Assembly (NCBI GenBank): GCA_016937995.1
Contig: JAFGVM010000037.1
Span: forward strand, 3,437 to 67,436
Source of the DNA: Candidatus Delongbacteria bacterium
Lineage (GTDB): Bacteria > UBA4055
DNA: 64,000 bases
Direction of reading: 5' to 3'
Part shown: piece by piece, positions 1 to 64,000 of the stretch
Layout: each line of letters begins with the position of its first letter
How positions within the stretch are numbered: position 1 is the stretch's first letter
Made by a program: the position numbers and the translations under genes
The notes under the pieces: model-generated
Databases searched by the model: none
The model's input: only the letters and a program-made list of their open reading frames with translations
Told to the model about the DNA's origin: nothing

Positions 1-2
1 TG

Positions 3-794
3 ACCGACCTGCTTCTAAAGTTCCTGCAAAAAAACATAGATACAACTATCCTGATCCTTACCGGTGTTAAACCTGACAAGAGAAAAGTATTTTTTAAAGA
101 AATTACCAAGAATCCAAATAGTTTTTCTCAGGAATTCAAACAGAAGAATGAAAAAGAGATAATGCAATGGATGAGCAATTATATTTCTTCCAAAGGAATG
201 AAGATCAGTCATAAAGGGCTCATGCTTCTCTCAATAAGCATTTCTGCACAATTGTCAAATATCGCTTCTGAGATCGATAAACTTATCGAATATACATCCG
301 GATCCGAGATCACTGAGGACACTATTGAGGATGTTCTGGGTATTTCTAAGGAATTCAACATATTTAAATTACAGACAAGTGTAGTTGAAAAAAAACTTTC
401 TGTAGCTTTGAACATCTGTGATAATATTATTCGTTCAAAGAGTTCTAATAAAATGGACCCTATCGGAATAAATCTATTTCTTTCAAGAATATTCATCTCG
501 GCTTTTGAGATCAGCTATGTTGCATTAACCAACAGGATATCCATTGATTCGGCAGCTAAAAAACAGGGATATAATAATCCATGGAGAGATGCAGATACAA
601 TTACATGTGCTAAAAATTATAAAGCTGCTGAACTTATTAGAATACTGAGATATCTCCTGGAATGCGATATCAAACTTAAATCAAGTTATCAGGATCCAAA
701 AACAGCTGTTTTTGTTCTTCTTGAAAAAGTGATTAAACATGGTGAAGATAAAGAATGTGAATATTTGGAATATTTTGATACTCTGAGAGCATAA
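3..794 (+). CDS. holA: DNA polymerase III delta subunit, 5'-truncated by window edge
   Basis: The frame is already open at the first bases and runs 263 codons to a TAA, so the gene begins outside the window. The visible part matches the second half of HolA: an acidic helical region around 'EIDKLIEYTSGSEIT' (the family's LEKL...I..EDV segment) and a C-terminal helical collar domain containing 'YNNPWRDADT', close to the family's 'hp...y.......s...L' region. HolA opens the beta clamp as part of the clamp loader. It is convergent with the next gene, with one base between the two stop codons. Identification rests on the overall pattern rather than one catalytic motif. Confidence 0.75.
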   Translation, partial: TDLLLKFLQKNIDTTILILTGVKPDKRKVFFKEITKNPNSFSQEFKQKNEKEIMQWMSNYISSKGMKISHKGLMLLSISISAQLSNIASEIDKLIEYTSGSEITEDTIEDVLGISKEFNIFKLQTSVVEKKLSVALNICDNIIRSKSSNKMDPIGINLFLSRIFISAFEISYVALTNRISIDSAAKKQGYNNPWRDADTITCAKNYKAAELIRILRYLLECDIKLKSSYQDPKTAVFVLLEKVIKHGEDKECEYLEYFDTLRA

Positions 795-795
795 T

Positions 796-1170
796 CTATT
801 GATCAAATTTCCCTTCGATGATGAACTTACCGGTATCAGTAACCGTTAAGCTCCTAAAAACACTAATACCCTTTAAAACCATCATGCTAAGGGTATCGTC
901 CTGAAAATTTGTCAGCTTCATGTAAAAAGAGTCTGCCTCGGTCACATTCATTACAAGTGAATCAGAAATATATTTATCTGTCAAGGAGTCAATACTTAAG
1001 GTCCCGTAAGTACTGTTCACATAGAATTCCAATGAATACAGTGATAAAGAATCAGCTTCAACAGCATAATATATCTTGAAAGTATCAGATGTTTCCCCTG
1101 AGTAATCAGAATCACAGGATATGTAGGTAAAGGATATCAACATCAGTAAGACTAAAGTAGCGTATTTCAT
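796..1170 (-). CDS. small putative lipoprotein, function unknown
   Basis: This encodes 124 residues starting with a basic-hydrophobic signal segment ending in a Cys at residue 19 (TYISC), typical of FCB lipoproteins, so export and lipid attachment are inferred. I chose the ATG at 1170 because GGAG sits 6 bases upstream; a TTG four codons earlier overlaps that ribosome binding site. The mature part is acidic and beta-rich with many Ser, Asp and Tyr residues. No domain was recognised. It stands alone between the convergent end of holA and the divergent nrdR. Confidence 0.6.
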   Translation of the reverse strand: MKYATLVLLMLISFTYISCDSDYSGETSDTFKIYYAVEADSLSLYSLEFYVNSTYGTLSIDSLTDKYISDSLVMNVTEADSFYMKLTNFQDDTLSMMVLKGISVFRSLTVTDTGKFIIEGKFDQ

Positions 1171-1293
1171 TTTCAACTCCTTTTAGTTTTGTCAAAAACA
1201 ATATAACAATAAAAACAAATTCATCAAAATTATATTTGCATTATTAATGTAAAGTAAGTTATTTTACTCAGTACAAAATAATTGAGTGGTTAT

Positions 1294-1743
1294 ATGAAAT
1301 GTCCAAAATGTTCCAAGTCAGAAAATAAAGTCATCGATTCAAGGATCGTAAGAGATGATACAGCGATACGTAGAAGAAGAGAATGTACCGAATGCGGCAA
1401 TAGATTTACGACCTATGAATATATTGAGAAAGCTGAGGTCCTTGTTGAAAAAAATAACGGAACGATAGAGGAATATGACAGACAGAAAATAAAAAAGGGT
1501 ATTTCCCTTGCATGTATGAAAAGGCATATAACTCCTGAACAAATTGACAACATGGTAGATGATATATACAATTCGATAACAAGTAATTATTCAGGAAATA
1601 TTAAATCAGCTGTGATCGGTGAACTTGTAATAGAGAAACTGAAAGAAACTGATGAGGTCGCCTACATTCGCTTCGCTTCAGTTTATCGTAAATTCAAAGA
1701 TGTGAAGGAGTTCATGAAAGAACTGCAAAATATCATAAAATGA
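1294..1743 (+). CDS. nrdR: transcriptional repressor NrdR
   Basis: NrdR binds ATP/dATP and represses ribonucleotide reductase genes. The 149-residue protein starts with the zinc ribbon (Cys3, Cys6, Cys31, Cys34, with the RRRREC stretch before the second pair) followed by an ATP-cone domain (about residues 46-136, 'VEKNNGTIEEYDRQKI'). Length equals the family norm. I chose the ATG that gives MKCPKC; an in-frame TTG four codons earlier (1282) is less likely because family members begin at MKCP. It runs straight into comF: the next long frame overlaps its stop. No RNR gene lies in the window, so the target operon is elsewhere. Confidence 0.95.
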   Translation: MKCPKCSKSENKVIDSRIVRDDTAIRRRRECTECGNRFTTYEYIEKAEVLVEKNNGTIEEYDRQKIKKGISLACMKRHITPEQIDNMVDDIYNSITSNYSGNIKSAVIGELVIEKLKETDEVAYIRFASVYRKFKDVKEFMKELQNIIK

Positions 1744-1802
1744 TCCCACCGGGATATAACATCTTAAAACGTAGATATCAACTACGAACCCACTCTAATA
1801 TT

Positions 1803-2447
1803 ATGAAAACTTTCTTTAAAAACATCTTATCCTCTTTGTCTTCCTTTTTATTTCCGGCATCTTGCCTTATATGTGAAGAGTATCTGCATGATGAACTTTT
1901 TGTATGCAGATCCTGCCTATCGAATTTAAAACTTCACAAGAATACTGAACCGGAATATATCGCAGTTTTTCAATATGATGATAAAATAAAAAAATTGATA
2001 TTTGAACTTAAATACAATTCTAAACCGGAGATCGGTGAAATATTAGGTAAAGAGGCTGCAAAACATATTTCAGATCTTTTCCAGAACAGTAATTCTATAT
2101 TATTTCCTGTTCCTTTACATAAAAAAAGGATCAAAAAAAGAGGATATAACCAGAGTCTTTATATAGCAAAAGGATTCTCGCAGACCCTTAAATTACCGAT
2201 ATATGAAGATATGATAGTGAGAAGTAAAAATAATGTTTCCCAGACTACAGTTAAAAGTTCGAACAGAAAAAGTAATGTCAGTGGTATATTTAGGATCAAT
2301 ACATCATCGATTGATAAAAATATTTTATTTATTGTTGTGGACGATCTGATCACAACACAGGCAACGACAAAAGAGATATATAGAATTTTAAAAGAGAACG
2401 GGTATAACAATTACTTCGGACTGTGTATAGCTACATCGGGCAGCTAG
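1803..2447 (+). CDS. comF: ComF family phosphoribosyltransferase-like protein
   Basis: This 214-residue protein has the ComF layout: an N-terminal four-Cys zinc finger (Cys21, Cys24, Cys35, Cys38) and a C-terminal phosphoribosyltransferase fold with 'PVPLHKKRIKKRGYNQS' and a PRPP loop 'VVDDLITTQATTKE'. The usual Gly of the TTGAT loop is Gln here. In competent bacteria ComF helps bring single-stranded DNA into the cytoplasm; many non-competent species also carry it. I placed the start at the ATG of MKTFFKN, which fits the family, rather than at the upstream ATG overlapping nrdR. The last 4 bases overlap the convergent Omp85 gene. Confidence 0.85.
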   Translation: MKTFFKNILSSLSSFLFPASCLICEEYLHDELFVCRSCLSNLKLHKNTEPEYIAVFQYDDKIKKLIFELKYNSKPEIGEILGKEAAKHISDLFQNSNSILFPVPLHKKRIKKRGYNQSLYIAKGFSQTLKLPIYEDMIVRSKNNVSQTTVKSSNRKSNVSGIFRINTSSIDKNILFIVVDDLITTQATTKEIYRILKENGYNNYFGLCIATSGS

Positions 2448-3925
2448 AACCTATAAGAATATCTCACGTGGACCATTGATCCTGAAAAACCTTTATCCCC
2501 GGGTATCCCGATAGTGAATTGAACCTCGTTCGAACTTTTTACATAAGAAAGTATTACTCCATAACCGTATTTTACTGAAAGATCATTTAGTTTTTTTATT
2601 TTACCCTGATCAGAATTATAACCTGCGATATCCAAAAATGAACCGAAAGCAAGATCACTTAGAGGAGAATAAATCACCTCAATTTCAGAGATCAGTTTTA
2701 TATCAGTTAAAAAACTTTCGTCACTGTATCCTCTTAATCCGTATACACCACCGAATACGATCTTATTGAAATTATCAATCTTATCCGAGCTTAAGATCTG
2801 CTCATACACACTGTTACTTATAATATATATACCATTGAAATTATTAAATACCTTTTTGAACTTCAATTCAACTTCAACAGCTGAATAGGTAGAATCGTTC
2901 TCTATAAATTCTGTATTCACACTGCTGAAACCTGCAGATATTGAATATCCCCCATATCTTGGGATTATCATTTCATCATACAATGTCGAGTATTCAAGTC
3001 CACCTTTATAGGTATTAGTAACCACATCTGAAATTATCTCGGTATTTGCTGAATCGGGATAAATATTTTCATGATTGTAGCTGACAACTATATCTGTCTC
3101 GGGATCAATGCTCCAGTCAGAGTATATCTCATAATTCCTTCTAAGAAAAAGCAGATTTTTATTTTCCTGCTCAAAAGTAATTCTATTGGAGACCGGTAAA
3201 GAAAAAGTGAATGGTTCACGATACATAAAATGAAATTTTTCATTATTGTTTGCTTTCTTTGTCCATTCGATACCGGCTTTTCTATTTGTGCCCAATATGT
3301 TATCTGCTGTAAACTGACCACTACCGTAAAATTCAGAACTTTCATCCGAATTATTTACTCCGCCAATGAACATTCCTTTGAAATATTTTTTTTCTTTTAA
3401 AACTATTTTTAATCCCGTTTTATTATTTTTACTCACTAAAGAATATTCCGGCTTCGAGTAGAACAACCTAGTTTTATACAGATAATTTATTGCATTTTTA
3501 ACTTCATTTTCATTGAACTTTGAATTCAGTATCAATCTTGATTCTTTGATCAGGTAATTTGCATCACAGATATTGTTACCGTCAAATTCGATAAAGGATA
3601 TCCTGACATACTCACCTGAATTTATTTCTAATTCACAAACTGTATTTCCATCATACTCCTTAACATCTTTGATCTTTACTTCACACAAAGGGAACCCTGA
3701 TCTTGAATAATGATCAAGAATCCTTTGTATTGTTGTTTCTATATTTTCCTTGTCGGTATAATTACTCCTATTTGACAGCTCAACCTGCTCTAGAACAGTA
3801 TTGAGAGGAAAATACATTTTCCCGGTGAATTTATAGCTTATTGACGTTGAATAAATAGTATTTGATAAAATAAATAAGAGTAAAACTACAAAAAATTGCG
3901 ATTTAAAGATAAATTTAATTCTCAA
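2444..3925 (-). CDS. Omp85-superfamily outer-membrane protein (POTRA + beta-barrel)
   Basis: The 493-residue protein has a signal peptide (about residues 1-26), POTRA-like repeats (about 45-175, including 'GNTVCELEINSGEYVRISFIEFDG') and a C-terminal 16-strand-type barrel ending in an aromatic residue (YSYRF). The conserved L6-loop signature appears as 'YGLRGYSDESF' (family VRGF/Y). It is shorter than BamA, with only about two POTRAs, so it is more like TamA, a ShlB-type protein or the 'BamA/TamA family' orphans of FCB bacteria than the essential BamA. It lies 4 bases downstream of a glycosyltransferase gene, so the two are co-transcribed. Confidence 0.8.
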   Translation of the reverse strand: MRIKFIFKSQFFVVLLLFILSNTIYSTSISYKFTGKMYFPLNTVLEQVELSNRSNYTDKENIETTIQRILDHYSRSGFPLCEVKIKDVKEYDGNTVCELEINSGEYVRISFIEFDGNNICDANYLIKESRLILNSKFNENEVKNAINYLYKTRLFYSKPEYSLVSKNNKTGLKIVLKEKKYFKGMFIGGVNNSDESSEFYGSGQFTADNILGTNRKAGIEWTKKANNNEKFHFMYREPFTFSLPVSNRITFEQENKNLLFLRRNYEIYSDWSIDPETDIVVSYNHENIYPDSANTEIISDVVTNTYKGGLEYSTLYDEMIIPRYGGYSISAGFSSVNTEFIENDSTYSAVEVELKFKKVFNNFNGIYIISNSVYEQILSSDKIDNFNKIVFGGVYGLRGYSDESFLTDIKLISEIEVIYSPLSDLAFGSFLDIAGYNSDQGKIKKLNDLSVKYGYGVILSYVKSSNEVQFTIGIPGDKGFSGSMVHVRYSYRF

Positions 3926-3929
3926 TTTT

Positions 3930-5006
3930 TTAGTTCTCCATTATTAATTTGATGATATTTCCTATATCATTTACTTTCTGCTTTGGTATTTCATCATATT
4001 TTTGCGCTTCATGAATATCAGTCTTTAAATTAAGGTCTTTCTGTGTCACATAATGAAATAATTTATTTTTTTTGTAATATCTTGCCAAATATTCCTGCTC
4101 TGTCTGACCCGGTGTTGGAATAAATAATGCTTTTTTGCCCATTGCTGCTATTTCCATTACTGTTGAGTATCCCGGTCTTGATATTATCATTCCGGCACCT
4201 TTTATCATCCCGGAAATTTTATTTCTTGGTAAATGTGAGTAGTATTCAATATCATTATTCGACTCATAACTGTTTATTTCTGTTTTACCGAGTATAACTG
4301 TTTTTTTACCTTCGATATGTTTTATCTGTTCACTTATTATTTTCTCAAAGTTTGTTCTCTGTGGTTCAGGACCTGATATCAAAACTAAATAATCTGAAGA
4401 TAAGCTTTCACAGTTCATTGTATCGGACAACAAACCGATATATTCAAGTTTTGATCTGTCGATCAGTGAAAATTCATGTGACAATTCTCCTGAAAAATTC
4501 GGTTCACCTTCAAGATCAGGGATAAGGATCTTCTTGAATTTACTAAAATAGAATTTATTGAAATACTCTGATAAAAATTCAAACCATTTTAATACTGCAG
4601 GCAGCTTAAATTTTAACTGATGTGTAATCAAATAAGAAGGAATCCCTTTTGAATATACTCCGTACCTGTTATCTGAAATTATTATATCAATATTTTTTTC
4701 TTTAACTAATCTGTCTGTGAATGAGTTTTCTTTCCATAGACCCAACAATATTTTTGGTAATTGAAAGGCTAAGGACAGGAATAAAAAATTTGCATTATTA
4801 ACATATTTTATAGAATAGTCAGGATAATCAATTACTTCTATCTCAGGAAATTCCGACTTCAATAACATTAATGATCTGCCTGTGGAAAGAATGACAACCT
4901 CATTGTTCTTTATCAATTCCCTTATTATCGGTAATGATCTTGTAGAGTGCCCAAGACCCCAATTTAATACAGCATATAGTATTTTTTTTCTCAAATCTTT
5001 CCCCAT
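3930..5006 (-). CDS. MurG-like glycosyltransferase (GT28-type, GT-B fold)
   Basis: The 358-residue protein starts with the acceptor-domain glycine motif 'NWGLGHSTRSLPIIREL' (residues about 15-31) and has the C-terminal donor-site region 'IISRPGYSTVMEIAAMGKK' followed by 'PTPGQTEQEYLA', as in GT28-family enzymes that use UDP-sugars. No signal peptide is seen, so it works on the inner face of the membrane. MurG itself is unlikely because the acceptor motif GGTGGH is replaced by LGHSTR. Co-transcription with the Omp85 gene hints at envelope glycan work, but the substrate cannot be named. Confidence 0.75.
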   Translation of the reverse strand: MGKDLRKKILYAVLNWGLGHSTRSLPIIRELIKNNEVVILSTGRSLMLLKSEFPEIEVIDYPDYSIKYVNNANFLFLSLAFQLPKILLGLWKENSFTDRLVKEKNIDIIISDNRYGVYSKGIPSYLITHQLKFKLPAVLKWFEFLSEYFNKFYFSKFKKILIPDLEGEPNFSGELSHEFSLIDRSKLEYIGLLSDTMNCESLSSDYLVLISGPEPQRTNFEKIISEQIKHIEGKKTVILGKTEINSYESNNDIEYYSHLPRNKISGMIKGAGMIISRPGYSTVMEIAAMGKKALFIPTPGQTEQEYLARYYKKNKLFHYVTQKDLNLKTDIHEAQKYDEIPKQKVNDIGNIIKLIMEN

Positions 5007-5041
5007 GAATTAGTCCTGTACATGAAATTACAAAAATAAAC

Positions 5042-5070
5042 TTGACTTCACAAACTAAAAATCTTATATT
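5042..5070 (+). promoter_or_regulatory. promoter of the initiator tRNA gene
   Basis: TTGACT (5042-5047), a 17-base spacer and TATATT (5065-5070) form a near-consensus sigma-70 promoter. The -10 is followed by TG, so it also fits the Bacteroidota TAnnTTTG form. The tRNA begins 13 bases downstream. Confidence 0.65.
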
Positions 5071-5082
5071 TGGAACTCATAT

Positions 5083-5156
<74 letters not shown>

Positions 5157-5161
5157 CAAAG

Positions 5162-5192
5162 AAAAAAAAGAGACATGAATGTCTCTTTTTTT
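5162..5192 (+). terminator. rho-independent terminator after tRNA-fMet
   Basis: AGAGACAT / ATGTCTCT stem (5169-5176 with 5179-5186), extended by an A-tract on the left and a T-tract on the right. The symmetry means it can also end transcription of the ygiQ-like gene coming from the other side. Confidence 0.85.
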
Positions 5193-5210
5193 ACCCTTAC
5201 TTATTGCTTA

Positions 5211-6980
5211 TCACTTATTTTTCAGTATCTTATTTATATCTTTTTTTCTGTCAAGCTCATGAAGTATCCTGTGAACAGTTTTAAAATTTGAACTGCTCTT
5301 GTAATTATACAAAGCCACCATATTTTTCTTCTCACTGATCTTTTTGTTGACTTCTACTTCACCCCGTTCAAAAGGATCTTTACCAGTGAAATAATGGCAT
5401 GCTGAAATTGTCATTGGCAACGGCAGAAATGGAGTGATCTGATTAATTGAAAGATCAAATTTTATCAGTTCAAGAACATTATCTACAGTATCGTTATAAT
5501 TCTCTCCAGGATGTCCTGCGAGTACATTGACCTTTAGTTCATGCTTCTTAGAATACTCTCCCACCCGTTTTAAAAAGCTTTCAATGAACTCAACAGTTGC
5601 CTCATACTTCTGCTGTCCGGTCAAGTCATTGATCCTATCTTTTGAATTGAACAAATTCACTATACCGTAAGTATTAACTCTTTTCATAACATACTCTTTG
5701 AAAGCATCATTGTCGCTGAGTAATAAAGCTACATCCACATCAGATGCATAAAAATTATTTCTTATATTTTTCAGAATATCAACTTCCTTCGATATTTCGA
5801 TCATTGAATTAGTACCTTTTGAAAGGTTTGAACATACCGTCGGTATTATACATGATAGTCTGTCACATTTTTTACATTTTGATTCTGATCTTAAGCTTAT
5901 TCCAAAGTAATTTGATCTTATACCGTAAAAATTGTTTACCATCTTATTAAAAACCTTGGTATTAGTGAAATAAATTATGTTACGTAAAATTGAACTTTTG
6001 GATCTGGATGAAATAAATCTTCCCTGAGTAAATATGTCCTGTGTGTAAGATAAACTGTTAATAGTTCCCCTGTGCGTGGGTATCTGATCTTTCATCCTGT
6101 TATATGCGGGAATATCCTCTTTATATTTTGGATGAGGTTTTAAAGTAAAACTTGTACTGTAAATTGAGTCGATATCATTAGTTTCTAGAGGATATCCTGG
6201 TCTGTTGATTACAAGATAACGGTTCAGAACCCGTTGAACCAGTATTTCTGAATTATACGGGTTTTGATTTGAATGCAGTATTTTTTCGTGCTCAATGAAT
6301 ACGTCTTTATTTTTTTCAACTTCAAGAAATTCAGGAAGCATTCTGAATTTCTTTTTTTGAGGTGGTTCGTTAGAAATATATGCGATGCCGTCAAGAGAAT
6401 GTAAATTTTTAAATTCTTTAGAGATCTTTATCTGGTCTGCTAAACTAACAAGATTATATTCCATATTTCCGTACAATAAGACATCTGCTTTTGAGTCAAA
6501 AAGTACTGGTTTTCTGATCTTGTCAGACCAAAAATCGTAATGGGCAGCCATTCTGCCTGCAGCCTCAACTCCTCCTACCACTATTTTTGAGTTCTTGTAC
6601 ATTTCCTTGATCTTGTTACAGTATCTTATCAATGCTCTGTCAGGCCTATTTATCTTTTTATTCCCGGGTAAATACTGATCTGATGTCTTAAGTTTCATAT
6701 AAGGTGTATAATTGGATACCATTGAATCTTCTTCACCTGTTATTACCAGAAAAAACAATCTCGGTTTACCAAGTATTTTCCAATCCTCATCCTCATTAAC
6801 CCTGGGCATATCGAGAACAGCGACTTTATAACCGTTCTTATCTAGAAATTTCCCGCAGACCGCTACAGAAAAATTTGGATGATCAACATAAGCATCTCCT
6901 GTCACTATGATAATATCAGCCTGTTTCCATCCCAGCTTTTTAAATTCATTCGAATTATTCGGTAAAAATCCTTTTAACAT
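5211..6980 (-). CDS. YgiQ-like protein lacking the radical-SAM cysteine motif
   Basis: The 589-residue protein aligns along its whole length to the YgiQ family: 'IIIVTGDAYVDHPNFS' near the N-terminus, then RPDRALIRYCN, HYDFWSDKIRKP, SKADVLLYGNMEY, 'SRSKSSILRNI', 'CKKCDRLSCIIPTVC', LAGHPGENY and 'FLPLPMTISACHYFTGKDPFERGE'. In active YgiQ the HRG motif is followed by CX3CX2C that binds the [4Fe-4S]-SAM cluster. Here H303-R304-G305 is followed by Thr306, Leu310 and Thr313 at those three Cys positions. The family GG(I/V)EAS and PEHT motifs are also altered. The four-Cys CX2CX4CX5C knot is kept. The frame is fully open, so this is a diverged pseudoenzyme rather than a decaying gene. Confidence 0.8.
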   Translation of the reverse strand: MLKGFLPNNSNEFKKLGWKQADIIIVTGDAYVDHPNFSVAVCGKFLDKNGYKVAVLDMPRVNEDEDWKILGKPRLFFLVITGEEDSMVSNYTPYMKLKTSDQYLPGNKKINRPDRALIRYCNKIKEMYKNSKIVVGGVEAAGRMAAHYDFWSDKIRKPVLFDSKADVLLYGNMEYNLVSLADQIKISKEFKNLHSLDGIAYISNEPPQKKKFRMLPEFLEVEKNKDVFIEHEKILHSNQNPYNSEILVQRVLNRYLVINRPGYPLETNDIDSIYSTSFTLKPHPKYKEDIPAYNRMKDQIPTHRGTINSLSYTQDIFTQGRFISSRSKSSILRNIIYFTNTKVFNKMVNNFYGIRSNYFGISLRSESKCKKCDRLSCIIPTVCSNLSKGTNSMIEISKEVDILKNIRNNFYASDVDVALLLSDNDAFKEYVMKRVNTYGIVNLFNSKDRINDLTGQQKYEATVEFIESFLKRVGEYSKKHELKVNVLAGHPGENYNDTVDNVLELIKFDLSINQITPFLPLPMTISACHYFTGKDPFERGEVEVNKKISEKKNMVALYNYKSSSNFKTVHRILHELDRKKDINKILKNK

Positions 6981-7141
6981 TTTTTATCTCTTAAATTATT
7001 ATAGAACATCCTTATAAAGCTATGCTTATTTAATCTTTTATACAATAAAAAAGTTCTCACACAAATATTTTGCTTTATTACCCAACATTTCTTATTTTTT
7101 AGCAGAATGATAATAATATTAAACAAGCCGGGAGTATTGCT

Positions 7142-8497
7142 TTGTTGAGATTAATATACAACGCATTTATCATACCTGTTCTTTACGTCTTTACTATTTT
7201 AGCAGCTGTCTTTAGTAAAAAAATTTACAAATCTCTGCAAGTGAGAGAAAATATCCTTAAAACTTTGACTAAGAAAAAGATAAGGCTTAATCCTTACAAA
7301 AGAACAGTACTATTTCATTGTTCTTCCATGGGTGAATACAAACAAATATTGCCAATAGTGAACAACCTAAGACAAAGTTCAGTTGATTATAATATTGTAC
7401 TTTCTCTGTTCTCGCCTTCGGTTTATGAAAATATCAACAGAGAAAACGAACTGTTTGATATTATTACCTACATCCCATTCGACTTTTTTATGCAGACCCG
7501 AAATTTCATTAATATAATCAACCCTCAGCTTGTTATAATTTCCAAGCATGATGTTTGGCCCAATTTCATATGGGAACTTGCACAAAAAGATATATCAATC
7601 TATCTTGTAAATGCTCTCTTTGCCGATGATACAAAAATGGACAAATGGTACATTAGATTCTTCTTCAGGTCAATATTTTCAAAATTATCCGGGATCATAA
7701 CCATCAATGAAAAGCACAGGCAAAGATTTTTAAATATTTTTCCATATCCCGAAAAACTTTATATCAGTGGAGATTCCAGGTTTGATACCGTTATCTTTGA
7801 AGCGGAGAACTCAGCCGGTATCGATCTGCTGAACAGGATTGAAACGAATGAACATGTTTTTGTAGCAGGAAGTACCTGGCCTGTTGCTGAAACCATCATA
7901 ATCGAAACATGGAATAAGATCAAAAATAAATATCCTGATGCTTTCCTGATAATAGTTCCCCATGAAGTTGATAACGAACACATTTATAAAATTGAAACCA
8001 TATGCCAGGAAAATAATCTTAAAAGCATTGTTTACACTGAATTGACAACAAGCGAAGATATACTGAAATACGACTGTATGATAGTGGATGTTATAGGGAT
8101 ATTATCAAAAGTTTACCGTTATGCGAATGTCGCTTATGTTGGTGGAGGTTTTTCTAAAAGTGGACTGCATTCAGTAATCGAACCGGCGGTTTTTGGAATT
8201 CCGGTTGTTTTCGGTCCTAATCTTGATAAATCACCTGAAGCTCAGGAAATGAAGTACATGGATTGCGGGAATGATTTCAGCAGTTCCAGTGAACTTTATA
8301 AATCAATTGATACTTTATGGTCGGACAGAGACCTTTATCGGAAAATATGTGAATTGAGTACTGAATTCATTAATAATCATAAAGGTGCGACAGATAGGAT
8401 CGTGGACGTTATAACAGGGAATATTACCAAAAATGAGCTGGAAAAAGTAAAATCACTGACTGAAGAGGAAATTGAAGAATTGAGCAGATTCCAATAA
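7142..8497 (+). CDS. waaA: 3-deoxy-D-manno-octulosonic acid (Kdo) transferase
   Basis: WaaA/KdtA transfers Kdo from CMP-Kdo to the lipid A precursor at the inner membrane. The 451-residue protein has an N-terminal membrane helix (about residues 4-24), the catalytic motif HCSSMGE with Glu65, 'GSTWPVAE', and the C-terminal CMP-Kdo region 'YVGGGFSKSGLHSVIEPAV' then 'GIPVVFGPN'. The start is TTG, chosen because GGGAG lies 7 bases upstream (7130-7134); another TTG follows directly. First gene of a six-gene operon. The C-terminal tail after residue 430 is an acidic extension. Its presence shows the organism makes lipopolysaccharide. Confidence 0.93.
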   Translation: MLRLIYNAFIIPVLYVFTILAAVFSKKIYKSLQVRENILKTLTKKKIRLNPYKRTVLFHCSSMGEYKQILPIVNNLRQSSVDYNIVLSLFSPSVYENINRENELFDIITYIPFDFFMQTRNFINIINPQLVIISKHDVWPNFIWELAQKDISIYLVNALFADDTKMDKWYIRFFFRSIFSKLSGIITINEKHRQRFLNIFPYPEKLYISGDSRFDTVIFEAENSAGIDLLNRIETNEHVFVAGSTWPVAETIIIETWNKIKNKYPDAFLIIVPHEVDNEHIYKIETICQENNLKSIVYTELTTSEDILKYDCMIVDVIGILSKVYRYANVAYVGGGFSKSGLHSVIEPAVFGIPVVFGPNLDKSPEAQEMKYMDCGNDFSSSSELYKSIDTLWSDRDLYRKICELSTEFINNHKGATDRIVDVITGNITKNELEKVKSLTEEEIEELSRFQ

Positions 8498-8508
8498 AGG
8501 ATCCAATA

Positions 8509-9687
8509 ATGAAGTTAAAAGAGATACTGAACACCAGATATGAATTGATAATAAAATTCATCTTTATAGTTTTTTTCTTTGTTTTGTTCTCGTTTATTTT
8601 TGGTTATTACTGGCTTACAATGAAAGATCATAGTCAGAGAACATCATCGTTGGTAAAAAATTCTTTACAGGAATATTTTAAATTACTTGAGAATACCGAT
8701 CAGGTAACCGATGAAAATACTGCATATATTCTGAAATTACTCAGTCAGTCCGGAACAAGTATTATAATCCTGAACGAGAAAGAGATACCGATAGTCTGGT
8801 ATAACCTCCCTTATGAAGGTGATCCCGAAAGGTCACTTGAAGTAATAAAAAAATATAACGAAAAACCACTGATCTACGGTAATGCTTATCAAAAAAGGAT
8901 CATTTATTTTTTACCGGGTGATCTAATGTTCAAAATGAGGCATTATCCGATATTTCTGATCGGATCAATCCTGTTAGTAGCTATATTGACCGCTTTGTTT
9001 TACAGGTTTATGAAATTCAATGAAAAACAATCCATATGGATTGCAATGTCAAAGGAAACAGCACACCAGCTGGGAACTCCGATAACTTCATTGAACGGCT
9101 GGAAAGATTATCTTGTCGAGCTTTCAAAGGATAATGAAGACCTCATTCCTGTTCACGAAGGTATCTCTGATGATCTGACACGGATAAATATGGTTGTTAA
9201 CCGGTTCTCAAAAATATCATCGGACAAAGAACTCAAAATGTGTGATCTGAAACCGCTGATAGAAGAGACAGTAAATTATATTTCTGCAAGAATTCCAAGC
9301 GGGGGATCAAAATTTAATATAGAAATGGATCTTTCTGCTACTTCCAATATTTACATTAACAAACTGCTTTTTGTATGGACGATAGAAAATTTGATCAAAA
9401 ATTCTATTGAAGCTATCCCCCATAACATTGACGGAAAGATAAAAATAAAACTCTTTGAAGAGAAAAATGTTCTCGTAGTTGAGGTCTGTGACAACGGACA
9501 CGGAATATCTATCTCAGATAAAAGCAATATTTTCAAGACAGGTTTTACTACAAAGAACAGAGGATGGGGTCTTGGTCTGTCACTGGCAAAAAAAGTAATT
9601 GAGCAATATCACAACGGAAAACTATTTGTAAAATCAACTTCTGCAAAAGGATCAACAATAAGAATCGAATTGAATAAGTACGTATAA
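8509..9687 (+). CDS. membrane sensor histidine kinase, orphan
   Basis: The 392-residue protein has TM1 (about 14-36), a short periplasmic region, TM2 (about 146-166), then directly a kinase core: H-box 'ETAHQLGTPITSL' with His186, N-box 'ENLIKNSIEAI', G1 'DNGHGIS' and G2 'GWGLGLSLAKK'. There is no HAMP, PAS or receiver domain. The HQLGTPI variant is common in Bacteroidota-type kinases. It sits 11 bases after waaA and 20 bases before lon, with no response regulator next to it, so its partner is elsewhere. The link to waaA and lon suggests an envelope or protein-stress signal (inference). Confidence 0.88.
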   Translation: MKLKEILNTRYELIIKFIFIVFFFVLFSFIFGYYWLTMKDHSQRTSSLVKNSLQEYFKLLENTDQVTDENTAYILKLLSQSGTSIIILNEKEIPIVWYNLPYEGDPERSLEVIKKYNEKPLIYGNAYQKRIIYFLPGDLMFKMRHYPIFLIGSILLVAILTALFYRFMKFNEKQSIWIAMSKETAHQLGTPITSLNGWKDYLVELSKDNEDLIPVHEGISDDLTRINMVVNRFSKISSDKELKMCDLKPLIEETVNYISARIPSGGSKFNIEMDLSATSNIYINKLLFVWTIENLIKNSIEAIPHNIDGKIKIKLFEEKNVLVVEVCDNGHGISISDKSNIFKTGFTTKNRGWGLGLSLAKKVIEQYHNGKLFVKSTSAKGSTIRIELNKYV

Positions 9688-9707
9688 CAAAATTACAGGG
9701 TCTATAA

Positions 9708-12062
9708 ATGCTAAGGAACATAAACGTAAACCATGATATTTCAAATTTAAAAACAGGATTAATGCTAAAGGTAGTCCCTTGTAAAGATAAGATCCCGATC
9801 CCGGGAAATATCATTTCATTGAACATTGATTCACATCATCTTACAAATATTCTTGAAGATGCTGAACTGACTGACTCACTTATTATCCTGATAGGCAAGA
9901 AAAATAAACTTGCTTCTGATCATACAAGCGAATCATACTTTACAGTCGGTTCTGTTGGAAAAGTAATGCAGGTCGTAAAAATACCAGGTATGGGAACAAA
10001 GGCTGTTGTAAGACCTGTCAAAAGAGCAAAGATCATCGAATTTGTAATGTCCAACGAAACATTATACGGCAGGATCGATCCTATTGAAATTAAACCTGAG
10101 CTCAGTAGACTGACTTTAGCAACTCTAAGAATAATCAGGAATCTGTTCAAACAATATCTGGAGCTGAATCCGCAGATAGATGACAATGCTATTAATCTGG
10201 ATGGTGATAACGAACATTCTGTTTATATAGATACGATCCTTGACATTCTTAATATCAGCTATAACAGAAAACAGAAACTTCTTGAAATAACCGACTTTTC
10301 AGTGTTGATCGATGAGATACATATGCTTCTGATAAATGAAATAGAGTTCTCTAAGCTTGAAAAAAAGATCGAAGCAGAAGTGACAAAAAAAACTATAAAG
10401 GACCAGAAAGAATACTTTCTTAAAGAAAAATTGCGCGGATTAAGTTCTGAACTCGGTACAGATTCGGTTGAGATCGGAGAGGTCAGTAAAATTTATGAGC
10501 TTCAGAAGGAAAATAAATTATCAAAATTAGCTGAAGAAAAAGCTATTCATGAAATTGAAAAACTGAAGAAAATACACTCTATGTCACCTGAGTACGGACT
10601 GATCAGAGATTATCTGGAGCTAATTGCATCTTTACCATGGAAAAAGAAAAGCAGGATCAATATTGATATTGAAAAAGCAGAGGCTATACTTGAAGAAGAT
10701 CATTACGGACTAAAAAAACCTAAAGAAAGGATAATTGAATACCTTTCTATTCTGAAATTGGTCAAGAAGCTGAAAAGTCCCATTTTATGCCTTGTGGGAC
10801 CTCCGGGAACGGGTAAGACCTCTCTGGGTAAATCAATTGCAAGATCACTTGGAAGAAAATATATACGTATGGCTCTGGGTGGAGTGCATGATGAAGCAGA
10901 GATCAGAGGCCATAGAAAGACCTATATCGGAGCTATGCCGGGAAAGATCATTCAGTCTATCCGCCGTGCAGGTGTTAATAATCCTCTGTTCCTTTTAGAC
11001 GAGATCGATAAAGTATCTTCTGATTTCAGAGGAGACCCTTCTTCAGCTTTACTTGAGGTACTTGATCCTGAGCAGAACCATTCCTTCAGAGATAATTATC
11101 TTGATGTTGAGTTCGATCTTAGCAATGTACTTTTCATAGCCACAGCAAATGATCAGTCAAGGATACCTGCCCCGCTACTTGACAGAATGGAAATTATAAG
11201 ACTTGACGGATACCTTGATATTGAAAAATATAACATTGCAAAAAATTTCCTTATACCGGAGCAGATAAAAGTTAACGGGTTGAACGAAAAAAATATATGT
11301 TTCAGTGATAACTGTATTTACAGGATCATATCCGAATATACTATGGAGGCCGGAGTAAGAGAACTTGAAAGAAAAATTGCAAAGATCTGTCGTAAAGCAG
11401 CAAGAATGACCATTCAGGACAAGAGTACACAGATCCATGTCACTACAAAGAACCTTCATAATTTTTTAGGGACAGAAGAATATAAAGATTTTTCTCAGAC
11501 AAAAGGCAAAAAGGTAGGTGAAGTGAACGGTCTTGCCTGGACAATTTCAGGAGGTGCTGTTCTTAAGGTCGAAGCAAACTTAATGAGTGGAAAAGGTCAG
11601 CTGAATCTTACAGGTAAACTGGGTGATGTTATGAAAGAGTCCGCTCAGGCTGCTTTAAGTTATATTAAGACCTTTGCTTTAACATACAGTATCGAAAACA
11701 CGATTTTTACTGAAAATGATATACATTTACATTTCCCTGAAGGTGCTACTCCAAAGGACGGACCGTCCGCAGGAAGCACTATCGTAATATCATTGCTTAG
11801 TGCGATAAAGAATATTCCTGTTGATCAGAGTATCGGTATGACCGGAGAAATAACTATCCATGGAGAGATCCTTGCGATCGGAGGTTTGAAAACAAAATTA
11901 ATGGCTGCAAAAAGATCAAAGATATCAACTGTTTTCATTCCAAAACAGAACATTAAAGACCTTGATGACATTGATAAACAGATCAAATCAGCTTTAAAAA
12001 TAATACCTGTCTCTCATATTTCTGAGGTGATAAAATATATTCTTGGAGATCTCGGTAAATGA
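9708..12062 (+). CDS. lon: ATP-dependent protease Lon
   Basis: Lon degrades misfolded and regulatory proteins in the cytoplasm. The 784-residue protein has the full family layout: N-terminal substrate-binding (LON) domain (about 15-210), helical linker, AAA+ module with Walker A 'GPPGTGKTSLGK' (from about residue 363) and Walker B FLLDEIDK, and a C-terminal Ser-Lys protease domain with Ser687 in KDGPSAGS and Lys730, the same 43-residue spacing as E. coli Ser679/Lys722. Its stop overlaps the engB start (ATGA). No HrcA/CIRCE or HAIR-like element is seen upstream; it is transcribed with waaA and the histidine kinase. Confidence 0.97.
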   Translation: MLRNINVNHDISNLKTGLMLKVVPCKDKIPIPGNIISLNIDSHHLTNILEDAELTDSLIILIGKKNKLASDHTSESYFTVGSVGKVMQVVKIPGMGTKAVVRPVKRAKIIEFVMSNETLYGRIDPIEIKPELSRLTLATLRIIRNLFKQYLELNPQIDDNAINLDGDNEHSVYIDTILDILNISYNRKQKLLEITDFSVLIDEIHMLLINEIEFSKLEKKIEAEVTKKTIKDQKEYFLKEKLRGLSSELGTDSVEIGEVSKIYELQKENKLSKLAEEKAIHEIEKLKKIHSMSPEYGLIRDYLELIASLPWKKKSRINIDIEKAEAILEEDHYGLKKPKERIIEYLSILKLVKKLKSPILCLVGPPGTGKTSLGKSIARSLGRKYIRMALGGVHDEAEIRGHRKTYIGAMPGKIIQSIRRAGVNNPLFLLDEIDKVSSDFRGDPSSALLEVLDPEQNHSFRDNYLDVEFDLSNVLFIATANDQSRIPAPLLDRMEIIRLDGYLDIEKYNIAKNFLIPEQIKVNGLNEKNICFSDNCIYRIISEYTMEAGVRELERKIAKICRKAARMTIQDKSTQIHVTTKNLHNFLGTEEYKDFSQTKGKKVGEVNGLAWTISGGAVLKVEANLMSGKGQLNLTGKLGDVMKESAQAALSYIKTFALTYSIENTIFTENDIHLHFPEGATPKDGPSAGSTIVISLLSAIKNIPVDQSIGMTGEITIHGEILAIGGLKTKLMAAKRSKISTVFIPKQNIKDLDDIDKQIKSALKIIPVSHISEVIKYILGDLGK

Positions 12063-12736
12063 GCGAAAACTATAAAGTAATAAATGAAAATGATTCATAC
12101 AACCGGAATGAATTTAAAATCAGATCATCTGATTTCATAACAAGCGCTTCTGACAGGTCAGGTTTTATCATTGATGAAAAAGAACAGCTTGTATTTGCAG
12201 GCCGTTCCAATGCAGGTAAATCTTCACTGATAAACTCCCTGCTGAACAGAAAAAAACTTGCTAAGACAAGTAATACTCCCGGAAAGACCAGATTAGTCAA
12301 TTACTTTCTTATCAATGAAAATTTTTATTTCGTAGACCTTCCCGGTTACGGTTATGCATCAGTACCCAAGACTGAAAGAGAAAAATGGAGAAAATTAACT
12401 GAGTCGTTCTTTGAAGGTAATAATAAACTTAGACTGGCTTTTTCAATAGTTGATATCAGGCATATACCAACAGAAAATGATATGATGCTTATTGAAACCT
12501 TTGATTTTTTCAGAATACCTCAGATAGTGATCCTTAGTAAAAAAGACAAGCTTTCGAATAATAAAGTATTCGTTCAGTTGAGGATGTTCAAGAAGTTATT
12601 AGCGGATAAAAATTCGATCATAGATATTATTCCTTACAGCTCAGTGAACCACTTCAACAGGGAAAAAGTTATAAAGATCATGGGTGATCACCTTACCAAC
12701 CTAGAACTTGAGGAATATGATGATAGAGATAAATAG
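12059..12736 (+). CDS. engB: ribosome biogenesis GTPase EngB/YsxC (YihA)
   Basis: A small TRAFAC GTPase needed for 50S subunit maturation. The 225-residue protein shows G1 GRSNAGKS (48-55), the family 'SNTPGKTRLVNYF' switch region (71-83), G3 DLPG (93-96) and a G4 with Lys-Lys-Asp at about 161-163 in place of the usual TKxD. The lon-engB 4-base overlap is a frequent arrangement in many bacteria. The N-terminal about 30 residues are longer than in E. coli. The C-terminal end overlaps the start of the ferredoxin gene by 17 bases. Confidence 0.93.
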   Translation: MSENYKVINENDSYNRNEFKIRSSDFITSASDRSGFIIDEKEQLVFAGRSNAGKSSLINSLLNRKKLAKTSNTPGKTRLVNYFLINENFYFVDLPGYGYASVPKTEREKWRKLTESFFEGNNKLRLAFSIVDIRHIPTENDMMLIETFDFFRIPQIVILSKKDKLSNNKVFVQLRMFKKLLADKNSIIDIIPYSSVNHFNREKVIKIMGDHLTNLELEEYDDRDK

Positions 12737-12902
12737 AAACCTTTGCGATAGATGCGGGACATGTGTAGCAGTTTGCGAGACTGATTGTATAACTGTTTAT
12801 GAAGCCTACATTGAAATTGATGATGACAAGTGTATCAGTTGTAAAAAATGTGTCTGGATATGCCCTATGGATGCCTTAAATCTAGTCATGAAGGAGAAAT
12901 AG
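12720..12902 (+). CDS. 2x[4Fe-4S] ferredoxin-type protein
   Basis: A 60-residue protein with two cluster motifs: CX2CX2CX3C from Cys9 and a second CISCKKCVWICP. It is a low-potential electron carrier. I placed the start at the second of two adjacent ATGs, with AGG 6 bases upstream inside the end of engB; the ATG at 12717 is possible. It overlaps engB by 17 bases and is followed without a gap by a methyltransferase, so it is translationally coupled. Redox partner unknown. Confidence 0.85.
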   Translation: MIEINRNLCDRCGTCVAVCETDCITVYEAYIEIDDDKCISCKKCVWICPMDALNLVMKEK

Positions 12903-13700
12903 TTGAAACAGTTTATACTTCGGATCTTAAGAAAGCTTGGACTTTTAGAACAGGCTGATCATGTTAATTTTATCCTCAGTTATTTTTCATACTTTTCAAA
13001 GAACAGCAGATTTAAAAAACTCAATCCTGATATTTTACTTCCACCCCATTATATGCTTTTTGAATCATTTGGAAAAATGGATTACACTTCTTACTACAAA
13101 AAAGGCAAAGAAAGTGCTGTTGATATTCTTGACCTTCTGAAAAAACATCATTCACTTGAAAATATCGATCTGCTTGAATGGGGTTGCGGTCCGGTAAGAA
13201 TATTAAGGCATATCCCTGAAATTCTATCCGGAAAAAATGCAAATATATTCGGATCAGATTATAATCCTGAGACGATCAAATGGGATAAGAACTCATTTGT
13301 TAATATCAGCTTCTCTCAGAATGAACTACTCCCCCCTCTTGAATATGATGATAATTTTTTCGATATTGTTTATTGTATCTCTGTTTTTACGCATTTGGAT
13401 GAAGTGACAGAATTGAAATGGTTCAATGAAATTATCAGAGTTTTAAAACCTGGTGGTGTTTTTCTTTTGTCTATTCACGGTGAATCAAGCAAAGACAGGC
13501 TCAGTGATGATGAGAAAAAGATCTTTGATGAAAAAGGATGTGTGATCAGAAGTAATGTTACCGAAGGTAAAAGAAGTTTTACTTCCTATAATTCAGAGAA
13601 ATTCATGCGAGAAAAAATACTCAAAGATGTTGAGATCCTTGAGTTCATTCCAGGCAAGAAAAATGAGCAGGATATCTGGATCGTTAGGAAGTCAGTCTAA
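12903..13700 (+). CDS. class I SAM-dependent methyltransferase
   Basis: The 265-residue protein has a Rossmann methyltransferase core: motif I 'LLEWGCGPVRIL' (about 94-105), the acidic SAM-ribose residue in 'IFGSDYNPETI', 'FDIVYCISVFTHL' and 'IIRVLKPGGVFLLS'. The start is TTG at 12903, supported by AGGAG 7 bases upstream. The substrate cannot be told; the N-terminal about 60 residues are helical and basic. Last gene of the waaA operon, followed by a terminator-like hairpin. Confidence 0.8.
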   Translation: MKQFILRILRKLGLLEQADHVNFILSYFSYFSKNSRFKKLNPDILLPPHYMLFESFGKMDYTSYYKKGKESAVDILDLLKKHHSLENIDLLEWGCGPVRILRHIPEILSGKNANIFGSDYNPETIKWDKNSFVNISFSQNELLPPLEYDDNFFDIVYCISVFTHLDEVTELKWFNEIIRVLKPGGVFLLSIHGESSKDRLSDDEKKIFDEKGCVIRSNVTEGKRSFTSYNSEKFMREKILKDVEILEFIPGKKNEQDIWIVRKSV

Positions 13701-13724
13701 GTTATTCGAAATCTAAGATCTAAT

Positions 13725-13767
13725 AAAAAAAGTCTTACATTTCAATCAACTCAATGTGACTTTTTTT
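13725..13767 (+). terminator. bulged hairpin terminator / dispersed repeat copy
   Basis: AAAAAAAGTC, a TT bulge and ACATT pair with AATGT then GACTTTTTTT across a loop of about 10 bases. It fits a terminator for the waaA operon. The same bulged architecture recurs at 17836, 19704, 19751 and 53169, so it is also a repeat family member. Confidence 0.6.
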
Positions 13768-13790
13768 CTCATAACCCATAACCCACAACT

Positions 13791-14438
13791 ATGAAAACAA
13801 TGTTTTCAAAATACAAAGCAATCATCTTCGATATGGACGGTCTTCTTCTCGATACAGAAAAGATCTGCTGGGAATGTTTTAGATCAGCCTGTAAGCAGTT
13901 CAACTATGATCCTGATTTCAATATCTATAAACGAATTATCGGAAGAAGTGCTACCGAAGGTAATAAGATACTCTCTGAAGCTCTCAAAGATTTTATACCT
14001 TACGAAACAGTAAATCCTATCTGGAATAAGCTTTATCACGATGCAATAGAGAATAATCCTATACCTTTGAAAAAAGGAGTCAGAGAATTCCTTGAGCATG
14101 TTTCTAAACTTGAACTTAAGTTGGCTGTAGCAACATCGACTGGCTATGATCTTGCTGTAAAGAAACTCAAAAACACTGACCTGTATAAATATTTTGAAGT
14201 AGTTGTAGCAGGTGACCAGGTAACGAATTCTAAACCTGATCCTGAGATATATCTAACTGTAGCTGATAAACTTGGTGTTGATCCTAAAGATTGCCTTGCT
14301 TTTGAAGATTCTGACAATGGAACTTTAGCTGCTCATGCTGCCGGAATGACAGTCATTCAAATTCCTGATATGATAGAAGTAAGTGATGAAGTGAAAGCAC
14401 TTGGGCATCGGATCGTGGGGAGCTTTGAGGAAGTGTAG
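13791..14438 (+). CDS. HAD-family hydrolase (beta-phosphoglucomutase-like)
   Basis: The 215-residue protein has the haloacid dehalogenase motifs: nucleophile DMDG (Asp14, Asp16), motif II Thr in VATSTG, motif III Lys in 'VTNSKPDPEIY' and motif IV 'AFEDSDNGTLAA'. The cap is the small helical C1 type, as in phosphoglycolate phosphatases, sugar-phosphate phosphatases and beta-phosphoglucomutase. Substrate unknown. A second ATG (13800) lies three codons in; neither has an obvious Shine-Dalgarno. It stands alone between two terminator-like or repeat regions and abuts a convergent DUF2971 gene by one base. Confidence 0.85.
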   Translation: MKTMFSKYKAIIFDMDGLLLDTEKICWECFRSACKQFNYDPDFNIYKRIIGRSATEGNKILSEALKDFIPYETVNPIWNKLYHDAIENNPIPLKKGVREFLEHVSKLELKLAVATSTGYDLAVKKLKNTDLYKYFEVVVAGDQVTNSKPDPEIYLTVADKLGVDPKDCLAFEDSDNGTLAAHAAGMTVIQIPDMIEVSDEVKALGHRIVGSFEEV

Positions 14439-14439
14439 G

Positions 14440-15207
14440 TTATTTATTCAGCCCGTATTCTGGTTGTTTCGTTAGCGTTGATTTTTCACATTTGAAATTA
14501 AAGTTAAATTTCTTTAAAATATCATTGATAGCATCCTCTAAATATGATGGAGAATGTGGTGAAATATAAATCAAATCTACAAGTTCATTTATATTTGCAG
14601 GTAAATATAAGCCTGTTTCATCTATAGGTCTATCATTATTTAAATGACGAACCCAATGAATTATTCTGACTTCATTTTCAAGATTGTATTCTCTTTTTTT
14701 GAAACATGCAGGTGATATAAATTCAGTAATATCCGGATGTTCTGTTTTATAATCAATATATTTAACTTTACAAATTCTTTGAAACTTTAGTAAATTATTT
14801 ACAGTATCTTCGCCTTTCGCACAAAAATTCTCGGGGTATTGAGATTTAATTAATTTGATATTAGATTTAATAGCTAAAGAACCATTTTTTGAACCATATC
14901 TATTCCAAAGCGTTTCAGATTCAACATCTGAAGCAAACCAACAATTTACATATAAATATTGTGAATTATTCTCAAAATGGTTTATATCTTCTTCATTTAT
15001 TTTGATTCTAGATTCTTTCATATAATGTTCAATGCTGCCTTTAGTAAAAGTTCCTTCATGATTATCATTGAATCTATCTATTCTTGAAAAAAATAAAGCA
15101 TTTCTTGTTATAATTGATAAAAATTTTGACACATCCATGTATTTCCATAATACTAGATTATCATCTAATACTTCATTATAATGATATGTCGATTGATTAT
15201 TTTGCAT
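14440..15207 (-). CDS. DUF2971-like protein
   Basis: The 255-residue protein has the DUF2971 pattern: 'LWKYMDVSKFLSIITRNALFFS' shortened to its core W-K-Y, then 'RIDRFNDNHEGTF', a Cys-Trp-Phe strand and 'LWNRYGSKNGSLAIK' (family 'W..Ya....G..i.f'), and a late 'ENEVRIIHW'. I chose the ATG at 15207 with GGAG 6 bases upstream; a TTG 4 codons earlier overlaps that site. Function is unknown; the family is found mostly in accessory regions. It looks more AT-rich than its neighbours, so recent gain is possible. It is 66 bases downstream of ptrB on the same strand. Confidence 0.65.
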   Translation of the reverse strand: MQNNQSTYHYNEVLDDNLVLWKYMDVSKFLSIITRNALFFSRIDRFNDNHEGTFTKGSIEHYMKESRIKINEEDINHFENNSQYLYVNCWFASDVESETLWNRYGSKNGSLAIKSNIKLIKSQYPENFCAKGEDTVNNLLKFQRICKVKYIDYKTEHPDITEFISPACFKKREYNLENEVRIIHWVRHLNNDRPIDETGLYLPANINELVDLIYISPHSPSYLEDAINDILKKFNFNFKCEKSTLTKQPEYGLNK

Positions 15208-15273
15208 AACAATCTCCAATTTATAACATTTTCTACTTATCTAAAAAACAATTCCGTGTGATCCTTCCAAACC

Positions 15274-17442
15274 CTACCGATCAATCCCCATATGATGAAG
15301 AATGAATGAGTAAGTATTAGCTATCTCACGATACAGATCATATTTCCCTGAATACCCGCTGTGACCAGTCATTCCAATATTCAAAAGCACTTTCGTTGCT
15401 GCTGTATTGTTTTCCCTAATCTTTGAGACCCATTTAAGCTGTTCCCAATAGTTAACTCTAGGGTCGTAAAAACCTGCCCTGACGAAGATCTCAGGATATG
15501 GCTGCTTAACTATGTTATAATACGGATCATATGAAAGCATATATTCAAAATCTTCTTTCACCCCTGGATTACCCCATTCATCATATTCAGCCACAACCGC
15601 TGTCAAAGTCGGGTCAGACATAGTATTTATCAGATCAACAAATGGAACATCAAGAACAGCAGCTTTACAGATATCCGGTCTTTCGTTAAGTACTGCTCCA
15701 ACAAGAAGACCTCCTGCACTCGCTCCGGTGATAACAAGCTTCTCAGAAGATGTATAACCTTTTTCAATAAGGTATTCAGCACAGGAGATAAAGTCTTTAA
15801 ATGTGTTTTTCTTATTTTTCAGCATTCCTTCTTTATGCCACTTCTTACCTTTTTCAAGCCCTCCCCTAACATGAGCTATCGCGTAGATAACACCTCTGTC
15901 TAGAAGACTGATCCTTGGTATCGAAAAATCCTGATCAAAGAACGATCCGTAAGCTCCATAACCATCGAGAAGCATGGGGTTACTAACGTCATTTTTTAAC
16001 AAGGATTTTTTATAAACAAGTGATATCGGGATCTTTTTATTATCATGAGATAGTGCATAGATCATTTCAGTATTATATTCTGCCTTGTCGTAACCACCGA
16101 CGACTTTCTCCTGCTTGACCAACTCCTTTTCTCCCGCATTCATATCATAATCCACAACCGAAATAGGTGTTATCGGTGACTCATACATAAATCGAAGCTT
16201 TTCTGTATTGTATTCCGGATTTTCACCGAGATATACATTATAGCAGTTGTCATCAAACTTTATTTCTTTACTGCTCAAAGAAAGATAGTCGATTATATTG
16301 ATCACCTTCTTCCCATCCTTTATCTCACTCAAAACCATGTATTTATCAAATATCTCGAAATCTTCAATATAAGTATCTTCACTGTGCTCTACATACTCCT
16401 TCCATTCACTTCTATGCGGAGATGTGTCCTTTGTTTTCATTATCTTGAAATTATATGCCTGATCGGCATTAGTATGGATTAGGAAATCAGTCCCCTGGTG
16501 TTCAACATAATACTCCACTCCTTCTTCCCTCTCAGATATCAGTTCGAAGGTTCCGATAGGATCTGTGCTATCAAGATAATACATCTCTGACGTAACGTTG
16601 TTAGCCGTTCCAATAAGAATAAATTTTTTATCTTTAGTTTTTTGGATCCATACAAAATAAGATTCGTCAGTTTCGAGGTAAATGTTTATATCATTGTCCT
16701 TATTGGTTCCGACAATATGCATGAATACACTATTGGTCCTGTTGGATTTGTCAACAAGCGTGTAAAAAAATGTGTCGTCTGATTCTGCCCAGACAACTTC
16801 ACCGACATTTTCGATCACTTCACCAAAGTGCTTCCCTGTCTGAAGATTTTTCACATACAATGTATAGTTTTCATCACCGGTATTATCAACAGAATATGCC
16901 AGATATCGATGGTCGGGACTGATACAGTACTCACCAAGCTCAAAATAATCGTTACTTTTAGCGATCTCATTAAGATCGAGGATCACCTCTTCTTCAGCAT
17001 TCAGATCTTTGTATTTTCTGCATTGAATTGGATACTGCCCTTCTTTTATATTTCTTGAGTAATAATAATAATCACCGTCTTTTACAGGAACTGACATATC
17101 TGTAAAATCTACCCTTGAGATAATTTCTTTAAGAATTTCATTCTCTAATTCAATCATAGACGACATGCTGGCCATAGAATATTCATTCTCAGCTCTTATT
17201 TGGTCCATGACTGTTTTGTCTTTTCTTGAATCATCCCTCATCCAGCTATAATCATCATAGAGTTCAGTACCGTGAAATTTACTCATTTTTCTAATTTTTA
17301 CAGGTACAGGAACTATGACCTCCCCGGAATACTTATCGTTCTCGCGATTTTCACGTAGCTGACGTTCCCGTTTAGGTTCCTGCCCCATAGTACTGGATAT
17401 AAACACCAACAGACCTATAATAAATATGGATTTTATTTTCAT
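15274..17442 (-). CDS. ptrB: exported oligopeptidase B (prolyl oligopeptidase family S9A)
   Basis: A serine peptidase that cuts short peptides, in PtrB after basic residues. The 722-residue protein has a signal peptide (about 1-20), an N-terminal seven-bladed propeller and a C-terminal alpha/beta-hydrolase with Ser575 (GASAGG), Asp660 (FYDPRVNYW) and His694 (GHSGYSGKY). The spacing Ser-Asp 85 and Asp-His 34 is almost the same as in E. coli PtrB. Also present is 'LLDRGVIYAIAHVRGG'. The signal peptide means it works outside the cytoplasm, unlike E. coli PtrB. Upstream lies a divergent promoter region. Confidence 0.92.
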   Translation of the reverse strand: MKIKSIFIIGLLVFISSTMGQEPKRERQLRENRENDKYSGEVIVPVPVKIRKMSKFHGTELYDDYSWMRDDSRKDKTVMDQIRAENEYSMASMSSMIELENEILKEIISRVDFTDMSVPVKDGDYYYYSRNIKEGQYPIQCRKYKDLNAEEEVILDLNEIAKSNDYFELGEYCISPDHRYLAYSVDNTGDENYTLYVKNLQTGKHFGEVIENVGEVVWAESDDTFFYTLVDKSNRTNSVFMHIVGTNKDNDINIYLETDESYFVWIQKTKDKKFILIGTANNVTSEMYYLDSTDPIGTFELISEREEGVEYYVEHQGTDFLIHTNADQAYNFKIMKTKDTSPHRSEWKEYVEHSEDTYIEDFEIFDKYMVLSEIKDGKKVINIIDYLSLSSKEIKFDDNCYNVYLGENPEYNTEKLRFMYESPITPISVVDYDMNAGEKELVKQEKVVGGYDKAEYNTEMIYALSHDNKKIPISLVYKKSLLKNDVSNPMLLDGYGAYGSFFDQDFSIPRISLLDRGVIYAIAHVRGGLEKGKKWHKEGMLKNKKNTFKDFISCAEYLIEKGYTSSEKLVITGASAGGLLVGAVLNERPDICKAAVLDVPFVDLINTMSDPTLTAVVAEYDEWGNPGVKEDFEYMLSYDPYYNIVKQPYPEIFVRAGFYDPRVNYWEQLKWVSKIRENNTAATKVLLNIGMTGHSGYSGKYDLYREIANTYSFILHHMGIDR

Positions 17443-17527
17443 AGTATATTACTCCCGAATGTATTTTCATACAAAATAAAGAATACATTGATCTTTTTCA
17501 ACATTAATTATGATATAGTATTCACAC

Positions 17528-17556
17528 TTGCCTAAACCAAAATTATTTTGTATAAT
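17528..17556 (+). promoter_or_regulatory. strong sigma-70-like promoter
   Basis: TTGCCT (17528-17533), a 17-base spacer and a perfect TATAAT (17551-17556). Transcription would start near 17563, 38 bases before the first mini-ORF, reading towards rsgA about 0.9 kb away. Confidence 0.6.
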
Positions 17557-17600
17557 ACTAACTGACAACAAAACAACTAAAACCAAAAATTGGAGGAATT

Positions 17601-17642
17601 ATGACTGAGATATATTTAAAAACTACGGATTTGAGATTGTAG
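17601..17642 (+). CDS. 13-residue mini-ORF 1 with strong SD (possible leader peptide)
   Basis: ATG to TAG, 13 residues (MTEIYLKTTDLRL). GGAGG lies 4 bases upstream and a perfect promoter precedes it, so translation is plausible. It may be a leader peptide or the stump of a deleted gene. No conserved product is claimed. Confidence 0.3.
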   Translation: MTEIYLKTTDLRL

Positions 17643-17982
17643 CGTAAGTTAGAATAACCGTTTACATATAAGAATAATCTCTCATACGATATGATCCGTT
17701 CGGATCGGTCTACAAATTCAATTCCGCAGTATTTCCCCTAAATATTTATGTCAGAAGTAAGATATCAGAAGTTAGAAGTCTGATTTAGTTTGTCTTTCTA
17801 AACTTGATTCTCCCGATAAATCGGATTCAAATAAATAAGTCTTAGACTTCAATTAACTCAGTCTGACTTACACCTCTGACTTCTAATTTTTAACTTCTGA
17901 CTTTAAAATCTCACAGAGATCCCATCGCTCATCTCTTTAAACATGGCAGCGATACGTACTAACTAAACAATAGGAGGTGCAT

Positions 17983-18018
17983 ATGAATAACTTAATCGAA
18001 GGAAGTTGCATTAGTTAG
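17983..18018 (+). CDS. 11-residue mini-ORF 2 with strong SD
   Basis: ATG to TAG, 11 residues (MNNLIEGSCIS), with AGGAGG 5 bases upstream, which is one of the best Shine-Dalgarno sites in the window. A 10-bp perfect hairpin (18032-18058) begins 13 bases after the stop, a leader-peptide-like layout. Function unknown. Confidence 0.3.
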   Translation: MNNLIEGSCIS

Positions 18019-18246
18019 CAGCTTCTACGTTGAGAGGGAAGCTGGTAACTTCCCTCTCAATAATTGTGCGAGAAAATAGAAAGTGATGTATTCCGTAGGG
18101 GAAGGTCTCCGCACCTTCCCGTAAACGGAAAACAAGATTGCCACTCCCGATAAATCGGGATCGCAATGACAGAATGTAAGCGCTAAACATCTTGAGCCCA
18201 CTACGATAGAAGAGAGACGCTCGTGTAGAGCGTCTATACGGGAATC

Positions 18247-18273
18247 CGTAAAGACGCCCAACCTGGGCGTCTC
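18247..18273 (+). repeat. GTAAAGACGCCC hairpin repeat, copy 1
   Basis: CGTAAAGACGCCCAACCTGG then GCGTCTC: an 8-bp AGACGCCC/GGGCGTCT hairpin. Copy 2 (19597-19622) differs in two loop bases and lies just after rsgA in the same orientation, so the two bracket rsgA. Confidence 0.8.
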
Positions 18274-18301
18274 ATAACTTACATAAACAACGGAGGCAAC
18301 G

Positions 18302-18346
18302 ATGATTGTAACAAACAAAGAACAAAGACGAACAAGGAGCGTATAG
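18302..18346 (+). CDS. 14-residue mini-ORF 3 with strong SD
   Basis: ATG to TAG, 14 residues rich in Arg (MIVTNKEQRRTRSV), with CGGAGG 5 bases upstream. Its last codons form the left arm of a hairpin (18334-18371), and two more hairpins (18380-18399, 18402-18423) follow before the rsgA ribosome binding site. This resembles an attenuator, but the same could arise from repeat debris. Confidence 0.3.
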   Translation: MIVTNKEQRRTRSV

Positions 18347-18458
18347 CTATAATTCAAATATACGTCTCCTTTGTTGTACAGACACATCACCATGTGTCTC
18401 TGAGTCACAATGTGTTGTGACTCTACGAATACAATCAAAAAACGGAGACAAAATTATA

Positions 18459-19592
18459 ATGACAACATTAGAACAATACGGCTGGAATGAATTCTTTGAA
18501 AACAACTTTCAAAAATATAAAGAATTAAACTATGAACCGGCCAGAGTAACAAAAGAAAGTATAAACCAGTATTGGTTAATGACAGAGTCAGGTGAAGTTA
18601 AAGCAAAACTGTCGACTAAATTCTTCATGGATACATTCGGGAAGGAACAACTACCTGTCGTAGGTGACTGGGTGGCTGTTCAGAAGCCTGTGGAAGCTGA
18701 GGAATATTTTATAGAAGCTGTTCTACCGAGAAAAACAAGACTGATACGAAAAGGTAAAGATACCTACGGGAGGAATTTCGTCAAAGCAGGTGATGGTGGT
18801 ATCAGGATCATTTCCAGCAATATAGATACTGTATTCTATGTGGCATCACTTGATCATAGAGATTTCAATATTACCAAGATAGAACGATATCTCGTAATGC
18901 TCTATGAAAGCGGTGCTCAACCTGTACTGATATTGAATAAGAAGGATATCTGTCCTGAGTATGAAGAATATATTGAAAAGGTGAAGAACATAGCCGGTGA
19001 ACTTCCGGTTCTTGCAGTAAGTGCAATTAACTATGATGGATTCGAGGAATTATTCGATTACCTTGAGGAAGGTAAGACCGTAGCATTCATAGGATCATCC
19101 GGAGTTGGTAAATCTTCTATAGTGAATGTATTAATGGGTGAAGATGTAATGTATGTAAGTAATATCCGTGAATCTGATAAAAGAGGAAAGCATACAACTA
19201 CTCATAGAGAAATGATACTTTTCCCTGAAGGTGGCATTCTTATTGATAATCCTGGGATCAGAGATCTGAAACCCGTAGCATCTCAGGAAGCATTGGAATC
19301 TACTTTTGAAGATATCGTTGAACTTGAAACAATGTGTAAATTTTCAAACTGTACACACAAAAACGAACCTGATTGTGCAATAAAAGAAGCACTGGAAAGT
19401 GATGAACTTTCAGCGAAGAGATATGAAAACTACCTGAATTTGAAACGAGAAGCTCAATTCTTTGAAAAACGTGCTGCACAGAGAGAAGAAATTTTGAAAA
19501 AAGCTGCTGAACGGGAACAAAAAGGTGGCAAGAAAACAAAGAAACACATGCGTGGCAAAAAGAACCGTGACAAATATGTCTATGAACACTGA
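18459..19592 (+). CDS. rsgA: small ribosomal subunit biogenesis GTPase RsgA
   Basis: RsgA is a circularly permuted GTPase that checks late 30S maturation. The 377-residue protein has an OB-fold N-terminal domain, then G4 NKKD (160-163), G1 GSSGVGKS (212-219), G3 DNPG (263-266), and the zinc site Cys293, Cys298, His300, Cys306. The C-terminal tail is strongly basic (KKTKKHMRGKKNR), suited to rRNA contact. I chose the ATG at 18459 preceded by CGGAGA; an upstream in-frame TTG lies inside a hairpin. It stands alone, flanked on both sides by the GTAAAGACGCCC repeat. Confidence 0.94.
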   Translation: MTTLEQYGWNEFFENNFQKYKELNYEPARVTKESINQYWLMTESGEVKAKLSTKFFMDTFGKEQLPVVGDWVAVQKPVEAEEYFIEAVLPRKTRLIRKGKDTYGRNFVKAGDGGIRIISSNIDTVFYVASLDHRDFNITKIERYLVMLYESGAQPVLILNKKDICPEYEEYIEKVKNIAGELPVLAVSAINYDGFEELFDYLEEGKTVAFIGSSGVGKSSIVNVLMGEDVMYVSNIRESDKRGKHTTTHREMILFPEGGILIDNPGIRDLKPVASQEALESTFEDIVELETMCKFSNCTHKNEPDCAIKEALESDELSAKRYENYLNLKREAQFFEKRAAQREEILKKAAEREQKGGKKTKKHMRGKKNRDKYVYEH

Positions 19593-19902
19593 TATCGTAA
19601 AGACGCCCAACTCGGGCGTCTCTACAACACAGAATGATCAATTTTCAAGGATTCCAGAACCCGCCTGGATCCCCGTGTCAAGCACGAGGATGACAACGTA
19701 ATCAGCAGGTCACATTGAGCGGAGTCGAAATGTAGGACCTGTTGATTATGAAAAGTCTTACACTTCGGCTCCGCTCAGTGTGACTTTTCATAACTTTCCC
19801 CTTTCCCCTTATCCCTACGTTTTTCAATTCTCAATTTTCAATTATCAATTATCAATTAATTTCCTTATATTTCGAACTTTCCTTAATAAAACAGGAAGTA
19901 CC
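19593..19902 (+). repeat. repeat-filled gap between rsgA and trkA
   Basis: No gene seen. Contents in order: GTAAAGACGCCC hairpin copy 2 (19597-19622); a GGATCCCCGTGTCAAGCACG-type element (19667-19694) whose inverted copy is at 33514-33541; two adjacent inverted bulged hairpins with loops GAGCGGAGTCGA and TCGGCTCCGCTC (19704-19744, 19751-19788); and a run of AATTATCAATT-type strings (19815-19860) before the trkA ribosome binding site AGGAAG. Confidence 0.7.
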
Positions 19903-21273
19903 ATGAATGTATTGATAGCCGGTGGTGGTGAAGTTGGTTATATAATTGCGGAAAGATTGATCACGGAAGGGCACAATGTAACGATCATTGAAAGAGATGA
20001 AGACAGGGTTGCAACTCTGAACAATGAACTGGATGCTTATGTTGTACATGGAAGCGGGATATATGTAAAACGATTAAAACAGGCTAAAATTGAAAAAACA
20101 GACTTGTTCTTAGCTTTAACAAATGATGATAATAAAAACATAATATCCTGCTCTCTGGCAAAGAAATTAACTAACGGACATGCAACTACTATTGCTAAAG
20201 TAGAAAATTATATCTATTATTTTTCCGATGACAGAATTTCACCAAAGTACTATGGTATAGATGAAACTATAGCTTCAACAAGACTTACAATTGACAAACT
20301 GCAAGACCTGATCAAAGAACCTGATGCTATTGAAAATATGTACTTTTATGATGATAAAATTCAGATAATCGGTGTGAACATCCCAAGAGATTTTTCTCTA
20401 TCCGGTAAAACCTTTCGGGAAATTGCGATAGAACACCCTGAATGGCAAAAGTCAAAAGTTATCGCAATCAAGTATGATGAGGGCGTAATGATTCCTACAG
20501 GAAATGATACAATTCAACCCGGTGATAAGCTTTACATTATAGGTACAAATGAAATTTTACAGGATCTATTGACTCAATATTTTACTTCAAATAAAAAAAT
20601 AAATGATATTGTGATTTTTGGCGGGAACAGGATCGGAAAGGAATTTGCCCAACTTCAAGCAGCTAAGGGTAGAAAAGTCACTATCTTTGATGATGACATA
20701 AAAGTATGTAAACAACTATCTGAAGAGTTGGAAAACATCCTGATCGTTCATGCTTCAGGAACTAATCAAAAAGCTCTTGAAGAAATTAACATGAAAAATG
20801 CCTGTGTAGTTTGTGTATCAAATGATGATGAATATAATATTATCTCAGCAGTTTTAGCAAAACAGAATGGGGCCACAAAAGCAATTTGTAATATCAGGAA
20901 TCTATCTATAAGTAAGATCGTTAATCAAATATCCGACATTGATTCAGTTTTCTCACCTGAAGAATTAACATTGGCAGAAGTACTTAAATATTGCAGAAAG
21001 GGAAATATAGTATCGATCACACATATGCCTAACATCAATGCTGAGACTATACAAGCTCAAATATCTGAAAAAATATCTATTATAAACAAACCTTTGAAAG
21101 AAGTCAAATTTCCAAAAGGTATGATAATAGGAGCTATAATTCGTAATGGTGAAATAATAATACCAAATGGTAATGATTCAATTAAATTAAATGATATCGT
21201 AATAGCTTTCGTTTTACCTGCAGCAAAAAGCTATGCAGAGGATATATTCGCAAAAAATTTGAGCAAGAGGTAA
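19903..21273 (+). CDS. trkA: Trk system potassium uptake protein TrkA
   Basis: TrkA is the cytoplasmic gating ring subunit of the Trk K+ channel. The 456-residue protein has two RCK repeats: NAD-binding 'VLIAGGGEVGYIIAERL' at the N-terminus with an acidic ribose residue in 'VTIIERDEDRV', a TrkA_C domain, a second 'VIFGGNRIGKEFAQL' near residue 235 and a second TrkA_C. I chose the ATG at 19903 with AGGAAG 4 bases upstream; the frame is open further upstream only through repeats. It is followed 3 bases later by trkH. Confidence 0.94.
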   Translation: MNVLIAGGGEVGYIIAERLITEGHNVTIIERDEDRVATLNNELDAYVVHGSGIYVKRLKQAKIEKTDLFLALTNDDNKNIISCSLAKKLTNGHATTIAKVENYIYYFSDDRISPKYYGIDETIASTRLTIDKLQDLIKEPDAIENMYFYDDKIQIIGVNIPRDFSLSGKTFREIAIEHPEWQKSKVIAIKYDEGVMIPTGNDTIQPGDKLYIIGTNEILQDLLTQYFTSNKKINDIVIFGGNRIGKEFAQLQAAKGRKVTIFDDDIKVCKQLSEELENILIVHASGTNQKALEEINMKNACVVCVSNDDEYNIISAVLAKQNGATKAICNIRNLSISKIVNQISDIDSVFSPEELTLAEVLKYCRKGNIVSITHMPNINAETIQAQISEKISIINKPLKEVKFPKGMIIGAIIRNGEIIIPNGNDSIKLNDIVIAFVLPAAKSYAEDIFAKNLSKR

Positions 21274-21276
21274 TAT

Positions 21277-22791
21277 TTGAACTGGAAAGCGATCCTTAAA
21301 ATACAAGGTTTACTTTTAGTAATACTGTCTGTTTCTATGCTTTTCCCAATTGCATTTTCTATTTATTACGGATCTTCAGATTTTATAGAACTTTTTTCAG
21401 GAATGGCTATAACACTTGTTTCAGGTATTATACTTTCAGTATCTTTCAACTCAAATAAACCCTTAAAACCTAGAGAGGGTTTTATTATAGTAGCTACAGG
21501 TTGGATCATAGCATCCGTTTTTGGAGCTCTTCCCTTTTATTTTCATGAGGCTTTTAACGGGAATTTTATAGACTGTGTTTTTGAAACAATGTCTGGATTA
21601 ACAACAACCGGATCATCTATTTTAGTCGATATTGAAATTCTTCCAAAAGGGTTGTTGTTTTGGAGAAGTTTTACTCATTGGCTAGGCGGGATGGGAATTA
21701 TTTTATTGGTTGTAGCGATATTACCTATTCTAGGATTTAATTCTACCAATCTTTACAAAGCTGAAGTTTCAGGACCTACAAAAGATAGAATAAGCCCAAA
21801 GATAAAAGATACTGCAAAAATACTATGGTATATTTATTTCGGTATGACTATCCTACTAACTGCACTGCTGATGATCGGTGGAATGGACCTGTTCAATGCA
21901 CTTTGCCACACTTTTGGAACTTTAGGTACAGGCGGTTTATCGACACTAAACAAATCTGTCGGTGGATTTAATAATTTATATTTTGAAGTAGTCATTATTA
22001 TTTTTATGTACTTATCCGGTATGAATTTTTTTCTTCATTACAGTTTGATCAAGGGTAAATTTACAGATATATTTTCAAATAGAGAATGGAGATTTTATAC
22101 GATTTTACTTATCGGATCTACCTTTTTAATATCGCTGAATATTCATTACTACAATTATTCAGCAGAAATCTTAAATAATAATTCGATACTTTTGTTATAC
22201 AAAGAAAGTTATGGATTATGTTTAAGACATTCATTCTTTCAAACTATTTCATTGGGAACTTGCACCGGTTATACAACCACTAATTTTGATCTATGGCCAA
22301 GTTTTTCAAAAATACTTCTCATATCATTGATGTTTATTGGTGGGAGTGCAGGCTCGACTTCAGGAGGTATTAAACAGATCAGAATAATTATTTTAATAAA
22401 ATTTGTAATTGTCGAGATAAAAAGATTAATTTACCCTAAAGCTTATTTTTCGGTCAAGGTTGGAAATCAAGTATATCAAGATCCGGTTTTAAAAAATGTC
22501 ATCGCATATTTTATAGTTTTTTTATTAGCGTTTGCATCAGTTACTTTAATTCTTACTTTCAGAGGCTACGATATTGTTACTTCATTTTCTGCTTCTATAG
22601 CTACTTTATCAGGAGTTGGACCTGGCTTGGCACGAGTAGGTGCAATAGGAAGTTTTGCGTTTTTTGATAATTTCTCTAAATTAGTGCTCATATTCAATAT
22701 GTTAATAGGCAGACTTGAAATTTATTCTGTGCTGATATTGTTTTATACATTGTTTTATCCGGAAAGATTATTCGTGAAAATGAAAAGGTAA
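21277..22791 (+). CDS. trkH: Trk system potassium transporter TrkH
   Basis: The membrane subunit that carries K+. The 504-residue protein has 10 or more hydrophobic helices and the four selectivity-filter loops: 'SGLTTTGSSI', 'LGTGGLST', 'GTCTGYTTTNF' and 'LSGVGPGLARVG'. 'GGSAGSTSGGIKQIRI' is the conserved stretch after the third pore. The start is TTG with AGAGG 6 bases upstream, 3 bases after the trkA stop. The trkA-trkH order and spacing support a working K+ uptake system. Confidence 0.94.
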   Translation: MNWKAILKIQGLLLVILSVSMLFPIAFSIYYGSSDFIELFSGMAITLVSGIILSVSFNSNKPLKPREGFIIVATGWIIASVFGALPFYFHEAFNGNFIDCVFETMSGLTTTGSSILVDIEILPKGLLFWRSFTHWLGGMGIILLVVAILPILGFNSTNLYKAEVSGPTKDRISPKIKDTAKILWYIYFGMTILLTALLMIGGMDLFNALCHTFGTLGTGGLSTLNKSVGGFNNLYFEVVIIIFMYLSGMNFFLHYSLIKGKFTDIFSNREWRFYTILLIGSTFLISLNIHYYNYSAEILNNNSILLLYKESYGLCLRHSFFQTISLGTCTGYTTTNFDLWPSFSKILLISLMFIGGSAGSTSGGIKQIRIIILIKFVIVEIKRLIYPKAYFSVKVGNQVYQDPVLKNVIAYFIVFLLAFASVTLILTFRGYDIVTSFSASIATLSGVGPGLARVGAIGSFAFFDNFSKLVLIFNMLIGRLEIYSVLILFYTLFYPERLFVKMKR

Positions 22792-23094
22792 TTTCAATAA
22801 TCAATCGGATTGTTCCTTATATATTGCCTGATATTATATAATTCTTTTTCATTTCTGATTATTCTGTCATGGAACGACCGTTGCCATTTGAAATTAATAT
22901 TTTTGTTTGTTTGATTAATATTTTTGGTTACATAATGTTTGAATGATCGGATGAATTCTGTTAAACCATGTAAATTATTAACCCTCCCCTACGGATACGG
23001 AAAAAATAATTTTTAAAAAAAAGGTGCTCGTACGAGCACTCAAACTTAATCACTAAAAAAATATAAATATATATATGAAAAGGTTTTTTTAAGG
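22792..23094. other. gap between convergent trkH and acetyltransferase genes
   Basis: No open frame of note. The only structure is the minus-strand terminator at 23015-23039. The remainder is AT-rich sequence with no repeat family member recognised. Confidence 0.6.
23015..23039 (-). terminator. rho-independent terminator of the acetyltransferase gene
   Basis: A perfect 16-base palindrome (GTGCTCGTACGAGCAC, 23024-23039) followed on the minus strand by a run of eight T. It lies 55 bases past the stop of the minus-strand gene. Confidence 0.85.
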
Positions 23095-23685
23095 CTACAT
23101 GAATAGCTCATGATACTCTGTATTCTTATTGTTCAATAGAGCAAATAAATAATTGTCATCAAATTTCTGATTTACAAAGTTATAGGAATAATCTTTTAAC
23201 AAAGCTTCCTGAAAGAATCCGAAATTCCGTACCAGCTGCACTGAAAGATCAGCCTGGGGATTCACAATAGACTCAATTCTGTGTAGCTTCATTTTATTAA
23301 ACCCGAATTCAATTACCGGTGGAAATATCTCTGTCAAATATCCCTGATCCCAGTATTCTCTTTTTAAAGAATGCCTGATCCCGCACCTGTAAAACCTTCT
23401 GAACCAGCATGTATAATTTATCAGACCTATCATTTTATTATTTTCCTTTAAAGCTATGACCCAGGCAAATCCAAGCTTTTTATCAAATAAAGCTTTTAAC
23501 TGCTGTAATGTCTTATTTGCTTCTATTATATCTTTCATAATGTCAAGGCCGAAGCATTTTACATTATCCTTGTCTGAAAAAAGTTCATGTAGATTTCCCA
23601 GGTCAGACTGTTTAATTTGTCTCAATATGCATCTGTCCGTTTCAAATTCCGGGAATCTTTCAAATAAATGATCAAAGCACTTCAT
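23095..23685 (-). CDS. GNAT-family acetyltransferase (RimJ/RimL type)
   Basis: The 196-residue protein has 'FETDRCILRQIKQSD' at the start, 'WVIALKENNKMIGLINYT' (motif D strand), 'HSLKREYWDQGYLTEI' (acetyl-CoA loop, family 'yw.kGy.tEa') and 'HRIESIVNPQADLSVQLVRN' cut to its core HRIE and N-S-V-L-K/R pattern. This is the RimJ/RimL subgroup that acetylates N-terminal or side-chain amines. The target cannot be told. Twenty bases after the propeller lipoprotein gene on the same strand, so the two may share a transcript. Confidence 0.83.
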   Translation of the reverse strand: MKCFDHLFERFPEFETDRCILRQIKQSDLGNLHELFSDKDNVKCFGLDIMKDIIEANKTLQQLKALFDKKLGFAWVIALKENNKMIGLINYTCWFRRFYRCGIRHSLKREYWDQGYLTEIFPPVIEFGFNKMKLHRIESIVNPQADLSVQLVRNFGFFQEALLKDYSYNFVNQKFDDNYLFALLNNKNTEYHELFM

Positions 23686-23705
23686 AATTAACCTCTTAAT
23701 AAATT

Positions 23706-24869
23706 TTATATATAATATTCAAATTTTCTAATTTTTATTTCATCATTGTTATCTATTATGTATAAATGATCTCCAAGAAATCTGATCGTCATGTTTATAC
23801 CAAGATCAGTTTCTGTTTTAAACATATCAAGCATTATACTATTTATAAAAACACCATTTTCAAATATATCAAAATACAGATCCTTATCATCATCCGTATG
23901 TTCTCTTGCGCTCAAAACCCATAATCTACCGAATTTATCTTCCCAAAGTCCATGAACAGCTTTTCTATAATGAACTTCCGACTTATTTTCTGATATTGTA
24001 TCATCATTTCTGACAGTTATCTGCCTATTAAGTTTTTGGAGCTCCTGTTCTGTCATTTTAATTTTTCTATAATGTTTTGATATATCATATTGATCTTTGC
24101 CTGAATAGTCATAAACTTTAATTTTATAGTTATCTTCACTAATATCAGCTATATATATATTATTTTCTGACACTGAATATATCTGCATAAAATCCATCGG
24201 GTTAAGTTTGGGTTCTGCAGGATTAAATTCCATCTTTATAAATGTAAGGTCATTAATTTTGTTCATTTCAGGATCAAATTTAGAGATCGAGCTTTTCAAG
24301 AATACTCTACCTTCTTCTACATCTGCGGTCAGGTCAGTTCCAACCATAAAATTATTTTTGTTTGACGGCAAAATAAATTCTGGAGTTCTGTTCCCACATT
24401 GTTTACTGTCAATAAAATTACCATCTATATCAAATTTAATTATCTTAAATGTCGACGGATCAGATATATATACAATGTCATTTAAAATTACTAAATTCTT
24501 TGCCTGTCCATATTCACCCGGACCTGTACCGACATTTCCGAAACTTGTAATGAATTTCCCGTCTTTGTCGAATTTTTTGATTTTCTGACTGTTATTGTCA
24601 ACAATGTAAATATTATTTTTGCTGTCTATTGACAAATTTTCAGTTGAGTAGAAAGAACTAAGAGAATTATCTGACCCATTTTCACCTTTTATTGTAAGAA
24701 CTTCATTGAATTTGTAATTAAAATCTTTGTTTGCAGGTTCCATTTTATTAATGAAATTTTTTATACCGTTAATTTCTTTTACAGTATAATTTAACTTCTT
24801 CTCTTCTTTGTTACTGCAACTAACCAATAATAGTAGTGCGATCATTGTTAATAGTAGATTGTGTTTCAT
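23706..24869 (-). CDS. 6-bladed beta-propeller (NHL-like) lipoprotein
   Basis: The 387-residue protein starts with a lipoprotein signal (LLLLVSC, Cys18) and then carries NHL-type propeller repeats: 'NLSIDSKNNIYIVDNNSQKI' and 'KKFDKDGKFITSFGNVGTGP' then 'IYISDPSTFKIIKFD' are clear blades. This matches the '6-bladed beta-propeller' lipoproteins of Bacteroidota, whose function is mostly unknown. I chose the ATG at 24869 because GGAGAGGGAG precedes it; a longer frame upstream lacks a signal peptide. Probably anchored in the outer membrane. Confidence 0.78.
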   Translation of the reverse strand: MKHNLLLTMIALLLLVSCSNKEEKKLNYTVKEINGIKNFINKMEPANKDFNYKFNEVLTIKGENGSDNSLSSFYSTENLSIDSKNNIYIVDNNSQKIKKFDKDGKFITSFGNVGTGPGEYGQAKNLVILNDIVYISDPSTFKIIKFDIDGNFIDSKQCGNRTPEFILPSNKNNFMVGTDLTADVEEGRVFLKSSISKFDPEMNKINDLTFIKMEFNPAEPKLNPMDFMQIYSVSENNIYIADISEDNYKIKVYDYSGKDQYDISKHYRKIKMTEQELQKLNRQITVRNDDTISENKSEVHYRKAVHGLWEDKFGRLWVLSAREHTDDDKDLYFDIFENGVFINSIMLDMFKTETDLGINMTIRFLGDHLYIIDNNDEIKIRKFEYYI

Positions 24870-25179
24870 TTTACTCCCTCTCCAGGTTTTTATTTTTTGA
24901 CACACAATTTTGAATAAAGTTGTCATATAATTTATCAGACAATTTAAATTTAGACACAAACATTAAATATTTTAATATATTTTCTACCAAATGTTAATTT
25001 TATTGATCAAAATGTATTATATCTTCGCGAATTGTTCTGACTCACAGATAATGAAATTTAAAATTTCAATTTTATATCTTTTAAACTCTTGATTTTGAAT
25101 TCTTTTTTATATAGATTATTTCAAAGACTTAAATAATAACTAAATATCAGAACGTATTTTTAATTAATAAGGAGTTCGT
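24870..25179. other. divergent promoter region
   Basis: AT-rich spacer between a minus-strand lipoprotein gene and a plus-strand outer-membrane protein gene. It must hold both promoters, but I cannot single out a convincing pair of hexamers. AAGGAG lies 6 bases before the plus-strand ATG. Confidence 0.4.
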
Positions 25180-25725
25180 ATGAAAAAACAGAGTATGATC
25201 ATTGTTATTATCCTTTTCATGAGCACTTTTCTTTATTCGCTTGATTTAAAAAGTAAAGAATATGATCTAGGATTTATGGTAGGACTGTGGATGGGAGGAG
25301 ATGTTAATATTGAAGGCTATTCTGCAGATAAAGATGGGTGTTTACTGATAAGAGGGTTCGCTGATGCTTACCTGATCCCCAAATTAGCAATGGGGGCTTA
25401 TTTCAATTTCTCACCAGCAACGATCGAAACTGAAGATATTACTGTATTCGAATTTGGAGGTTCTATCAAACCACGCTTTCTCATTAGAGAAGATCTCGCA
25501 ATAAAACCAGGTTTGAACATCGGTTACAGAACTGCAAGCGGTGATGAACCTGAAATAGAGATGGATGGATTTGCACTAAATCTCAGTATTGAAGTACAAA
25601 AAGCTATGGAAACTATGATCCTTAGTTTCGAGGGAGGTTTTTTATCACAACCTGCTGGAGGAAACGAGTGGGTTGAAATTAGCTGGGCACCGATCATGTA
25701 TCTTGGAGCAGGATTAACTTTCTAA
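25180..25725 (+). CDS. small outer-membrane beta-barrel-like protein
   Basis: The 181-residue protein has a signal peptide (about 1-20) and alternating hydrophobic strands rich in Gly and aromatic residues, ending in 'YLGAGLTF' with a terminal Phe, the usual outer-membrane insertion signal. This suggests an 8-strand barrel such as the OmpW/OmpX or 'outer membrane beta-barrel domain' families, but no family-specific motif was recognised. Monocistronic: strong ribosome binding site AAGGAG upstream and a terminator at its end. Confidence 0.65.
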   Translation: MKKQSMIIVIILFMSTFLYSLDLKSKEYDLGFMVGLWMGGDVNIEGYSADKDGCLLIRGFADAYLIPKLAMGAYFNFSPATIETEDITVFEFGGSIKPRFLIREDLAIKPGLNIGYRTASGDEPEIEMDGFALNLSIEVQKAMETMILSFEGGFLSQPAGGNEWVEISWAPIMYLGAGLTF

Positions 25726-25754
25726 AAAAAAACGATCTTACGATCGCTTTTTTT
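25724..25754. terminator. bidirectional terminator
   Basis: CGATC (25733-25737) pairs with GATCG (25742-25746) across TTAC, with an A-tract to the left and CTTTTTTT to the right. It separates two convergent genes. Confidence 0.75.
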
Positions 25755-26723
25755 CTATGGAAGACGCTCTTCCAACGACTTTACATAGACCCTATACCTG
25801 CTGTTGACACCTGACGAGTTTGCTATAGTAAAAAGTCCAAAACCATTTTCAACATTAGAATAAATATCATTCCCTCCATGAGCTCCGCTGGCCTGAAATT
25901 CTCTCATAACATTATCAGTTGCAGAGAATACTATAGTATGCAGACCCTCATGGTAAAACTGCCTCCAGTATAAAGTAAGATCAAGTATATTATAATCAAC
26001 AAGGTCTTCCCCATACTTTTTCTTGCTTTTAAACATTTTTGTATAAAGTTCATATTCATCCCAATAAACTTTTGTGGTATCTTCCAACCAGAAATTCTGA
26101 TCAGATTTTAATGTATCATCCGGAACTATCATAAATGAAGCCAATCTATCTTCTTCTAATAAAATTTCGGGATCGAAATTGCATTTCAACATCTCATTAT
26201 CGAAAATACTCTCCCCTCTCCTATATAATAATGTATCTATAACAGTAGGAGCTTGATCTATAGAAAGAATTGGCAATGAGGTCTCAGGATTAGTGGCAAA
26301 TATATTGGTCAAAGGCGGAGGACAAACGGTCTGTGCTGAAACAGATATAAAACCGCTATGATATGCTTCCAGTTTATACTCGAAGCCAGGTTTAAATCCT
26401 CCTGAAAATATCATTCTGTCCAAATAATAAACTCCGGGAGTATCTTCAAACTCCTGAAGTGTTCCGACCTCTGTAAATAATAGAGAGTCCGGTGCTTTTT
26501 CATAAAGTTCAACTGTAGCTCCAGTTATGCCAAGATTATCCATAGTGACCGATTCATTTACAGTTGCTGTTCTTGAAAGATATAGTTCTGAAATAGTTGA
26601 ATCTGCCTGAGCAAACAAGTACATGACCATTGTTTCATCATATTCAGTCGATTCTCCATTCTCACAGGAAATAAAAGTGAGTAGTAATATTATTGATAAA
26701 AGTGTTATAATTGTTTTTTTCAT
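25755..26723 (-). CDS. DUF4249-type lipoprotein, partner of the TonB receptor
   Basis: The 322-residue protein has a lipoprotein signal ending FISC (Cys20). It then shows the DUF4249 plan: an N-terminal beta-sandwich with 'ITGATVELYEKAPDSLLF' and 'FKPGFEYKLEAYHSGF', a 'SAQTVCPPP' stretch and a C-terminal 'FGLFTIANSSG' followed by YRV. DUF4249 proteins are usually encoded directly after a TonB-dependent receptor with a carboxypeptidase-like domain, as here, and are thought to act as surface or periplasmic partners. Ligand unknown. Confidence 0.75.
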   Translation of the reverse strand: MKKTIITLLSIILLLTFISCENGESTEYDETMVMYLFAQADSTISELYLSRTATVNESVTMDNLGITGATVELYEKAPDSLLFTEVGTLQEFEDTPGVYYLDRMIFSGGFKPGFEYKLEAYHSGFISVSAQTVCPPPLTNIFATNPETSLPILSIDQAPTVIDTLLYRRGESIFDNEMLKCNFDPEILLEEDRLASFMIVPDDTLKSDQNFWLEDTTKVYWDEYELYTKMFKSKKKYGEDLVDYNILDLTLYWRQFYHEGLHTIVFSATDNVMREFQASGAHGGNDIYSNVENGFGLFTIANSSGVNSRYRVYVKSLEERLP

Positions 26724-26763
26724 AGTTGTTCTCTTTTTCTTCTCTTCTTTTATGTCATGCTGA

Positions 26764-26835
26764 TCCCGATTTATCGGGACAATATCTATCTTTTTATCTT
26801 TTTTTGACCCTGTCCCGATGAATCGGGATCAGGGT
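26764..26835. repeat. two TCCCGATTTATCGGGA palindromes, one nested in ACCCTG/CAGGGT
   Basis: The first copy is at 26764-26779. The second core (26813-26828) sits inside an outer inverted repeat ACCCTG (26807-26812) / CAGGGT (26830-26835), giving a composite stem. It lies between the TonB receptor and DUF4249 genes, where it may stabilise or attenuate the transcript. Confidence 0.75.
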
Positions 26836-26866
26836 GACGAACCATTCCTTTGACCCTATACCCTAA

Positions 26867-29110
26867 TTAAAACGAATAACTCAGCCTTATCGATGGTAAT
26901 CTAGGCAGCATCGGGAATACAGACCGTTCTATTACATTCGTAGCCTCATTCTCTTTATAAATATAAGACTGTACATTCTCTCTGTCTGTCAAATTGAGAA
27001 TACTTAAATTCAGCAACAGTTTTCTGTCGTTTTTAAAGAACCATATGTAATTTCCTGAAATATCCAATCTGAAATAATCGGGATATCTCTGAGCATTATA
27101 ATCCCCTTTTATCGCATTTATCGTCTCTTCACCGTTTGCCTGGATCTCAGTATAATAACCTATGTTCTCTGTGAAAGGTTTTCCTGAAGTATATGTCATT
27201 GTAGTCCCAAAACTCATATTCTTATTTACATGATAGTTTACCGTAGTTTTAAAACTGTGCGGAACATCCCAGTAGGCATCAAAAGTATTCTCATCTTCTT
27301 TACTGTCATCGATAGTCTTTTCAACCTTTCCGTAAGTATATGACATGTTTCCATTGAACTTACCGACCTGCTTTTCGATCATAAATTCGATACCGTATGC
27401 CTGTGCGTTGCTGTTAACAAAGAAACTGTCGACAATCATTTCCTCAATTGCATCATCCATAGTTGCTCTGTCCTCTTTCCAGTTCTGAAGATTCTGCATG
27501 TACTTGTAATAACCTTCTATTGTGAACTTAAGATCCTGTCCAAATATTTTCTCAGTAAGTTCCCATCCTAGCGACAAATTATCACAAATTGCAGGTTCTA
27601 CAGAATCATCTATTACGAACCAGTTATCAACAAAGGATAAACTCTGCTCTTCCGATTGTACTGTAAAAAGATACTGGTAATATCTTCCTCCGCTTAATGT
27701 AAGCGAATTATTTACATCGAGCATATATTTCAGGCTTAATCTTGGAGAGATCAGGAATTTATGATCATTCATCAGATCATCATTATAATTTAACCTGATA
27801 CCTGGTTTTAGAGTAAATACTGAATTCCAGGTATTTGAAGATTCTAAGAAAAGAGATGTTATATAGCTTTTTGAATCAATATCCATAAGAACATTGTCAA
27901 CTACTATCTGTTTAAATGTTGTACCGAATTTCTGTATTTCAAATCCTGCTTTGATCTTGTTGTTATTGGTTATAAAATATTCGTAAGTGTTTTTAAAAGA
28001 TATATCCTGTACTTCATTAACATAGGAGAACGCATCGAAACTTTCCATATCTATATTAAATTGCGAATAGGAGAGTTTGAATACAGAGAATATTTTTGGA
28101 GAGAAAATATGTCTCCACCTGAGTGCATAGGTATCATTTCCCCATCCCAGGTTCATGTTAAAAGCATCAAATGCCAGATCGTCTGAGCCCATATAAGTGC
28201 TGAAAATAACTCTGTCATCTGTTCCGAAGTCCTGATAGATCTGCCCCTGACCATCCCAGAAATAATAAGTCGGGTATTCATCACCAAGCATATTTAAGAT
28301 CGGGTCGATATGGCTTCTTCTGGCAGCCAACAAAAATCCTCCACTGAAAACAGGACCTGTAACCACCGCTTCACTTGCAAATAAGGACAATGACAGATTT
28401 CCTTCAAATTTCTCTCTGTTACCGTCCCTGCTGCGAATATCTAGTACTGCACCTAATCTGCCGCCATATTCAGCAGGATACGCTGATTTGATCAGTTTTG
28501 AGTCTCTGAGAGCGTCTGTAATAAATGTTGAGAAAACTCCGAACAGATGAGAAGGGTTGTATACCGGTATTTCATCGTACAATATCAGATTATGATCGTT
28601 ATTGCCACCTCGAACATACAGTCCAGTGGAGTAATCTGAAACAGAGACAACTCCGGGTAAAGTTTGTATAGACCTGAAAAGGTCCGGCTGAATAAAAGTT
28701 GTGGAAGTTTTTATCTCTCTGGGTTTTAACTTAAGCTGACCGCTTCGGATATTCATTACTTCATCCGCAGCTTCATCAGCCTCGACTTCGACCTGAATAG
28801 CATCTATCTCTATTTCAACTGGTTTTAATTTGATCTCTTTCTTTAATGACTGATACTGAAGAATGGTTATCTCCTCTGAAAATGATGAATATCCCATGAA
28901 CTTGACCAGCAGTGTAAATTTTCCACTTGGGATATTCGATATGACAAAATAACCGTTATTGTTTGTCGCTGAACCCAGTTTTGTACCATCTATATAAACA
29001 TTTACATCACTGATAGCTTCACCGTCAGATGCATCTCTGACAAAACCCGATATCGTAGCTGAATAAATTATAGATAATATTGCAAGTAATATAAATAAGG
29101 TATATTTCAA
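26867..29110 (-). CDS. TonB-dependent receptor with N-terminal carboxypeptidase-regulatory-like domain
   Basis: The 747-residue protein has a signal peptide (about 1-16), a CarboxypepD_reg-like beta-sandwich ('ISGFVRDASDGEAISDVNVY' to about residue 95), a plug domain with 'IQTLPGVVSVSDYSTGLYVR' then GG and 'SAYPAEYGGRLGAVLDIRS', and a C-terminal 22-strand barrel ending SIRLSYSF. It imports a large or scarce ligand across the outer membrane using TonB energy. The ligand is not identifiable; there is no SusD gene, but a DUF4249 lipoprotein follows, which defines a known FCB pairing. Confidence 0.88.
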   Translation of the reverse strand: MKYTLFILLAILSIIYSATISGFVRDASDGEAISDVNVYIDGTKLGSATNNNGYFVISNIPSGKFTLLVKFMGYSSFSEEITILQYQSLKKEIKLKPVEIEIDAIQVEVEADEAADEVMNIRSGQLKLKPREIKTSTTFIQPDLFRSIQTLPGVVSVSDYSTGLYVRGGNNDHNLILYDEIPVYNPSHLFGVFSTFITDALRDSKLIKSAYPAEYGGRLGAVLDIRSRDGNREKFEGNLSLSLFASEAVVTGPVFSGGFLLAARRSHIDPILNMLGDEYPTYYFWDGQGQIYQDFGTDDRVIFSTYMGSDDLAFDAFNMNLGWGNDTYALRWRHIFSPKIFSVFKLSYSQFNIDMESFDAFSYVNEVQDISFKNTYEYFITNNNKIKAGFEIQKFGTTFKQIVVDNVLMDIDSKSYITSLFLESSNTWNSVFTLKPGIRLNYNDDLMNDHKFLISPRLSLKYMLDVNNSLTLSGGRYYQYLFTVQSEEQSLSFVDNWFVIDDSVEPAICDNLSLGWELTEKIFGQDLKFTIEGYYKYMQNLQNWKEDRATMDDAIEEMIVDSFFVNSNAQAYGIEFMIEKQVGKFNGNMSYTYGKVEKTIDDSKEDENTFDAYWDVPHSFKTTVNYHVNKNMSFGTTMTYTSGKPFTENIGYYTEIQANGEETINAIKGDYNAQRYPDYFRLDISGNYIWFFKNDRKLLLNLSILNLTDRENVQSYIYKENEATNVIERSVFPMLPRLPSIRLSYSF

Positions 29111-29135
29111 TTAATTTCCTTTATTTTATTGTCAA

Positions 29136-29173
29136 CCTGAACTTGGCTTGTCCCGATTTGTCGGGAATTCAGG
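29136..29173. repeat. nested palindrome: TCCCGATTTGTCGGGA inside CCTGAA/TTCAGG
   Basis: Inner palindrome 29151-29166; outer arms CCTGAA (29136-29141) and TTCAGG (29168-29173). Part of the dispersed family described in the findings. Confidence 0.7.
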
Positions 29174-29201
29174 ATCTTTTTTATGATTTGGATATAGTAT
29201 A

Positions 29202-29221
29202 GGAACGCAATCCTGCGTTCC
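29202..29221. repeat. GGAACGCA-N4-TGCGTTCC palindrome, copy 1
   Basis: Perfect 8-bp arms. It ends exactly at the last base before the RND gene stop. Other copies: 35262-35281, 56675-56694 (degenerate) and 63382-63401. Confidence 0.8.
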
Positions 29222-32200
29222 TTACATATCATACCCTTTTTCAACCCGAATTTCTAATGCTTCGTTCAATGTTATACCTTTTTTTCTTTTCATTTTACAA
29301 GTAAGACTGTCTATTAACGAATAAACTACAGGAAGAACCAAAAGAGTAAGGATCGTCGCGAATGCCAGTCCAAATGAAATACTCACTGCCATAGGTTTCC
29401 ACATTTTAACAGATTCCGAGGTCGATATGATCATTGGAACAAGTCCAAAAATAGTTGTAATTGTAGTCAAAATGATTGGTCTGAGTCTGGTCTTTCCCGC
29501 ATTGATAAGACTATTCCATCTATCTGTTCCTTTGTCTCTTTCCTTATTAATAAAATCAACAAATACAATAGAATCGTTAACAACAATTCCGGCAAGTGCC
29601 ACCACTGCTATCATGGATAATATAGAGAAAGGAGTTGCAGTACTTATAAGGCCTATAATTACCCCTATGAAAGCAAATGGTATAGTTATCATGACTATTA
29701 GAGGCTGAATATAAGATTTGAATTGCGTTCCCAATATCATATATATAAGTATAATTGCTATTAAAAATGCTACATAAAGTGATTTAAAACTCTTTGATCT
29801 CTCATCACTTACTCCGCCGACCTCGATCTTATATCCGGGATTTTCCTTTTCAAAATTTTCAAGAACTCCTGTAATATTCTTTACTTTACTGCCGAACAGT
29901 ATTTCATTTACTTCACTTGGAGTTCTCATTGCTTTCTTACCGTTCTTATTATACGCTCCTGTGGCAGCTGTAATTGATACTGTCCTGTTACCGTCCCTGT
30001 GTGAAATTCTTGAAATCGTATTGGATATCTCAAATTTAGCTATATCATTCAAAATTATCTTTTTTCCGGTTCTGGTAGATATTTTCATATTCTCTATCTG
30101 ATCAATAGTGCTCAGACTGTTTTCAGACAATTTCAATCTGATATTAAATTTATCTGATCTCTCATTAAGTTCAGATATCACTTTACCTGTTGAAGCAGTT
30201 CTGATTATACCAGCTAGTTCAGCTACAGACAACCCGTAAATGGCCAGTTTTTCATAATAAGGATATATTTTCAATTCCTTCTTACCAACATCAAGATCGT
30301 CATCTATATCGTCAACACCTTCAATATCAGCCAGTAATGATTTGATATTCTCGGAATGATCTTTTAATTTCTTCATATCATCACCAAGTATTCTCAATTC
30401 TACATCCTCACCTGTCGGTGGTCCACTTCTTCCGGTGGATATTTTATAGCTGACTATTTCAGGTACTTTATTCATGAATTTTCTTACATCACCCATCATT
30501 GTGTTAACATCAATTGTCAAGCTGTCAGCATCAATCAGGTCTACTCTCAACTCGATCATGTTAGTTCCTTCGTTCCAGAAAGATCTGTCAGACTGCTGAC
30601 CAACATTTGAATTCAATGACTGAAAATTTTCCTGATAAGGTAAAGACATTATGAAATTTTCAAGGATTGTAGTAAGTGAATCTGTTTTCTCTAGATATGT
30701 ACCGGCAAAAGTTTCAGCTTTTATAGTTAATGTTGTTGGAGCTGATTTCGGAAAAAATTCAAATTTCACATAACCTTTGACAACTGCTGTAAATGATATT
30801 ATCAATGCAATAGTCACTGTTGAGATCACAAGCGATCTACGTTTCAAAAAACCTACAAGAAGGTTACCGTAATTATTGACCAGTTTTTTGTAAAAATGTC
30901 CCTCAGATTTAGATTTATCATGTGGTTTGGAAAAATCTGCAAGGTGGGATGGTAATATGAAAAGTGCTTCGAATAATGATGCAAATAATGCAAGTGAAAC
31001 AACTTTTGGAAATACTCCGAGAAATTTTCCCATATTGCCCTCCATCATGAGTAATGGAAGAAAAGCAGCGATAGTTGTCATCACAGCAGCGATTACAGGC
31101 CACATTACCTCCTGAGATCCTTTTATCGCAGCTTCTTTAGGAGTCATCCCGTCCTCAATATTCCTGTGAACATTCTCTATTACAACTATTGCATCATCCA
31201 CTACCATACCGAGGACCAGAACAAGCGCAAAAAGACTCAAGTTGTTTATTGTTATTCCAAAATACTTCATCAACCAGAAGGTCATCATAAATGAAAAAGG
31301 GATCCCCATTGCTGCAAATATTGCATTTCTCCATCCAATGAAGACCAATAAAACTATAAAAACAAGAACTATGCCGAATAGCGCGGAATATGAAAGAGTG
31401 GAAATATTACTTTTTACAGCTATAGATTCATCATTCACGATCCTGGCTCTAATGTCATTATAATTCTCTGGTACGGTCTTAAGATATTTCTTTATGTTAG
31501 AAATTATATCAAGAATGTTACCATCTGTATTTTGGTATAGATAAAGATTTATGCTCTCCTTGCCGTCAAGTCTTGTTTTTATATTTACATCTTCATATGT
31601 ATCAACAACCTGGGCAATATCTCTGATCCTGATAATGTTTCCGTTCTCAAAAGTCTTAAGAATTACATATTTGATCTCATCAACAGTATTAAATTCGCCC
31701 ATGGTCCTTATAAGAACTTCTGACTTGCCTGCAACAATACTGCCACCAGGAAGGTTTAAATTCTTAGCTACGACAGCATTCTCAATATCTGAGAATGAAA
31801 TATTAAAATATTCCATTTTTGTCTTATCAGGCTCAATCCTGATCTCTCTGTTCTTCGCACCTTTAAGCTCGACTTTTGATACATACTGGATCTTCGCAAG
31901 ATCATCTTTAAGGTTCTCTGCTATTCTCTTTAGACCATCCGGAGTATATGTTGCTCCCTCTATTGCAACCGTACAAATAGATTTAAGGTCTTTAATACTG
32001 ATATTCTGCATATAAGGATCACTTGCGTCTTGTGGTAAGGATCTTAATTTGTCAAGTTCCCTTGATACGTCTGTCCACGCTTTATCAATATTTGCAGTTG
32101 TTGTAAGGTTAAGATTAATGACAGCTCTGCCCTCGTAGGCTGTTGATGTTATATAATCTATATCGGTAATATCAGCTAGCTCATCCTCGATCTCTGAAAT

Positions 32201-32389
32201 GATAAGTTTCTCAATCTCTTCAGGTGCAACACCCGGATAATTCACTGTAATCATGAATCTGCCCCATTCTATCTGAGGCATGGATTCCTTAGGTATATTT
32301 ATGGTAGTATATATTCCCAGTATGAAAATGATTATCATTGTCATATTAACAAGAACGGGATTATTTACTGAAAACTTAGGTAAATTCAT
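29222..32389 (-). CDS. RND efflux pump inner-membrane transporter 1 (HAE1 type)
   Basis: The 1055-residue protein has the AcrB/MexB plan: TM1 near the N-terminus, two large periplasmic loops and 12 TM helices. The proton-relay Asp pair is present in 'LVLGMVVDDAIVVIENVHRN', and the TM10-11 region reads 'GIVVNDSIVFVDFIN'. The sequence 'NYPGVAPEEIEKLI' is typical of the efflux (not metal) branch. It exports drugs, lipids or other amphiphiles with the upstream adaptor and TolC, from which it is separated by only 4 bases (adaptor). Probably under CpxR-like control (boxes in front of tolC). Confidence 0.93.
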   Translation of the reverse strand: MNLPKFSVNNPVLVNMTMIIIFILGIYTTINIPKESMPQIEWGRFMITVNYPGVAPEEIEKLIISEIEDELADITDIDYITSTAYEGRAVINLNLTTTANIDKAWTDVSRELDKLRSLPQDASDPYMQNISIKDLKSICTVAIEGATYTPDGLKRIAENLKDDLAKIQYVSKVELKGAKNREIRIEPDKTKMEYFNISFSDIENAVVAKNLNLPGGSIVAGKSEVLIRTMGEFNTVDEIKYVILKTFENGNIIRIRDIAQVVDTYEDVNIKTRLDGKESINLYLYQNTDGNILDIISNIKKYLKTVPENYNDIRARIVNDESIAVKSNISTLSYSALFGIVLVFIVLLVFIGWRNAIFAAMGIPFSFMMTFWLMKYFGITINNLSLFALVLVLGMVVDDAIVVIENVHRNIEDGMTPKEAAIKGSQEVMWPVIAAVMTTIAAFLPLLMMEGNMGKFLGVFPKVVSLALFASLFEALFILPSHLADFSKPHDKSKSEGHFYKKLVNNYGNLLVGFLKRRSLVISTVTIALIISFTAVVKGYVKFEFFPKSAPTTLTIKAETFAGTYLEKTDSLTTILENFIMSLPYQENFQSLNSNVGQQSDRSFWNEGTNMIELRVDLIDADSLTIDVNTMMGDVRKFMNKVPEIVSYKISTGRSGPPTGEDVELRILGDDMKKLKDHSENIKSLLADIEGVDDIDDDLDVGKKELKIYPYYEKLAIYGLSVAELAGIIRTASTGKVISELNERSDKFNIRLKLSENSLSTIDQIENMKISTRTGKKIILNDIAKFEISNTISRISHRDGNRTVSITAATGAYNKNGKKAMRTPSEVNEILFGSKVKNITGVLENFEKENPGYKIEVGGVSDERSKSFKSLYVAFLIAIILIYMILGTQFKSYIQPLIVMITIPFAFIGVIIGLISTATPFSILSMIAVVALAGIVVNDSIVFVDFINKERDKGTDRWNSLINAGKTRLRPIILTTITTIFGLVPMIISTSESVKMWKPMAVSISFGLAFATILTLLVLPVVYSLIDSLTCKMKRKKGITLNEALEIRVEKGYDM

Positions 32390-32393
32390 AATA

Positions 32394-33479
32394 TTATTTC
32401 CCGTATATTTTAACTATAGTTCCGTTCGATAAAGCTTCTGTACCCGACACAACGATCTTTTCGCCCGGCTCAAGACCACTCAGGATAACAACACTGTTCC
32501 CGTATTTTTTTCCGATAGTAACTTGTCTTTTATTTGCAATATTCTCACTGTTGACTGTATAAACAAAGTATTTCCCATACTCTTCAATTACATTATCAAA
32601 GTCTGTATATATCAAATTTTCAAGTTTTTCAGCAACTATTTTACCCTCAACTATCATACCGGGCAAAAGGTACTGGTCCTGATTTTCTATCTCAACCTCT
32701 ACAGGATAAGTTCCCGAAGCATCAGGTTTTTTGCCGATACCTTTCACTTTACCTTCAACTTTTTTTTCAGAACCGTTGTGCTTTACAAATACTGAATTCC
32801 CGTTCTTTATACTTACTATATCATTCTCGGAAACTCCTGTTTTGATCAATAATCTTTCACAGTTAACTATTGAGGCGACAGGCTGTCCCATTCCGACAAA
32901 TTGCCCCTCTTTAATATTCAACTGAGTTATTGAACCGTTTACAGGAGAAGTAAATTTTGAATTGTCGTAATTTAATTTAGCCTTTTCAACGTTTGCTTTT
33001 GCACCTTCATAAACAGCTTCAGACTTTTTAAGAGCACTTTGATCATTTGTTAACTCATACTTGGATACCTGTCCGTTCTTAAATAGTTTCTCAGTAGTTT
33101 CCAATTTGATCTTTGCGGCATCCAGCGTTGCTTCGGCAGACTTCATATCAGCTTTTGCCTGATCGTAGCTGATCTTGTAATTCTGTGCATCAAGAGTGGC
33201 GATCGCTTCGCCTTTTTTCACAAAATCACCAAGCTTCTTTTCTATTGTTCTTACCTTGCCAGAAACTTCACTATAATAAACTATATCAGTAATACCTTCG
33301 AGTTTACCTGTGATATCAGCAAATAACTGCAGATCATTGCTCTTTACATTCTCAACTTTTACAACAGTTATTTGAGCTTCGGGTTTAGCTTTTTTCTGTT
33401 GCTGTCCTGAATTATCATTTGAGCATGAACTTAGAACCAGTATCATGATCATTGCTGCTGTTGTTAATAATTTCTTCAT
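32394..33479 (-). CDS. RND periplasmic adaptor 1 (membrane-fusion lipoprotein)
   Basis: The 361-residue protein has a lipoprotein signal (VLSSC, Cys19), a split biotinyl/lipoyl domain ('GKVRTIEKKLGDFVKKGEAI' and 'SPVNGSITQLNIKEGQFVGM'), a helical hairpin between them rich in Ala, Lys and Glu (about 100-175), a beta-barrel domain and a membrane-proximal domain ending 'GLEPGEKIVVSGTEAL'. It joins the RND pump to TolC. Middle gene of the tolC-adaptor-RND operon. Confidence 0.92.
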   Translation of the reverse strand: MKKLLTTAAMIMILVLSSCSNDNSGQQQKKAKPEAQITVVKVENVKSNDLQLFADITGKLEGITDIVYYSEVSGKVRTIEKKLGDFVKKGEAIATLDAQNYKISYDQAKADMKSAEATLDAAKIKLETTEKLFKNGQVSKYELTNDQSALKKSEAVYEGAKANVEKAKLNYDNSKFTSPVNGSITQLNIKEGQFVGMGQPVASIVNCERLLIKTGVSENDIVSIKNGNSVFVKHNGSEKKVEGKVKGIGKKPDASGTYPVEVEIENQDQYLLPGMIVEGKIVAEKLENLIYTDFDNVIEEYGKYFVYTVNSENIANKRQVTIGKKYGNSVVILSGLEPGEKIVVSGTEALSNGTIVKIYGK

Positions 33480-33513
33480 TTTATATTCCTAGTTTTAAAT
33501 TTCTCTGTTATTT

Positions 33514-33580
33514 GTCATCCTCGTGCTCGACACGGGGATCCACTCTTTTATGGATATCCGGATCAAGTCCGAATATGACG
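33514..33580. repeat. two palindromic dispersed elements between tolC and adaptor genes
   Basis: GTCATCCTCGTGCTCGACAC followed by GGGGATCC (33514-33541) is the inverted copy of the element at 19667-19694. A second one (33551-33580), of the GGATCAAGTCCGAATATGAC type, follows. Both lie inside the efflux operon, so they must be tolerated in its mRNA. Confidence 0.7.
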
Positions 33581-33591
33581 TCCATGTTTAA

Positions 33592-34929
33592 TCAGAATAA
33601 TTCCACCAATTCTTTTTCATCACTAATTCCAAGCACTTTCATCAATTCAGATTTTGTCTTTAGTATAGAATAGTATGATGATACCTGATTGTATTTCGCC
33701 TGAACAAGTGATAATCTTGCAGTATTAAGTTCATCTTCAGTAGATATACCGGATTTTGCTCTTTCCTCAACATTGAAATAAGTTTCTTCTGCAAGTTCAA
33801 CTGCTAAGATCGAACTGTATAACTGCTTTGAGCCTGAGATCAGCGAATAAAGTGATGAATTTATCATTGTTGCAAGGTTATCCAGCATCTGCATCTCGGT
33901 GATCTCCATTTTTTTTAATTCTATCTTACTTTTCTCAACGACGATGTAGTTATCATAAAACGGTAATATAGGCATCGAAGCAGACAGAACCAGACTCCCG
34001 TTATTATTATATTCATCATCTAAGTTTGACTTTGACCATTCTGTTGAATAAGAAAGATTCACAGAAGGCAGGAAATTACCTTTAGTCATCTTAATTGACT
34101 TTTCATTTATCATTTTAGTTAAATGAATGTTTTTCAGATCATTATTATTCTTCAGTGCTATATCTTTTAAAATATTTGCCTTATCATTTATTTTTGATAA
34201 ATTAACATCCTTCAATTTATCTATGAAACCCTGATAAGTCGCTAATTCTATTTTTTCAAGATCAAAATCATTAAGACCTGTTAAATTTGTAAAACTTATC
34301 TTAGCAAGCTCATACCCTCTTTCCGAGTTAACTACATTCACTTCGCTGGAAGCCCTTGCTGAAGAACTTTTTAAAAAATCTGCTCTGGAAGTTAAACCTG
34401 ACTCGAATTTTATCTTTGCGCTTTCTTCATTTCTCTTAGATAATTCCAGTGATTCTTTTGATATATCGAACAATTCCTTCATTTCTAGAACATTTATATA
34501 TTGTGCTTCAACATCAGAAAGTAAGCTTATCATTTCAGCTGAAAGTTTATTTCTACTTATAGACTCGGAATCTTTGCTTATCTGGTATCCATAATATTTT
34601 TTACCTCCCAGAAATAATGGTTGAGATATTTGAATGCCGAAAGCCGTTCTGTCCTCCTGAGTAAAATTCACTGAGGACATAGTTAAAGGATTAAAAGAAC
34701 TACCTTCAACTTCAGGAACATACATCATATATGAAGATGAAAGGTTCGCTGTCGGGAAAAATCCCGCAAATGCACTTTTAGTTGAAAGCTCACTTGAAAT
34801 AACGTTCTGCTTTGTAATAGCATAGTTATAATTTTTTTCAAGGGCCGATTCCTGTGCCTGATTAAGATCGATCTTTGCAGAACTTGCAACAGTGATAATT
34901 GTAACTAACATGATGAATACTTTTTTCAT
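33592..34929 (-). CDS. TolC-family outer-membrane efflux protein
   Basis: The 445-residue protein has a signal peptide (about 1-18) and two TolC repeats with long amphipathic helices; 'KIDLNQAQESALEKNYNYAI' opens the first and 'SYSTEWSKSN' marks a barrel strand. It forms the outer-membrane channel for the RND pump. I chose the ATG at 34929 with GGAG 6 bases upstream; an ATG 12 bases earlier would overlap that site. First gene of the operon and the only TolC in the window, so it may serve both RND pumps. Confidence 0.88.
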   Translation of the reverse strand: MKKVFIMLVTIITVASSAKIDLNQAQESALEKNYNYAITKQNVISSELSTKSAFAGFFPTANLSSSYMMYVPEVEGSSFNPLTMSSVNFTQEDRTAFGIQISQPLFLGGKKYYGYQISKDSESISRNKLSAEMISLLSDVEAQYINVLEMKELFDISKESLELSKRNEESAKIKFESGLTSRADFLKSSSARASSEVNVVNSERGYELAKISFTNLTGLNDFDLEKIELATYQGFIDKLKDVNLSKINDKANILKDIALKNNNDLKNIHLTKMINEKSIKMTKGNFLPSVNLSYSTEWSKSNLDDEYNNNGSLVLSASMPILPFYDNYIVVEKSKIELKKMEITEMQMLDNLATMINSSLYSLISGSKQLYSSILAVELAEETYFNVEERAKSGISTEDELNTARLSLVQAKYNQVSSYYSILKTKSELMKVLGISDEKELVELF

Positions 34930-34996
34930 ATTTATCTCCATTTTTGTAATATCTAGTCAGAATTTAAACTATGAGTGTATAAAATATTCGATTTAA

Positions 34997-35017
34997 TTGT
35001 AAAAAATTGTAAAAAAT
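34997..35017. promoter_or_regulatory. candidate CpxR-type operator upstream of tolC
   Basis: On the + strand GTAAA (34999-35003), five bases, GTAAA (35009-35013), matching the CpxR box GTAAA-N5-GTAAA. It lies about 70 bases upstream of the tolC start, in inverted orientation relative to that gene. A 17-base identical string occurs in front of the CpxRA-like operon (37549-37565). Confidence 0.55.
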
Positions 35018-35038
35018 ACTTAACTTTTAAAAAAATTG

Positions 35039-35203
35039 TTAAAAAACAGCGGCAGTTCTGTCTTTTTCTTTATCAGTGCTGATTGTAAGCATTCCGGACG
35101 TTTTGTTAATGACCAGAATATTCAGATCTTCATAAAGAATAGTAAGTCCTCTGGGCTGATATCGGCTGGGTGGTTGTTTAAATGTCTTTGGATCTGATGT
35201 CAT
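35039..35203 (-). pseudogene. N-terminal remnant of an RluA-family pseudouridine synthase
   Basis: ATG at 35203 to TAA at 35041-35039 gives 54 residues. 'LTILYEDLNILVINKTSGML' followed by TISTDKEKDRTAAV matches the start of short RluA-type synthases (family 'ilYED..iiViDKPaGlLT.at..ek..TA'). The catalytic HRLDxxTSG part is absent: the frame stops after TAAVF and the next bases are AT-rich and non-coding. The usual Pro of NKP is Thr. A weak AGAGG lies 9 bases upstream. I read it as a truncated, dead gene; a short functional peptide is less likely. Confidence 0.6.
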
Positions 35204-35261
35204 GTGGAAAAACCTCTTCCTTATCTTCCCGCTTCCTGCAAAATATATTAAAACCGTTTTA

Positions 35262-35281
35262 GGAACGCATTCCTGCGTTCC
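35262..35281. repeat. GGAACGCA-N4-TGCGTTCC palindrome, copy 2
   Basis: Perfect palindrome followed by CTACTG, as in copy 4 at 63382. It lies 20 bases past the ettA stop on the minus strand, where it may act as an mRNA end structure. Confidence 0.8.
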
Positions 35282-35301
35282 CTACTGTTTATTATCAATC
35301 G

Positions 35302-36969
35302 CTACAACAAACTCTTAAATCTCGGTCTTTTTGGTGTTATATCACCCAGTCTTGCTTTCTTATTCGCTTCATAATCCTCGAAATTTCCTTCAAAGAACAC
35401 GACCTGTCCATCATCCTCAAAAGACAAGATATGAGTCGCTAAACGGTCTATAAACCACCTGTCGTGAGAAATAACTAATACACAACCGGAGAAATTTTCG
35501 ATCCCTTCTTCAAGTGCCCGCAATGTATTAACATCGATATCATTTGTAGGCTCATCAAGAAGGATCACATTTCCACCTTCTTTTAAAGTTATCGCAAGAT
35601 GAAGTCTGTTCCTTTCTCCACCGGATATCATAGCTATTGTTTTCTGCTGATCTGTTCCTGCAAAATTAAATTTATTCAAATAAGCTCTGGCATTTATATC
35701 ACTATTACCTATAGTTAATATCTCCGCACCCTGACTGATCGTTTCATAGATCGTTTTATCAGGAATAAGATCCTTATGTGATTGGTCAACATAAGCAAAT
35801 TTTACAGTTGCACCAATGTTAATTGTTCCACTATCAGGCTTTTCTTCTCCCATCAGCATTCTGAAAAGAGTGGTTTTACCGACCCCGTTAGGACCAATGA
35901 TACCTACGATCGCATTCTTTGGGATCTTCATAGATAAATTATCAATAAGGGCTCTGTTCTCGAAGCCTTTCTTTAAATTTTCGATCTCGATCACAGAATC
36001 ACCAAGTCTTGGACCTGAAGGAATAAAAAGTTCAAGTTTCGCTTCCTGTTCCTTTGCTTCAACACTGCTGAGTTCTTTATATGCGTTAAGTCTTGCCTTA
36101 CCTTTTGCGTGACGTGCCTTGGATGATAACTTTGTCCATTCAAGCTCTCTTTTTAGGATCTTCTGTCTTTTTGATTCTGTTTTCTCCTCATTCGCCAAAC
36201 GGTTGGATTTCTGCTCCAGCCATGAACTGTAGTTACCTTTCCATGGAATCCCATCTCCCCTGTCAAGCTCAAGTATCCAGCCTGCAACATTATCGAGGAA
36301 ATATCTGTCGTGGGTCACAGCTATGACTGTTCCAGGATAATTTTTCAGAAATTGCTCAAGCCAGTAAACACTTTCGGCATCAAGATGGTTCGTAGGCTCA
36401 TCAAGCAGAAGAATATCAGGCTTGCTCAGAAGTAATCTGCACAATGCAACTCTTCTTCTTTCTCCACCTGAAAGAATTGATATCTTTGTATCATCAGAAG
36501 GACATCTTAAAGCTTCCATGGCCAGATCAAGAGTATGATCAATATCCCAGGCATCAAGATGATCCATCTGTTCAAGAAGCTCACCCTGCTTATCAATAGC
36601 TTTCATCATTTCATCGTCATCCAGAGGTTCAGCCAGCTTTGCAGAGATCTCGTCATAAGCTTTTACCACTTCATAGATATGAGACAAACCTTCCTGAACG
36701 ATCTCTTTAACGGTCTTACTCTCATCAAGCATAGGTTCCTGAGGTAGATAACCGATCTTGTAACCTTTGTCGAAAGTTACTTTCCCGTCATATTCAGTAT
36801 CAAGACCTGCAATGATCTTCAAGAGACTTGATTTACCTGATCCGTTAAGACCGAGAACTCCGATCTTTGCACCATAATAGAATGAAAGCCATATGTTATT
36901 TAGCACTTTCTTATTTGTATATATCTTGCTGATGCCTTCCATTGAAAATATTATTTTGTTATCTGCCAT
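35302..36969 (-). CDS. ettA: energy-dependent translational throttle protein EttA (ABC-F)
   Basis: EttA binds the ribosomal E site and gates the first elongation step by cell energy state. The 555-residue soluble protein has two ABC domains: Walker A 'GLNGSGKSSLLK' and 'GPNGVGKTTLFRM', signatures LSGGERRRVALC and ISGGERNRLHLA, Walker B 'LLLDEPTNHLDAESVYWLE' and 'VILLDEPTNDIDVNTL'. Between them is the arm/linker with 'KLSSKARHAKGKARLNAYK'. Length and the arm match EttA rather than Uup or YbiT. No transmembrane region. Confidence 0.94.
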   Translation of the reverse strand: MADNKIIFSMEGISKIYTNKKVLNNIWLSFYYGAKIGVLGLNGSGKSSLLKIIAGLDTEYDGKVTFDKGYKIGYLPQEPMLDESKTVKEIVQEGLSHIYEVVKAYDEISAKLAEPLDDDEMMKAIDKQGELLEQMDHLDAWDIDHTLDLAMEALRCPSDDTKISILSGGERRRVALCRLLLSKPDILLLDEPTNHLDAESVYWLEQFLKNYPGTVIAVTHDRYFLDNVAGWILELDRGDGIPWKGNYSSWLEQKSNRLANEEKTESKRQKILKRELEWTKLSSKARHAKGKARLNAYKELSSVEAKEQEAKLELFIPSGPRLGDSVIEIENLKKGFENRALIDNLSMKIPKNAIVGIIGPNGVGKTTLFRMLMGEEKPDSGTINIGATVKFAYVDQSHKDLIPDKTIYETISQGAEILTIGNSDINARAYLNKFNFAGTDQQKTIAMISGGERNRLHLAITLKEGGNVILLDEPTNDIDVNTLRALEEGIENFSGCVLVISHDRWFIDRLATHILSFEDDGQVVFFEGNFEDYEANKKARLGDITPKRPRFKSLL

Positions 36970-37640
36970 TATTTATTTTCCTTATTCATTTATTAAAATT
37001 TCAGTTAAATATGCGAATATCATATGCTTTATTCAATACAATTATTATGATATAATTTGCTACTCAGATATTTGAAGTTAGAAGTCAGAGGTTAGAAGTC
37101 AGAAGTTAGAAGTTAGAAATTAGAAATTAGAGGTTGCTTGTTAATACGCGCTTTTCCAGACTGATATATCCTACAAATTATCATCCCCGTGAGAAAACCG
37201 GCAATCCAACACTCACGGGGAAACCTACTATACAGCAATGAACCCGCAGAAACCAAGGGGAATAAAATTTGGATTGCCTTGATTTTTTTTGTTTTCCATA
37301 TCCATCGGGATATCAAGACAAAAAGATAAAAACCCGTCCGTTTGTAAAATTAATAGGTCAACCCTCTGGGATTAAAAAGCTAGACCCTGAAATAAATTCA
37401 GGGTGACGAATCCAGGCGTTTGGGAAAAAAGCCCTGCTGTTTTGTAGTTAGAAGTAAGAAATAATTACTTCTTCCCCATTTCAATAAACAAACTTATCAC
37501 TTATCACTTATCACTTAGTGTCTTTGTGAGAGATATATTCTTTTCTTCTGTAAAAAATTGTAAAATTAATGTAAATTTACAAGGAAATATAGGTAACATG
37601 TATTACTTTACATTTATATAATTGCAAATCTGAGGCTGAT
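36970..37640. other. 0.67-kb repeat-rich gap upstream of the CpxRA-like operon
   Basis: No credible gene. Contents: AGAAGTTAGAAGT strings (37073-37135); a hairpin CCCCGTGAG/CTCACGGGG (37185-37220); a distant inverted pair GGCAATCC/GGATTGCC (about 37200 and 37271); ACCCTGAA/TTCAGGGTGACG (37384-37404); TTATCACTTATCACTTAGTG (37496-37520); a TGTCTTTGTGAG string; then the CpxR-like boxes and promoter region of the response regulator. Confidence 0.65.
37549..37581 (+). promoter_or_regulatory. triple CpxR-type box upstream of the response regulator gene
   Basis: GTAAA occurs at 37550-37554, 37560-37564 and 37571-37575 (spacers 5 and 6 bases), the last within the palindrome TGTAAATTTACA (37570-37581). 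This fits phased binding of an OmpR/CpxR dimer and suggests autoregulation. A TATAAT lies at 37617-37622. Confidence 0.55.
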
Positions 37641-38345
37641 ATGAATATCAAAGCATTAGTGATAGATGATGATAAAGAACTTCAAAATTTACTGCACCAG
37701 TATTTTTTAACATATGCAATTGATACATTTGAACATCTCAACGGTTTGAATGTACCTGAAAAGATCGAGGATCTAAAACCGGATATCGTAATACTGGATT
37801 ATATGCTTCCTGGGAAAGAAGGATTCGAGGTCCTGAAAGAAATAAGGAATACCGGTAATAATATACCTGTTATTATGCTTACTGCCCGTGGGGATGAAAT
37901 GGATAAAATATTAGGACTTGAACTCGGAGCTGATGATTATATTTCTAAACCTTTCAACCCCAGAGAGATCGTAGCAAGGATCAAAGCTGTTCTAAGAAGA
38001 AATAATACTACTGAGGCCAAAGACAGTGCTTCAGATGACATAATAGTTGACGGTATCAGTCTGGAACAGTCAACTTACCGTTTGATCAAAAATGATAAAC
38101 ATGAGGAACTGTCACTTACAGAATTTAAAATCCTTAAAGTTTTAATGACAAGACCGGGAATGATATTTTCCAGAGATGAACTTATGAATTACGCAAGAGG
38201 AAGGGATGCTGCAGCTTTTGACAGAAGTATTGATATGCATATAAGTAAGCTTAGAAATAAACTTGTTTCTATCGGAGACGATAAGGACAGGATCAAGACC
38301 AGCTGGGGATCAGGCTATATGTTCAAAAAGAAGGTAACCCAATGA
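37641..38345 (+). CDS. CpxR/OmpR-family response regulator
   Basis: The 234-residue protein has a receiver domain (Asp10, Asp11, phospho-acceptor Asp53 in ILDYMLPG, switch Thr in MLTARG, Lys in SKPFNPRE) and a winged-helix output domain (about 135-230, 'LTEFKILKVLMTRPGMIFSR'). The stretch 'GLELGADDYISKPF' and 'REIVARIKAVLRR' is very close to CpxR. It probably binds the GTAAA boxes in front of its own gene and of tolC. It overlaps the kinase gene by 4 bases (ATGA). Confidence 0.92.
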   Translation: MNIKALVIDDDKELQNLLHQYFLTYAIDTFEHLNGLNVPEKIEDLKPDIVILDYMLPGKEGFEVLKEIRNTGNNIPVIMLTARGDEMDKILGLELGADDYISKPFNPREIVARIKAVLRRNNTTEAKDSASDDIIVDGISLEQSTYRLIKNDKHEELSLTEFKILKVLMTRPGMIFSRDELMNYARGRDAAAFDRSIDMHISKLRNKLVSIGDDKDRIKTSWGSGYMFKKKVTQ

Positions 38346-39697
38346 AACCAAAAAAGATCACGATCAAATTGATTATTGCATTCTTTTTCTTAATGCTGTT
38401 CACACATTTATCAATCTTTCTTATAATGCGTACCTCGAAGATCGAACAGGCAAAAAAAGATCATGAATATTATAAACAGATAAGTTTATTTGCATTTAAA
38501 GAACTTATCGAGACACGATTTAAGCCTTATGATCTGAATGAAATAAATGACAATAAATATTATAAGGATATTCTGAATGATGTATCGTTGATACACAACC
38601 TGAATGTTGTTATTACAGATGATAAAAATAATATCCTTCTGTTTCCTGATTGTGAAAAATCTTTAGAAAAATTCAACAGGCTCCTGAAAGAACAAAAAGA
38701 CGATATAGAAAAACTCCGCGATCCGTTCCCGATAAAGATACCATTTACCACTAGTAAGAATGAGAATGGATATATTTACCTTTTCCACGAATATGACACC
38801 TCATCCTCAGATACATTGTTTAACTTACTTCTGAGTGGACTCTTTGTGTTAAATCTGATACTTCTGATATTTATTTCAAGAAGATTAACAAGACCTCTTG
38901 ATAAGTTCGATAAAGCTATCAAAGCTATCTCGGAAGGAGACTTTTCTTCGAGGATCGAGATCAACGGTCATGATGAATTCAAACAGCTTGCAGATACTAT
39001 AAATACACTCGCCTGCAGGATAAAACAAACCATTGTAGACCAGAAAGAAACTTCCGCAAATATTTCCCATGAATTAAGATCACCTTTGACCCGAATAAGA
39101 GTTGCTCTTCAAATATTAAAAGATACAACATCTGAAAAATGCAGTGAGAATTTACACTATTTCGAATCTATTGACAAAGAAATAGAAAGTATGGACCTTC
39201 TTATTGACGGAATCATGAAATACTACAGGATAGATAATGACAGTTCTCAGGCACTTGAGAATATTGATATAATTGATATGCTGAAAAATGAACTCAACAA
39301 ACAATCAAATCATTTCGATCTTCTAAATATTAACTCAGTGAACAAAATTGATATTGAAAGCTTCAAAGTAAAAATTTTGCCTTCTATCAGATCCGCTTTT
39401 GAGAATATCATTTCCAATGCATCAAAATATACGACCAAAGATGGAAATTTCACTGTAACAGCCATAAAAGAGAATAATGTGCTTAAAATTACTTTTGAGA
39501 ACTCAATAGAAAAAGCATCTGATATAGATTTAGAAAAGATCTATCAACCATTTTATAGAGGAAATAATAAGGACGATGTAAAAGGCAGTGGAATGGGTTT
39601 AACTATCGCTAAGAAGATAGCAGCCTCTAATAATTGTGATCTGTCGGTGGATGTTAGCGGAAATGTATTCAGTGTTTTACTGGTGGTAAAGAGTTAG
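38342..39697 (+). CDS. CpxA-like sensor histidine kinase
   Basis: The 451-residue protein has TM1 (about 9-28), a periplasmic sensor (about 30-155), TM2 (about 160-180), a HAMP domain ('SRRLTRPLDKFDKAIKAISE'), H-box 'NISHELRSPLTRIRVAL' with His243, N-box 'SAFENIISNASKY', a degenerate G1 region 'KITFENSIEKASDID' without the usual DxGxG, and G2 'GSGMGLTIAKK'. The H-box and HAMP resemble CpxA, an envelope-stress kinase. The altered G1 box is also seen in CpxA-type kinases. Second gene of the pair with the regulator. Confidence 0.9.
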   Translation: MKPKKITIKLIIAFFFLMLFTHLSIFLIMRTSKIEQAKKDHEYYKQISLFAFKELIETRFKPYDLNEINDNKYYKDILNDVSLIHNLNVVITDDKNNILLFPDCEKSLEKFNRLLKEQKDDIEKLRDPFPIKIPFTTSKNENGYIYLFHEYDTSSSDTLFNLLLSGLFVLNLILLIFISRRLTRPLDKFDKAIKAISEGDFSSRIEINGHDEFKQLADTINTLACRIKQTIVDQKETSANISHELRSPLTRIRVALQILKDTTSEKCSENLHYFESIDKEIESMDLLIDGIMKYYRIDNDSSQALENIDIIDMLKNELNKQSNHFDLLNINSVNKIDIESFKVKILPSIRSAFENIISNASKYTTKDGNFTVTAIKENNVLKITFENSIEKASDIDLEKIYQPFYRGNNKDDVKGSGMGLTIAKKIAASNNCDLSVDVSGNVFSVLLVVKS

Positions 39698-39743
39698 AAA
39701 ATCTATTTTGTGATCTTAATTAATCTTGCATTTACGGAATCTT

Positions 39744-39768
39744 AGGGGACGAAAATAAATCGTCCCCT
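39744..39768. terminator. strong hairpin between convergent kinase and RND genes
   Basis: AGGGGACGA (39744-39752) pairs perfectly with TCGTCCCCT (39760-39768) around a 7-base loop. There is no clean T-tract, so it may be a mRNA-end hairpin rather than a classical terminator. Confidence 0.55.
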
Positions 39769-39777
39769 GATTATGTT

Positions 39778-42700
39778 TTAGATATCTGATGATATATCTT
39801 CTTTTATCGCTTCTTCGAAGGTGATATGCGACTTGAAACGCGTAAACCCTATCCTGCCGAAGAACGAATCAACCAGTGAATAAATAACCGGTATGACAAC
39901 AAGTGTCAGAACAGTGGCAAAAGCCAGACCGAAAACAATACTTACAGCCATAGGTTTCCAATCCTTTGTAGCACTCGAAGTTGATAATATCATGGGCATT
40001 AAACCAAAGATAGTAGTAACAGTGGTCAATATAATAGGTCTTAATCTTGTCATACCTGCTTCTATCAGTGAATTCCACCTGTCCTTACCTTCATCTCTGA
40101 GAACATTTACAAAATCAACAAGGATCAAAGAATCATTTACGACAATTCCTGCCAAAGCCAGTACTGCTATCAAAGAATTCAAAGAGAAAGGTAATCGTGT
40201 AACCAGCAATCCTACAATAACACCGATAAAAGAAAATGGTATCGTAAGCATTACGATCAAAGGCTGAACATAGGATCTGAACTGAGCAGCTAACACTGAG
40301 AATATCAGTAGTACAGCGATCAGGAATGCAATATATAAAGATGAGAAAGATTTTCTCTGCTCCTCAGCTACACCTCCAGCTTCAACAGCATAACCCGGAT
40401 AATCACTCATGATATCCTCAAGAAATCCTTTTTTCATAGTAAGTTCATTGCCAAATATATATTCATTGACCTCGTTAGGCGATCTTTTTAGTCTCTTACC
40501 ATCCTGTTCATAAAAAGATACCTCAGCCGATAAAGTGATCGTTCTTTTTTTATTCCAGTGAGAAATACCGTTTATTCCCGGTTCAACCTTAAATTCAACA
40601 ATATCTTTTAAAGGCACAGAGTAACCCCGTGGAGATGCAATTCTCAAGTTCCTGATATCATCTATTTCATCTGCCTGATCGGATTTGATCCGAAGTCTGA
40701 TATCTGTCTCCTGATTCCCTTCAACATACTCCGCGATCTCTGTACCTGTTATACAGGATCTTATGAATGAAGCTACATCCATAGCTGTTAAACCGTGAAA
40801 AGCCATTTTATCTGGTACCGGGTAAATTTTAAATTCCTCTTTCCCTGCATTATAATTATCTGAGATCGCAGTTACTCCCGGCATTTCCTGCAGCTTACTG
40901 TTTATATCGTTAGATAATCTTTTCAGAATTACAAAATCATCTCCCTTTATTCTCAACTCCACATCCTTCCCAGTAGGAGGTCCAGCCTGCACATTACCGA
41001 ATTCATAGAATATTACATCCGGTTCATTATCCAGAAAAGTTCTAAGGCTGGCCTTGATCTCCTCGTTTGAAAATTTCATATCTTCAGGGTCTTCCAGATC
41101 TATCCTGAGTTCTGAGAAACTTGTCTTTTGATCTATCCTGTGATTCTTCATCATCTGACCGACCGTAGTTACTACAGACTGAATATCTTCACTTTCTCTC
41201 ATCGAACTTATAAAACCCTCTATCTTGTCGGTCATTTCCGCAGTTTTATCCAGCTGAGTTCCGTTAGGTAATTCAACCCTCAGGACAATGGTCTGCTGAT
41301 CTTGCGGAGGAAAAAACTGGAACTTTATCAGATCCGAAAATAATACTCCTATCGATAAAAAGAATGCAAAAATTACCAGCATTGCTGTTTTAATTCTATT
41401 TTTCAATGCTTTCAATAAAAGCTTACGATAATATTTCTTCAAAAAATTAAGGAATTTACCGTCTTTATTACTGTTCTTAACCTTCTTGCTGTTAAATTCT
41501 GCAAGATGTGAAGGAAGGATCACGAGTGCTTCAAAAAGTGAAGCAAGCAAAGCAATACTGACAACGATCGGAAAATATCTCATGAACTTACCCATCATTC
41601 CCTGCATCAGTATCATTGGTATAAAAGCGAAGGCTGTCGTTAACACAGCTGATATCACAGGCCATGTTATCTTCTGAGTACCCAGGATCGCCGCTTCTCT
41701 CGCGCTGTAACCGTTCTCCCGGTATCTGTGAACATTCTCAATAACTACGATCGCATCATCGACTATCATACCCAAAACAAGCAGTAGGCCGAAAAGTGTG
41801 AGATTATTCATGGTAATGTCAAAGTAATCCATCAGAATGAAGGCGAGAAGAAAACTGAAAGGAATACCGAAAGCTGCAAGCAAAGCATTTCTCCATCCTA
41901 TGAAGAACATCAAGGTAAGGAATACAAGCACAACTCCCATGATCGCATTATTAGTCAGCGTATTCAAGCTCCTTTTAACATTGATAGAACCATCATTACG
42001 AAGCTTTATATCAAGACCGTTTATCCGTTCTCTATATTCATCGATCTTGCTTTTAACTACCTTTATAACATCTATTATATTTCCATCAGATTTTTTATAA
42101 ACATACAGGAACACACCGGGTTTCCCGTTCAACCTTGAATAGACGATCTGTTCCTTCAGTGTATCTTTTACCGCAGCAACATTTGACAATCTTATTATAT
42201 TACCGTAGCTGTCAGTTTTAACAGGTGTTTTTTTTATATCTTCAATTGAGGTGTATTCTCCTGTTGAAGTCACAAGGAATTCAGCCTCTCCCTCTTTGAT
42301 CCTTCCTCCAGGGAAACTTACATTTCGGCTTCTGACTATCCTTGAGATCTCATCAAGAGTTATACCATACTGAGTTAATTTATTCACGTCACAGTCAATA
42401 CTGATCTCTCTTTCTGATGCACCTGAAATATCCACTTTTGAGATATGATCTATCTCTAGAACCTCTTCCTGCAGGTTCTCTGCGATCTCTTTCAGGGTCA
42501 AAGGTGTGTAATTACCTGAAAGACTTATTGTACATATTGGATTGATCTCTCTCATGTTCAATTTAATTACTATAGGGTCCAGTGCATCTTCAGGCAGATC
42601 TCTTACTTTATCCAGCTCTGTGTTCACATCACTCCATGCCTGGTCAATATCTGCATCAGGTTCCATGCGAATAACTATTACTGCCTTACCTTCTGTAGCT

Positions 42701-42948
42701 TCTGATTGAATAAAGTCTATATTCTGAACATCATATATTTCTTTCTCGATCTTATCAATTATAAGATTCTCGATCTGATCCGGAGTGACACCCGGATAAA
42801 TTACAACTATAACGAACGAGCCGAAATCAACTGCGGGCATTTCCTCTTTCGGAATTGTATTTGCAACATATATACCTAAAATAAATACGATAACAACTAT
42901 CATATTTACTAAAACTGAATTTTTAACTGAAAATGAAGCCAAAGACAT
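39778..42948 (-). CDS. RND efflux pump inner-membrane transporter 2 (HAE1 type)
   Basis: The 1056-residue protein is a paralogue of the RND protein at 29222: same length, same TM layout, proton-relay Asp pair in 'LVLGMIVDDAIVVIENVHRY' and TM10 'GIVVNDSLILVDFVN'. The two have clear similarity from end to end. It is 15 bases after an adaptor gene but lacks a TolC partner here. A CpxR-type box was not found in front of this operon. Confidence 0.92.
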   Translation of the reverse strand: MSLASFSVKNSVLVNMIVVIVFILGIYVANTIPKEEMPAVDFGSFVIVVIYPGVTPDQIENLIIDKIEKEIYDVQNIDFIQSEATEGKAVIVIRMEPDADIDQAWSDVNTELDKVRDLPEDALDPIVIKLNMREINPICTISLSGNYTPLTLKEIAENLQEEVLEIDHISKVDISGASEREISIDCDVNKLTQYGITLDEISRIVRSRNVSFPGGRIKEGEAEFLVTSTGEYTSIEDIKKTPVKTDSYGNIIRLSNVAAVKDTLKEQIVYSRLNGKPGVFLYVYKKSDGNIIDVIKVVKSKIDEYRERINGLDIKLRNDGSINVKRSLNTLTNNAIMGVVLVFLTLMFFIGWRNALLAAFGIPFSFLLAFILMDYFDITMNNLTLFGLLLVLGMIVDDAIVVIENVHRYRENGYSAREAAILGTQKITWPVISAVLTTAFAFIPMILMQGMMGKFMRYFPIVVSIALLASLFEALVILPSHLAEFNSKKVKNSNKDGKFLNFLKKYYRKLLLKALKNRIKTAMLVIFAFFLSIGVLFSDLIKFQFFPPQDQQTIVLRVELPNGTQLDKTAEMTDKIEGFISSMRESEDIQSVVTTVGQMMKNHRIDQKTSFSELRIDLEDPEDMKFSNEEIKASLRTFLDNEPDVIFYEFGNVQAGPPTGKDVELRIKGDDFVILKRLSNDINSKLQEMPGVTAISDNYNAGKEEFKIYPVPDKMAFHGLTAMDVASFIRSCITGTEIAEYVEGNQETDIRLRIKSDQADEIDDIRNLRIASPRGYSVPLKDIVEFKVEPGINGISHWNKKRTITLSAEVSFYEQDGKRLKRSPNEVNEYIFGNELTMKKGFLEDIMSDYPGYAVEAGGVAEEQRKSFSSLYIAFLIAVLLIFSVLAAQFRSYVQPLIVMLTIPFSFIGVIVGLLVTRLPFSLNSLIAVLALAGIVVNDSLILVDFVNVLRDEGKDRWNSLIEAGMTRLRPIILTTVTTIFGLMPMILSTSSATKDWKPMAVSIVFGLAFATVLTLVVIPVIYSLVDSFFGRIGFTRFKSHITFEEAIKEDISSDI

Positions 42949-42963
42949 TTATTTTCTCTCTTT

Positions 42964-44034
42964 TTACTTAATCTTTACCTGTATACCATCCTTTAACCTG
43001 TCTAAACCGCTCGTGATAAGTATATCACCCTTTTTTAATCCGGCTGTAACTATATAATTCGCTTTCTGCTTTTTTCCGAGTTTAACTACTGTTCTTTTTG
43101 CTTTTGAATCTACAACTATATAAACAATATGCTCATCAAGCTCTTTGATAAGGTCATCTGTGGAGATTATTACAGCATCGTTTATTTGGCAGCACAAGAT
43201 CTTACATTCAATTACCATACCTGGAAATATTTTGGAATCAGGATTATCAAATATTATTTCGACAGGATAATTTGAGGAATTGGCCAAAGGTTTCATTCCA
43301 ATACCCAGGACTGATCCTTTTAAAGGCTCAGATAAGCTGTTATGATAAATACTTGCTTCCTGTCCTTTGAAAAGTTTTGTTATATCTGTTTCACTGACAC
43401 CTGTCTTGATCTTCAGTTTTTTTGTATTCACGATATTACAGATAGGCTTACCTGCAAACAAATTCTCCCCCACTTTCAGGTAAATATTGGTGATCGTACC
43501 TGAAACTGGAGATAGCATTCTTGTATTATCGTAAGCTTTCTGAGCCTGTTCAAGAGATGCTTTTGCACCTTCAAGGTTTGACTGAGCACCTTTAAGTCCG
43601 GACTTGCTTCTCAGATACTCTATCTCTGATATATGTTTTTCATTATATAATTTCTCTGAAGATCTATTTTCAACTACAGCTGCATCATAACTTGACTCAG
43701 CACCAAGAACACCAGCTTTGGCCTGTTTTAATCTGATCGCGTAATCTTTATTATCTATTACTCCGATCTCCTCACCTTTTTCGACCCATTCACCGATATT
43801 TTTATTCACTTTGATAACTTTACCGGCTACCTCGGAAGTGACCTCCACATCAGTTATACCCTCAGGTCTTGCAGTAATATCAATATATTCTCTAAATATC
43901 TCTTGATCGATCGTTTTGACAGCAACAGTAACAGGATTATTCTCTTCAATATTAGAAATTTTATCCTCTTTCTTTGTGCATGACGATACTGCTAATATTA
44001 CTAGAATTAAACATAAACTGACAATATTCCTCAT
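42964..44034 (-). CDS. RND periplasmic adaptor 2 (membrane-fusion lipoprotein)
   Basis: The 356-residue protein has a lipoprotein signal (AVSSC), two halves of a lipoyl-like domain ('GKVIKVNKNIGEWVEKGEEI' and 'SPVSGTITNIYLKVGENLFA'), a helical hairpin (about 100-170), a barrel domain and a C-terminal domain with 'GLKKGDILITSGLDRL'. It pairs with the downstream RND gene. It begins the two-gene operon. Confidence 0.91.
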   Translation of the reverse strand: MRNIVSLCLILVILAVSSCTKKEDKISNIEENNPVTVAVKTIDQEIFREYIDITARPEGITDVEVTSEVAGKVIKVNKNIGEWVEKGEEIGVIDNKDYAIRLKQAKAGVLGAESSYDAAVVENRSSEKLYNEKHISEIEYLRSKSGLKGAQSNLEGAKASLEQAQKAYDNTRMLSPVSGTITNIYLKVGENLFAGKPICNIVNTKKLKIKTGVSETDITKLFKGQEASIYHNSLSEPLKGSVLGIGMKPLANSSNYPVEIIFDNPDSKIFPGMVIECKILCCQINDAVIISTDDLIKELDEHIVYIVVDSKAKRTVVKLGKKQKANYIVTAGLKKGDILITSGLDRLKDGIQVKIK

Positions 44035-44366
44035 AAATTCCCTCTCGCATGTGCGTTCTTCTAAATTAATGTTTAGTCAAATATAAGGCATAAATATACA
44101 CGTGGGTATTATAAAAAACATATTTTTAAATTTTTTGTTTGTTACCTAAGGGGCGAACCCTTGTGGTCGCCCTTTATAATTAAAATAAAAAATTTAAAAA
44201 GGCATGTACAGGACAAGCCCCAACGGTAACATTTTAAAAATATGAAAATAAATTTCAAAAATAATAGCAAAAGGTCACTATTTGACCGGGTGAGTTCATT
44301 ATATTACCATTGAGCGAGTTAACTAAGCATAAATTAAAACCTAAAATAAAAAAAAGGAGAACCATC
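44035..44366. other. gap with one palindrome, divergent promoter region
   Basis: No gene. A GGGCGA...TCGCCC hairpin (about 44152-44173, AAGGGGCGAACCCTTGTGG type) and a GGTCA-N5-TGACC inverted repeat (44272-44286) are present. The latter sits about 80 bases before the DUF3276 gene and could be an operator, but there is no second copy in the window to support it. Confidence 0.5.
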
Positions 44367-44798
44367 ATGGAAAACTCAAACACACAGAACGCGATCTTCA
44401 CCACTAACTTCAAAGCTGGACAGAGAATGTTCTATCTTGACATGCGTGAAGCAAAGAACAACAGTAAGTATCTGAAGATCACTGAAAGAAAATTTACAGA
44501 AGATGGTGATTTTGAAAATCACGGCATCATGATCTTTGAACAGGATTTTGAAAAACTCAGCAAAGCGATCAGTGAAGCAATGTCAAAAGTTGATTTCAAA
44601 GAAGTTGCAAAAAAAGAAAGTAAAAAGACCGGCAGTGAATTTCCTAACCAGGGTCTTAAATGGTCAGAAGAGGATGAAGTAAAGCTTGAAAAACTTTTCA
44701 AAAAAGGTAATTCAATAGAAGCCATGATGAAGGTCTTCGGAAGAAGTGAAAAAGGCATTACTTCTCGTCTCGAAAAACTCGAACTCATAGAAGCATAG
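44367..44798 (+). CDS. DUF3276 (PUR-alpha-like) protein with C-terminal SANT/Myb-like domain
   Basis: The 143-residue protein has an N-terminal PUR-type domain (about 8-75): 'FKAGQRMFYLDMREAKNNSK' then YLKITERK and 'GIMIFEQDFEKLSKAI', matching DUF3276 proteins that bind single-stranded nucleic acid. The C-terminal part (about 90-143), 'LKWSEEDEVKLEKLFKKGNS' and 'FGRSEKGITSRLEKLELI', looks like a SANT/Myb-type helix-turn-helix. I chose the ATG at 44367 with AGGAG 7 bases upstream. Possibly a nucleoid or RNA-binding regulator. Confidence 0.75.
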   Translation: MENSNTQNAIFTTNFKAGQRMFYLDMREAKNNSKYLKITERKFTEDGDFENHGIMIFEQDFEKLSKAISEAMSKVDFKEVAKKESKKTGSEFPNQGLKWSEEDEVKLEKLFKKGNSIEAMMKVFGRSEKGITSRLEKLELIEA

Positions 44799-44811
44799 GA
44801 TAGATACCTAT

Positions 44812-44840
44812 GGATTCCCGGGTCAAGCCCGAGAATGACA
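44812..44840. repeat. GGATTCCCGGGTCAAGCCCG-type dispersed element
   Basis: Sister copies with the same layout (GGATnCCGG..TCAAGnCCGAGAATGAC) are at 53431-53460 and, diverged, at 33551-33580 and 59365-59390. The core forms a CGGGtcaaGCCCG hairpin. Confidence 0.7.
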
Positions 44841-44860
44841 TATTATATTCAGCTTATATG

Positions 44861-44890
44861 AAAAAAAAAACGGGCTAATGCCCGTTTTTT
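44861..44890. terminator. bidirectional terminator
   Basis: ACGGGC (44870-44875) pairs with GCCCGT (44880-44885) across TAAT, with ten A on the left and six T on the right. It ends both the DUF3276 gene and the convergent HU operon; the last bases overlap the stop codon of the micro-protein gene. Confidence 0.88.
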
Positions 44891-44978
44891 ATTTCTTCTT
44901 GTGTCTGTTCTTTCTCAATCTCTTCTTTCTCTTGTGAGTGTTGATCTTATGTCTCTTTCTTTTCTTACCACTTGGCAT
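44889..44978 (-). CDS. 29-residue AURKAIP1/COX24-domain ribosome-associated micro-protein
   Basis: ATG to TAA, 29 residues of which about two thirds are Lys, Arg or His: MPSGKKRKRHKINTHKRKKR then LRKNRHKKK. This is nearly the full consensus of the tiny bacterial AURKAIP1/COX24-domain proteins (MPSGKKRKRHKMATHKRKKR type) seen in Bacteroidota and relatives, related to the mitochondrial small-subunit protein mS38 and to bacterial bS22-like proteins. GGAGG lies 5 bases upstream. Encoded 17 bases after HU, so co-transcribed with it. Expected role: 30S subunit binding (known from relatives, not shown here). Confidence 0.88.
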   Translation of the reverse strand: MPSGKKRKRHKINTHKRKKRLRKNRHKKK

Positions 44979-44995
44979 GATCGCCTCCGATTATG

Positions 44996-45307
44996 TTATT
45001 TTTTTGAATTTTTATTTACAGAATCTTTCAAACTTTTCACCGGTCTGAATACGGGTACGTTCTTCTCAGGAATTTCAAGTTTCTCTCTGCCTTTTGGTTT
45101 ATAAGCAATTCTTGCAGCTCTTTGGACTACTTTGAATGTTCCGAAACCTCTCAGCTCTACAATATTATCATCTTTAAGGCTGTCCTTCAAAACTTCCAGC
45201 ATGTTGTTTATAACACTGCCTGTTTCTTTGTAAGAAAGCCCCGTTATCTCGTGAACTTTTTTGATGATGTCAAACTTCGTCACTTTGTTTTCGTTATTTT
45301 TTCCCAC
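44996..45307 (-). CDS. HU/IHF-family DNA-binding protein
   Basis: The 103-residue protein has the HU fold: 'VTKFDIIKKVHEITGLS', the 'VELRGFGTFKVVQRAARIAY' saddle strand and the arm with IPEKNVPVFRP (Pro at the DNA-intercalating tip). It is a nucleoid protein. The start is GTG at 45307, supported by AGGAG 8 bases upstream; a shorter start at the inner GTG (VTKFD) would match the classical HU length of about 95. First gene of a two-gene unit with the micro-protein. Confidence 0.9.
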   Translation of the reverse strand: MGKNNENKVTKFDIIKKVHEITGLSYKETGSVINNMLEVLKDSLKDDNIVELRGFGTFKVVQRAARIAYKPKGREKLEIPEKNVPVFRPVKSLKDSVNKNSKK

Positions 45308-45387
45308 TTCGTTTTCTCCTATGGTTTAATTATTTATGCTTAATTTAATTATTTTCACTTCTAACTTTTCACTTCTAACTTTTAACT

Positions 45388-46911
45388 TTAAAGGTATATA
45401 ACCAGATTCTGCCCCGGTTTAATAATATTTCTGTTGTCTATCTTGTTCCATGCCTTTAATTTATTATGATTAACTTTAAATTTTCTTGAAATACCCCAAA
45501 CACTATCACCGCTTTTTACTCTGTAATTAACTTTTTTGCGACCATTAAGATAATATTTCTCATCATCGTAGTATGATAAATATTTATTGTTAAAGTCCGT
45601 GAACCACTTTTCACTCGTAGGAGGTTTTATAACTTTAATTATATCACCGGCAGAAATGTCCCTGCTGTTGTTCAGATCTTTGATCCCCTGTTTTTTCACA
45701 TTGAGATCATTTGCGATCTTATCATAAGTATCATCTTCCTTTACAGTATAAACATCAACCGAATAAATATCACTTTTTTCCAACTTGTTGAATTTTTCTC
45801 TGAACCCCATTTTTGACATAACAGGTATTACTACCGGGTAATTCTTTGCATAAGGAGGTAAACACCATTGTCTGAGCTGAGGGTTGTTCTTCTTGATCTC
45901 TTCGTAAGTAATATTTGCAAGATCGGCTATTATCTTTAAATTTACACAGCTGTCTAATTGTACAGTGTCATATAATGCTTTTTCTGACTTGTATTTAAAT
46001 CCGTATTTTTCAGGTTCTTTTCCGATCTTGATCAAAGCTCTAAGTTTTGGAACGTACTCCCTGGTTTGTTTAGGAAGAGTTGTCAATTGCCAGAAATTGT
46101 TTGTCTTATGTTTTTTTACTCTTTTACTAACACCACCTTCACCACAGTTATAGGCTGCCAGTACAAGATTCCAGTCTTCAAATCTTTTGTAGAGAACTTT
46201 GTAAAATTTTGCGGCTGCAATAGTGGATTTTATGACATCTTTCCTTTCATCTTCCCACCAGTTAATGTTCAGACCAAAATTCTTTGCCGTAGATGGGATG
46301 AACTGCCATAATCCTGCAGCTTTAGCGTAAGAATGTGAGAATGGAACATATCCTGATTCCGCCATCGGAACATATGCTAATTCTTCAGGAAGTCCAAAAG
46401 CTGTAAATACTTTCTTCACATCATCAACATATCTTGCTGCTCTGTGTAAATAAGTTTGAGCTGTTTTTCTTCTCTTTCCATTATAAATTTCAAGAAAATA
46501 TTTTACGAGATTAAGTTCTTTGTCAGGAAAAGGTGCATATTCGATTTTTTCATCGCTAACAAGATCAAGATCGATCTTGTCCAGATGAAATACCTTTTCC
46601 TCATTTGAATCATAGTCAATGTTCTCGACTATACATTTAAGGTTGTTGTAGTGGTCAAATATTTCTGTTTTTATGGAATTAAATTCTTGGGATGTTTCGG
46701 TATGTGCAGCTTCAACTGAATCGATGTATGCTATAATAGAATCATAAAAATATAATGAACCTTCAAAATTATTCTCTCTGACCAGCTTGTTTGCATGAAC
46801 GCTCAATGATTCAAGATAGGCGATATCTTTCTCGAAAACATTGTCGCAAAACAGAGAAGCCTCTGACATAAGTATTGTCAGGATCAAAGTATTTATTACA
46901 TTTTTATTCAT
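45388..46911 (-). CDS. membrane-bound lytic transglycosylase with two LysM domains (MltD-like)
   Basis: The 507-residue protein has a signal peptide, a helical region, an SLT lysozyme-like domain (about 165-300) with catalytic Glu in 'VPMAESGYVP', 'KAAGLWQFIPSTAKNFGL' and 'LAAYNCGEGGV', a DUF-like linker and two LysM peptidoglycan-binding motifs near the C-terminus ('YTVKEDDTYDKIANDLNV' and 'YRVKSGDSVWGISRKFKV'). It cleaves peptidoglycan with 1,6-anhydro ends in the periplasm. I chose the ATG at 46911; the frame extends 8 codons upstream to another ATG that overlaps GGGAGG. Confidence 0.9.
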   Translation of the reverse strand: MNKNVINTLILTILMSEASLFCDNVFEKDIAYLESLSVHANKLVRENNFEGSLYFYDSIIAYIDSVEAAHTETSQEFNSIKTEIFDHYNNLKCIVENIDYDSNEEKVFHLDKIDLDLVSDEKIEYAPFPDKELNLVKYFLEIYNGKRRKTAQTYLHRAARYVDDVKKVFTAFGLPEELAYVPMAESGYVPFSHSYAKAAGLWQFIPSTAKNFGLNINWWEDERKDVIKSTIAAAKFYKVLYKRFEDWNLVLAAYNCGEGGVSKRVKKHKTNNFWQLTTLPKQTREYVPKLRALIKIGKEPEKYGFKYKSEKALYDTVQLDSCVNLKIIADLANITYEEIKKNNPQLRQWCLPPYAKNYPVVIPVMSKMGFREKFNKLEKSDIYSVDVYTVKEDDTYDKIANDLNVKKQGIKDLNNSRDISAGDIIKVIKPPTSEKWFTDFNNKYLSYYDDEKYYLNGRKKVNYRVKSGDSVWGISRKFKVNHNKLKAWNKIDNRNIIKPGQNLVIYL

Positions 46912-47032
46912 TCTGCTATAGTGCCTCCCTGGCATCGCAGTATTATTAAACTGTGTATCTATTTTACAAGATCGAATAACTTTTCTTTATCATTCCTGGA
47001 TCTCAATAATTAAAAATCTCAAGAATGCTGTT

Positions 47033-48406
47033 CTACAAACTGTCTTCTATTTCTTTCAGTTTTAACTGAATGAGCTGCATTATCTCATCAAGTCTTTCCT
47101 GTGTCTGGGCTTCATATCTCTGTACTAAAGCAGGTTGTGTATTTGATGCTCTAAGAAGTCCGAAACCATCATCAAAGATAACCCTTACTCCATCAACATC
47201 ATTTACTTTATATCCTGCATTCTTAAAATATTCTACCGCTTTTTTAACTATCTCAAATTTCTTATTGTCATCACTATCTAATCTTATTTCAGGAGTCATA
47301 ATAGTTTTAGGAACATCTTTCAATAATTCAGAGATCGAACTTCCGGTAGTTGACATAATTTCAAGCAACCTTAAAGAAGCATAAAGTGCATCATCATGTC
47401 CAAAAAATCTGTCTTTGAAGAAAATGTGCCCACTTACCTCTCCACCTAATTCTGCATTTTCTTCTTTCATCTTAGCTTTGATCAGTGAATGACCTGCTTT
47501 CCACATAATTGCTCTTCCGCCAAGCTCTTCAATACCGTCATACATAGTCTGAGAACATTTAACTTCACCTATAATAGTTGCGCCGGGTTTTCTTGAAAGA
47601 ATCTCTTTTGCAAAGATAAGCATAAGATGATCACCAAAAAGCATCTTACCTGTTTCACTTACGATACCAATTCTGTCAGCATCACCGTCATAACCTATAC
47701 CAAGATCAGCTTTTTCTTCCTCAACTTTAGCTATAAGATCGACCATATTCTTAGGAACAGTAGGATCCGGATGATGATTCGGGAACGTTCCATCAGGCTT
47801 TGTATAAAGTTCAATAACTTCCATTCCGAAATGCCTGAATATCTCAGCTGCGACCTCTCCACCTGTACCATTCCCACCATCAACTACGACCTTTAGCTTT
47901 TTTTCGCCCATATTGATATTTTCTTTCATATAACCGAGATAATCTTCCTTAACTGAAATGGTATCAAGTTTACCTTGTGCTCTGTCTGGTGGTTTTGCAT
48001 AAAATTTATTTTCAAGAATGATATTTTTAAGAACTTGTATCTCTTGACCGAAAATAGAAGCAAACTTTGTTGACATCTTCAGTCCATTCATATCTGAAGG
48101 ATTGTGAGAACCTGTTATCATAACACTTGCATCAGCTTCAAGTTTATACTGAGCAAAATATAGCAATGGAGTTGTACATTGACCGATAGAAGTAATATTG
48201 ATACCCAGTTCTATCATTGCTTTTGAAAAAGTACTAAACATATAATCAGCTGAAAGCCTTGCATCAAAACCGATCACACAGTTATTAAGACCTTTTTCTG
48301 CCAGATATGTAGCTAATGCCCTACCGATATTAGTTACAATCTCAGGAGTAAAATCAGCCTCAACTACTCCTCTAATGTCATATTCTCTAAATATATTTTC
48401 GTTCAC
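47033..48406 (-). CDS. phosphomannomutase / phosphoglucomutase
   Basis: The 457-residue protein belongs to the alpha-D-phosphohexomutase family (AlgC/ManB group): substrate-proximal 'FREYDIRG' at the N-terminus, phosphoserine loop TGSHNP with Ser100, Mg loop 'GYDGDADRIG', sugar-binding 'GEVSGHIFFKD' and phosphate-binding 'RASNTQPALVQRYE'. It interconverts hexose 1- and 6-phosphates for nucleotide-sugar and LPS or exopolysaccharide synthesis. Monocistronic, with the ribosome binding site AGGAG about 6 bases upstream of ATG. Confidence 0.92.
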   Translation of the reverse strand: MNENIFREYDIRGVVEADFTPEIVTNIGRALATYLAEKGLNNCVIGFDARLSADYMFSTFSKAMIELGINITSIGQCTTPLLYFAQYKLEADASVMITGSHNPSDMNGLKMSTKFASIFGQEIQVLKNIILENKFYAKPPDRAQGKLDTISVKEDYLGYMKENINMGEKKLKVVVDGGNGTGGEVAAEIFRHFGMEVIELYTKPDGTFPNHHPDPTVPKNMVDLIAKVEEEKADLGIGYDGDADRIGIVSETGKMLFGDHLMLIFAKEILSRKPGATIIGEVKCSQTMYDGIEELGGRAIMWKAGHSLIKAKMKEENAELGGEVSGHIFFKDRFFGHDDALYASLRLLEIMSTTGSSISELLKDVPKTIMTPEIRLDSDDNKKFEIVKKAVEYFKNAGYKVNDVDGVRVIFDDGFGLLRASNTQPALVQRYEAQTQERLDEIMQLIQLKLKEIEDSL

Positions 48407-48545
48407 AACTTATCTCCTTATGTTTTACACTCGCCTAAGATACGAAATGATTAACTGATACACAACTGAAAAATACGTTTTTTATTAAAAGATTATATTC
48501 TCTCACAAAGGGCACTAAGACATGGAGAGTGTTTGTCAGATATGA

Positions 48546-49313
48546 CTATGCACTAGAAAGAGTTAAAGATTTTGTGATAGGATCTAGGGGAACTTTTGGA
48601 GTAGATGTATCACTACGGATTAATCTGTTAATAAATTTATTTTGAAGTTTTTTATACTCATAATATGTTTTTTCATATTCATCAATCTTTTCTATGTTTT
48701 TATAAAAATTTTTCAGATTAAGAATTCCTACTTTCCTTAATCTACCAATTTTAACAGCATATTTCCTGATGTATTTATATCTATCATTCTCAGGAAAAGT
48801 AATTCTAAATTTGTTTTTTTTAATCGCCCAAGCGATTAGCCTTTGTAAAAATTCCCTATCATCGTCTTTAACGTTGAAGAAATCACCTATTGATTGGTAA
48901 ATGCCTTTAGCTCCATGAGCCCTATCACCATAAATGTAATTGCCAGTTTTTATGTAACTTTCATGGGATATAAAATATGGAATTAAGAACTTATTAATAT
49001 AATCTGCAATACTTGTTGAATTGCTTAATTGTAGTAATAAATCAAAATGTGTGGCAACACATAGTGCTTTATTACTTAATTTATGTTCATTTCTAACTTT
49101 ATTTTCAGTTTCATATACTATTGGAGGTACCGTTGGGTAAGTTTTTGCAAATATTATCTTTAGCTTTGGAGCAGAATTTACAACAATATCTTCGTATCTA
49201 GCTTTAATAATAAATCTACCTTTTATCTCAAGATAATCACCTTTATCCACTATTTTCATCTCAGGATAGATCTGTTGAATATATTTGATACTTTTACATA
49301 TTATTTCCCCCAT
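48546..49313 (-). CDS. stand-alone prokaryotic E2-like (UBC-fold) protein of a type II CBASS
   Basis: The 255-residue protein has an E2 core: 'LEIKGRFIIKARYE' strands, 'AKTYPTVPPIVYE' (the E2 YPxxPP element), then His77 and the likely catalytic Cys85 in 'NEHKLSNKALCVATHFD'. A downstream 'YIYGDRAHGAKGIYQ' block is typical of CBASS-associated E2s. There is no E1 or JAB partner, which defines the short type II layout, where an E2 alone conjugates the CD-NTase C-terminus (known from Serratia; here inferred). The gene overlaps the CD-NTase gene by 13 bases. I chose ATG 49313 over an upstream start that would run far into that gene. Confidence 0.75.
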   Translation of the reverse strand: MGEIICKSIKYIQQIYPEMKIVDKGDYLEIKGRFIIKARYEDIVVNSAPKLKIIFAKTYPTVPPIVYETENKVRNEHKLSNKALCVATHFDLLLQLSNSTSIADYINKFLIPYFISHESYIKTGNYIYGDRAHGAKGIYQSIGDFFNVKDDDREFLQRLIAWAIKKNKFRITFPENDRYKYIRKYAVKIGRLRKVGILNLKNFYKNIEKIDEYEKTYYEYKKLQNKFINRLIRSDTSTPKVPLDPITKSLTLSSA

Positions 49314-50233
49314 AGTTTTGCACCTGTTGTGTACTCTTTTATTTCTTCTTGCTCCTGTTCTTTCTTTAATGGGAAACATTCTCCAAATAGCTCTCTAAAT
49401 ACAAGAGAAGCTCGATTACCACTATTATTATTTAGAGCTGTATTAATATCATCTAAAAAATCTTCTAGGTTTGAAATTCTTTTACTTTTCTGATAATCGG
49501 ACAAATCTTTCCACAAATCCTCATATGGTGATACCGGTTTAGAAATACTGTTCTCAGATTTCAATGTATTAATAATTTTATACAGAGTGTTATATAGTGA
49601 TTTGTCGTCTCTATCTTCATTCGGAACAAAGCAGTTAATACCTAAAATAGTTAATTCAATGCTAGTAAAATCAATATCTAAATAATCACGCCATGATTTT
49701 AAGTATCTAATAATCCTTGAATTTTGTTCATTGAATCTATTTTTGTAAAACCAATCCTTAAACTCTTTTGAATCACTATTAATCCATGAATTATCATTTG
49801 TCCTAGCCAAATATGCTTTTCCATCCTTTATAATATAAACCGGGATATCTAAATGATAGTATTTTCTATAATAAACTCTAACACAGCTTGTTTTACTTTC
49901 ACAACCATCCTGAGTATGTCCTACTAATGACTTTAAAATATCCTGATGGATTTCATTAGGTTTAGGCCAAGAATCTGAGTCCTCATCAACATGTCTTAAA
50001 TATAATCCATCGTCAATATCAACTTCAATATCTTCTTTAGGATTCAAAGCGGTATTAATTACAAATGAACCTTGGGATTTAAACAGAGGAATATTAATTT
50101 TCAACTCATCTTTAAAATATGTTCTTATTTTATCCCTTACAGCATTTCGACTTTTTAAAATTTTTTCTTTTTTGGTTTTTGTAAGCTTAATCTTCTTGTT
50201 GAAATCACAAAATTCTTTATGAAAGTTTAACAT
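49301..50233 (-). CDS. DncV-like CD-NTase (CBASS cyclic-nucleotide synthase)
   Basis: The 310-residue protein has the nucleotidyltransferase core GS55-56 in 'SQGSFVINTALNP', metal ligands Asp72 and Asp74 in 'VDIDDGLYLR' and Asp129 in HLDIPVY. 'WINSDSKEFKDWF' and 'RIIRYLKSWRDYL' closely follow Vibrio DncV (WINSDPK..DWF, R.MKAWRD), so it belongs to the DncV branch that makes cyclic dinucleotides on phage infection. The product bases cannot be read from sequence. The C-terminus ends KLWGK: a Gly next to the last residue, a candidate site for E2-mediated linkage. Located 8 bases after cap15. Confidence 0.85.
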   Translation of the reverse strand: MLNFHKEFCDFNKKIKLTKTKKEKILKSRNAVRDKIRTYFKDELKINIPLFKSQGSFVINTALNPKEDIEVDIDDGLYLRHVDEDSDSWPKPNEIHQDILKSLVGHTQDGCESKTSCVRVYYRKYYHLDIPVYIIKDGKAYLARTNDNSWINSDSKEFKDWFYKNRFNEQNSRIIRYLKSWRDYLDIDFTSIELTILGINCFVPNEDRDDKSLYNTLYKIINTLKSENSISKPVSPYEDLWKDLSDYQKSKRISNLEDFLDDINTALNNNSGNRASLVFRELFGECFPLKKEQEQEEIKEYTTGAKLWGK

Positions 50234-50241
50234 TTTACCTC

Positions 50242-50832
50242 CTAATATGTACCTTTTAATTTTTTACCTACAAATTTAGTTTCAATGGTTCCTTTTGTAG
50301 GTTCTTCTCTATTACTAAAATAATATCCTTTTAAATCGTTTTTTCCAATTGAGCAGTTTAATACACAAAAACCTTTATGCTCATTAATAGTATTTGAATT
50401 TTCAATCCCATCATTTTTATAAGCAAAACTAATCTCTATAGATCCGTCAGGTTTCATTATTAAATGTTCATTGATACTTTCAGAACATGATATCAATTCA
50501 TTATCATAGCTAAATTGTCTTATATATACGTAACTTGATGTTTGGGAAATTTCTATTATAATATGAATTTCTTTACCACCGTTGTAGTTTGATTTTAATG
50601 TCCCTTCATACCTTCCAGAAACATCTTTAATATTTAATAGATATGGAAAATATTTCCATAATTTTTTATCGTATGCGATCAATACAAAGGAAATAAAAGC
50701 TATAGCTGATACAGAAGGTATCCAGTTAAACGTTTCAGGAATTAATGATACAATAATCGAGTGTATAGCTATCAACGCAACAATAAAAAATATTAAAGTA
50801 TTAACTTTATAGTATTTAAATGACAATTTCAT
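50242..50832 (-). CDS. Cap15-type CBASS effector (two TM helices + beta-barrel)
   Basis: The 196-residue protein has two N-terminal membrane helices (about 10-30 and 36-55) and a C-terminal lipocalin-like barrel (about 65-196): 'VSGRYEGTLKSNYNGG', 'IIIEISQTSSYVYIRQFS', 'INEHKGFCVLNCSI', 'LKGYYFSNREEPTKGTIE'. This is the Cap15 pattern (G.Y.G.l.S; I.I.QT...i.v....S.S; H.G...L; L.G.Yf..R...G.i). Cap15 oligomerises on cyclic-dinucleotide binding and disrupts the inner membrane to kill the infected cell (known from the family). Just upstream of its synthase gene. Confidence 0.82.
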   Translation of the reverse strand: MKLSFKYYKVNTLIFFIVALIAIHSIIVSLIPETFNWIPSVSAIAFISFVLIAYDKKLWKYFPYLLNIKDVSGRYEGTLKSNYNGGKEIHIIIEISQTSSYVYIRQFSYDNELISCSESINEHLIMKPDGSIEISFAYKNDGIENSNTINEHKGFCVLNCSIGKNDLKGYYFSNREEPTKGTIETKFVGKKLKGTY

Positions 50833-50849
50833 AAATTACCTTTTTGTAT

Positions 50850-51050
50850 TTAACAATGATATTTTCCCTCAATATAGCGATTGTAAAAAGTTCCTTTTGA
50901 TCTAGAATTTATAAATCTTTCAAATACTTCTTGCGGAACTCTACAAAAATCATAAGTCCGTCCTTGTTTAAATGTGATCTTCAATCTCATTATGTCAGGC
51001 TCGTAACCAATTTTCCTGATTGCTCTAGATCTAACTGGAATCATTTCCAT
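50850..51050 (-). CDS. KTSC-domain protein
   Basis: A 66-residue protein that is almost only a KTSC domain: 'IPVRSRAIRKIGYEPD', 'LKITFKQGRTYDFCRVPQEV' and 'SRSKGTFYNRYIEGKY' match the family pattern (SS.i..igYd...L.v.F..G..Y.y..VP..v...f..a.S.G.yfn..I...Y). Small nucleic-acid-binding role is often suggested for the family, without proof. It begins 1 base after rloB stops and ends 17 bases before cap15, so it bridges the RloAB and CBASS halves of the operon. Confidence 0.8.
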   Translation of the reverse strand: MEMIPVRSRAIRKIGYEPDIMRLKITFKQGRTYDFCRVPQEVFERFINSRSKGTFYNRYIEGKYHC

Positions 51051-51051
51051 T

Positions 51052-51648
51052 CTATTTTTTCCCCACTATCTTCTCAACCACCTTATAAACCGTACTCCCA
51101 GCACTCTTCAACCTCTCCTCAAACGATCCTTTATCCTTATCCTTTGCCCTTTTCACAGCAGCATGAATCATTTTATCTGTGATCTGATTTACATCAACAC
51201 CTTTATCATAATTTGGAAGATATTTCTTAAGCTTCTTTGTACAATCCTTAGAATTCTTAACCCCTTTCCCATCTTCAAAATGCAGAAGCAACCAATACTC
51301 AAACTTAGGATTGCTCAAAGCAAAACCGTAATTCTCTTTCTCCTCTGCCCAATCGTGCAATTGCTTCAACTGCTTATCAGTCCACTCATCCCTGTCAACA
51401 ACAAGCCAGGCTTCATCTGTTTCTAAAAGGTTTTCCTCTTTTATATAATCCTTCATTCTCTTTAAAACACTAAGCGGTGAACTCTTTTTCTTACTTTTAA
51501 GACATTTCACTCTGATAATTGAACCTCTATTATCAAAGATCGAGAAATATTCCTGTTCAGTCTTTTGACCTTCAGTAGAGATGATATAAAGCTTTTTATA
51601 CCTCCTCGTTCCTGTCTTACGTTTAAACGATCTTCTTTTAGGCGGCAT
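51052..51648 (-). CDS. rloB: RloB-family protein (putative Toprim-like nuclease)
   Basis: The 198-residue protein matches RloB: basic N-terminus ([19 protein letters not shown]), 'LYIISTEGQKTEQEYFSIF' with the acidic TEG element, 'AWLVVDRDEW' with the DxD element, and 'NYGFALSNPKFEYWLLLHF' (the hallmark SNPxFExWLLLHF shortened). The EG and DxD pair suggests a Toprim-like metal site. With RloA it resembles the AbiL (AbiLi/AbiLii) abortive-infection pair. The ATG overlaps the rloA stop by one base (TAATG); a TTG two codons earlier is less likely. Confidence 0.85.
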   Translation of the reverse strand: MPPKRRSFKRKTGTRRYKKLYIISTEGQKTEQEYFSIFDNRGSIIRVKCLKSKKKSSPLSVLKRMKDYIKEENLLETDEAWLVVDRDEWTDKQLKQLHDWAEEKENYGFALSNPKFEYWLLLHFEDGKGVKNSKDCTKKLKKYLPNYDKGVDVNQITDKMIHAAVKRAKDKDKGSFEERLKSAGSTVYKVVEKIVGKK

Positions 51649-52976
51649 TAACAATTACCTTTTTTATTTTGCAATGTCTTCTTCAAGTTTATCTTAGGAG
51701 TACCACCTAATCTGCCCTGCAGATAGCTTTTTCTGATATCCTTATCGTATCTGATCTCTTTATATTCAATAAATGAACGTAAACTTGACATACCTTTCTC
51801 ATCTCTTTCAGCGATCCACATCTCATCTCTGCGAAGCAGTTCCTGATCCATCAAAAGAAGATCATGAGTAGTGAACAACAATTGAGAACGGCTATCCTTG
51901 CTACAATTACACAAAAACACTTCGATCAGCTGTTTTGTCAAAGTAGTATGTAAACTTCTGTTCACTTCATCTATTATATAGACCTTATTATTTTTAGTCA
52001 TTGACAGATCCAGAAATGCAGGTAAAAGATCAATTACTCTGAGTGATCCATCTGATTCCTGATGTAATTCAAACTTTTCTTCATCACCATCCGTTTTGGA
52101 ATGATATGCAACTAACTTTTTTGCCTGCAATTCATTCTTCTCTCTTGAAATAATATATCTTTCGTTCGTAACCATTGAATGCAAACGAACCGCTGTGTTT
52201 TTTGTAACGTCCTCTCTTAGTTTATTCCTAAGATCTTCCGGTAACGGTATATTTTCAAAAGGAAAACTGATATATTCAATATGTTTTATGCCTGTATCAA
52301 GTGTCGCAAGCATATCATTCATTCTTTTAAACAGAGGATTTTTATCGTCAAGAAACTGTTCATATTGGCCAAATCGTGTATCCGGTGCAATAAGTACAAG
52401 AGTATATTTGAACCAGTTATAAACAGGTGCAAATGTATTAACATTCTGAGAAACACTGTTAGTTAAAAATAACTGATTCGCTCTTGTACCTTTAAATGCA
52501 AATTGCAACAGTCCATCTTTCGTAAGAGGAATATGCATATTAGCTTTATCTTTCTTTCGATGATACAGCATTTTCTCACTGGTACTTGTAATCTGAACCA
52601 GTTTTTCTTCAAGTACTTCTTTTTGAGAAACAGAAAAACTAAATTCATATATTTTTTCATCGATCAGCATTTCAAGTTTAAATTTTGACGGCTTTTTAAT
52701 ACTTTGTTTATCAAGTCTGAACGGTTCAGTAAGGATCATACTTTCAGGTCTAGTTCCATCAACTACAAAATCTTTTATAAAAGATAGTGCCTGAAACAGA
52801 TTTGTTTTACCTGATGCATTACCGCCATAAATAGAAGCAACAGGTAAAATTCTTGTCTGATATTTACTTAATTTCGGTACTCTGTCCCCATGTTGTCTTT
52901 CCTTGCTCGCTACCATCGAAAATTCAGAAGATTCTTTAAATGACAACCAGTTCTCCACTTTTAAACTTATAAGCAT
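51648..52976 (-). CDS. rloA: RloA-family AAA ATPase
   Basis: The 442-residue protein has an ABC/SMC-like ATPase head: '[20 protein letters not shown]' at the start, Walker [10 protein letters not shown] (51-59), Walker B with '[19 protein letters not shown]', the switch His in '[20 protein letters not shown]', and the C-terminal '[12 protein letters not shown]', all typical of RloA. Together with RloB it forms a putative sensor ATPase plus effector nuclease for phage defence. First gene of the six-gene operon; AAGGA lies 9 bases before its ATG and a good promoter about 40 bases upstream. Confidence 0.86.
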
Positions 52977-53014
52977 TTTTCCAATCCTTTATGTTATTTT
53001 TTCTCCCCCAATTT

Positions 53015-53045
53015 CAAAGATACAATATTATTTTTCTTTTGTCAA
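53015..53045 (-). promoter_or_regulatory. promoter of the defence operon
   Basis: Read on the minus strand: TTGACA (53045-53040), 17 bases, TATCTTTG (53022-53015). This fits both sigma-70 (-35 perfect) and the Bacteroidota TAnnTTTG form. The expected start site is about 30 bases before the rloA ATG. No other promoter of this quality was seen inside the six-gene operon. Confidence 0.6.
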
Positions 53046-53511
53046 TTGTTTAATGAGATTATTTCTCTTAATTCATTATTTTTATTCAGTCGCATGCCTA
53101 TTTTACAATACTTTGCAAGCCATACAGCTTTGCGTTCCTCTTATCATATATTTTTCGAACGGTATGAGATCAAGTCTTAGTGAGTTAATCGAAGACTTAG
53201 ACTTGATTATTTTTACTTACTTTGCACTTAACGTAATTTTGGTTACCTGACGAAAGTGACTTTTGATTGTTGTGCAAAATACATTTCTTGATATTTGGGT
53301 AGACATGGATTTTGAAATGAAAAGTACCGGAAGTCCCAAAATTAGCGTTCGTGCTGCCCTTTTCTTTCCTCCCGATTTATCGGGATTTTGGGCAAGCAAA
53401 AGAAAGCTGAAGACATCATTTAATACTCCTAGATACCCGGATCAAGTCCGAGAATGACATTTATCCTAGCGGGATATAACTCCCCTAACCACAGGTTTCA
53501 ACCTGTGGGAT

Positions 53512-53539
53512 AAAAAAAAGGGCGTAATAAATTACACCC
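53512..53539 (-). terminator. rho-independent terminator of trpS
   Basis: On the minus strand GGGTGTAAT pairs with ATTACGCCC (one mismatch) around TT, followed by a run of eight T. It lies 25 bases past the trpS stop. Confidence 0.8.
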
Positions 53540-53564
53540 CTACATCAACAATATTTGACCAAAA

Positions 53565-54590
53565 TTACCTTGCAGGTGCAACCAACCCAACTTTCTTATA
53601 TACCTTCGAAAGTAACTTGTATGCCGAACTCTGTACGTTCGCAGCTCCCTGCTTAAGAATCTGATCAAGATATTTTTTATCCTTTAGAAGTTCATCGTGC
53701 TTTTCCTTGATAGGTCTGAGAGTCTCAACAACAATTTCAGAAAGGTCTTTCTTAAAATCTCCGTATCCAGAATTAACATATTTCTTTTCGATCTCAGAGA
53801 TCTCTGTATCAGTCAATGTAGAATAAATTGTGAGCAGGTTATTGATCCCGGCTTTTTCAGGATTACTTTGATCATATCTGATCTCCATATCTGAATCTGT
53901 AACAGCACTTTTGATCTTTTTAGCTGTAATATTAAGATCCTCTGTAAGGATAATAGTTCCTTTAGGTGATTCAGCGGATTTACTCATTTTATTCTCAGGA
54001 TGCTGCAGGTCCATTATCCTCGCTCCCTGCTTAGGAATGATAGCTTCCGGAATATTAAAAGTAGGTGAGTAAGTATAGTTGAATTTTTCAGCAATATCTC
54101 TTGACAGTTCAAGATGCTGTTTCTGATCATCTCCGATAGGAATCAGATTTGCATTATATAACAATATATCAGCAGCCATTAAGACCGGATAAGCAAAAAG
54201 TCCAACATTTATAAATGTTCCTTCCTTTGCAGACTTATCTTTATACTGTGTCATTCTGTTCAACTGACCCATTCCGGTCAAAGTGTTCAATATCCAGGTG
54301 AGTTCAGTATGTCCTGTAATATGAGACTGAACAAATATATTAGATTTCTCAGGATCCAGACCTACAGCAAGATAAAGTGCCAGCATTGAATAAGTTCTTT
54401 CCCTCAATTCACTTGGAACCTGAGGAACAGTCAGAGCATGAAGATCAACGATTATATAATTTTTTGTATAATCCTGATATTTATCCTGCATATTCACAAA
54501 ATTCTTCATTGCTCCGATATAATTACCCAGAGTCAGATTATTTGTAGGCTGAATACCGCTTAATATTGTTTTCTTTTCTGTATTTTCCAT
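53565..54590 (-). CDS. trpS: tryptophanyl-tRNA synthetase
   Basis: The 341-residue class I synthetase has the HIGH-equivalent 'LTLGNYIGAM' near the N-terminus ('SGIQPTNNLTLGNYIG'), 'LIPIGDDQKQHLELSRDIA' and the KMSKS loop 'ENKMSKSAESPKGTI'. Length and motifs match bacterial TrpS. It attaches Trp to tRNA-Trp. No T-box or trp leader is seen upstream. Downstream of pyrK on the same strand, with an 80-base gap holding a hairpin. Confidence 0.95.
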   Translation of the reverse strand: MENTEKKTILSGIQPTNNLTLGNYIGAMKNFVNMQDKYQDYTKNYIIVDLHALTVPQVPSELRERTYSMLALYLAVGLDPEKSNIFVQSHITGHTELTWILNTLTGMGQLNRMTQYKDKSAKEGTFINVGLFAYPVLMAADILLYNANLIPIGDDQKQHLELSRDIAEKFNYTYSPTFNIPEAIIPKQGARIMDLQHPENKMSKSAESPKGTIILTEDLNITAKKIKSAVTDSDMEIRYDQSNPEKAGINNLLTIYSTLTDTEISEIEKKYVNSGYGDFKKDLSEIVVETLRPIKEKHDELLKDKKYLDQILKQGAANVQSSAYKLLSKVYKKVGLVAPAR

Positions 54591-54620
54591 AATGTTGTCT
54601 TCTATTTTTTATAACGCTCT

Positions 54621-54640
54621 GGGCTTATAGTAATAAGCCC
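54621..54640. repeat. GGGCTTAT/ATAAGCCC hairpin between pyrK and trpS
   Basis: A perfect 8-bp stem with loop AGTA, followed by an AGAAGTTAGAAGT-type string (54643-54666, inverted). It may mark the end of the pyrK message or be a dispersed repeat. Confidence 0.6.
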
Positions 54641-54670
54641 CTACTTCTGACTTCTAACTTCTGACTTAAC

Positions 54671-55483
54671 CTACGGTATCTCCACAGAGCACGAATTGAA
54701 AACCGGTCCATCTACACAGGTCAAGAAATATCCGTCTTCCTTTTTCTTTTTCACAGCACATCCCTGACAAACACCGATACCGCAAGCCATCGGAGTCTCA
54801 AGAGATACCTGACAGTAATGATCCATTTCTGTGCAATAATCAGCTACAGCCTTCATCATTGGACCAGGTCCTACTACGTATATATTGTAATCATTTATCT
54901 TCTTAAGATTGTTGTTTTTTATCTCAGCTTTTAATATATCAAGCACATTACCTTCAAAACCCAATGATCCATCATCTGTGGCAACAAAAAGTTTAATATT
55001 CTGGTCCATAAAAAAATCTATATCGAAGAAGCCTGATTTATCCCTGTTCCCCCAAATAAGAGTTACCTGATCACCTTTTTCAGTAAAATGCTGCATCAGT
55101 TTTTTGATCGGAGCAATACCGATACCACCTGCTAATAATAATTTCTCTTTTCCGTTAACCTTTGTATTAAAACCATTTCCCAAAGGTCCGAGGACATTTA
55201 TTTTTTTACCTGCTTTGAGCATATCTTTGAGAATATCAGTACCTCTACCCACTACATCGAATATTATCTGAAAATCATCTCCTTTAGTGTATGATACTGC
55301 GAACGGTCTTCTGAGAACAGGAACCGATTCATCCTTATTGGTCACCTGAATTGTAATGAATTGTCCGGGTTTTGTATTTTTTGCAATTTCTTTTGATCTT
55401 AAAACTGCTTCAATTACATTGTGTTTCAACTCTTTTACTGAAACCACTTCTGCTTGTACTTCATGATATTTTGATTCTGTCAT
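54671..55483 (-). CDS. pyrK: dihydroorotate dehydrogenase electron-transfer subunit PyrK-like
   Basis: The 270-residue protein has a ferredoxin-reductase fold: FAD-binding 'VLRRPFAVSY' (RxYS/T-type), NAD-binding 'LLLAGGIGIAPIKKLMQHF', 'YVVGPGPMMKAVADYC', and a C-terminal [2Fe-2S] site with Cys in 'ETPMACGIGVCQGCAV' and 'YFLTCVDGPVF'. These features fit PyrK, which passes electrons from NADH to PyrD type 1B. No pyrD is beside it, so the catalytic subunit is elsewhere or the protein serves another oxidoreductase. Encoded 25 bases after apbE. Confidence 0.88.
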   Translation of the reverse strand: MTESKYHEVQAEVVSVKELKHNVIEAVLRSKEIAKNTKPGQFITIQVTNKDESVPVLRRPFAVSYTKGDDFQIIFDVVGRGTDILKDMLKAGKKINVLGPLGNGFNTKVNGKEKLLLAGGIGIAPIKKLMQHFTEKGDQVTLIWGNRDKSGFFDIDFFMDQNIKLFVATDDGSLGFEGNVLDILKAEIKNNNLKKINDYNIYVVGPGPMMKAVADYCTEMDHYCQVSLETPMACGIGVCQGCAVKKKKEDGYFLTCVDGPVFNSCSVEIP

Positions 55484-55508
55484 TTCGTTAAAACCTTATG
55501 ATTAAAAT

Positions 55509-56504
55509 TTACTGCTTTTTATATTTTTCCAGATTTATACCGATCTTTTCTAATTTATTATCATCAGTTCCACAGACCAAAAGACCGCTTATATTATTTT
55601 GTATCAGGAACTTTTTACCTGCTTCTTTTCCCATAACAAACACAGCAGTGGCAAAAGCATCACTTAAATATGCCTTGTCGGTTATTATTGTTACACTCAT
55701 TAGATCAGAAACACCGTATCCTGTTTTTGGGTCGATTATATGACAATATCTGGTATCATCCTGAATAAAGAATTTTTCATAGTCTCCGGAAGTTGCAACT
55801 GCACCATTTTTTACGAAAAGTGTATCTATCAAAGCACCCTGAATTCTCGGATGTCTTATACCTATAATTTTTTCTGTCAATGAATTCACCAGAAGATCTC
55901 CTCCAGCTTCAACAATATAGTCCTTTATACCGTTTTCATTGAGAAAGGCAGCAACAGAATCCACTGAATAACCTTTAGCGATTCCTCCAAGGTCCAGACC
56001 ACAATTCTTATCAGGAAAATATATAGAATCAATATTGTAACTGATCGCATCAAATGATGATGTCTTAAGCAAATTTATAAGTTTGATCGGATTCGGCAAC
56101 TTTGGCTCTGACAAATAATTGAAACCCCATAATTTTATTACAGGTCTTAACGCAATATCAAAATTTCTGTCAGTGTAGTTATATAGATTATGTGAAATTT
56201 TCAATATTTTCTTTAAAGAACCAGGTACTGACACCTTTTGTTTTGATGCCTCATCATTCAATTTATACAATGTTGAGTTCTTATCTTCCGGACTCATTTC
56301 ATTGTTAAAGTATTTCATTATACTTTCAGAACTATCCAATATTTCATTTACTTTCTCCTTATCACTTTCATACATACCGTAAGCAGTGATCGTAACATCA
56401 GTAGTAAATTCGACAAAAGATCTGCTGATCTTGATCTTTTCTCCTTTGCTGCAAGACATGATAAAGACCAAAATCAAGATGTATATTATATATCTGATTT
56501 TCAT
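55509..56504 (-). CDS. apbE: FAD:protein FMN transferase ApbE (lipoprotein)
   Basis: ApbE attaches FMN covalently to Thr/Ser of exported flavoproteins such as NqrB/C and RnfG. The 331-residue protein has a lipoprotein signal ending FIMSC (Cys18), then 'NSTLYKLND', 'FDIALRPVIKLWGF', 'CGLDLGGIAKGYSVD', 'YIVEAGGDLLV' and a C-terminal 'HIIDPKTGYGV' plus 'LSDAFATAVFVMG', all ApbE core motifs with metal and FAD ligands. No Nqr/Rnf genes are in the window. Directly upstream of pyrK, both minus strand. Confidence 0.92.
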   Translation of the reverse strand: MKIRYIIYILILVFIMSCSKGEKIKISRSFVEFTTDVTITAYGMYESDKEKVNEILDSSESIMKYFNNEMSPEDKNSTLYKLNDEASKQKVSVPGSLKKILKISHNLYNYTDRNFDIALRPVIKLWGFNYLSEPKLPNPIKLINLLKTSSFDAISYNIDSIYFPDKNCGLDLGGIAKGYSVDSVAAFLNENGIKDYIVEAGGDLLVNSLTEKIIGIRHPRIQGALIDTLFVKNGAVATSGDYEKFFIQDDTRYCHIIDPKTGYGVSDLMSVTIITDKAYLSDAFATAVFVMGKEAGKKFLIQNNISGLLVCGTDDNKLEKIGINLEKYKKQ

Positions 56505-56830
56505 GGCGGGAAGATATCTATATTATAAAATAATAGCAAGAAAAATATTTTGAATAAATGATGAGAATCTCTCCTGAGTTGTTTTTATCACTGCTCTTAT
56601 GCATTATCGGGTGAAGTTGTTAGACGTGATGAATCTCGTCTCTAATGGATCCTTGGACATTGGATATTCATAGAGGAACGCATTCCTGCATTCGCAACTG
56701 TTCACTATCCACTGACCACTAAAAAAACAGTACTTCTGTTTTTTATTTCCCCTTGCCTTAAAATAAATATTATATTATCTTCTAATACTATAAATTTAGA
56801 GAACTTAATCATAATTTTTGCAGGCAAAAA
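56505..56830. other. divergent gap between apbE and panB
   Basis: No gene. It holds a degenerate GGAACGCATTCCTGCATTCG copy (56675-56694) with flanks similar to those of the 63382 copy (TTGGA..TT.GATATTCA), a terminator-like hairpin AAAAAACAG/CTGTTTTTT (56722-56744), and AT-rich sequence that must carry the panB promoter. Confidence 0.6.
56722..56744 (+). terminator. terminator-like hairpin upstream of panB
   Basis: AAAAAACAG (56722-56730) pairs with CTGTTTTTT (56736-56744). It lies between divergent genes, where no transcript obviously needs ending, so it may be a relic or an attenuator. Confidence 0.45.
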
Positions 56831-57631
56831 ATGGGAAAAAGAAAGACTGTCAAAGAAATCTTCAAAATGAAGAAAAATGATCAAAAGATCACAATGCTGA
56901 CCGCTTATGATTATCAGTTCGCAAAGATCATGGACAGATCAGGTATTGATGTGATACTGGTCGGAGACTCCCTGGGGATGGTATTTCAGGGACACTCGAC
57001 AACTATACCTGTAACAGTTGACCAGATGATCTATCACACAAAGATAGTCGTTGATTCAACAGAAAATGCTTTTATCATAGCTGACATGCCTTTCGGAAGC
57101 TATCAGGTTTCAGTAGAAAAAGGAGTTGAGAACGCATGCAGGATCATGAAGGAAACAGGTTGCAATGCAGTAAAGATCGAAGGTGGGCAGAGAGTGATTC
57201 CACTGGTAGAAAAACTTATACTTGCAGGAATCCCGGTATATGGTCATTTGGGTTTAACTCCCCAGTCTATCAACAAATTCGGCAGCTACAGACTTAGAGC
57301 TCAAAAGGAAAAAGAGGCTTATAAGCTGATTGATGATGCAGTATTACTTGAAAAAGCGGGAGTTTCAGGGATCATTCTTGAAAAGATACCTTCCATACTT
57401 GCAAAAGAAGTTACTGAAAAAGTAAAAGTTCCTACTATCGGAATAGGAGCAGGTCCTGATTGTGACGGACAGGTTCTGGTAATAACTGATCTGCTGGGAA
57501 TAGATGAGGATGTAAATTTCAAATTCGTTAGAAAATATGCGAATTTAAATGATATTATTTCAGGTTCTGTCAAAAATTTTATCTCTGATGTCAAAGAAAA
57601 AAAGTTTCCAACAGAAGAAGAGTCCTATTAA
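56831..57631 (+). CDS. panB: 3-methyl-2-oxobutanoate (ketopantoate) hydroxymethyltransferase
   Basis: First committed step of pantothenate synthesis, using 5,10-methylene-THF. The 266-residue protein shows 'MLTAYDYQFAKIMDRSGID', 'VGDSLGMVFQGHSTTIPVT' (metal Asp), 'VVDSTENAFIIADMPFGSY', 'AVKIEGGQ' and 'VYGHLGLTPQSINKFGSYR' (catalytic Glu region follows). Length and motifs match PanB. First gene of the panBC pair, with 15 bases to panC. Confidence 0.96.
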   Translation: MGKRKTVKEIFKMKKNDQKITMLTAYDYQFAKIMDRSGIDVILVGDSLGMVFQGHSTTIPVTVDQMIYHTKIVVDSTENAFIIADMPFGSYQVSVEKGVENACRIMKETGCNAVKIEGGQRVIPLVEKLILAGIPVYGHLGLTPQSINKFGSYRLRAQKEKEAYKLIDDAVLLEKAGVSGIILEKIPSILAKEVTEKVKVPTIGIGAGPDCDGQVLVITDLLGIDEDVNFKFVRKYANLNDIISGSVKNFISDVKEKKFPTEEESY

Positions 57632-57646
57632 AAAACCGGAAAACAG

Positions 57647-58489
57647 ATGAAAATTCTTAAGACCATATCTGAAGTTAAAGAATACATCAAACCTCTAAAG
57701 TTGAAAGATCAAATAATCGGTTTCGTGCCGACTATGGGAGCATTACACGATGGACATATCGCACTTGGTGAAGAAGCAAGATATGAATGTGACTGCCTTA
57801 TCTATTCAATTTTTGTCAATCCTACCCAGTTCGGACCGAATGAGGATCTTGATAAATATCCAAGGGACCTGGATGGTGATATCGCAAAATTGGAAGCAAT
57901 TGATGTTGACGCTGTATTTATTCCTGATAGATCAGTGATCTATCCCGAAAATTACAAGACCTATGTTAAAGTTGATGAACTTGGTAATATCTTATGCGGT
58001 AAAAGCAGAGTTGATCACTTTCAAGGAGTGACCACTGTTGTATCGAAACTCTTTAATATTGTACAGTGTGATGAAGCATATTTCGGAAAAAAAGATATAC
58101 AGCAGTTCATAATACTGAAGAAAATGGTCGAAGATCTTAATATGCCTGTAAAGATGATCTCTGTGGATACTGTCAGAGAAGATGACGGTCTGGCTAAGAG
58201 TAGCAGAAATACTTATCTATCTGCCGATGAAAGAGCTGCCGCACCTGTTCTGTACAGATCTATGGTCACTGCTAAAAAAAATATCGACCTGTATTTTTCA
58301 CCCGAAGAGCTTATCGAAGATGTACATACTATGATATCTATGGAACCTCTAGCAAAAATTGAATATATAGAATTGAGAAGATACAACGATCTCTCTGAAG
58401 TTGAAGATCTGAGTGAGGAGGGCATTTTACTTATTCTTGCAGTAAGATTCGGGACTACAAGACTTATTGATAATATGTTACTAAGGTAA
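57647..58489 (+). CDS. panC: pantothenate synthetase
   Basis: Joins pantoate and beta-alanine with ATP. The 280-residue protein has the HIGH-like 'PTMGALHDGHIALGEEA', 'VFVNPTQFGPNEDLDKYPRD' and 'YFGKKDIQQFIILKKMVEDL' plus KMSKS-like 'AKSSRNTYLS'. All are PanC family motifs. Directly after panB, same strand. panD and panE are not in the window. Confidence 0.96.
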   Translation: MKILKTISEVKEYIKPLKLKDQIIGFVPTMGALHDGHIALGEEARYECDCLIYSIFVNPTQFGPNEDLDKYPRDLDGDIAKLEAIDVDAVFIPDRSVIYPENYKTYVKVDELGNILCGKSRVDHFQGVTTVVSKLFNIVQCDEAYFGKKDIQQFIILKKMVEDLNMPVKMISVDTVREDDGLAKSSRNTYLSADERAAAPVLYRSMVTAKKNIDLYFSPEELIEDVHTMISMEPLAKIEYIELRRYNDLSEVEDLSEEGILLILAVRFGTTRLIDNMLLR

Positions 58490-58572
58490 TGTTAAATTGT
58501 AAGGGTGGATTGATATACGCCCCTGCATTCCTTCTCTGGTAGGTATAAAATAATAAAGGAATAAAACACTAC

Positions 58573-59316
58573 ATGAACAAATTATACACACTTATACTCG
58601 CAGCCGGAAAAGGCACAAGAATGAAATCGGATCTGCCGAAGGTCATACATAAGATAGACGGCAAAGAACTGGTAAAATACGTTATCGAACAGGCTAAAGA
58701 TGTCGGTTCTGAAGAGATCTGGCTAATAACTGGTCATAAAGGTCATCTTGTTAAAGAAGCAACTGCCGATGATAATGTTTTTTACGTTGAACAGAAAGAA
58801 CAGCTTGGTACAGGCCATGCAGTAATGCAGGCTGAAGATAAACTGCAGGGCAAGAACGGTGATGTACTGATACTATGTGGTGATGTGCCTGTGTTAAAGG
58901 GTGAAACCTTAAAAAAATTCAGAGATTTCCATTACTCATCCGGAGCATCCGCAACAGTTATGACTACCAGATTTGAAGACCCTTTTGGATATGGAAGGAT
59001 CATCACAAATAAGGAAGGTGAGATCTTAAAGATAGTTGAACAGAAGGATGCAACTGAAGAGGAAAAAAAGGTAAAGGAAATAAATTCAGGTGTTTATATC
59101 ATTGATCTGAAGGATCTTTTCACCTCTCTGGACAGTATTACGTCCGACAATGCGGGAAACGAATATTATCTGACTGATGTTATAGCAATTTTGAAGAATA
59201 AAGGCAAAAAAGTATTAACTTATTTGATCAAGGACAATACTGAGATCCTGGGAATAAATACTATTGAACAATTGAAAGAGGCAGAAAGTATAATTTTAGC
59301 AAGAAAACAGAATTAA
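58573..59316 (+). CDS. GlmU-type uridylyltransferase domain protein (single domain)
   Basis: The 247-residue protein has the nucleotidyltransferase signature 'LAAGKGTRMKSDLPKVIHKI', 'EQLGTGHAVMQAE', 'ILCGDVPVL', 'DPFGYGRIITN' and 'NAGNEYYLTDVI', which is the GlmU N-terminal domain (UDP-GlcNAc pyrophosphorylase). The left-handed beta-helix acetyltransferase domain of GlmU (about 200 more residues) is missing, and the gene ends cleanly with TAA followed by a perfect palindrome. It may make UDP-HexNAc or a related nucleotide sugar. Downstream of panBC with 83 bases between. Confidence 0.85.
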   Translation: MNKLYTLILAAGKGTRMKSDLPKVIHKIDGKELVKYVIEQAKDVGSEEIWLITGHKGHLVKEATADDNVFYVEQKEQLGTGHAVMQAEDKLQGKNGDVLILCGDVPVLKGETLKKFRDFHYSSGASATVMTTRFEDPFGYGRIITNKEGEILKIVEQKDATEEEKKVKEINSGVYIIDLKDLFTSLDSITSDNAGNEYYLTDVIAILKNKGKKVLTYLIKDNTEILGINTIEQLKEAESIILARKQN

Positions 59317-59330
59317 TTAACGTTTTAGTA

Positions 59331-59350
59331 GGGTGTAAAATTTTACACCC
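59331..59350. repeat. GGGTGTAAAATTTTACACCC palindrome
   Basis: A perfect 20-base palindrome 15 bases after the uridylyltransferase gene. It is followed by ATTCTG...CAGAAT (59361-59381), a diverged copy of the GATCAAGTCCGAGAATGAC family. Confidence 0.75.
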
Positions 59351-59396
59351 GAAATCAAAGATTCTGGATCAAGTTCAGAATTACGGGAGTAACAAA

Positions 59397-59873
59397 ATGA
59401 AAAAAATAATATTTGTGTTAACAATGATCCTGTTCGGATTTACTTTTGCCCAGTTTAAAGCTGATGTTGAATCCTTTGATCCTAGAATGAATTTAATAAC
59501 TCCTTCATCAGGTTCGTTATTTGATATGTCGAAGATATCAGTGGATCATTCATTTTCTATGAATTATTCAACTTTCGGAAGTAACTCGACTTTCATCAAT
59601 GAATATGTTGCAGGAATAAACTACCGTATCTCCGATCCGATGAATCTCAGATTGGAAGTTGGAATGTCATATACACCTTATTCCTCATTTACTGTTCCCG
59701 GAGAGGAAGATCCTGCACAGATATATTTAAAATCTGCAACTTTTGATTATAGACCCAACAATCAGTTCCATTTACAGATCGGATACAAAACTTATAGACC
59801 GAATGATATATTATTCGAATCTCTGAACAGACCCTTCGGATCAAGTTTTTTATCACCGTCAACCGATGAATAA
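59397..59873 (+). CDS. exported protein of unknown function, beta-rich
   Basis: The 158-residue protein has a signal peptide (about 1-18, ending FTFAQ) and a beta-strand-rich mature part with 'MSKISVDHSFSMNYSTFGSN', 'YRISDPMNLRLEVGMSY' and 'FHLQIGYKTYRP'. The alternating pattern suggests an outer-membrane or periplasmic beta protein. No family recognised. GGGAG lies 8 bases upstream. It is the first gene of a run with a LytR_C protein and murL (14 bases and a 4-base overlap), so cell-wall work is a guess from position. Confidence 0.6.
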   Translation: MKKIIFVLTMILFGFTFAQFKADVESFDPRMNLITPSSGSLFDMSKISVDHSFSMNYSTFGSNSTFINEYVAGINYRISDPMNLRLEVGMSYTPYSSFTVPGEEDPAQIYLKSATFDYRPNNQFHLQIGYKTYRPNDILFESLNRPFGSSFLSPSTDE

Positions 59874-59887
59874 ACCGGAAAAGGACT

Positions 59888-60421
59888 ATGCCAAGGATCA
59901 GAAAAACAAAAACACCTGTAACTGAAACAAAAGAGTCTAACTGGCTTCTATATATCATTGTGCTTCTGTTAATTTTTCAGACCGTTTTCCTTATCTACAA
60001 AAATTACGACTTCATTAGGTCCGGCTTTTTATCAAATGATACCGAATATATTTACGAGAATGCAGGTGTAGATGAGGATAATTCTCAGGCTGATACCAAT
60101 TCGATCAAAACAACTGATTATTCAGACCTTGACAGACCTGTAAGAGTAAGTATATTGAACGGTTGCGGAAAATCGGGACTTGCGAGCGAGTGGAAAACCA
60201 GGCTCAGAAATATAAAATATGATATCAGAGAAACAGGAAATGCCGATAAGAATTATATCAATTCTATCATTTTAAGCAGAATTAAAAATATGAAACCGGC
60301 ATTTGATCTGGCAAAGAAACTGGGTATTACTGACAACAACGTAATACTGCAGATAAATAAAGATATCGTGGATATAGACGTAACACTTATCATTGGAAAA
60401 GACTACAAAAACTTAAAATGA
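59888..60421 (+). CDS. membrane-anchored LytR C-terminal (LytR_C) domain protein
   Basis: The 177-residue protein has one N-terminal membrane helix (about 20-40), an acidic linker and a LytR_C domain (about 92-177): 'RPVRVSILNGCGKSGLASEW' and 'DIRETGNADKNYINSIIL', ending 'VDIDVTLIIGKDYKNL'. The family pattern is V.VlNG.g..GlA, gna, and DvtviiG.Dy. LytR_C domains are linked to cell-wall polymer attachment in Gram-positives; in FCB bacteria the role is unclear. It overlaps murL by 4 bases (ATGA). Confidence 0.78.
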   Translation: MPRIRKTKTPVTETKESNWLLYIIVLLLIFQTVFLIYKNYDFIRSGFLSNDTEYIYENAGVDEDNSQADTNSIKTTDYSDLDRPVRVSILNGCGKSGLASEWKTRLRNIKYDIRETGNADKNYINSIILSRIKNMKPAFDLAKKLGITDNNVILQINKDIVDIDVTLIIGKDYKNLK

Positions 60422-61764
60422 TAGAAAAATTCCATTCACTGAGAGAAAAATACCCGACTTTTACATTTGAAGGTTTTTCATACTCAAAACTTGATACTGA
60501 GCTTGTAATTAAATTCAGCTTTACCCAATCTGACGATATAAAATTCTCCCCTGAAATTATCGTACCTCTGAATAATGATACCGATCCCGGGATGCTGGAA
60601 GTAATTATCTTCAACATCGGTATGATGGAATTGATCAGTTACTATAAAGCCTGCTGTTCCCCGACTATAGTGATCAAAGCGGGTTATTTGAACGAAAAAC
60701 AGCTTAAGTTCTGGAAAAATATTTATTTCAACGGCCTCGGTGAATTTTTATATACTAATCAGATAGAAACAACTCCTGATGAATTATTTTCATTCGTAGT
60801 TGATTCAGAGATAAAATATGAACAATTGAAATCTAATTTATCTGACGGATGTATTATTCCTGTCGGAGGCGGAAAGGATTCTGTTGTGACCCTGGAGCTA
60901 CTTAAGAACGAAAACAATAATTTACCGTTTATCCTTAACCCAAGAGATGCTTCAATTGACAGTGTCAGGTCAGCAGGATACGGTAATTATATTTCCTTCC
61001 TGAGAAAACTTGATCCAAAGCTATTGGAACTAAACAAAAAAGGTTATCTTAACGGTCATACACCGTTTTCAGCATTACTGGCTTTCGTGACAACTTTAGC
61101 ATCTGTTATCCACAAAAAAAAGAATATTGTTCTGTCGAACGAGAACAGTGCAAGTGAGGGAAATGTTCATTTCTCAGGGATCGAGGTAAACCATCAGTAT
61201 TCAAAATCATTTGAAGCTGAGAAGGCACTGCATGATTACATAGTAGAATTTATCCACCCGGAATTAAATTATTTCAGTTTTCTCAGACCGGTCTATGAAC
61301 TTAAGATAGCTGAATTGTTCAGCAGGTTCGAAGCACATTACTACAGTTTTAGAAGCTGTAATGTCGGCAGTAAAACGAATGAATGGTGCCGTAACTGCTC
61401 TAAATGCCTGTTTACTTTTATAATTCTTTCACCTTTCATTTCTGCTGCTAAAATGAGAAAAATATTTGGCGAGGATCTTTTTGAGAACAGAAAGCTTGAA
61501 CCAGAGCTAATTAAACTGATCGGAGACACAGACATAAAACCGTTCGAATGTGTAGGGACTCACCGGGAGATCAAAGCTGCTCTTGCCTATACTGTTCAGA
61601 ACTATACTGAAAATAAATTACCTCATCTTCTTGAATTGTTTAAAGAAAAATACAGTTCAGAATTCAAAAATATGTTGAAAGATTTCGACATACTTTTGCA
61701 GTTCTACAGCAGAGAAAATCTTTTGAATGAAGGATTTAACAATTTACTTTATGAAAAAATGTAA
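60418..61764 (+). CDS. murL: UDP-MurNAc-L-Ala-L-Glu epimerase MurL
   Basis: MurL converts the terminal L-Glu of UDP-MurNAc-L-Ala-L-Glu to D-Glu using ATP. The 448-residue protein has the P-loop-like 'IIPVGGGKDSVVTLELL' (about 146-162), 'VLSNENSASEGN', a Cys-rich block 'CNVGSKTNEWCRNCSKCLF' and 'ELKIAELFSRFE', all as in MurL. It is followed by the MurD2-type ligase that makes its substrate, which supports the call. This pathway replaces the usual glutamate racemase plus MurD. Confidence 0.85.
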   Translation: MIEKFHSLREKYPTFTFEGFSYSKLDTELVIKFSFTQSDDIKFSPEIIVPLNNDTDPGMLEVIIFNIGMMELISYYKACCSPTIVIKAGYLNEKQLKFWKNIYFNGLGEFLYTNQIETTPDELFSFVVDSEIKYEQLKSNLSDGCIIPVGGGKDSVVTLELLKNENNNLPFILNPRDASIDSVRSAGYGNYISFLRKLDPKLLELNKKGYLNGHTPFSALLAFVTTLASVIHKKKNIVLSNENSASEGNVHFSGIEVNHQYSKSFEAEKALHDYIVEFIHPELNYFSFLRPVYELKIAELFSRFEAHYYSFRSCNVGSKTNEWCRNCSKCLFTFIILSPFISAAKMRKIFGEDLFENRKLEPELIKLIGDTDIKPFECVGTHREIKAALAYTVQNYTENKLPHLLELFKEKYSSEFKNMLKDFDILLQFYSRENLLNEGFNNLLYEKM

Positions 61765-61871
61765 CGACGGCTTATCCATACAAATGATTTCAATTACTCA
61801 AAGTCCGGTGTTGAACCTTTCATTGAGTGATTTTTCAAAAAAATCTTATCGAAATGATGCGAAGGTTAAAA

Positions 61872-63254
61872 ATGAACACAAATAAACTGGAAAAATATTT
61901 CAACGATAAGAAGATTCTGATCCTTGGATATGGAAAGGAAGGAATATCTTCATTCGAGTTCATATCCAAAAATTTTACTCCGAAAAATATTTCCATCTAT
62001 GATAAAAGAGACCTGAGTGATTCGTTTAAGGTTGAAGGGATCAAGTTGATCTCTGGTATTGATCCTGAAAAGATCGAAGGTGATTTTGATATCATCTTAA
62101 AAAGTCCAGGAATTTCTTTAAGTAATGAATTCATTTCCAAATTTGAAAACAGGATTTCATCCCAGACCGATATTTTTTTAAAAGAATTCGGAAGGATAAC
62201 TATAGGTATCACAGGTACAAAGGGAAAAAGTACGACAGCTACATTGACCCATAAAATTCTTATTGATTCCGGCAAGCACGCACTTTTAGGTGGAAATATC
62301 GGTGTACCATGTTTTGATCTGATAAAAAATATTACAAAGAATACTGTCGTTGTCCTTGAATTATCATCACATCAATTACAGTTCATCAGTAGAGCACCAA
62401 GATTGAGTATCCTTCTGAATATTTACCCTGAACATCTTGACTTTTATAAAGATATGAGCAGCTATGCTAAAGCAAAGATGAATATTGTGAACGATGGTAA
62501 TGAATTCGTCATATATCCAAAGAAAGAATTTGTTGTGCTGGAGACCGGATCCAAAAAGATCCCTTTCACATTAGATATGAATAACGGGATAGCACAAATT
62601 GAGTATAAAATTGAAGGAAAACATAATATTTTTGAGTTTAAAGCGGATAAACTGAAACTTAAAGGAATTCATAATTTATACAATGTTTCCTCAGCAGCAA
62701 TAGCATGTATTATGACCGGTTGCGGGATTGAGCACATTATTCAGAGTATTTATACTTTCAATGGTTTGGAACACAGACTTGAATACTGCGGAACAATAAG
62801 AAATATACAGTTTTATAACGATTCTATTTCCACTATCCCTCAGACCACTATTGCAGCTTTGAAAACTTTTAATAATAAGGTTGGGTCCCTTATACTCGGA
62901 GGTTTTTTTCGTGGCAAGGAAATCACTTTTACTGAATTAGCCAAAGAGATCGATACATCTGATATTAAGAATATCTTTTTTTTACCCGAAACAGGAATAA
63001 TGATATTTGAAGAGATCCTGCAACAGGGATTTCAATTAAAAGTGGATAACTACAAAGTTTATACCACGATCGAAAAAGAAGGTAGAACGATAAAGTGTTT
63101 CTTTGCGAATGACCTTGATTCCATAAAAGCATTTATTTTTGAATACACCCCTAAAGGGTCTATCTGTTTACTATCCCCTGCATCATCAAGCTATAATACC
63201 TACAAAAATTTTGAAGAACGGGGAAACAGATTTAAAGAAATGATCCGGTCGTAA
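61872..63254 (+). CDS. murD2: UDP-MurNAc-L-Ala-L-Glu ligase MurD2
   Basis: A Mur ligase of 460 residues: N-terminal Rossmann-like 'KKILILGYGKEGISSFEFI', ATP P-loop 'GITGTKGKSTTATLTH', 'ELSSHQLQF', 'LNIYPEHLDFYKDM' and the C-terminal domain with 'NDSISTIPQTTIAAL'. In classical MurD (D-Glu adding) this last motif is DSKATN; the DSISTIP form plus a murL neighbour points to MurD2, which adds L-Glu. I chose the ATG at 61872, with GAAGG 7 bases upstream, over upstream ATGs lacking a site. It lies 107 bases after murL. Confidence 0.83.
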   Translation: MNTNKLEKYFNDKKILILGYGKEGISSFEFISKNFTPKNISIYDKRDLSDSFKVEGIKLISGIDPEKIEGDFDIILKSPGISLSNEFISKFENRISSQTDIFLKEFGRITIGITGTKGKSTTATLTHKILIDSGKHALLGGNIGVPCFDLIKNITKNTVVVLELSSHQLQFISRAPRLSILLNIYPEHLDFYKDMSSYAKAKMNIVNDGNEFVIYPKKEFVVLETGSKKIPFTLDMNNGIAQIEYKIEGKHNIFEFKADKLKLKGIHNLYNVSSAAIACIMTGCGIEHIIQSIYTFNGLEHRLEYCGTIRNIQFYNDSISTIPQTTIAALKTFNNKVGSLILGGFFRGKEITFTELAKEIDTSDIKNIFFLPETGIMIFEEILQQGFQLKVDNYKVYTTIEKEGRTIKCFFANDLDSIKAFIFEYTPKGSICLLSPASSSYNTYKNFEERGNRFKEMIRS

Positions 63255-63381
63255 GATTTATTAGAACACCCTCATATTGTCCCTGTGTACTCTGTATTAA
63301 ATAATCTTGTGGTCTTTTCGTATACGTTGAATCGTCACTGAACCTTGATCATTCCGTGTTGGATGTTAGATATTCAGTAGA

Positions 63382-63401
63382 GGATCGCATTCCTGCGTTC
63401 C
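63382..63401. repeat. GGATCGCA-N4-TGCGTTCC palindrome, copy 4
   Basis: One base off the perfect form. Followed by CTACTGGTCACTATT, which also follows the 56675 copy in part. It lies 10 bases past the stop of the secreted-protein gene. Confidence 0.75.
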
Positions 63402-63411
63402 CTACTGGTCA

Positions 63412-64000
63412 CTATTTAATAATTACAAATTTCCCAACGTACTCAAAATCACTGTCCACATCCTGTACACTGAACAAATAGATCCCTGAAACAGCAGCCT
63501 GATTATTCTCTGTTATGAAATTCCAGTATGCACCATAAACACCCTGTTGATAAGGTGTTCCTGTAGCTGCATTTCCATTGTGAGTAATGGTTTTTACCAG
63601 ATCTCCCGCCAGTGTATATATCTTTAAGATACATCTTTTGGGGAGATTCATGAACATTATTTTACGGTCTTTCTCAAACCATGTCCCACCGTCAATATTT
63701 TCCCAGTCCAGAGCCTGATAGTCAACATCATCCCTGTATGGATTCGGGAATACGACTATATCTGACGTATATGTAAGTTTACTCGGAATTATTGAAACTG
63801 CATTAGATCGGGGGTCAGATTGCATTGACGGTGTCTCTGTTATAGGATCACCGTGATCTATTGCTGTTACTGCGATATAATTCTCTTTACCGTAATTTTT
63901 ATTATGAAGAACAAATTTATAGTTGTAAAAAACCACTGTTCTTGTACTGTCATAAGTTTCTATCTCAATTGAATCCTGAGTAACTGTATAGTCATAAACA
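63412..64000 (-). CDS. C-terminus of a large secreted protein with PNP-type sorting/FlgD-like module, 5'-truncated
   Basis: The frame is open to the right edge, so the start lies outside the window. The last about 110 residues form a module of the type found at the ends of secreted FCB proteins: 'IVVFPNPYRDDVDYQALDWE', 'IMFMNLPKRCILKIYTLAG' then DLVKT, 'QGVYGAYWNFITENNQ', and 'SGIYLFSVQDVDSDFEYVGK' ending FVIIK. It resembles the C-terminal type A/FlgD Ig-like modules linked to type IX-like secretion. The upstream part (VTAIDHGDP) looks like a fibronectin-type tail. Function of the main body is unknown. Confidence 0.72.
   Translation of the reverse strand, partial: VYDYTVTQDSIEIETYDSTRTVVFYNYKFVLHNKNYGKENYIAVTAIDHGDPITETPSMQSDPRSNAVSIIPSKLTYTSDIVVFPNPYRDDVDYQALDWENIDGGTWFEKDRKIMFMNLPKRCILKIYTLAGDLVKTITHNGNAATGTPYQQGVYGAYWNFITENNQAAVSGIYLFSVQDVDSDFEYVGKFVIIK

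Follow-up and report, generated by a model that had tools for sequence, protein, structure and literature searches.

The window analyzed in this study, a 64,000-nucleotide stretch of a Candidatus Delongbacteria contig, contained a gene encoding a YgiQ paralogue without the radical SAM cysteines (hereafter pYgiQ). Judged from its sequence and those of its relatives, this protein is probably an ancient, neofunctionalised duplicate of YgiQ that lost the ligands of its SAM-binding cluster and was retained in a non-radical role. The open-access literature searched yielded no description of a YgiQ lacking these cysteines. The gene and its main parts are located as follows.

5211..6980, minus strand: Cys-less YgiQ paralogue (pYgiQ), 589 aa, identified by an intact ORF, TIGR03904, dN/dS of relatives, and fold
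6090..6968, minus strand: Radical_SAM_N domain (PF08497), residues 5-297, Rossmann-like, identified by Pfam match, conservation, and structural match
6066-6074, minus strand: HRG, residues 303-305, kept
6042..6065, minus strand: former SAM-cluster loop, with Thr306/Leu310/Thr313 replacing three Cys, identified by sequence and alignment
5832..5876, minus strand: four-Cys knot C369-X2-C372-X4-C377-X5-C383, invariant within the clade

The reading frame, for which the first-pass annotation named no strand, lies on the minus strand; it consisted of 589 codons with no internal stops, as that annotation had stated, and the opposite (plus) strand was full of stops. The assignment to the YgiQ family in that annotation was also borne out: pYgiQ matched TIGR03904 nearly end to end (residues 5-554, E 6e-146) with 487 bits against a curated cut-off of 462 bits, and PF08497 with an E value of 1e-99, with a further match to DUF3362 at the cut-off. 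Five other clade members scanned against TIGR03904 scored 353-450 bits, all below the cut-off. In a Pfam scan of both proteins, PF04055 (Radical_SAM) was matched by the canonical paralogue of the same genome and had no match in pYgiQ. Compared with the YgiQ family (TIGR03904; PF08497, PF04055, and DUF3362), pYgiQ shares the length, domain order, N-domain residues, HRG, SRS, and Cys knot, but lacks CX3CX2C, a detectable PF04055 domain, and the motifs NSGIR and KIAPEHT. Under NCBIfam TIGR03904, the window protein passes for a 'YgiQ family radical SAM protein' despite the absent catalytic cysteines. The label 'radical SAM enzyme', which annotation pipelines would give it, is misleading.

The three cysteines of the SAM-binding [4Fe-4S] cluster are the defining feature of radical SAM enzymes. 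In pYgiQ, the loop reads HRG-T-INS-L-SY-T, and inspection of the codons confirmed the reported loss of CX3CX2C, with Thr306 (ACT), Leu310 (TTA), and Thr313 (ACA) at the cluster positions. The neighbouring motifs were altered as described earlier, GGIEAS being replaced by GGVEAA and PEHT being gone, and the second Cys knot was indeed present (C369, C372, C377, and C383). Without the cluster, the usual binding and cleavage of SAM would not be possible. The complete absence of cysteines from the three positions, in turn, held for the window copy and the two deepest copies only, and seven relatives keep Cys306. An assembly error, which the first-pass annotation had named as a possible refutation at 6063-6080, was ruled out because nine independent relatives likewise lack cysteines 2 and 3; that span covers the first cluster position, and the other two lie outside it, within 6042-6065.

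Among the 13 phylum genomes sampled, all of one family, the Cys-less copy was identified in 11 (ten full-length and one partial). The partial copy, in G003, is an N-terminal piece that ends before the motif and was assigned by score and neighbours. In the alignment, all 169 canonical homologues had C/C/C at the motif columns, compared with none of the ten full-length clade members. The canonical set combined the copies native to the phylum with those of 78 named genomes spread over many phyla, archaea included, and about 80 sequences from other families of the domain. A contig scan with an alignment as the query returned 80 loci; the 78 that entered the analysis were all canonical. A scan with a single protein as the query gave no match. 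Cys 2 and Cys 3 were absent from all ten full-length clade copies, and Cys 1 was present in the seven that read HRGCLND...SQ; the two deepest copies (G004 and G007) read QIGD. By parsimony, Cys310 and Cys313 would have been lost first, on the stem of the clade, and Cys306 later in two lineages.

The canonical YgiQ was found in 12 of the 13 genomes. Both relatives' sequences that the first-pass annotation had proposed to look for were present: a Cys-less clade with a single origin (support 100/100 in the tree), and an active-type paralogue in the same genome, which carries the motif HRGCFGGCTFC and is 37% identical to pYgiQ. The deepest split, separating G004 and G007 from the rest, was the same in the Cys-less clade and among the canonical copies, which places the duplication before the radiation of the phylum. 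The Cys-less and canonical groups of the phylum together formed one side of a branch, with support (87/93) that is not firm. True gene loss in G001 and G002 was not accepted, as both have contig gaps at the place of pYgiQ (the G002 contig begins within waaA, and in G001 neither waaA nor the glycosyltransferase gene is present). Similarly, G008 was not accepted as a genome with the Cys-less copy alone, as the gene normally found ahead of canonical ygiQ is followed there by just 37 bases before its contig ends.

The dN/dS values of Cys-less copies, calculated by the Nei-Gojobori method with our own script for pairs of relatives that do not include the window copy, were 0.094 (L003/L004) and 0.071 (L005/L007), compared with 0.090 for a canonical pair (L024/L026). 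The earlier proposal to measure dN/dS thereby yielded strong purifying selection among the relatives (0.07-0.09), equal to that on the canonical copy. A distant pair (L012/L013) gave 0.32 with dS above 1, which is unreliable. The lowest values in the same two close pairs, 0.048 and 0.035, came from the former radical SAM segment. Strong selection thus keeps a copy that has lost its SAM cysteines, indicating that it very likely has a different job, possibly linked to selenium. By contrast, a decaying duplicate heading towards a pseudogene is highly improbable. The window copy no longer has even Cys306, and its branch is long compared with those of its relatives, which would fit decay, but its 589 codons are intact, and intact copies occur in ten genomes spread throughout the phylum; the dN/dS among relatives is below 0.1, a terminator-like hairpin follows the gene, and contig gaps explain why G001 and G002 lack it. 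The pseudogene reading was rejected on the dN/dS values and the breadth of intact copies.

The changes were distributed unevenly along the protein. Counting positions conserved in at least 90% of canonical proteins, the N half (residues 1-280) keeps 36 of 49 such residues and the knot three of four, versus five of 17 in the HRG loop and five of 23 in the C-terminal barrel, where 14 were lost, along with the barrel motifs NSGIR and KIAPEHT. The decay is therefore not uniform: the catalytic half has been rewritten, and the N-terminal half, in our view the binding half, has been preserved. All four knot cysteines are invariant across the Cys-less clade. New invariants of the clade include Pro158, Asp416, Arg434, Gly474, and Glu475, with Asp416 corresponding to Arg (0.99) in canonical proteins.

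The retained fold proposed by the first-pass annotation agreed with structure prediction. AlphaFold with 76 sequences gave a pLDDT of 94.8 and a pTM of 0.94 from an alignment made up mostly of canonical proteins, and a pLDDT of 67 with the clade alone. The nearest solved structure to the model was MgmA (9ccb; Z 21.6, 377 residues, rmsd 4.1), followed by MtaB/MiaB/RimO (Z about 16-18) and the cobalamin enzymes OxsB, TsrM, and CysS (Z 14-17). The predicted structure is an intact radical SAM fold of the cobalamin or methylthiotransferase type with a partial TIM barrel. This fold is shared with MgmA, TsrM, OxsB, MiaB, and RimO, which, unlike pYgiQ, bind and use the SAM cluster and are 11-16% identical to it. 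We consider it rather unlikely that pYgiQ is a new SAM-free enzyme whose barrel has acquired a rebuilt active site, whose Cys knot holds a catalytic Fe-S cluster, or both. The new invariant polar residues of the barrel (Asp416, Arg434, and Glu475) and the position of the former cluster segment as the most constrained region would suit such an enzyme, but there is no sign of a reaction, and the invariant residues could equally serve binding.

Taken together, the single Cys-less clade, the canonical paralogue beside it, the purifying dN/dS, and the predicted intact fold support the pseudoenzyme reading of the first-pass annotation. The most probable course is that YgiQ was duplicated and the copy was fixed before the phylum diversified; the cysteines that ligate the SAM-binding [4Fe-4S] cluster would then have disappeared from the duplicate, which was retained as a non-radical protein. 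Most likely, pYgiQ serves in binding, as a scaffold, or in regulation, and not as a radical enzyme; its Cys knot would carry a Zn or Fe-S centre, and it would still bind whatever ligand or partner canonical YgiQ recognises through its N-terminal half. Metal or nucleotide binding through the Cys knot, as suggested by the first-pass annotation, is a hypothetical role for this invariant knot.

The following features surround the gene in the window.

5163..5192, minus strand: intrinsic-terminator-like hairpin of 13 pairs with a T run, just 3' of pYgiQ
5083..5157, plus strand: tRNA-Met (CAT), on the strand opposite to pYgiQ, a neighbour kept in seven relatives
7142..8497, plus strand: divergent waaA-type KDO transferase gene, a conserved neighbour
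3930..5006, minus strand: glycosyltransferase gene beyond the tRNA, a conserved neighbour

The strong hairpin suggests that pYgiQ is probably transcribed alone. In eight relatives, the pYgiQ block included divergent waaA and/or the glycosyltransferase gene and a gene for a POTRA outer-membrane protein, mostly with tRNA-Met between. A gene for a lipoprotein-like protein of about 360-420 aa lay directly upstream of the Cys-less ygiQ of relatives (L134 6650-7915, L135 6696-7919, L136 6717-7910, L137 6913-8001, and L140 985-2166), and the one protein scanned had no Pfam match; the 161 bases between pYgiQ and waaA in the window leave no room for this gene. In most phylum genomes, canonical ygiQ was preceded at 5-90 bases by a gene for a protein of about 1394 aa (L164 4107-8285 and L170 2791-6972).

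Since both copies co-occur in nearly all genomes and the kept N half could preserve a shared interface, pYgiQ might be a catalytically dead partner subunit that activates, stabilises, or restrains the cell's canonical YgiQ, which we regard as a tentative possibility. Precedents include the prozyme of trypanosome AdoMet decarboxylase, a catalytically dead paralogue in a proven heterodimer with the active one (PMC5201418), and Dph1-Dph2, paired radical-SAM-type paralogues in which a regulatory and not a catalytic function is ascribed to the Dph2 cluster (PMC11048331). Like pYgiQ, the prozyme is catalytically dead and coexists with an active paralogue, but its fold is unrelated and the pairing of pYgiQ is hypothetical; Dph2, unlike pYgiQ, keeps its cluster, has a non-classical fold, and has a proven partner. 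Against this role, pYgiQ and canonical ygiQ were never adjacent at the loci examined in the phylum. In addition, compared with G009, the canonical ygiQ of G005 (L173 7589-9200) has a 149-base deletion and a frameshift that span the Cys knot, which makes it a pseudogene or an assembly fault, while the Cys-less copy of that genome is intact. The missing canonical copy of G008 was not counted against a partner role because the contig ends where the gene is expected.

The best functional lead for pYgiQ, although a weak one, is its overlap with selD in the two deepest genomes, where the 3' end of its gene shares 20-38 nt with a selD gene that contains an in-frame UGA.

L138 6880-8000: selD overlapping Cys-less ygiQ
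L139 6890-8020: selD overlapping Cys-less ygiQ

This gene pair was the sole similarity between the stretches of about 17 kb from G004 and G007, suggesting weakly that pYgiQ works with selenophosphate synthesis, at least in these genera. Selenocysteine use is apparently phylum-wide, with selA in 13 and selD in 12 of the 13 genomes. These findings could be explained if pYgiQ were a selenium-linked factor that helps SelD by delivery, regulation, or as a scaffold, its Cys knot holding selenium or a metal. We view this role as doubtful, as the pairing in two of ten genomes is little evidence: in the genomes of the other eight pYgiQ loci, selD has a separate location, as a rule close to rpsT and a phosphoesterase gene, and no selD was found near YgiQ at 80 loci outside the phylum. 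The more specific proposal that a radical SAM fold without its cluster was converted to handling selenium or regulating SelD, and persisted phylum-wide beside an active YgiQ, is less likely still. The probabilities of these alternatives overlap with that of the neofunctionalised non-radical duplicate, because a binding protein could also partner YgiQ or SelD.

Active enzymes assisted by a dead paralogue have precedents, such as the prozyme; the kind of protein is therefore familiar, and the pYgiQ case is new. An ancient, selected, phylum-wide Cys-less paralogue indicates that the radical SAM fold is reusable for another purpose. E. coli ygiQ, a gene without known function, is co-expressed with translation genes (PMC6412132). 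For YgiQ, the Cys-less copy provides a natural comparison, in which residues common to both copies would point to binding and the lost ones to catalysis.

Follow-up and report, generated by a model that had tools for sequence, protein, structure and literature searches.

Probable stacking of RloAB and a short type II CBASS in one operon between trpS and pmm

The six-gene defence operon described here lies in a 64,000-nucleotide stretch of DNA from a Candidatus Delongbacteria bacterium (hereafter, the window). It is best read, with a probability of about three in four, as two self-sufficient abortive-infection systems, RloAB and a short type II CBASS, stacked in a genus-level hotspot between trpS and pmm. 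The locus thus looks like a swappable defence island and not one new six-gene machine. The 4.4-kb operon is composed of six minus-strand ORFs in the order rloA, rloB, KTSC, cap15, CD-NTase and E2. The order, strand and spacing given in an earlier note agree with the ORF list and with the measured junctions: −1 bp (ATG start of rloB) or −7 bp (TTG start) for rloA/rloB, +1 for rloB/KTSC, +17 for KTSC/cap15, +8 for cap15/CD-NTase and −13 for CD-NTase/E2. The identities of all six genes are supported by curated profiles.

Gene products of the operon

The rloA gene (51648–52976, minus strand) encodes a 442-residue AbiLi-type, OLD-like ABC ATPase with an AAA_21 domain (Pfam, 132.8 bits, cut-off 27; PADLOC AbiLi, 260 bits). 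It contains a Walker motif and a Walker B-like IIDE motif, and the G51, N53, G56, K57, D336 and E337 residues are invariant in nine RloA sequences. The rloB gene (51052–51654, minus strand) encodes an AbiLii-type, predicted Toprim nuclease of 200 residues from a TTG start or 198 residues from an ATG start at 51648 (PF13707, 129.1 bits, cut-off 31.5; PADLOC AbiLii, 85.7 bits). In 24 RloB sequences, E33 and D87 are invariant and E28 and D89 are at least 90% conserved. An AbiLi-type ATPase followed by an RloB-family protein is the arrangement that identifies AbiL/RloAB. A structure of RloB was predicted because sequence and profile searches of the PDB returned no match. Foldseek alone found no E value below 0.001 for the AlphaFold2 model (pLDDT 88.5). 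The Toprim signal was obtained only by VIA re-alignment, in which the Toprim domains of OLD nucleases gave the best rows (6p74, Z 8.1; 6nk8, Z 6.8), the unrelated 2p62 also scored 8.1 and AriB was absent. RloB is predicted to adopt a Toprim-like fold and to be a nuclease.

The third gene (50850–51050, minus strand) encodes a stand-alone KTSC-domain protein of 66 residues (PF13619, 73.5 bits, cut-off 25), to which the PDB entries 4rgi and 7x8c and the C-terminal part of a HerA helicase (8wiv) are related.

The CBASS half begins with cap15 (50242–50832, minus strand), whose 196-residue product combines two hydrophobic segments (hydropathy maxima around residues 13 and 35) with a cyclic-nucleotide receptor β-barrel and is a CBASS effector (Cap15_CD_rec PF18153, 49.7 bits, cut-off 31.2; PADLOC 2TM effector, 92 bits). 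The following DncV/cGAS-like CD-NTase (49301–50233, minus strand; 310 residues) matches the NCBIfam cGAS model at 187.6 bits (cut-off 150) and DncV-like_NTFase at 68.1 bits (cut-off 24.9), and its best PDB chain is 7ljo (E 2e-33). Its catalytic motif is intact, with Q54, G55, S56, D72, D74 and D129 invariant in five homologues. The nearest CD-NTase relative, at locus L007, has a patatin effector and shares the C-terminal K-L/P-W-G tail. A single-protein scan of viral contigs found no CD-NTase. The E2-like conjugating enzyme of the short type II CBASS (48546–49313, minus strand; 255 residues) is recognized by PADLOC E2 models (up to 99.5 bits) and by eukaryotic E2 matches at E ∼1e-4, and no Pfam E2 family scores above its cut-off. 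The cysteine in its LC(V/L)A motif is conserved with the L007 E2. The locus contains no E1 or JAB gene beside E2, with which the island closes before pmm. The intact CD-NTase, the cyclic-nucleotide-gated effector type and the E2 without E1 or JAB together identify a short type II CBASS.

Insertion site and exchange of modules

The 5.16-kb island (48407–53564) is enclosed by trpS (53565–54590) and pmm (47033–48406), the latter directly following the E2 gene. Both flanking genes are housekeeping genes. The boundaries are defined by an empty site: in seven of the nine out-of-genus relatives that have both genes (G004–G010), trpS and pmm are 24–35 bp apart with no island. The two other species of the window's genus carry defence genes at trpS and at pmm that differ from those of the window. 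In G012, which shares the trpS surroundings of the window, trpS is accompanied by Fe-ADH, by an RloA of 88% identity, by RloB and by the protein of an integron cassette, and DNA homology with the window ends at window position 51064, ∼4 codons short of the rloB stop. In G011, a toxin-antitoxin-like gene pair follows trpS, an ORF6N-like and a SIR2-like gene precede pmm, and RloAB, possibly from the same hotspot, is found on a contig of only 4.2 kb. As part of the main reading, the trpS–pmm site is a genus-level defence hotspot and RloAB is the older resident of the island, with its own promoter. Base composition also breaks within the operon: the Cap15-CD-NTase-E2 genes are more A+T-rich than RloAB (26–29% versus 34–37% G+C), with values of 33.6% for RloA, 36.8% for RloB, 31.8% for KTSC, 25.9% for Cap15, 28.8% for CD-NTase, 28.0% for E2 and 34.5% for the window.

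The six genes do not occur together in the window order in any of 83 CD-NTase loci, in the surveyed RloB loci or in the 12 remaining genomes from the phylum, so the conservation that the earlier note proposed to look for in related genomes was not found. Close RloAB orthologues have differing cargo, at −1 to +22 bp, or none. The cargo of the closest is non-CBASS, and other close ones are followed by an SMC-like ATPase plus KTSC or by a TIR module. In most of ∼155 surveyed loci the pair has no partner, and it stands alone in phage and viral contigs. Cap15-CD-NTase-E2 without RloAB is found in many genomes, as at L026, L037, L048, L067, L068, L070, L071, L082 and L085. The halves thus occur largely apart in relatives and elsewhere, the pattern that the earlier note had named as contrary to its composite system with a shared trigger. 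An obligate six-gene system was rejected, since RloAB is older and has other, swapped cargo, the CBASS exists elsewhere without RloAB, the composition breaks between them and the order is not conserved.

An integrated composite, with a trigger common to RloAB and CBASS or with mutual regulation of the two, is quite improbable. Such a composite could have RloAB act upon CBASS inhibition, as PARIS does with anti-restriction proteins, or E2 join the tail of the CD-NTase to either RloA or RloB. It draws on four lineages in which RloAB directly adjoins a type II CBASS; their effectors are of three kinds, and all four have E2 or E1-E2. In addition to the window (Cap15, RloAB at +1 to KTSC), these are L046/L053 (patatin, +17), L186 (NucC-JAB, +21) and an Agrobacterium plasmid (L220), in which patatin-CD-NTase-Cap2 is followed by RloAB at +220. 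Such repeated adjacency could be a sign that the systems cooperate functionally and are not stacked by chance. A role of RloAB as guard or back-up effector, firing when the cyclase or conjugation is attacked, would explain its position against E2-bearing CBASS with different effectors in these lineages, but a recurrent partnership of this kind is very doubtful. Against integration, a sample of ∼140 RloB loci that was not picked for CBASS yields L186 alone, whose sister L185 is decayed. Of the 83 CD-NTase loci, two, from a single lineage, have RloAB upstream, fewer than have type I restriction genes tightly upstream. The closest RloAB orthologues carry other cargo, and each half is also found alone.

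The KTSC gene, which the earlier note regarded as the link between the halves, is probably a hitch-hiker. There is only a slim chance that it is a working adaptor coupling nucleic-acid recognition to the CBASS half. KTSC domains are fused to, or encoded behind, HerA helicases in defence loci and are described as DNA-binding (PMC9503650), and in other CBASS operons the equivalent spot, directly 5′ of the effector, is occupied by a small DUF2188 or HNH gene. However, KTSC neighbours none of the 83 related CD-NTases and adjoins RloAB only within the window's genus, the island lacks HerA, and the closest KTSC relative (53% identical) is an orphan 3′ of an integrase-like gene in Burkholderia.

Two stacked, self-sufficient systems represent a known kind of arrangement, as type I restriction genes directly precede CBASS at no fewer than eight loci in Bacteroidota, and PARIS is located within BREX (PMC11341690). 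The combination of RloAB with type II CBASS seems to be undescribed, as the earlier note had proposed, in that no paper with both RloA/RloB and CBASS was found in the open-access literature searched; descriptions do exist of one defence system nested against a second within a single directon (PMC11341690, PMC12839542).

Transcription and proposed action

The TTGACA-N17-TATCTT promoter of rloA (53017–53045, minus strand), previously proposed as the operon promoter, is more than a consensus match because it has counterparts 5′ of rloA in two relatives: when the regions upstream of the gene are aligned, TTGAC-N17-TAT-N-TT appears in G000, in G012 and in G009. Just 5′ of the −35 element, the inverted repeat GAGAAATAATCTC (53055–53067) is a possible operator, and both G012 and G009 have GAGA...TCTC repeats of a similar kind where they align with it. 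Across the region, generic promoter matches are about as frequent as expected by chance (27 observed, 28.7 expected) and were therefore not counted as evidence apart from this site. Two Bacteroidota-type TTG-N-TAnnTTTG sites lie near the operon on the minus strand, one of which is the rloA promoter, and no further site is found within the operon on that strand. No terminator-like site was found within the operon on its own strand. A terminator-like hairpin after trpS (53518–53541, minus strand; weak evidence, with two sites observed and 1.6 expected by chance) would part trpS from the rloA transcript.

The tight co-directional packing behind a single promoter is the part of the earlier interpretation that stood, and the similarity of this promoter in relatives and the lack of an internal terminator-like site agree with it. 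Since RloAB and CBASS sit head to tail, one promoter probably drives both, and read-through from that of rloA probably accounts for transcription of the CBASS half. It is unlikely that the CBASS half is transcribed separately, from a promoter of its own within rloB or KTSC. A promoter-like TTGAGA-N17-TAGAAT lies at the rloB/KTSC seam (51077–51049), and the CBASS half has a foreign composition and presumably functioned elsewhere earlier; however, this match overlaps the KTSC start codon, such matches are at chance frequency, and with gaps of 1, 17, 8 and −13 bp there is no space for a promoter between the genes. The locus is best read as two abortive-infection systems that are independent of each other and co-transcribed.

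In the proposed assembly, the short type II CBASS (Cap15, DncV-like CD-NTase and E2) would have been inserted directly behind rloB, and KTSC would have arrived with it or by a separate insertion. By homology, RloA would respond to a phage product or to a state of the DNA by releasing RloB, which may then cleave nucleic acid; the PARIS relative cleaves tRNA. The CBASS half would act independently of RloAB: E2 would prime the CD-NTase via its C-terminal tail, and phage infection would activate the CD-NTase, whose cyclic nucleotide would then open Cap15, the membrane effector, again as in homologous systems. Common expression would provide two layers of suicide defence, such that a phage blocking one still faces the other. 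The empty site, the older RloAB and the changing downstream modules in one genus make the locus a clear case of defence-operon assembly. RloAB joins type II CBASS repeatedly, besides restriction and other systems, and the 4.4-kb operon therefore allows cooperative and merely co-expressed suicide systems to be distinguished directly.

Comparison with known systems

The RloAB pair matches AbiL/RloAB in its AbiLi and AbiLii models, RloB family and two-gene cassette with a −1 overlap, but AbiL/RloAB is usually alone and the window pair precedes a CBASS. The rlo genes were named as R-linked ORFs of Campylobacter, inside type I restriction operons. There, and at L293, L306, L295 and L308 (−4 to +31 bp from type I restriction genes), RloAB is likewise packed against another system, but the partner is restriction and not CBASS.

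The CBASS half resembles other short type II CBASS in its DncV-like CD-NTase, E2, absence of E1/JAB and leading effector, and differs in its position behind KTSC and RloAB and in its Cap15 effector. For systems with CD-NTase and E2 only, cyclase-cyclase conjugation has been proposed, as cited in PMC11153139.

The KTSC domain is shared with HerA-KTSC pairs (SIR2-HerA-KTSC-SLATT in L222; HerA-KTSC in G008), but the window KTSC is an orphan, with no HerA among the island ORFs.

PARIS (ariAB) is embedded in the BREX island of Salmonella D23580 (PMC11341690), and TOPRIM/OLD-ABC backup effectors in BREX have been surveyed generally (PMC12839542). The AAA_21 match of RloA is of the kind that defines the PARIS ATPase (AAA_15 or AAA_21). 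By the detection rule for AriB taken from PMC9122126, the nuclease is DUF4435 (PF14491), which is not among the RloB hits. PARIS in BREX and the window operon both place a pair of an OLD-like ABC ATPase and a Toprim nuclease (predicted for the window) on the same strand within or against another defence system. They differ in that the window pair adjoins CBASS instead of BREX and has RloB (PF13707) instead of DUF4435 as its predicted nuclease.

Gene content and signals of the operon

The six ORFs of the operon (rloA, rloB, KTSC, cap15, a DncV-like CD-NTase and E2) lie on the minus strand at 48546–52976, and measurement on the window reproduced the order, positions and spacing stated in an earlier note. 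The gene identities claimed there also hold, as curated profiles name all six: RloA (AAA_21, 132.8 bits; AbiLi, 260 bits), RloB (PF13707, 129.1 bits), KTSC (73.5 bits), the Cap15 receptor domain (49.7 bits), the DncV/cGAS-like CD-NTase (187.6 bits against a cut-off of 150) and E2 (PADLOC, 99.5 bits). The Pfam E2 families do not recognize E2. By sequence comparison, the active-site residues of the CD-NTase are all intact. Its C-terminal K-x-W-G tail and the cysteine-containing LC(V/L)A motif of E2 both recur in one spirochaete locus, which would fit conjugation of the CD-NTase through this tail. The promoter that the note named for rloA has counterparts in two relatives, as does an inverted repeat immediately upstream of it; promoter-like matches overall occur at chance frequency. 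No terminator-like site was found within the operon on the operon strand.

The island between trpS and pmm

The source genome is a 2.75-Mb draft, in which the window is contig C81. In a comparison set of 13 genomes of the phylum, trpS and pmm are adjacent, with a gap of 24–35 bp, in seven genomes of other genera (G004–G010) and are located on separate contigs in two further genomes. The gap in the window is 5,158 bp (48407–53564), and this island is an acquisition. In the congener G012, the genes after trpS encode an iron-type alcohol dehydrogenase, RloA (88% identical), RloB (82%) and an integron-cassette protein, at which point the contig ends. In the congener G011, reading by eye places two small genes of ParE/RelE toxin-antitoxin appearance after trpS and ORF6N-like and SIR2-like genes (the latter without a confident Pfam name) before pmm. 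The draft contigs of both congeners terminate close to key junctions, and their differing gene content marks the interval as a variable spot in the genus. A 41-bp segment upstream of rloA (53124–53164) is 90% identical to L120:1274–1314, between the ORF6N-like and SIR2-like genes of the G011 island adjoining pmm, and is a possible recombination seam.

Within the island, RloAB predates its cargo. The DNA of the window is homologous to that of G012 from shortly before rloA to 51064, ∼4 codons short of the rloB stop. Behind RloB, the window carries KTSC-Cap15-CD-NTase-E2, G011 an SMC/AAA_13-like 719-aa ATPase and then KTSC, and G009, from another genus, a 434-aa protein and then a TIR-like protein; in G003, an unrelated, convergent gene follows. 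The G+C content breaks at the seam where the homology stops, from 33.6% in RloA and 36.8% in RloB (window, 34.5%) to 31.8% in KTSC, 25.9% in Cap15, 28.8% in the CD-NTase and 28.0% in E2. The CD-NTase of the window was not found in the other genomes of the phylum. In the sister species G012, RloB is followed by a gene (L107:13780–14139) for an M1E1E6-like integron-cassette protein (73.9 bits), which hints at the route by which cargo arrives.

KTSC adjoins none of 83 related CD-NTases and, in the surveyed loci, no RloB outside the source genus. Its relatives stand beside HerA helicases (in G008 and in L222, SIR2-HerA-KTSC-SLATT), and a KTSC domain is fused to HerA in PDB 8wiv; they also occur alone, as in a 53%-identical Burkholderia copy downstream of an integrase-like gene. 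KTSC is most likely a hitch-hiker. An accessory role is possible, because small DUF2188 or HNH genes hold its place, directly before the effector, in some other CBASS operons (L044:6729–6980, L056:6715–6960, L085:6841–7071 and L038:7118–7366).

Partners of RloAB and CBASS in other genomes

RloB was searched in 396 Bacteroidia-class, 388 cyanobacterial, 391 Clostridia-class and 296 Spirochaetota genomes, sampled by class or phylum, and in the phylum to which the window belongs. RloA is almost always present beside RloB. Of the 155 RloB loci whose downstream neighbour could be resolved, counted irrespective of phylogeny, 39 have an ORF of 60 aa or more on the same strand within 40 bp; these genes are mostly unrelated. 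Tight defence partners named by Pfam or PADLOC are HsdS (L293, L306) and HsdR (L295, L308) of type I restriction, a TOTE primase gene (L303), a MazG-TIR-TIR-SLOG set (L164) and CBASS (L186); rlo genes are already known from inside Campylobacter type I restriction loci. In L303:2286–3780, RloB overlaps the TOTE conflict-system primase gene by 4 bp, and L164:2428–6727 is one tight directon, RloA-RloB-MazG-TIR-TIR-SLOG (LD_cluster2), with MazG at +12 bp from RloB. In viral contigs, RloAB usually stands as a pair of genes with no defence cargo attached. Phage-borne copies (L345, L357, L358 and others) adjoin, by eye, capsid, portal or terminase-like genes; the host prophages are apparently P2-like, and the setting resembles known phage defence hotspots.

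RloAB also adjoins CBASS in other lineages, with CBASS near RloB sought by tblastn with few seeds and with flanks of ∼1.5 kb for 89 loci, so that distant CBASS types may be missed. Two Paludibacteraceae loci (L046, L053) read rloA-rloB-(+17)-patatin-CD-NTase-Cap2-Cap3, and L186 reads rloA-rloB-(+21)-CD-NTase-Cap2-(JAB fused to NucC). In L185, a relative of L186, RloAB, a Cap2 remnant and the JAB-NucC gene are retained. An Agrobacterium plasmid (L220) carries patatin-CD-NTase-Cap2-(+220)-rloA-rloB. L046 and L053 were found via CD-NTase and the window was given, and only L186 and L185 come from the RloB sample, which was assembled without regard to CBASS. In all RloAB-adjoining loci, the CBASS is type II. 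The RloA proteins of L046, L186 and L220 are only 26–32% identical to that of the window, so these joins probably arose independently.

As a control from the CBASS side, 83 loci encoding a related CD-NTase were examined. Two of them, from one lineage, have RloAB closely packed upstream, and at least eight have type I restriction genes packed upstream in this way within the same directon (for example, hsdM-hsdS-patatin-CD-NTase in L043 and hsdR before patatin in L065; others were read by eye from similar sequences). Such packing is therefore common and by itself no sign of a joint mechanism. In L035, L039, L043, L044, L049, L064/L073, L065 and L076, hsdM, hsdS or hsdR leads straight into a patatin-CD-NTase operon, often with a few-base overlap. 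Tandem related DncV-like CD-NTase genes, ∼0.5–0.7 kb apart in one CBASS operon, form a recurrent two-cyclase layout (L035, L043, L044, L047, L049, L060, L061, L064, L073, L076 and plasmids L005 and L006); in the loci inspected, a small gene separates the two.

Action of the two halves and comparison with known systems

The earlier note took the six genes, under one promoter, to suggest either a shared trigger or a composite system with two effectors. Cap15-CD-NTase-E2 occurs without RloAB in at least nine loci and close RloAB orthologues carry other cargo; a trigger integrating RloAB with CBASS is improbable. Each half looks complete, which favours independent action of RloAB and CBASS with presumed shared expression, to which we assign a probability of about three in four. 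The CBASS half would act like other short type II systems, for which E2-driven cyclase–cyclase conjugation has been proposed (cited in PMC11153139).

The predicted RloB structure (pLDDT 88.5) aligns best to OLD nuclease Toprim domains (Z 8.1 and 6.8; an unrelated entry also gives Z 8.1), and acidic residues are conserved. Together, the alignment and these residues make it natural to read RloB as a predicted Toprim nuclease that the ATPase RloA would restrain, as in PARIS, whose AriB cleaves tRNA (PMC12409363). The definition of PARIS includes a DUF4435 criterion (PMC9122126), which excludes the locus from that system.

The earlier note regarded the combination as undescribed, and the open-access papers searched contain no description of an RloAB–CBASS pairing. 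PARIS is located within BREX, as systems stacked in one directon (PMC11341690), and more than a thousand taxa have BREX loci with TOPRIM/OLD-ABC backup effectors (PMC12839542). The stacking of defence systems in one directon is thus already known, and we rate the RloAB–CBASS pairing as a new variant of it.
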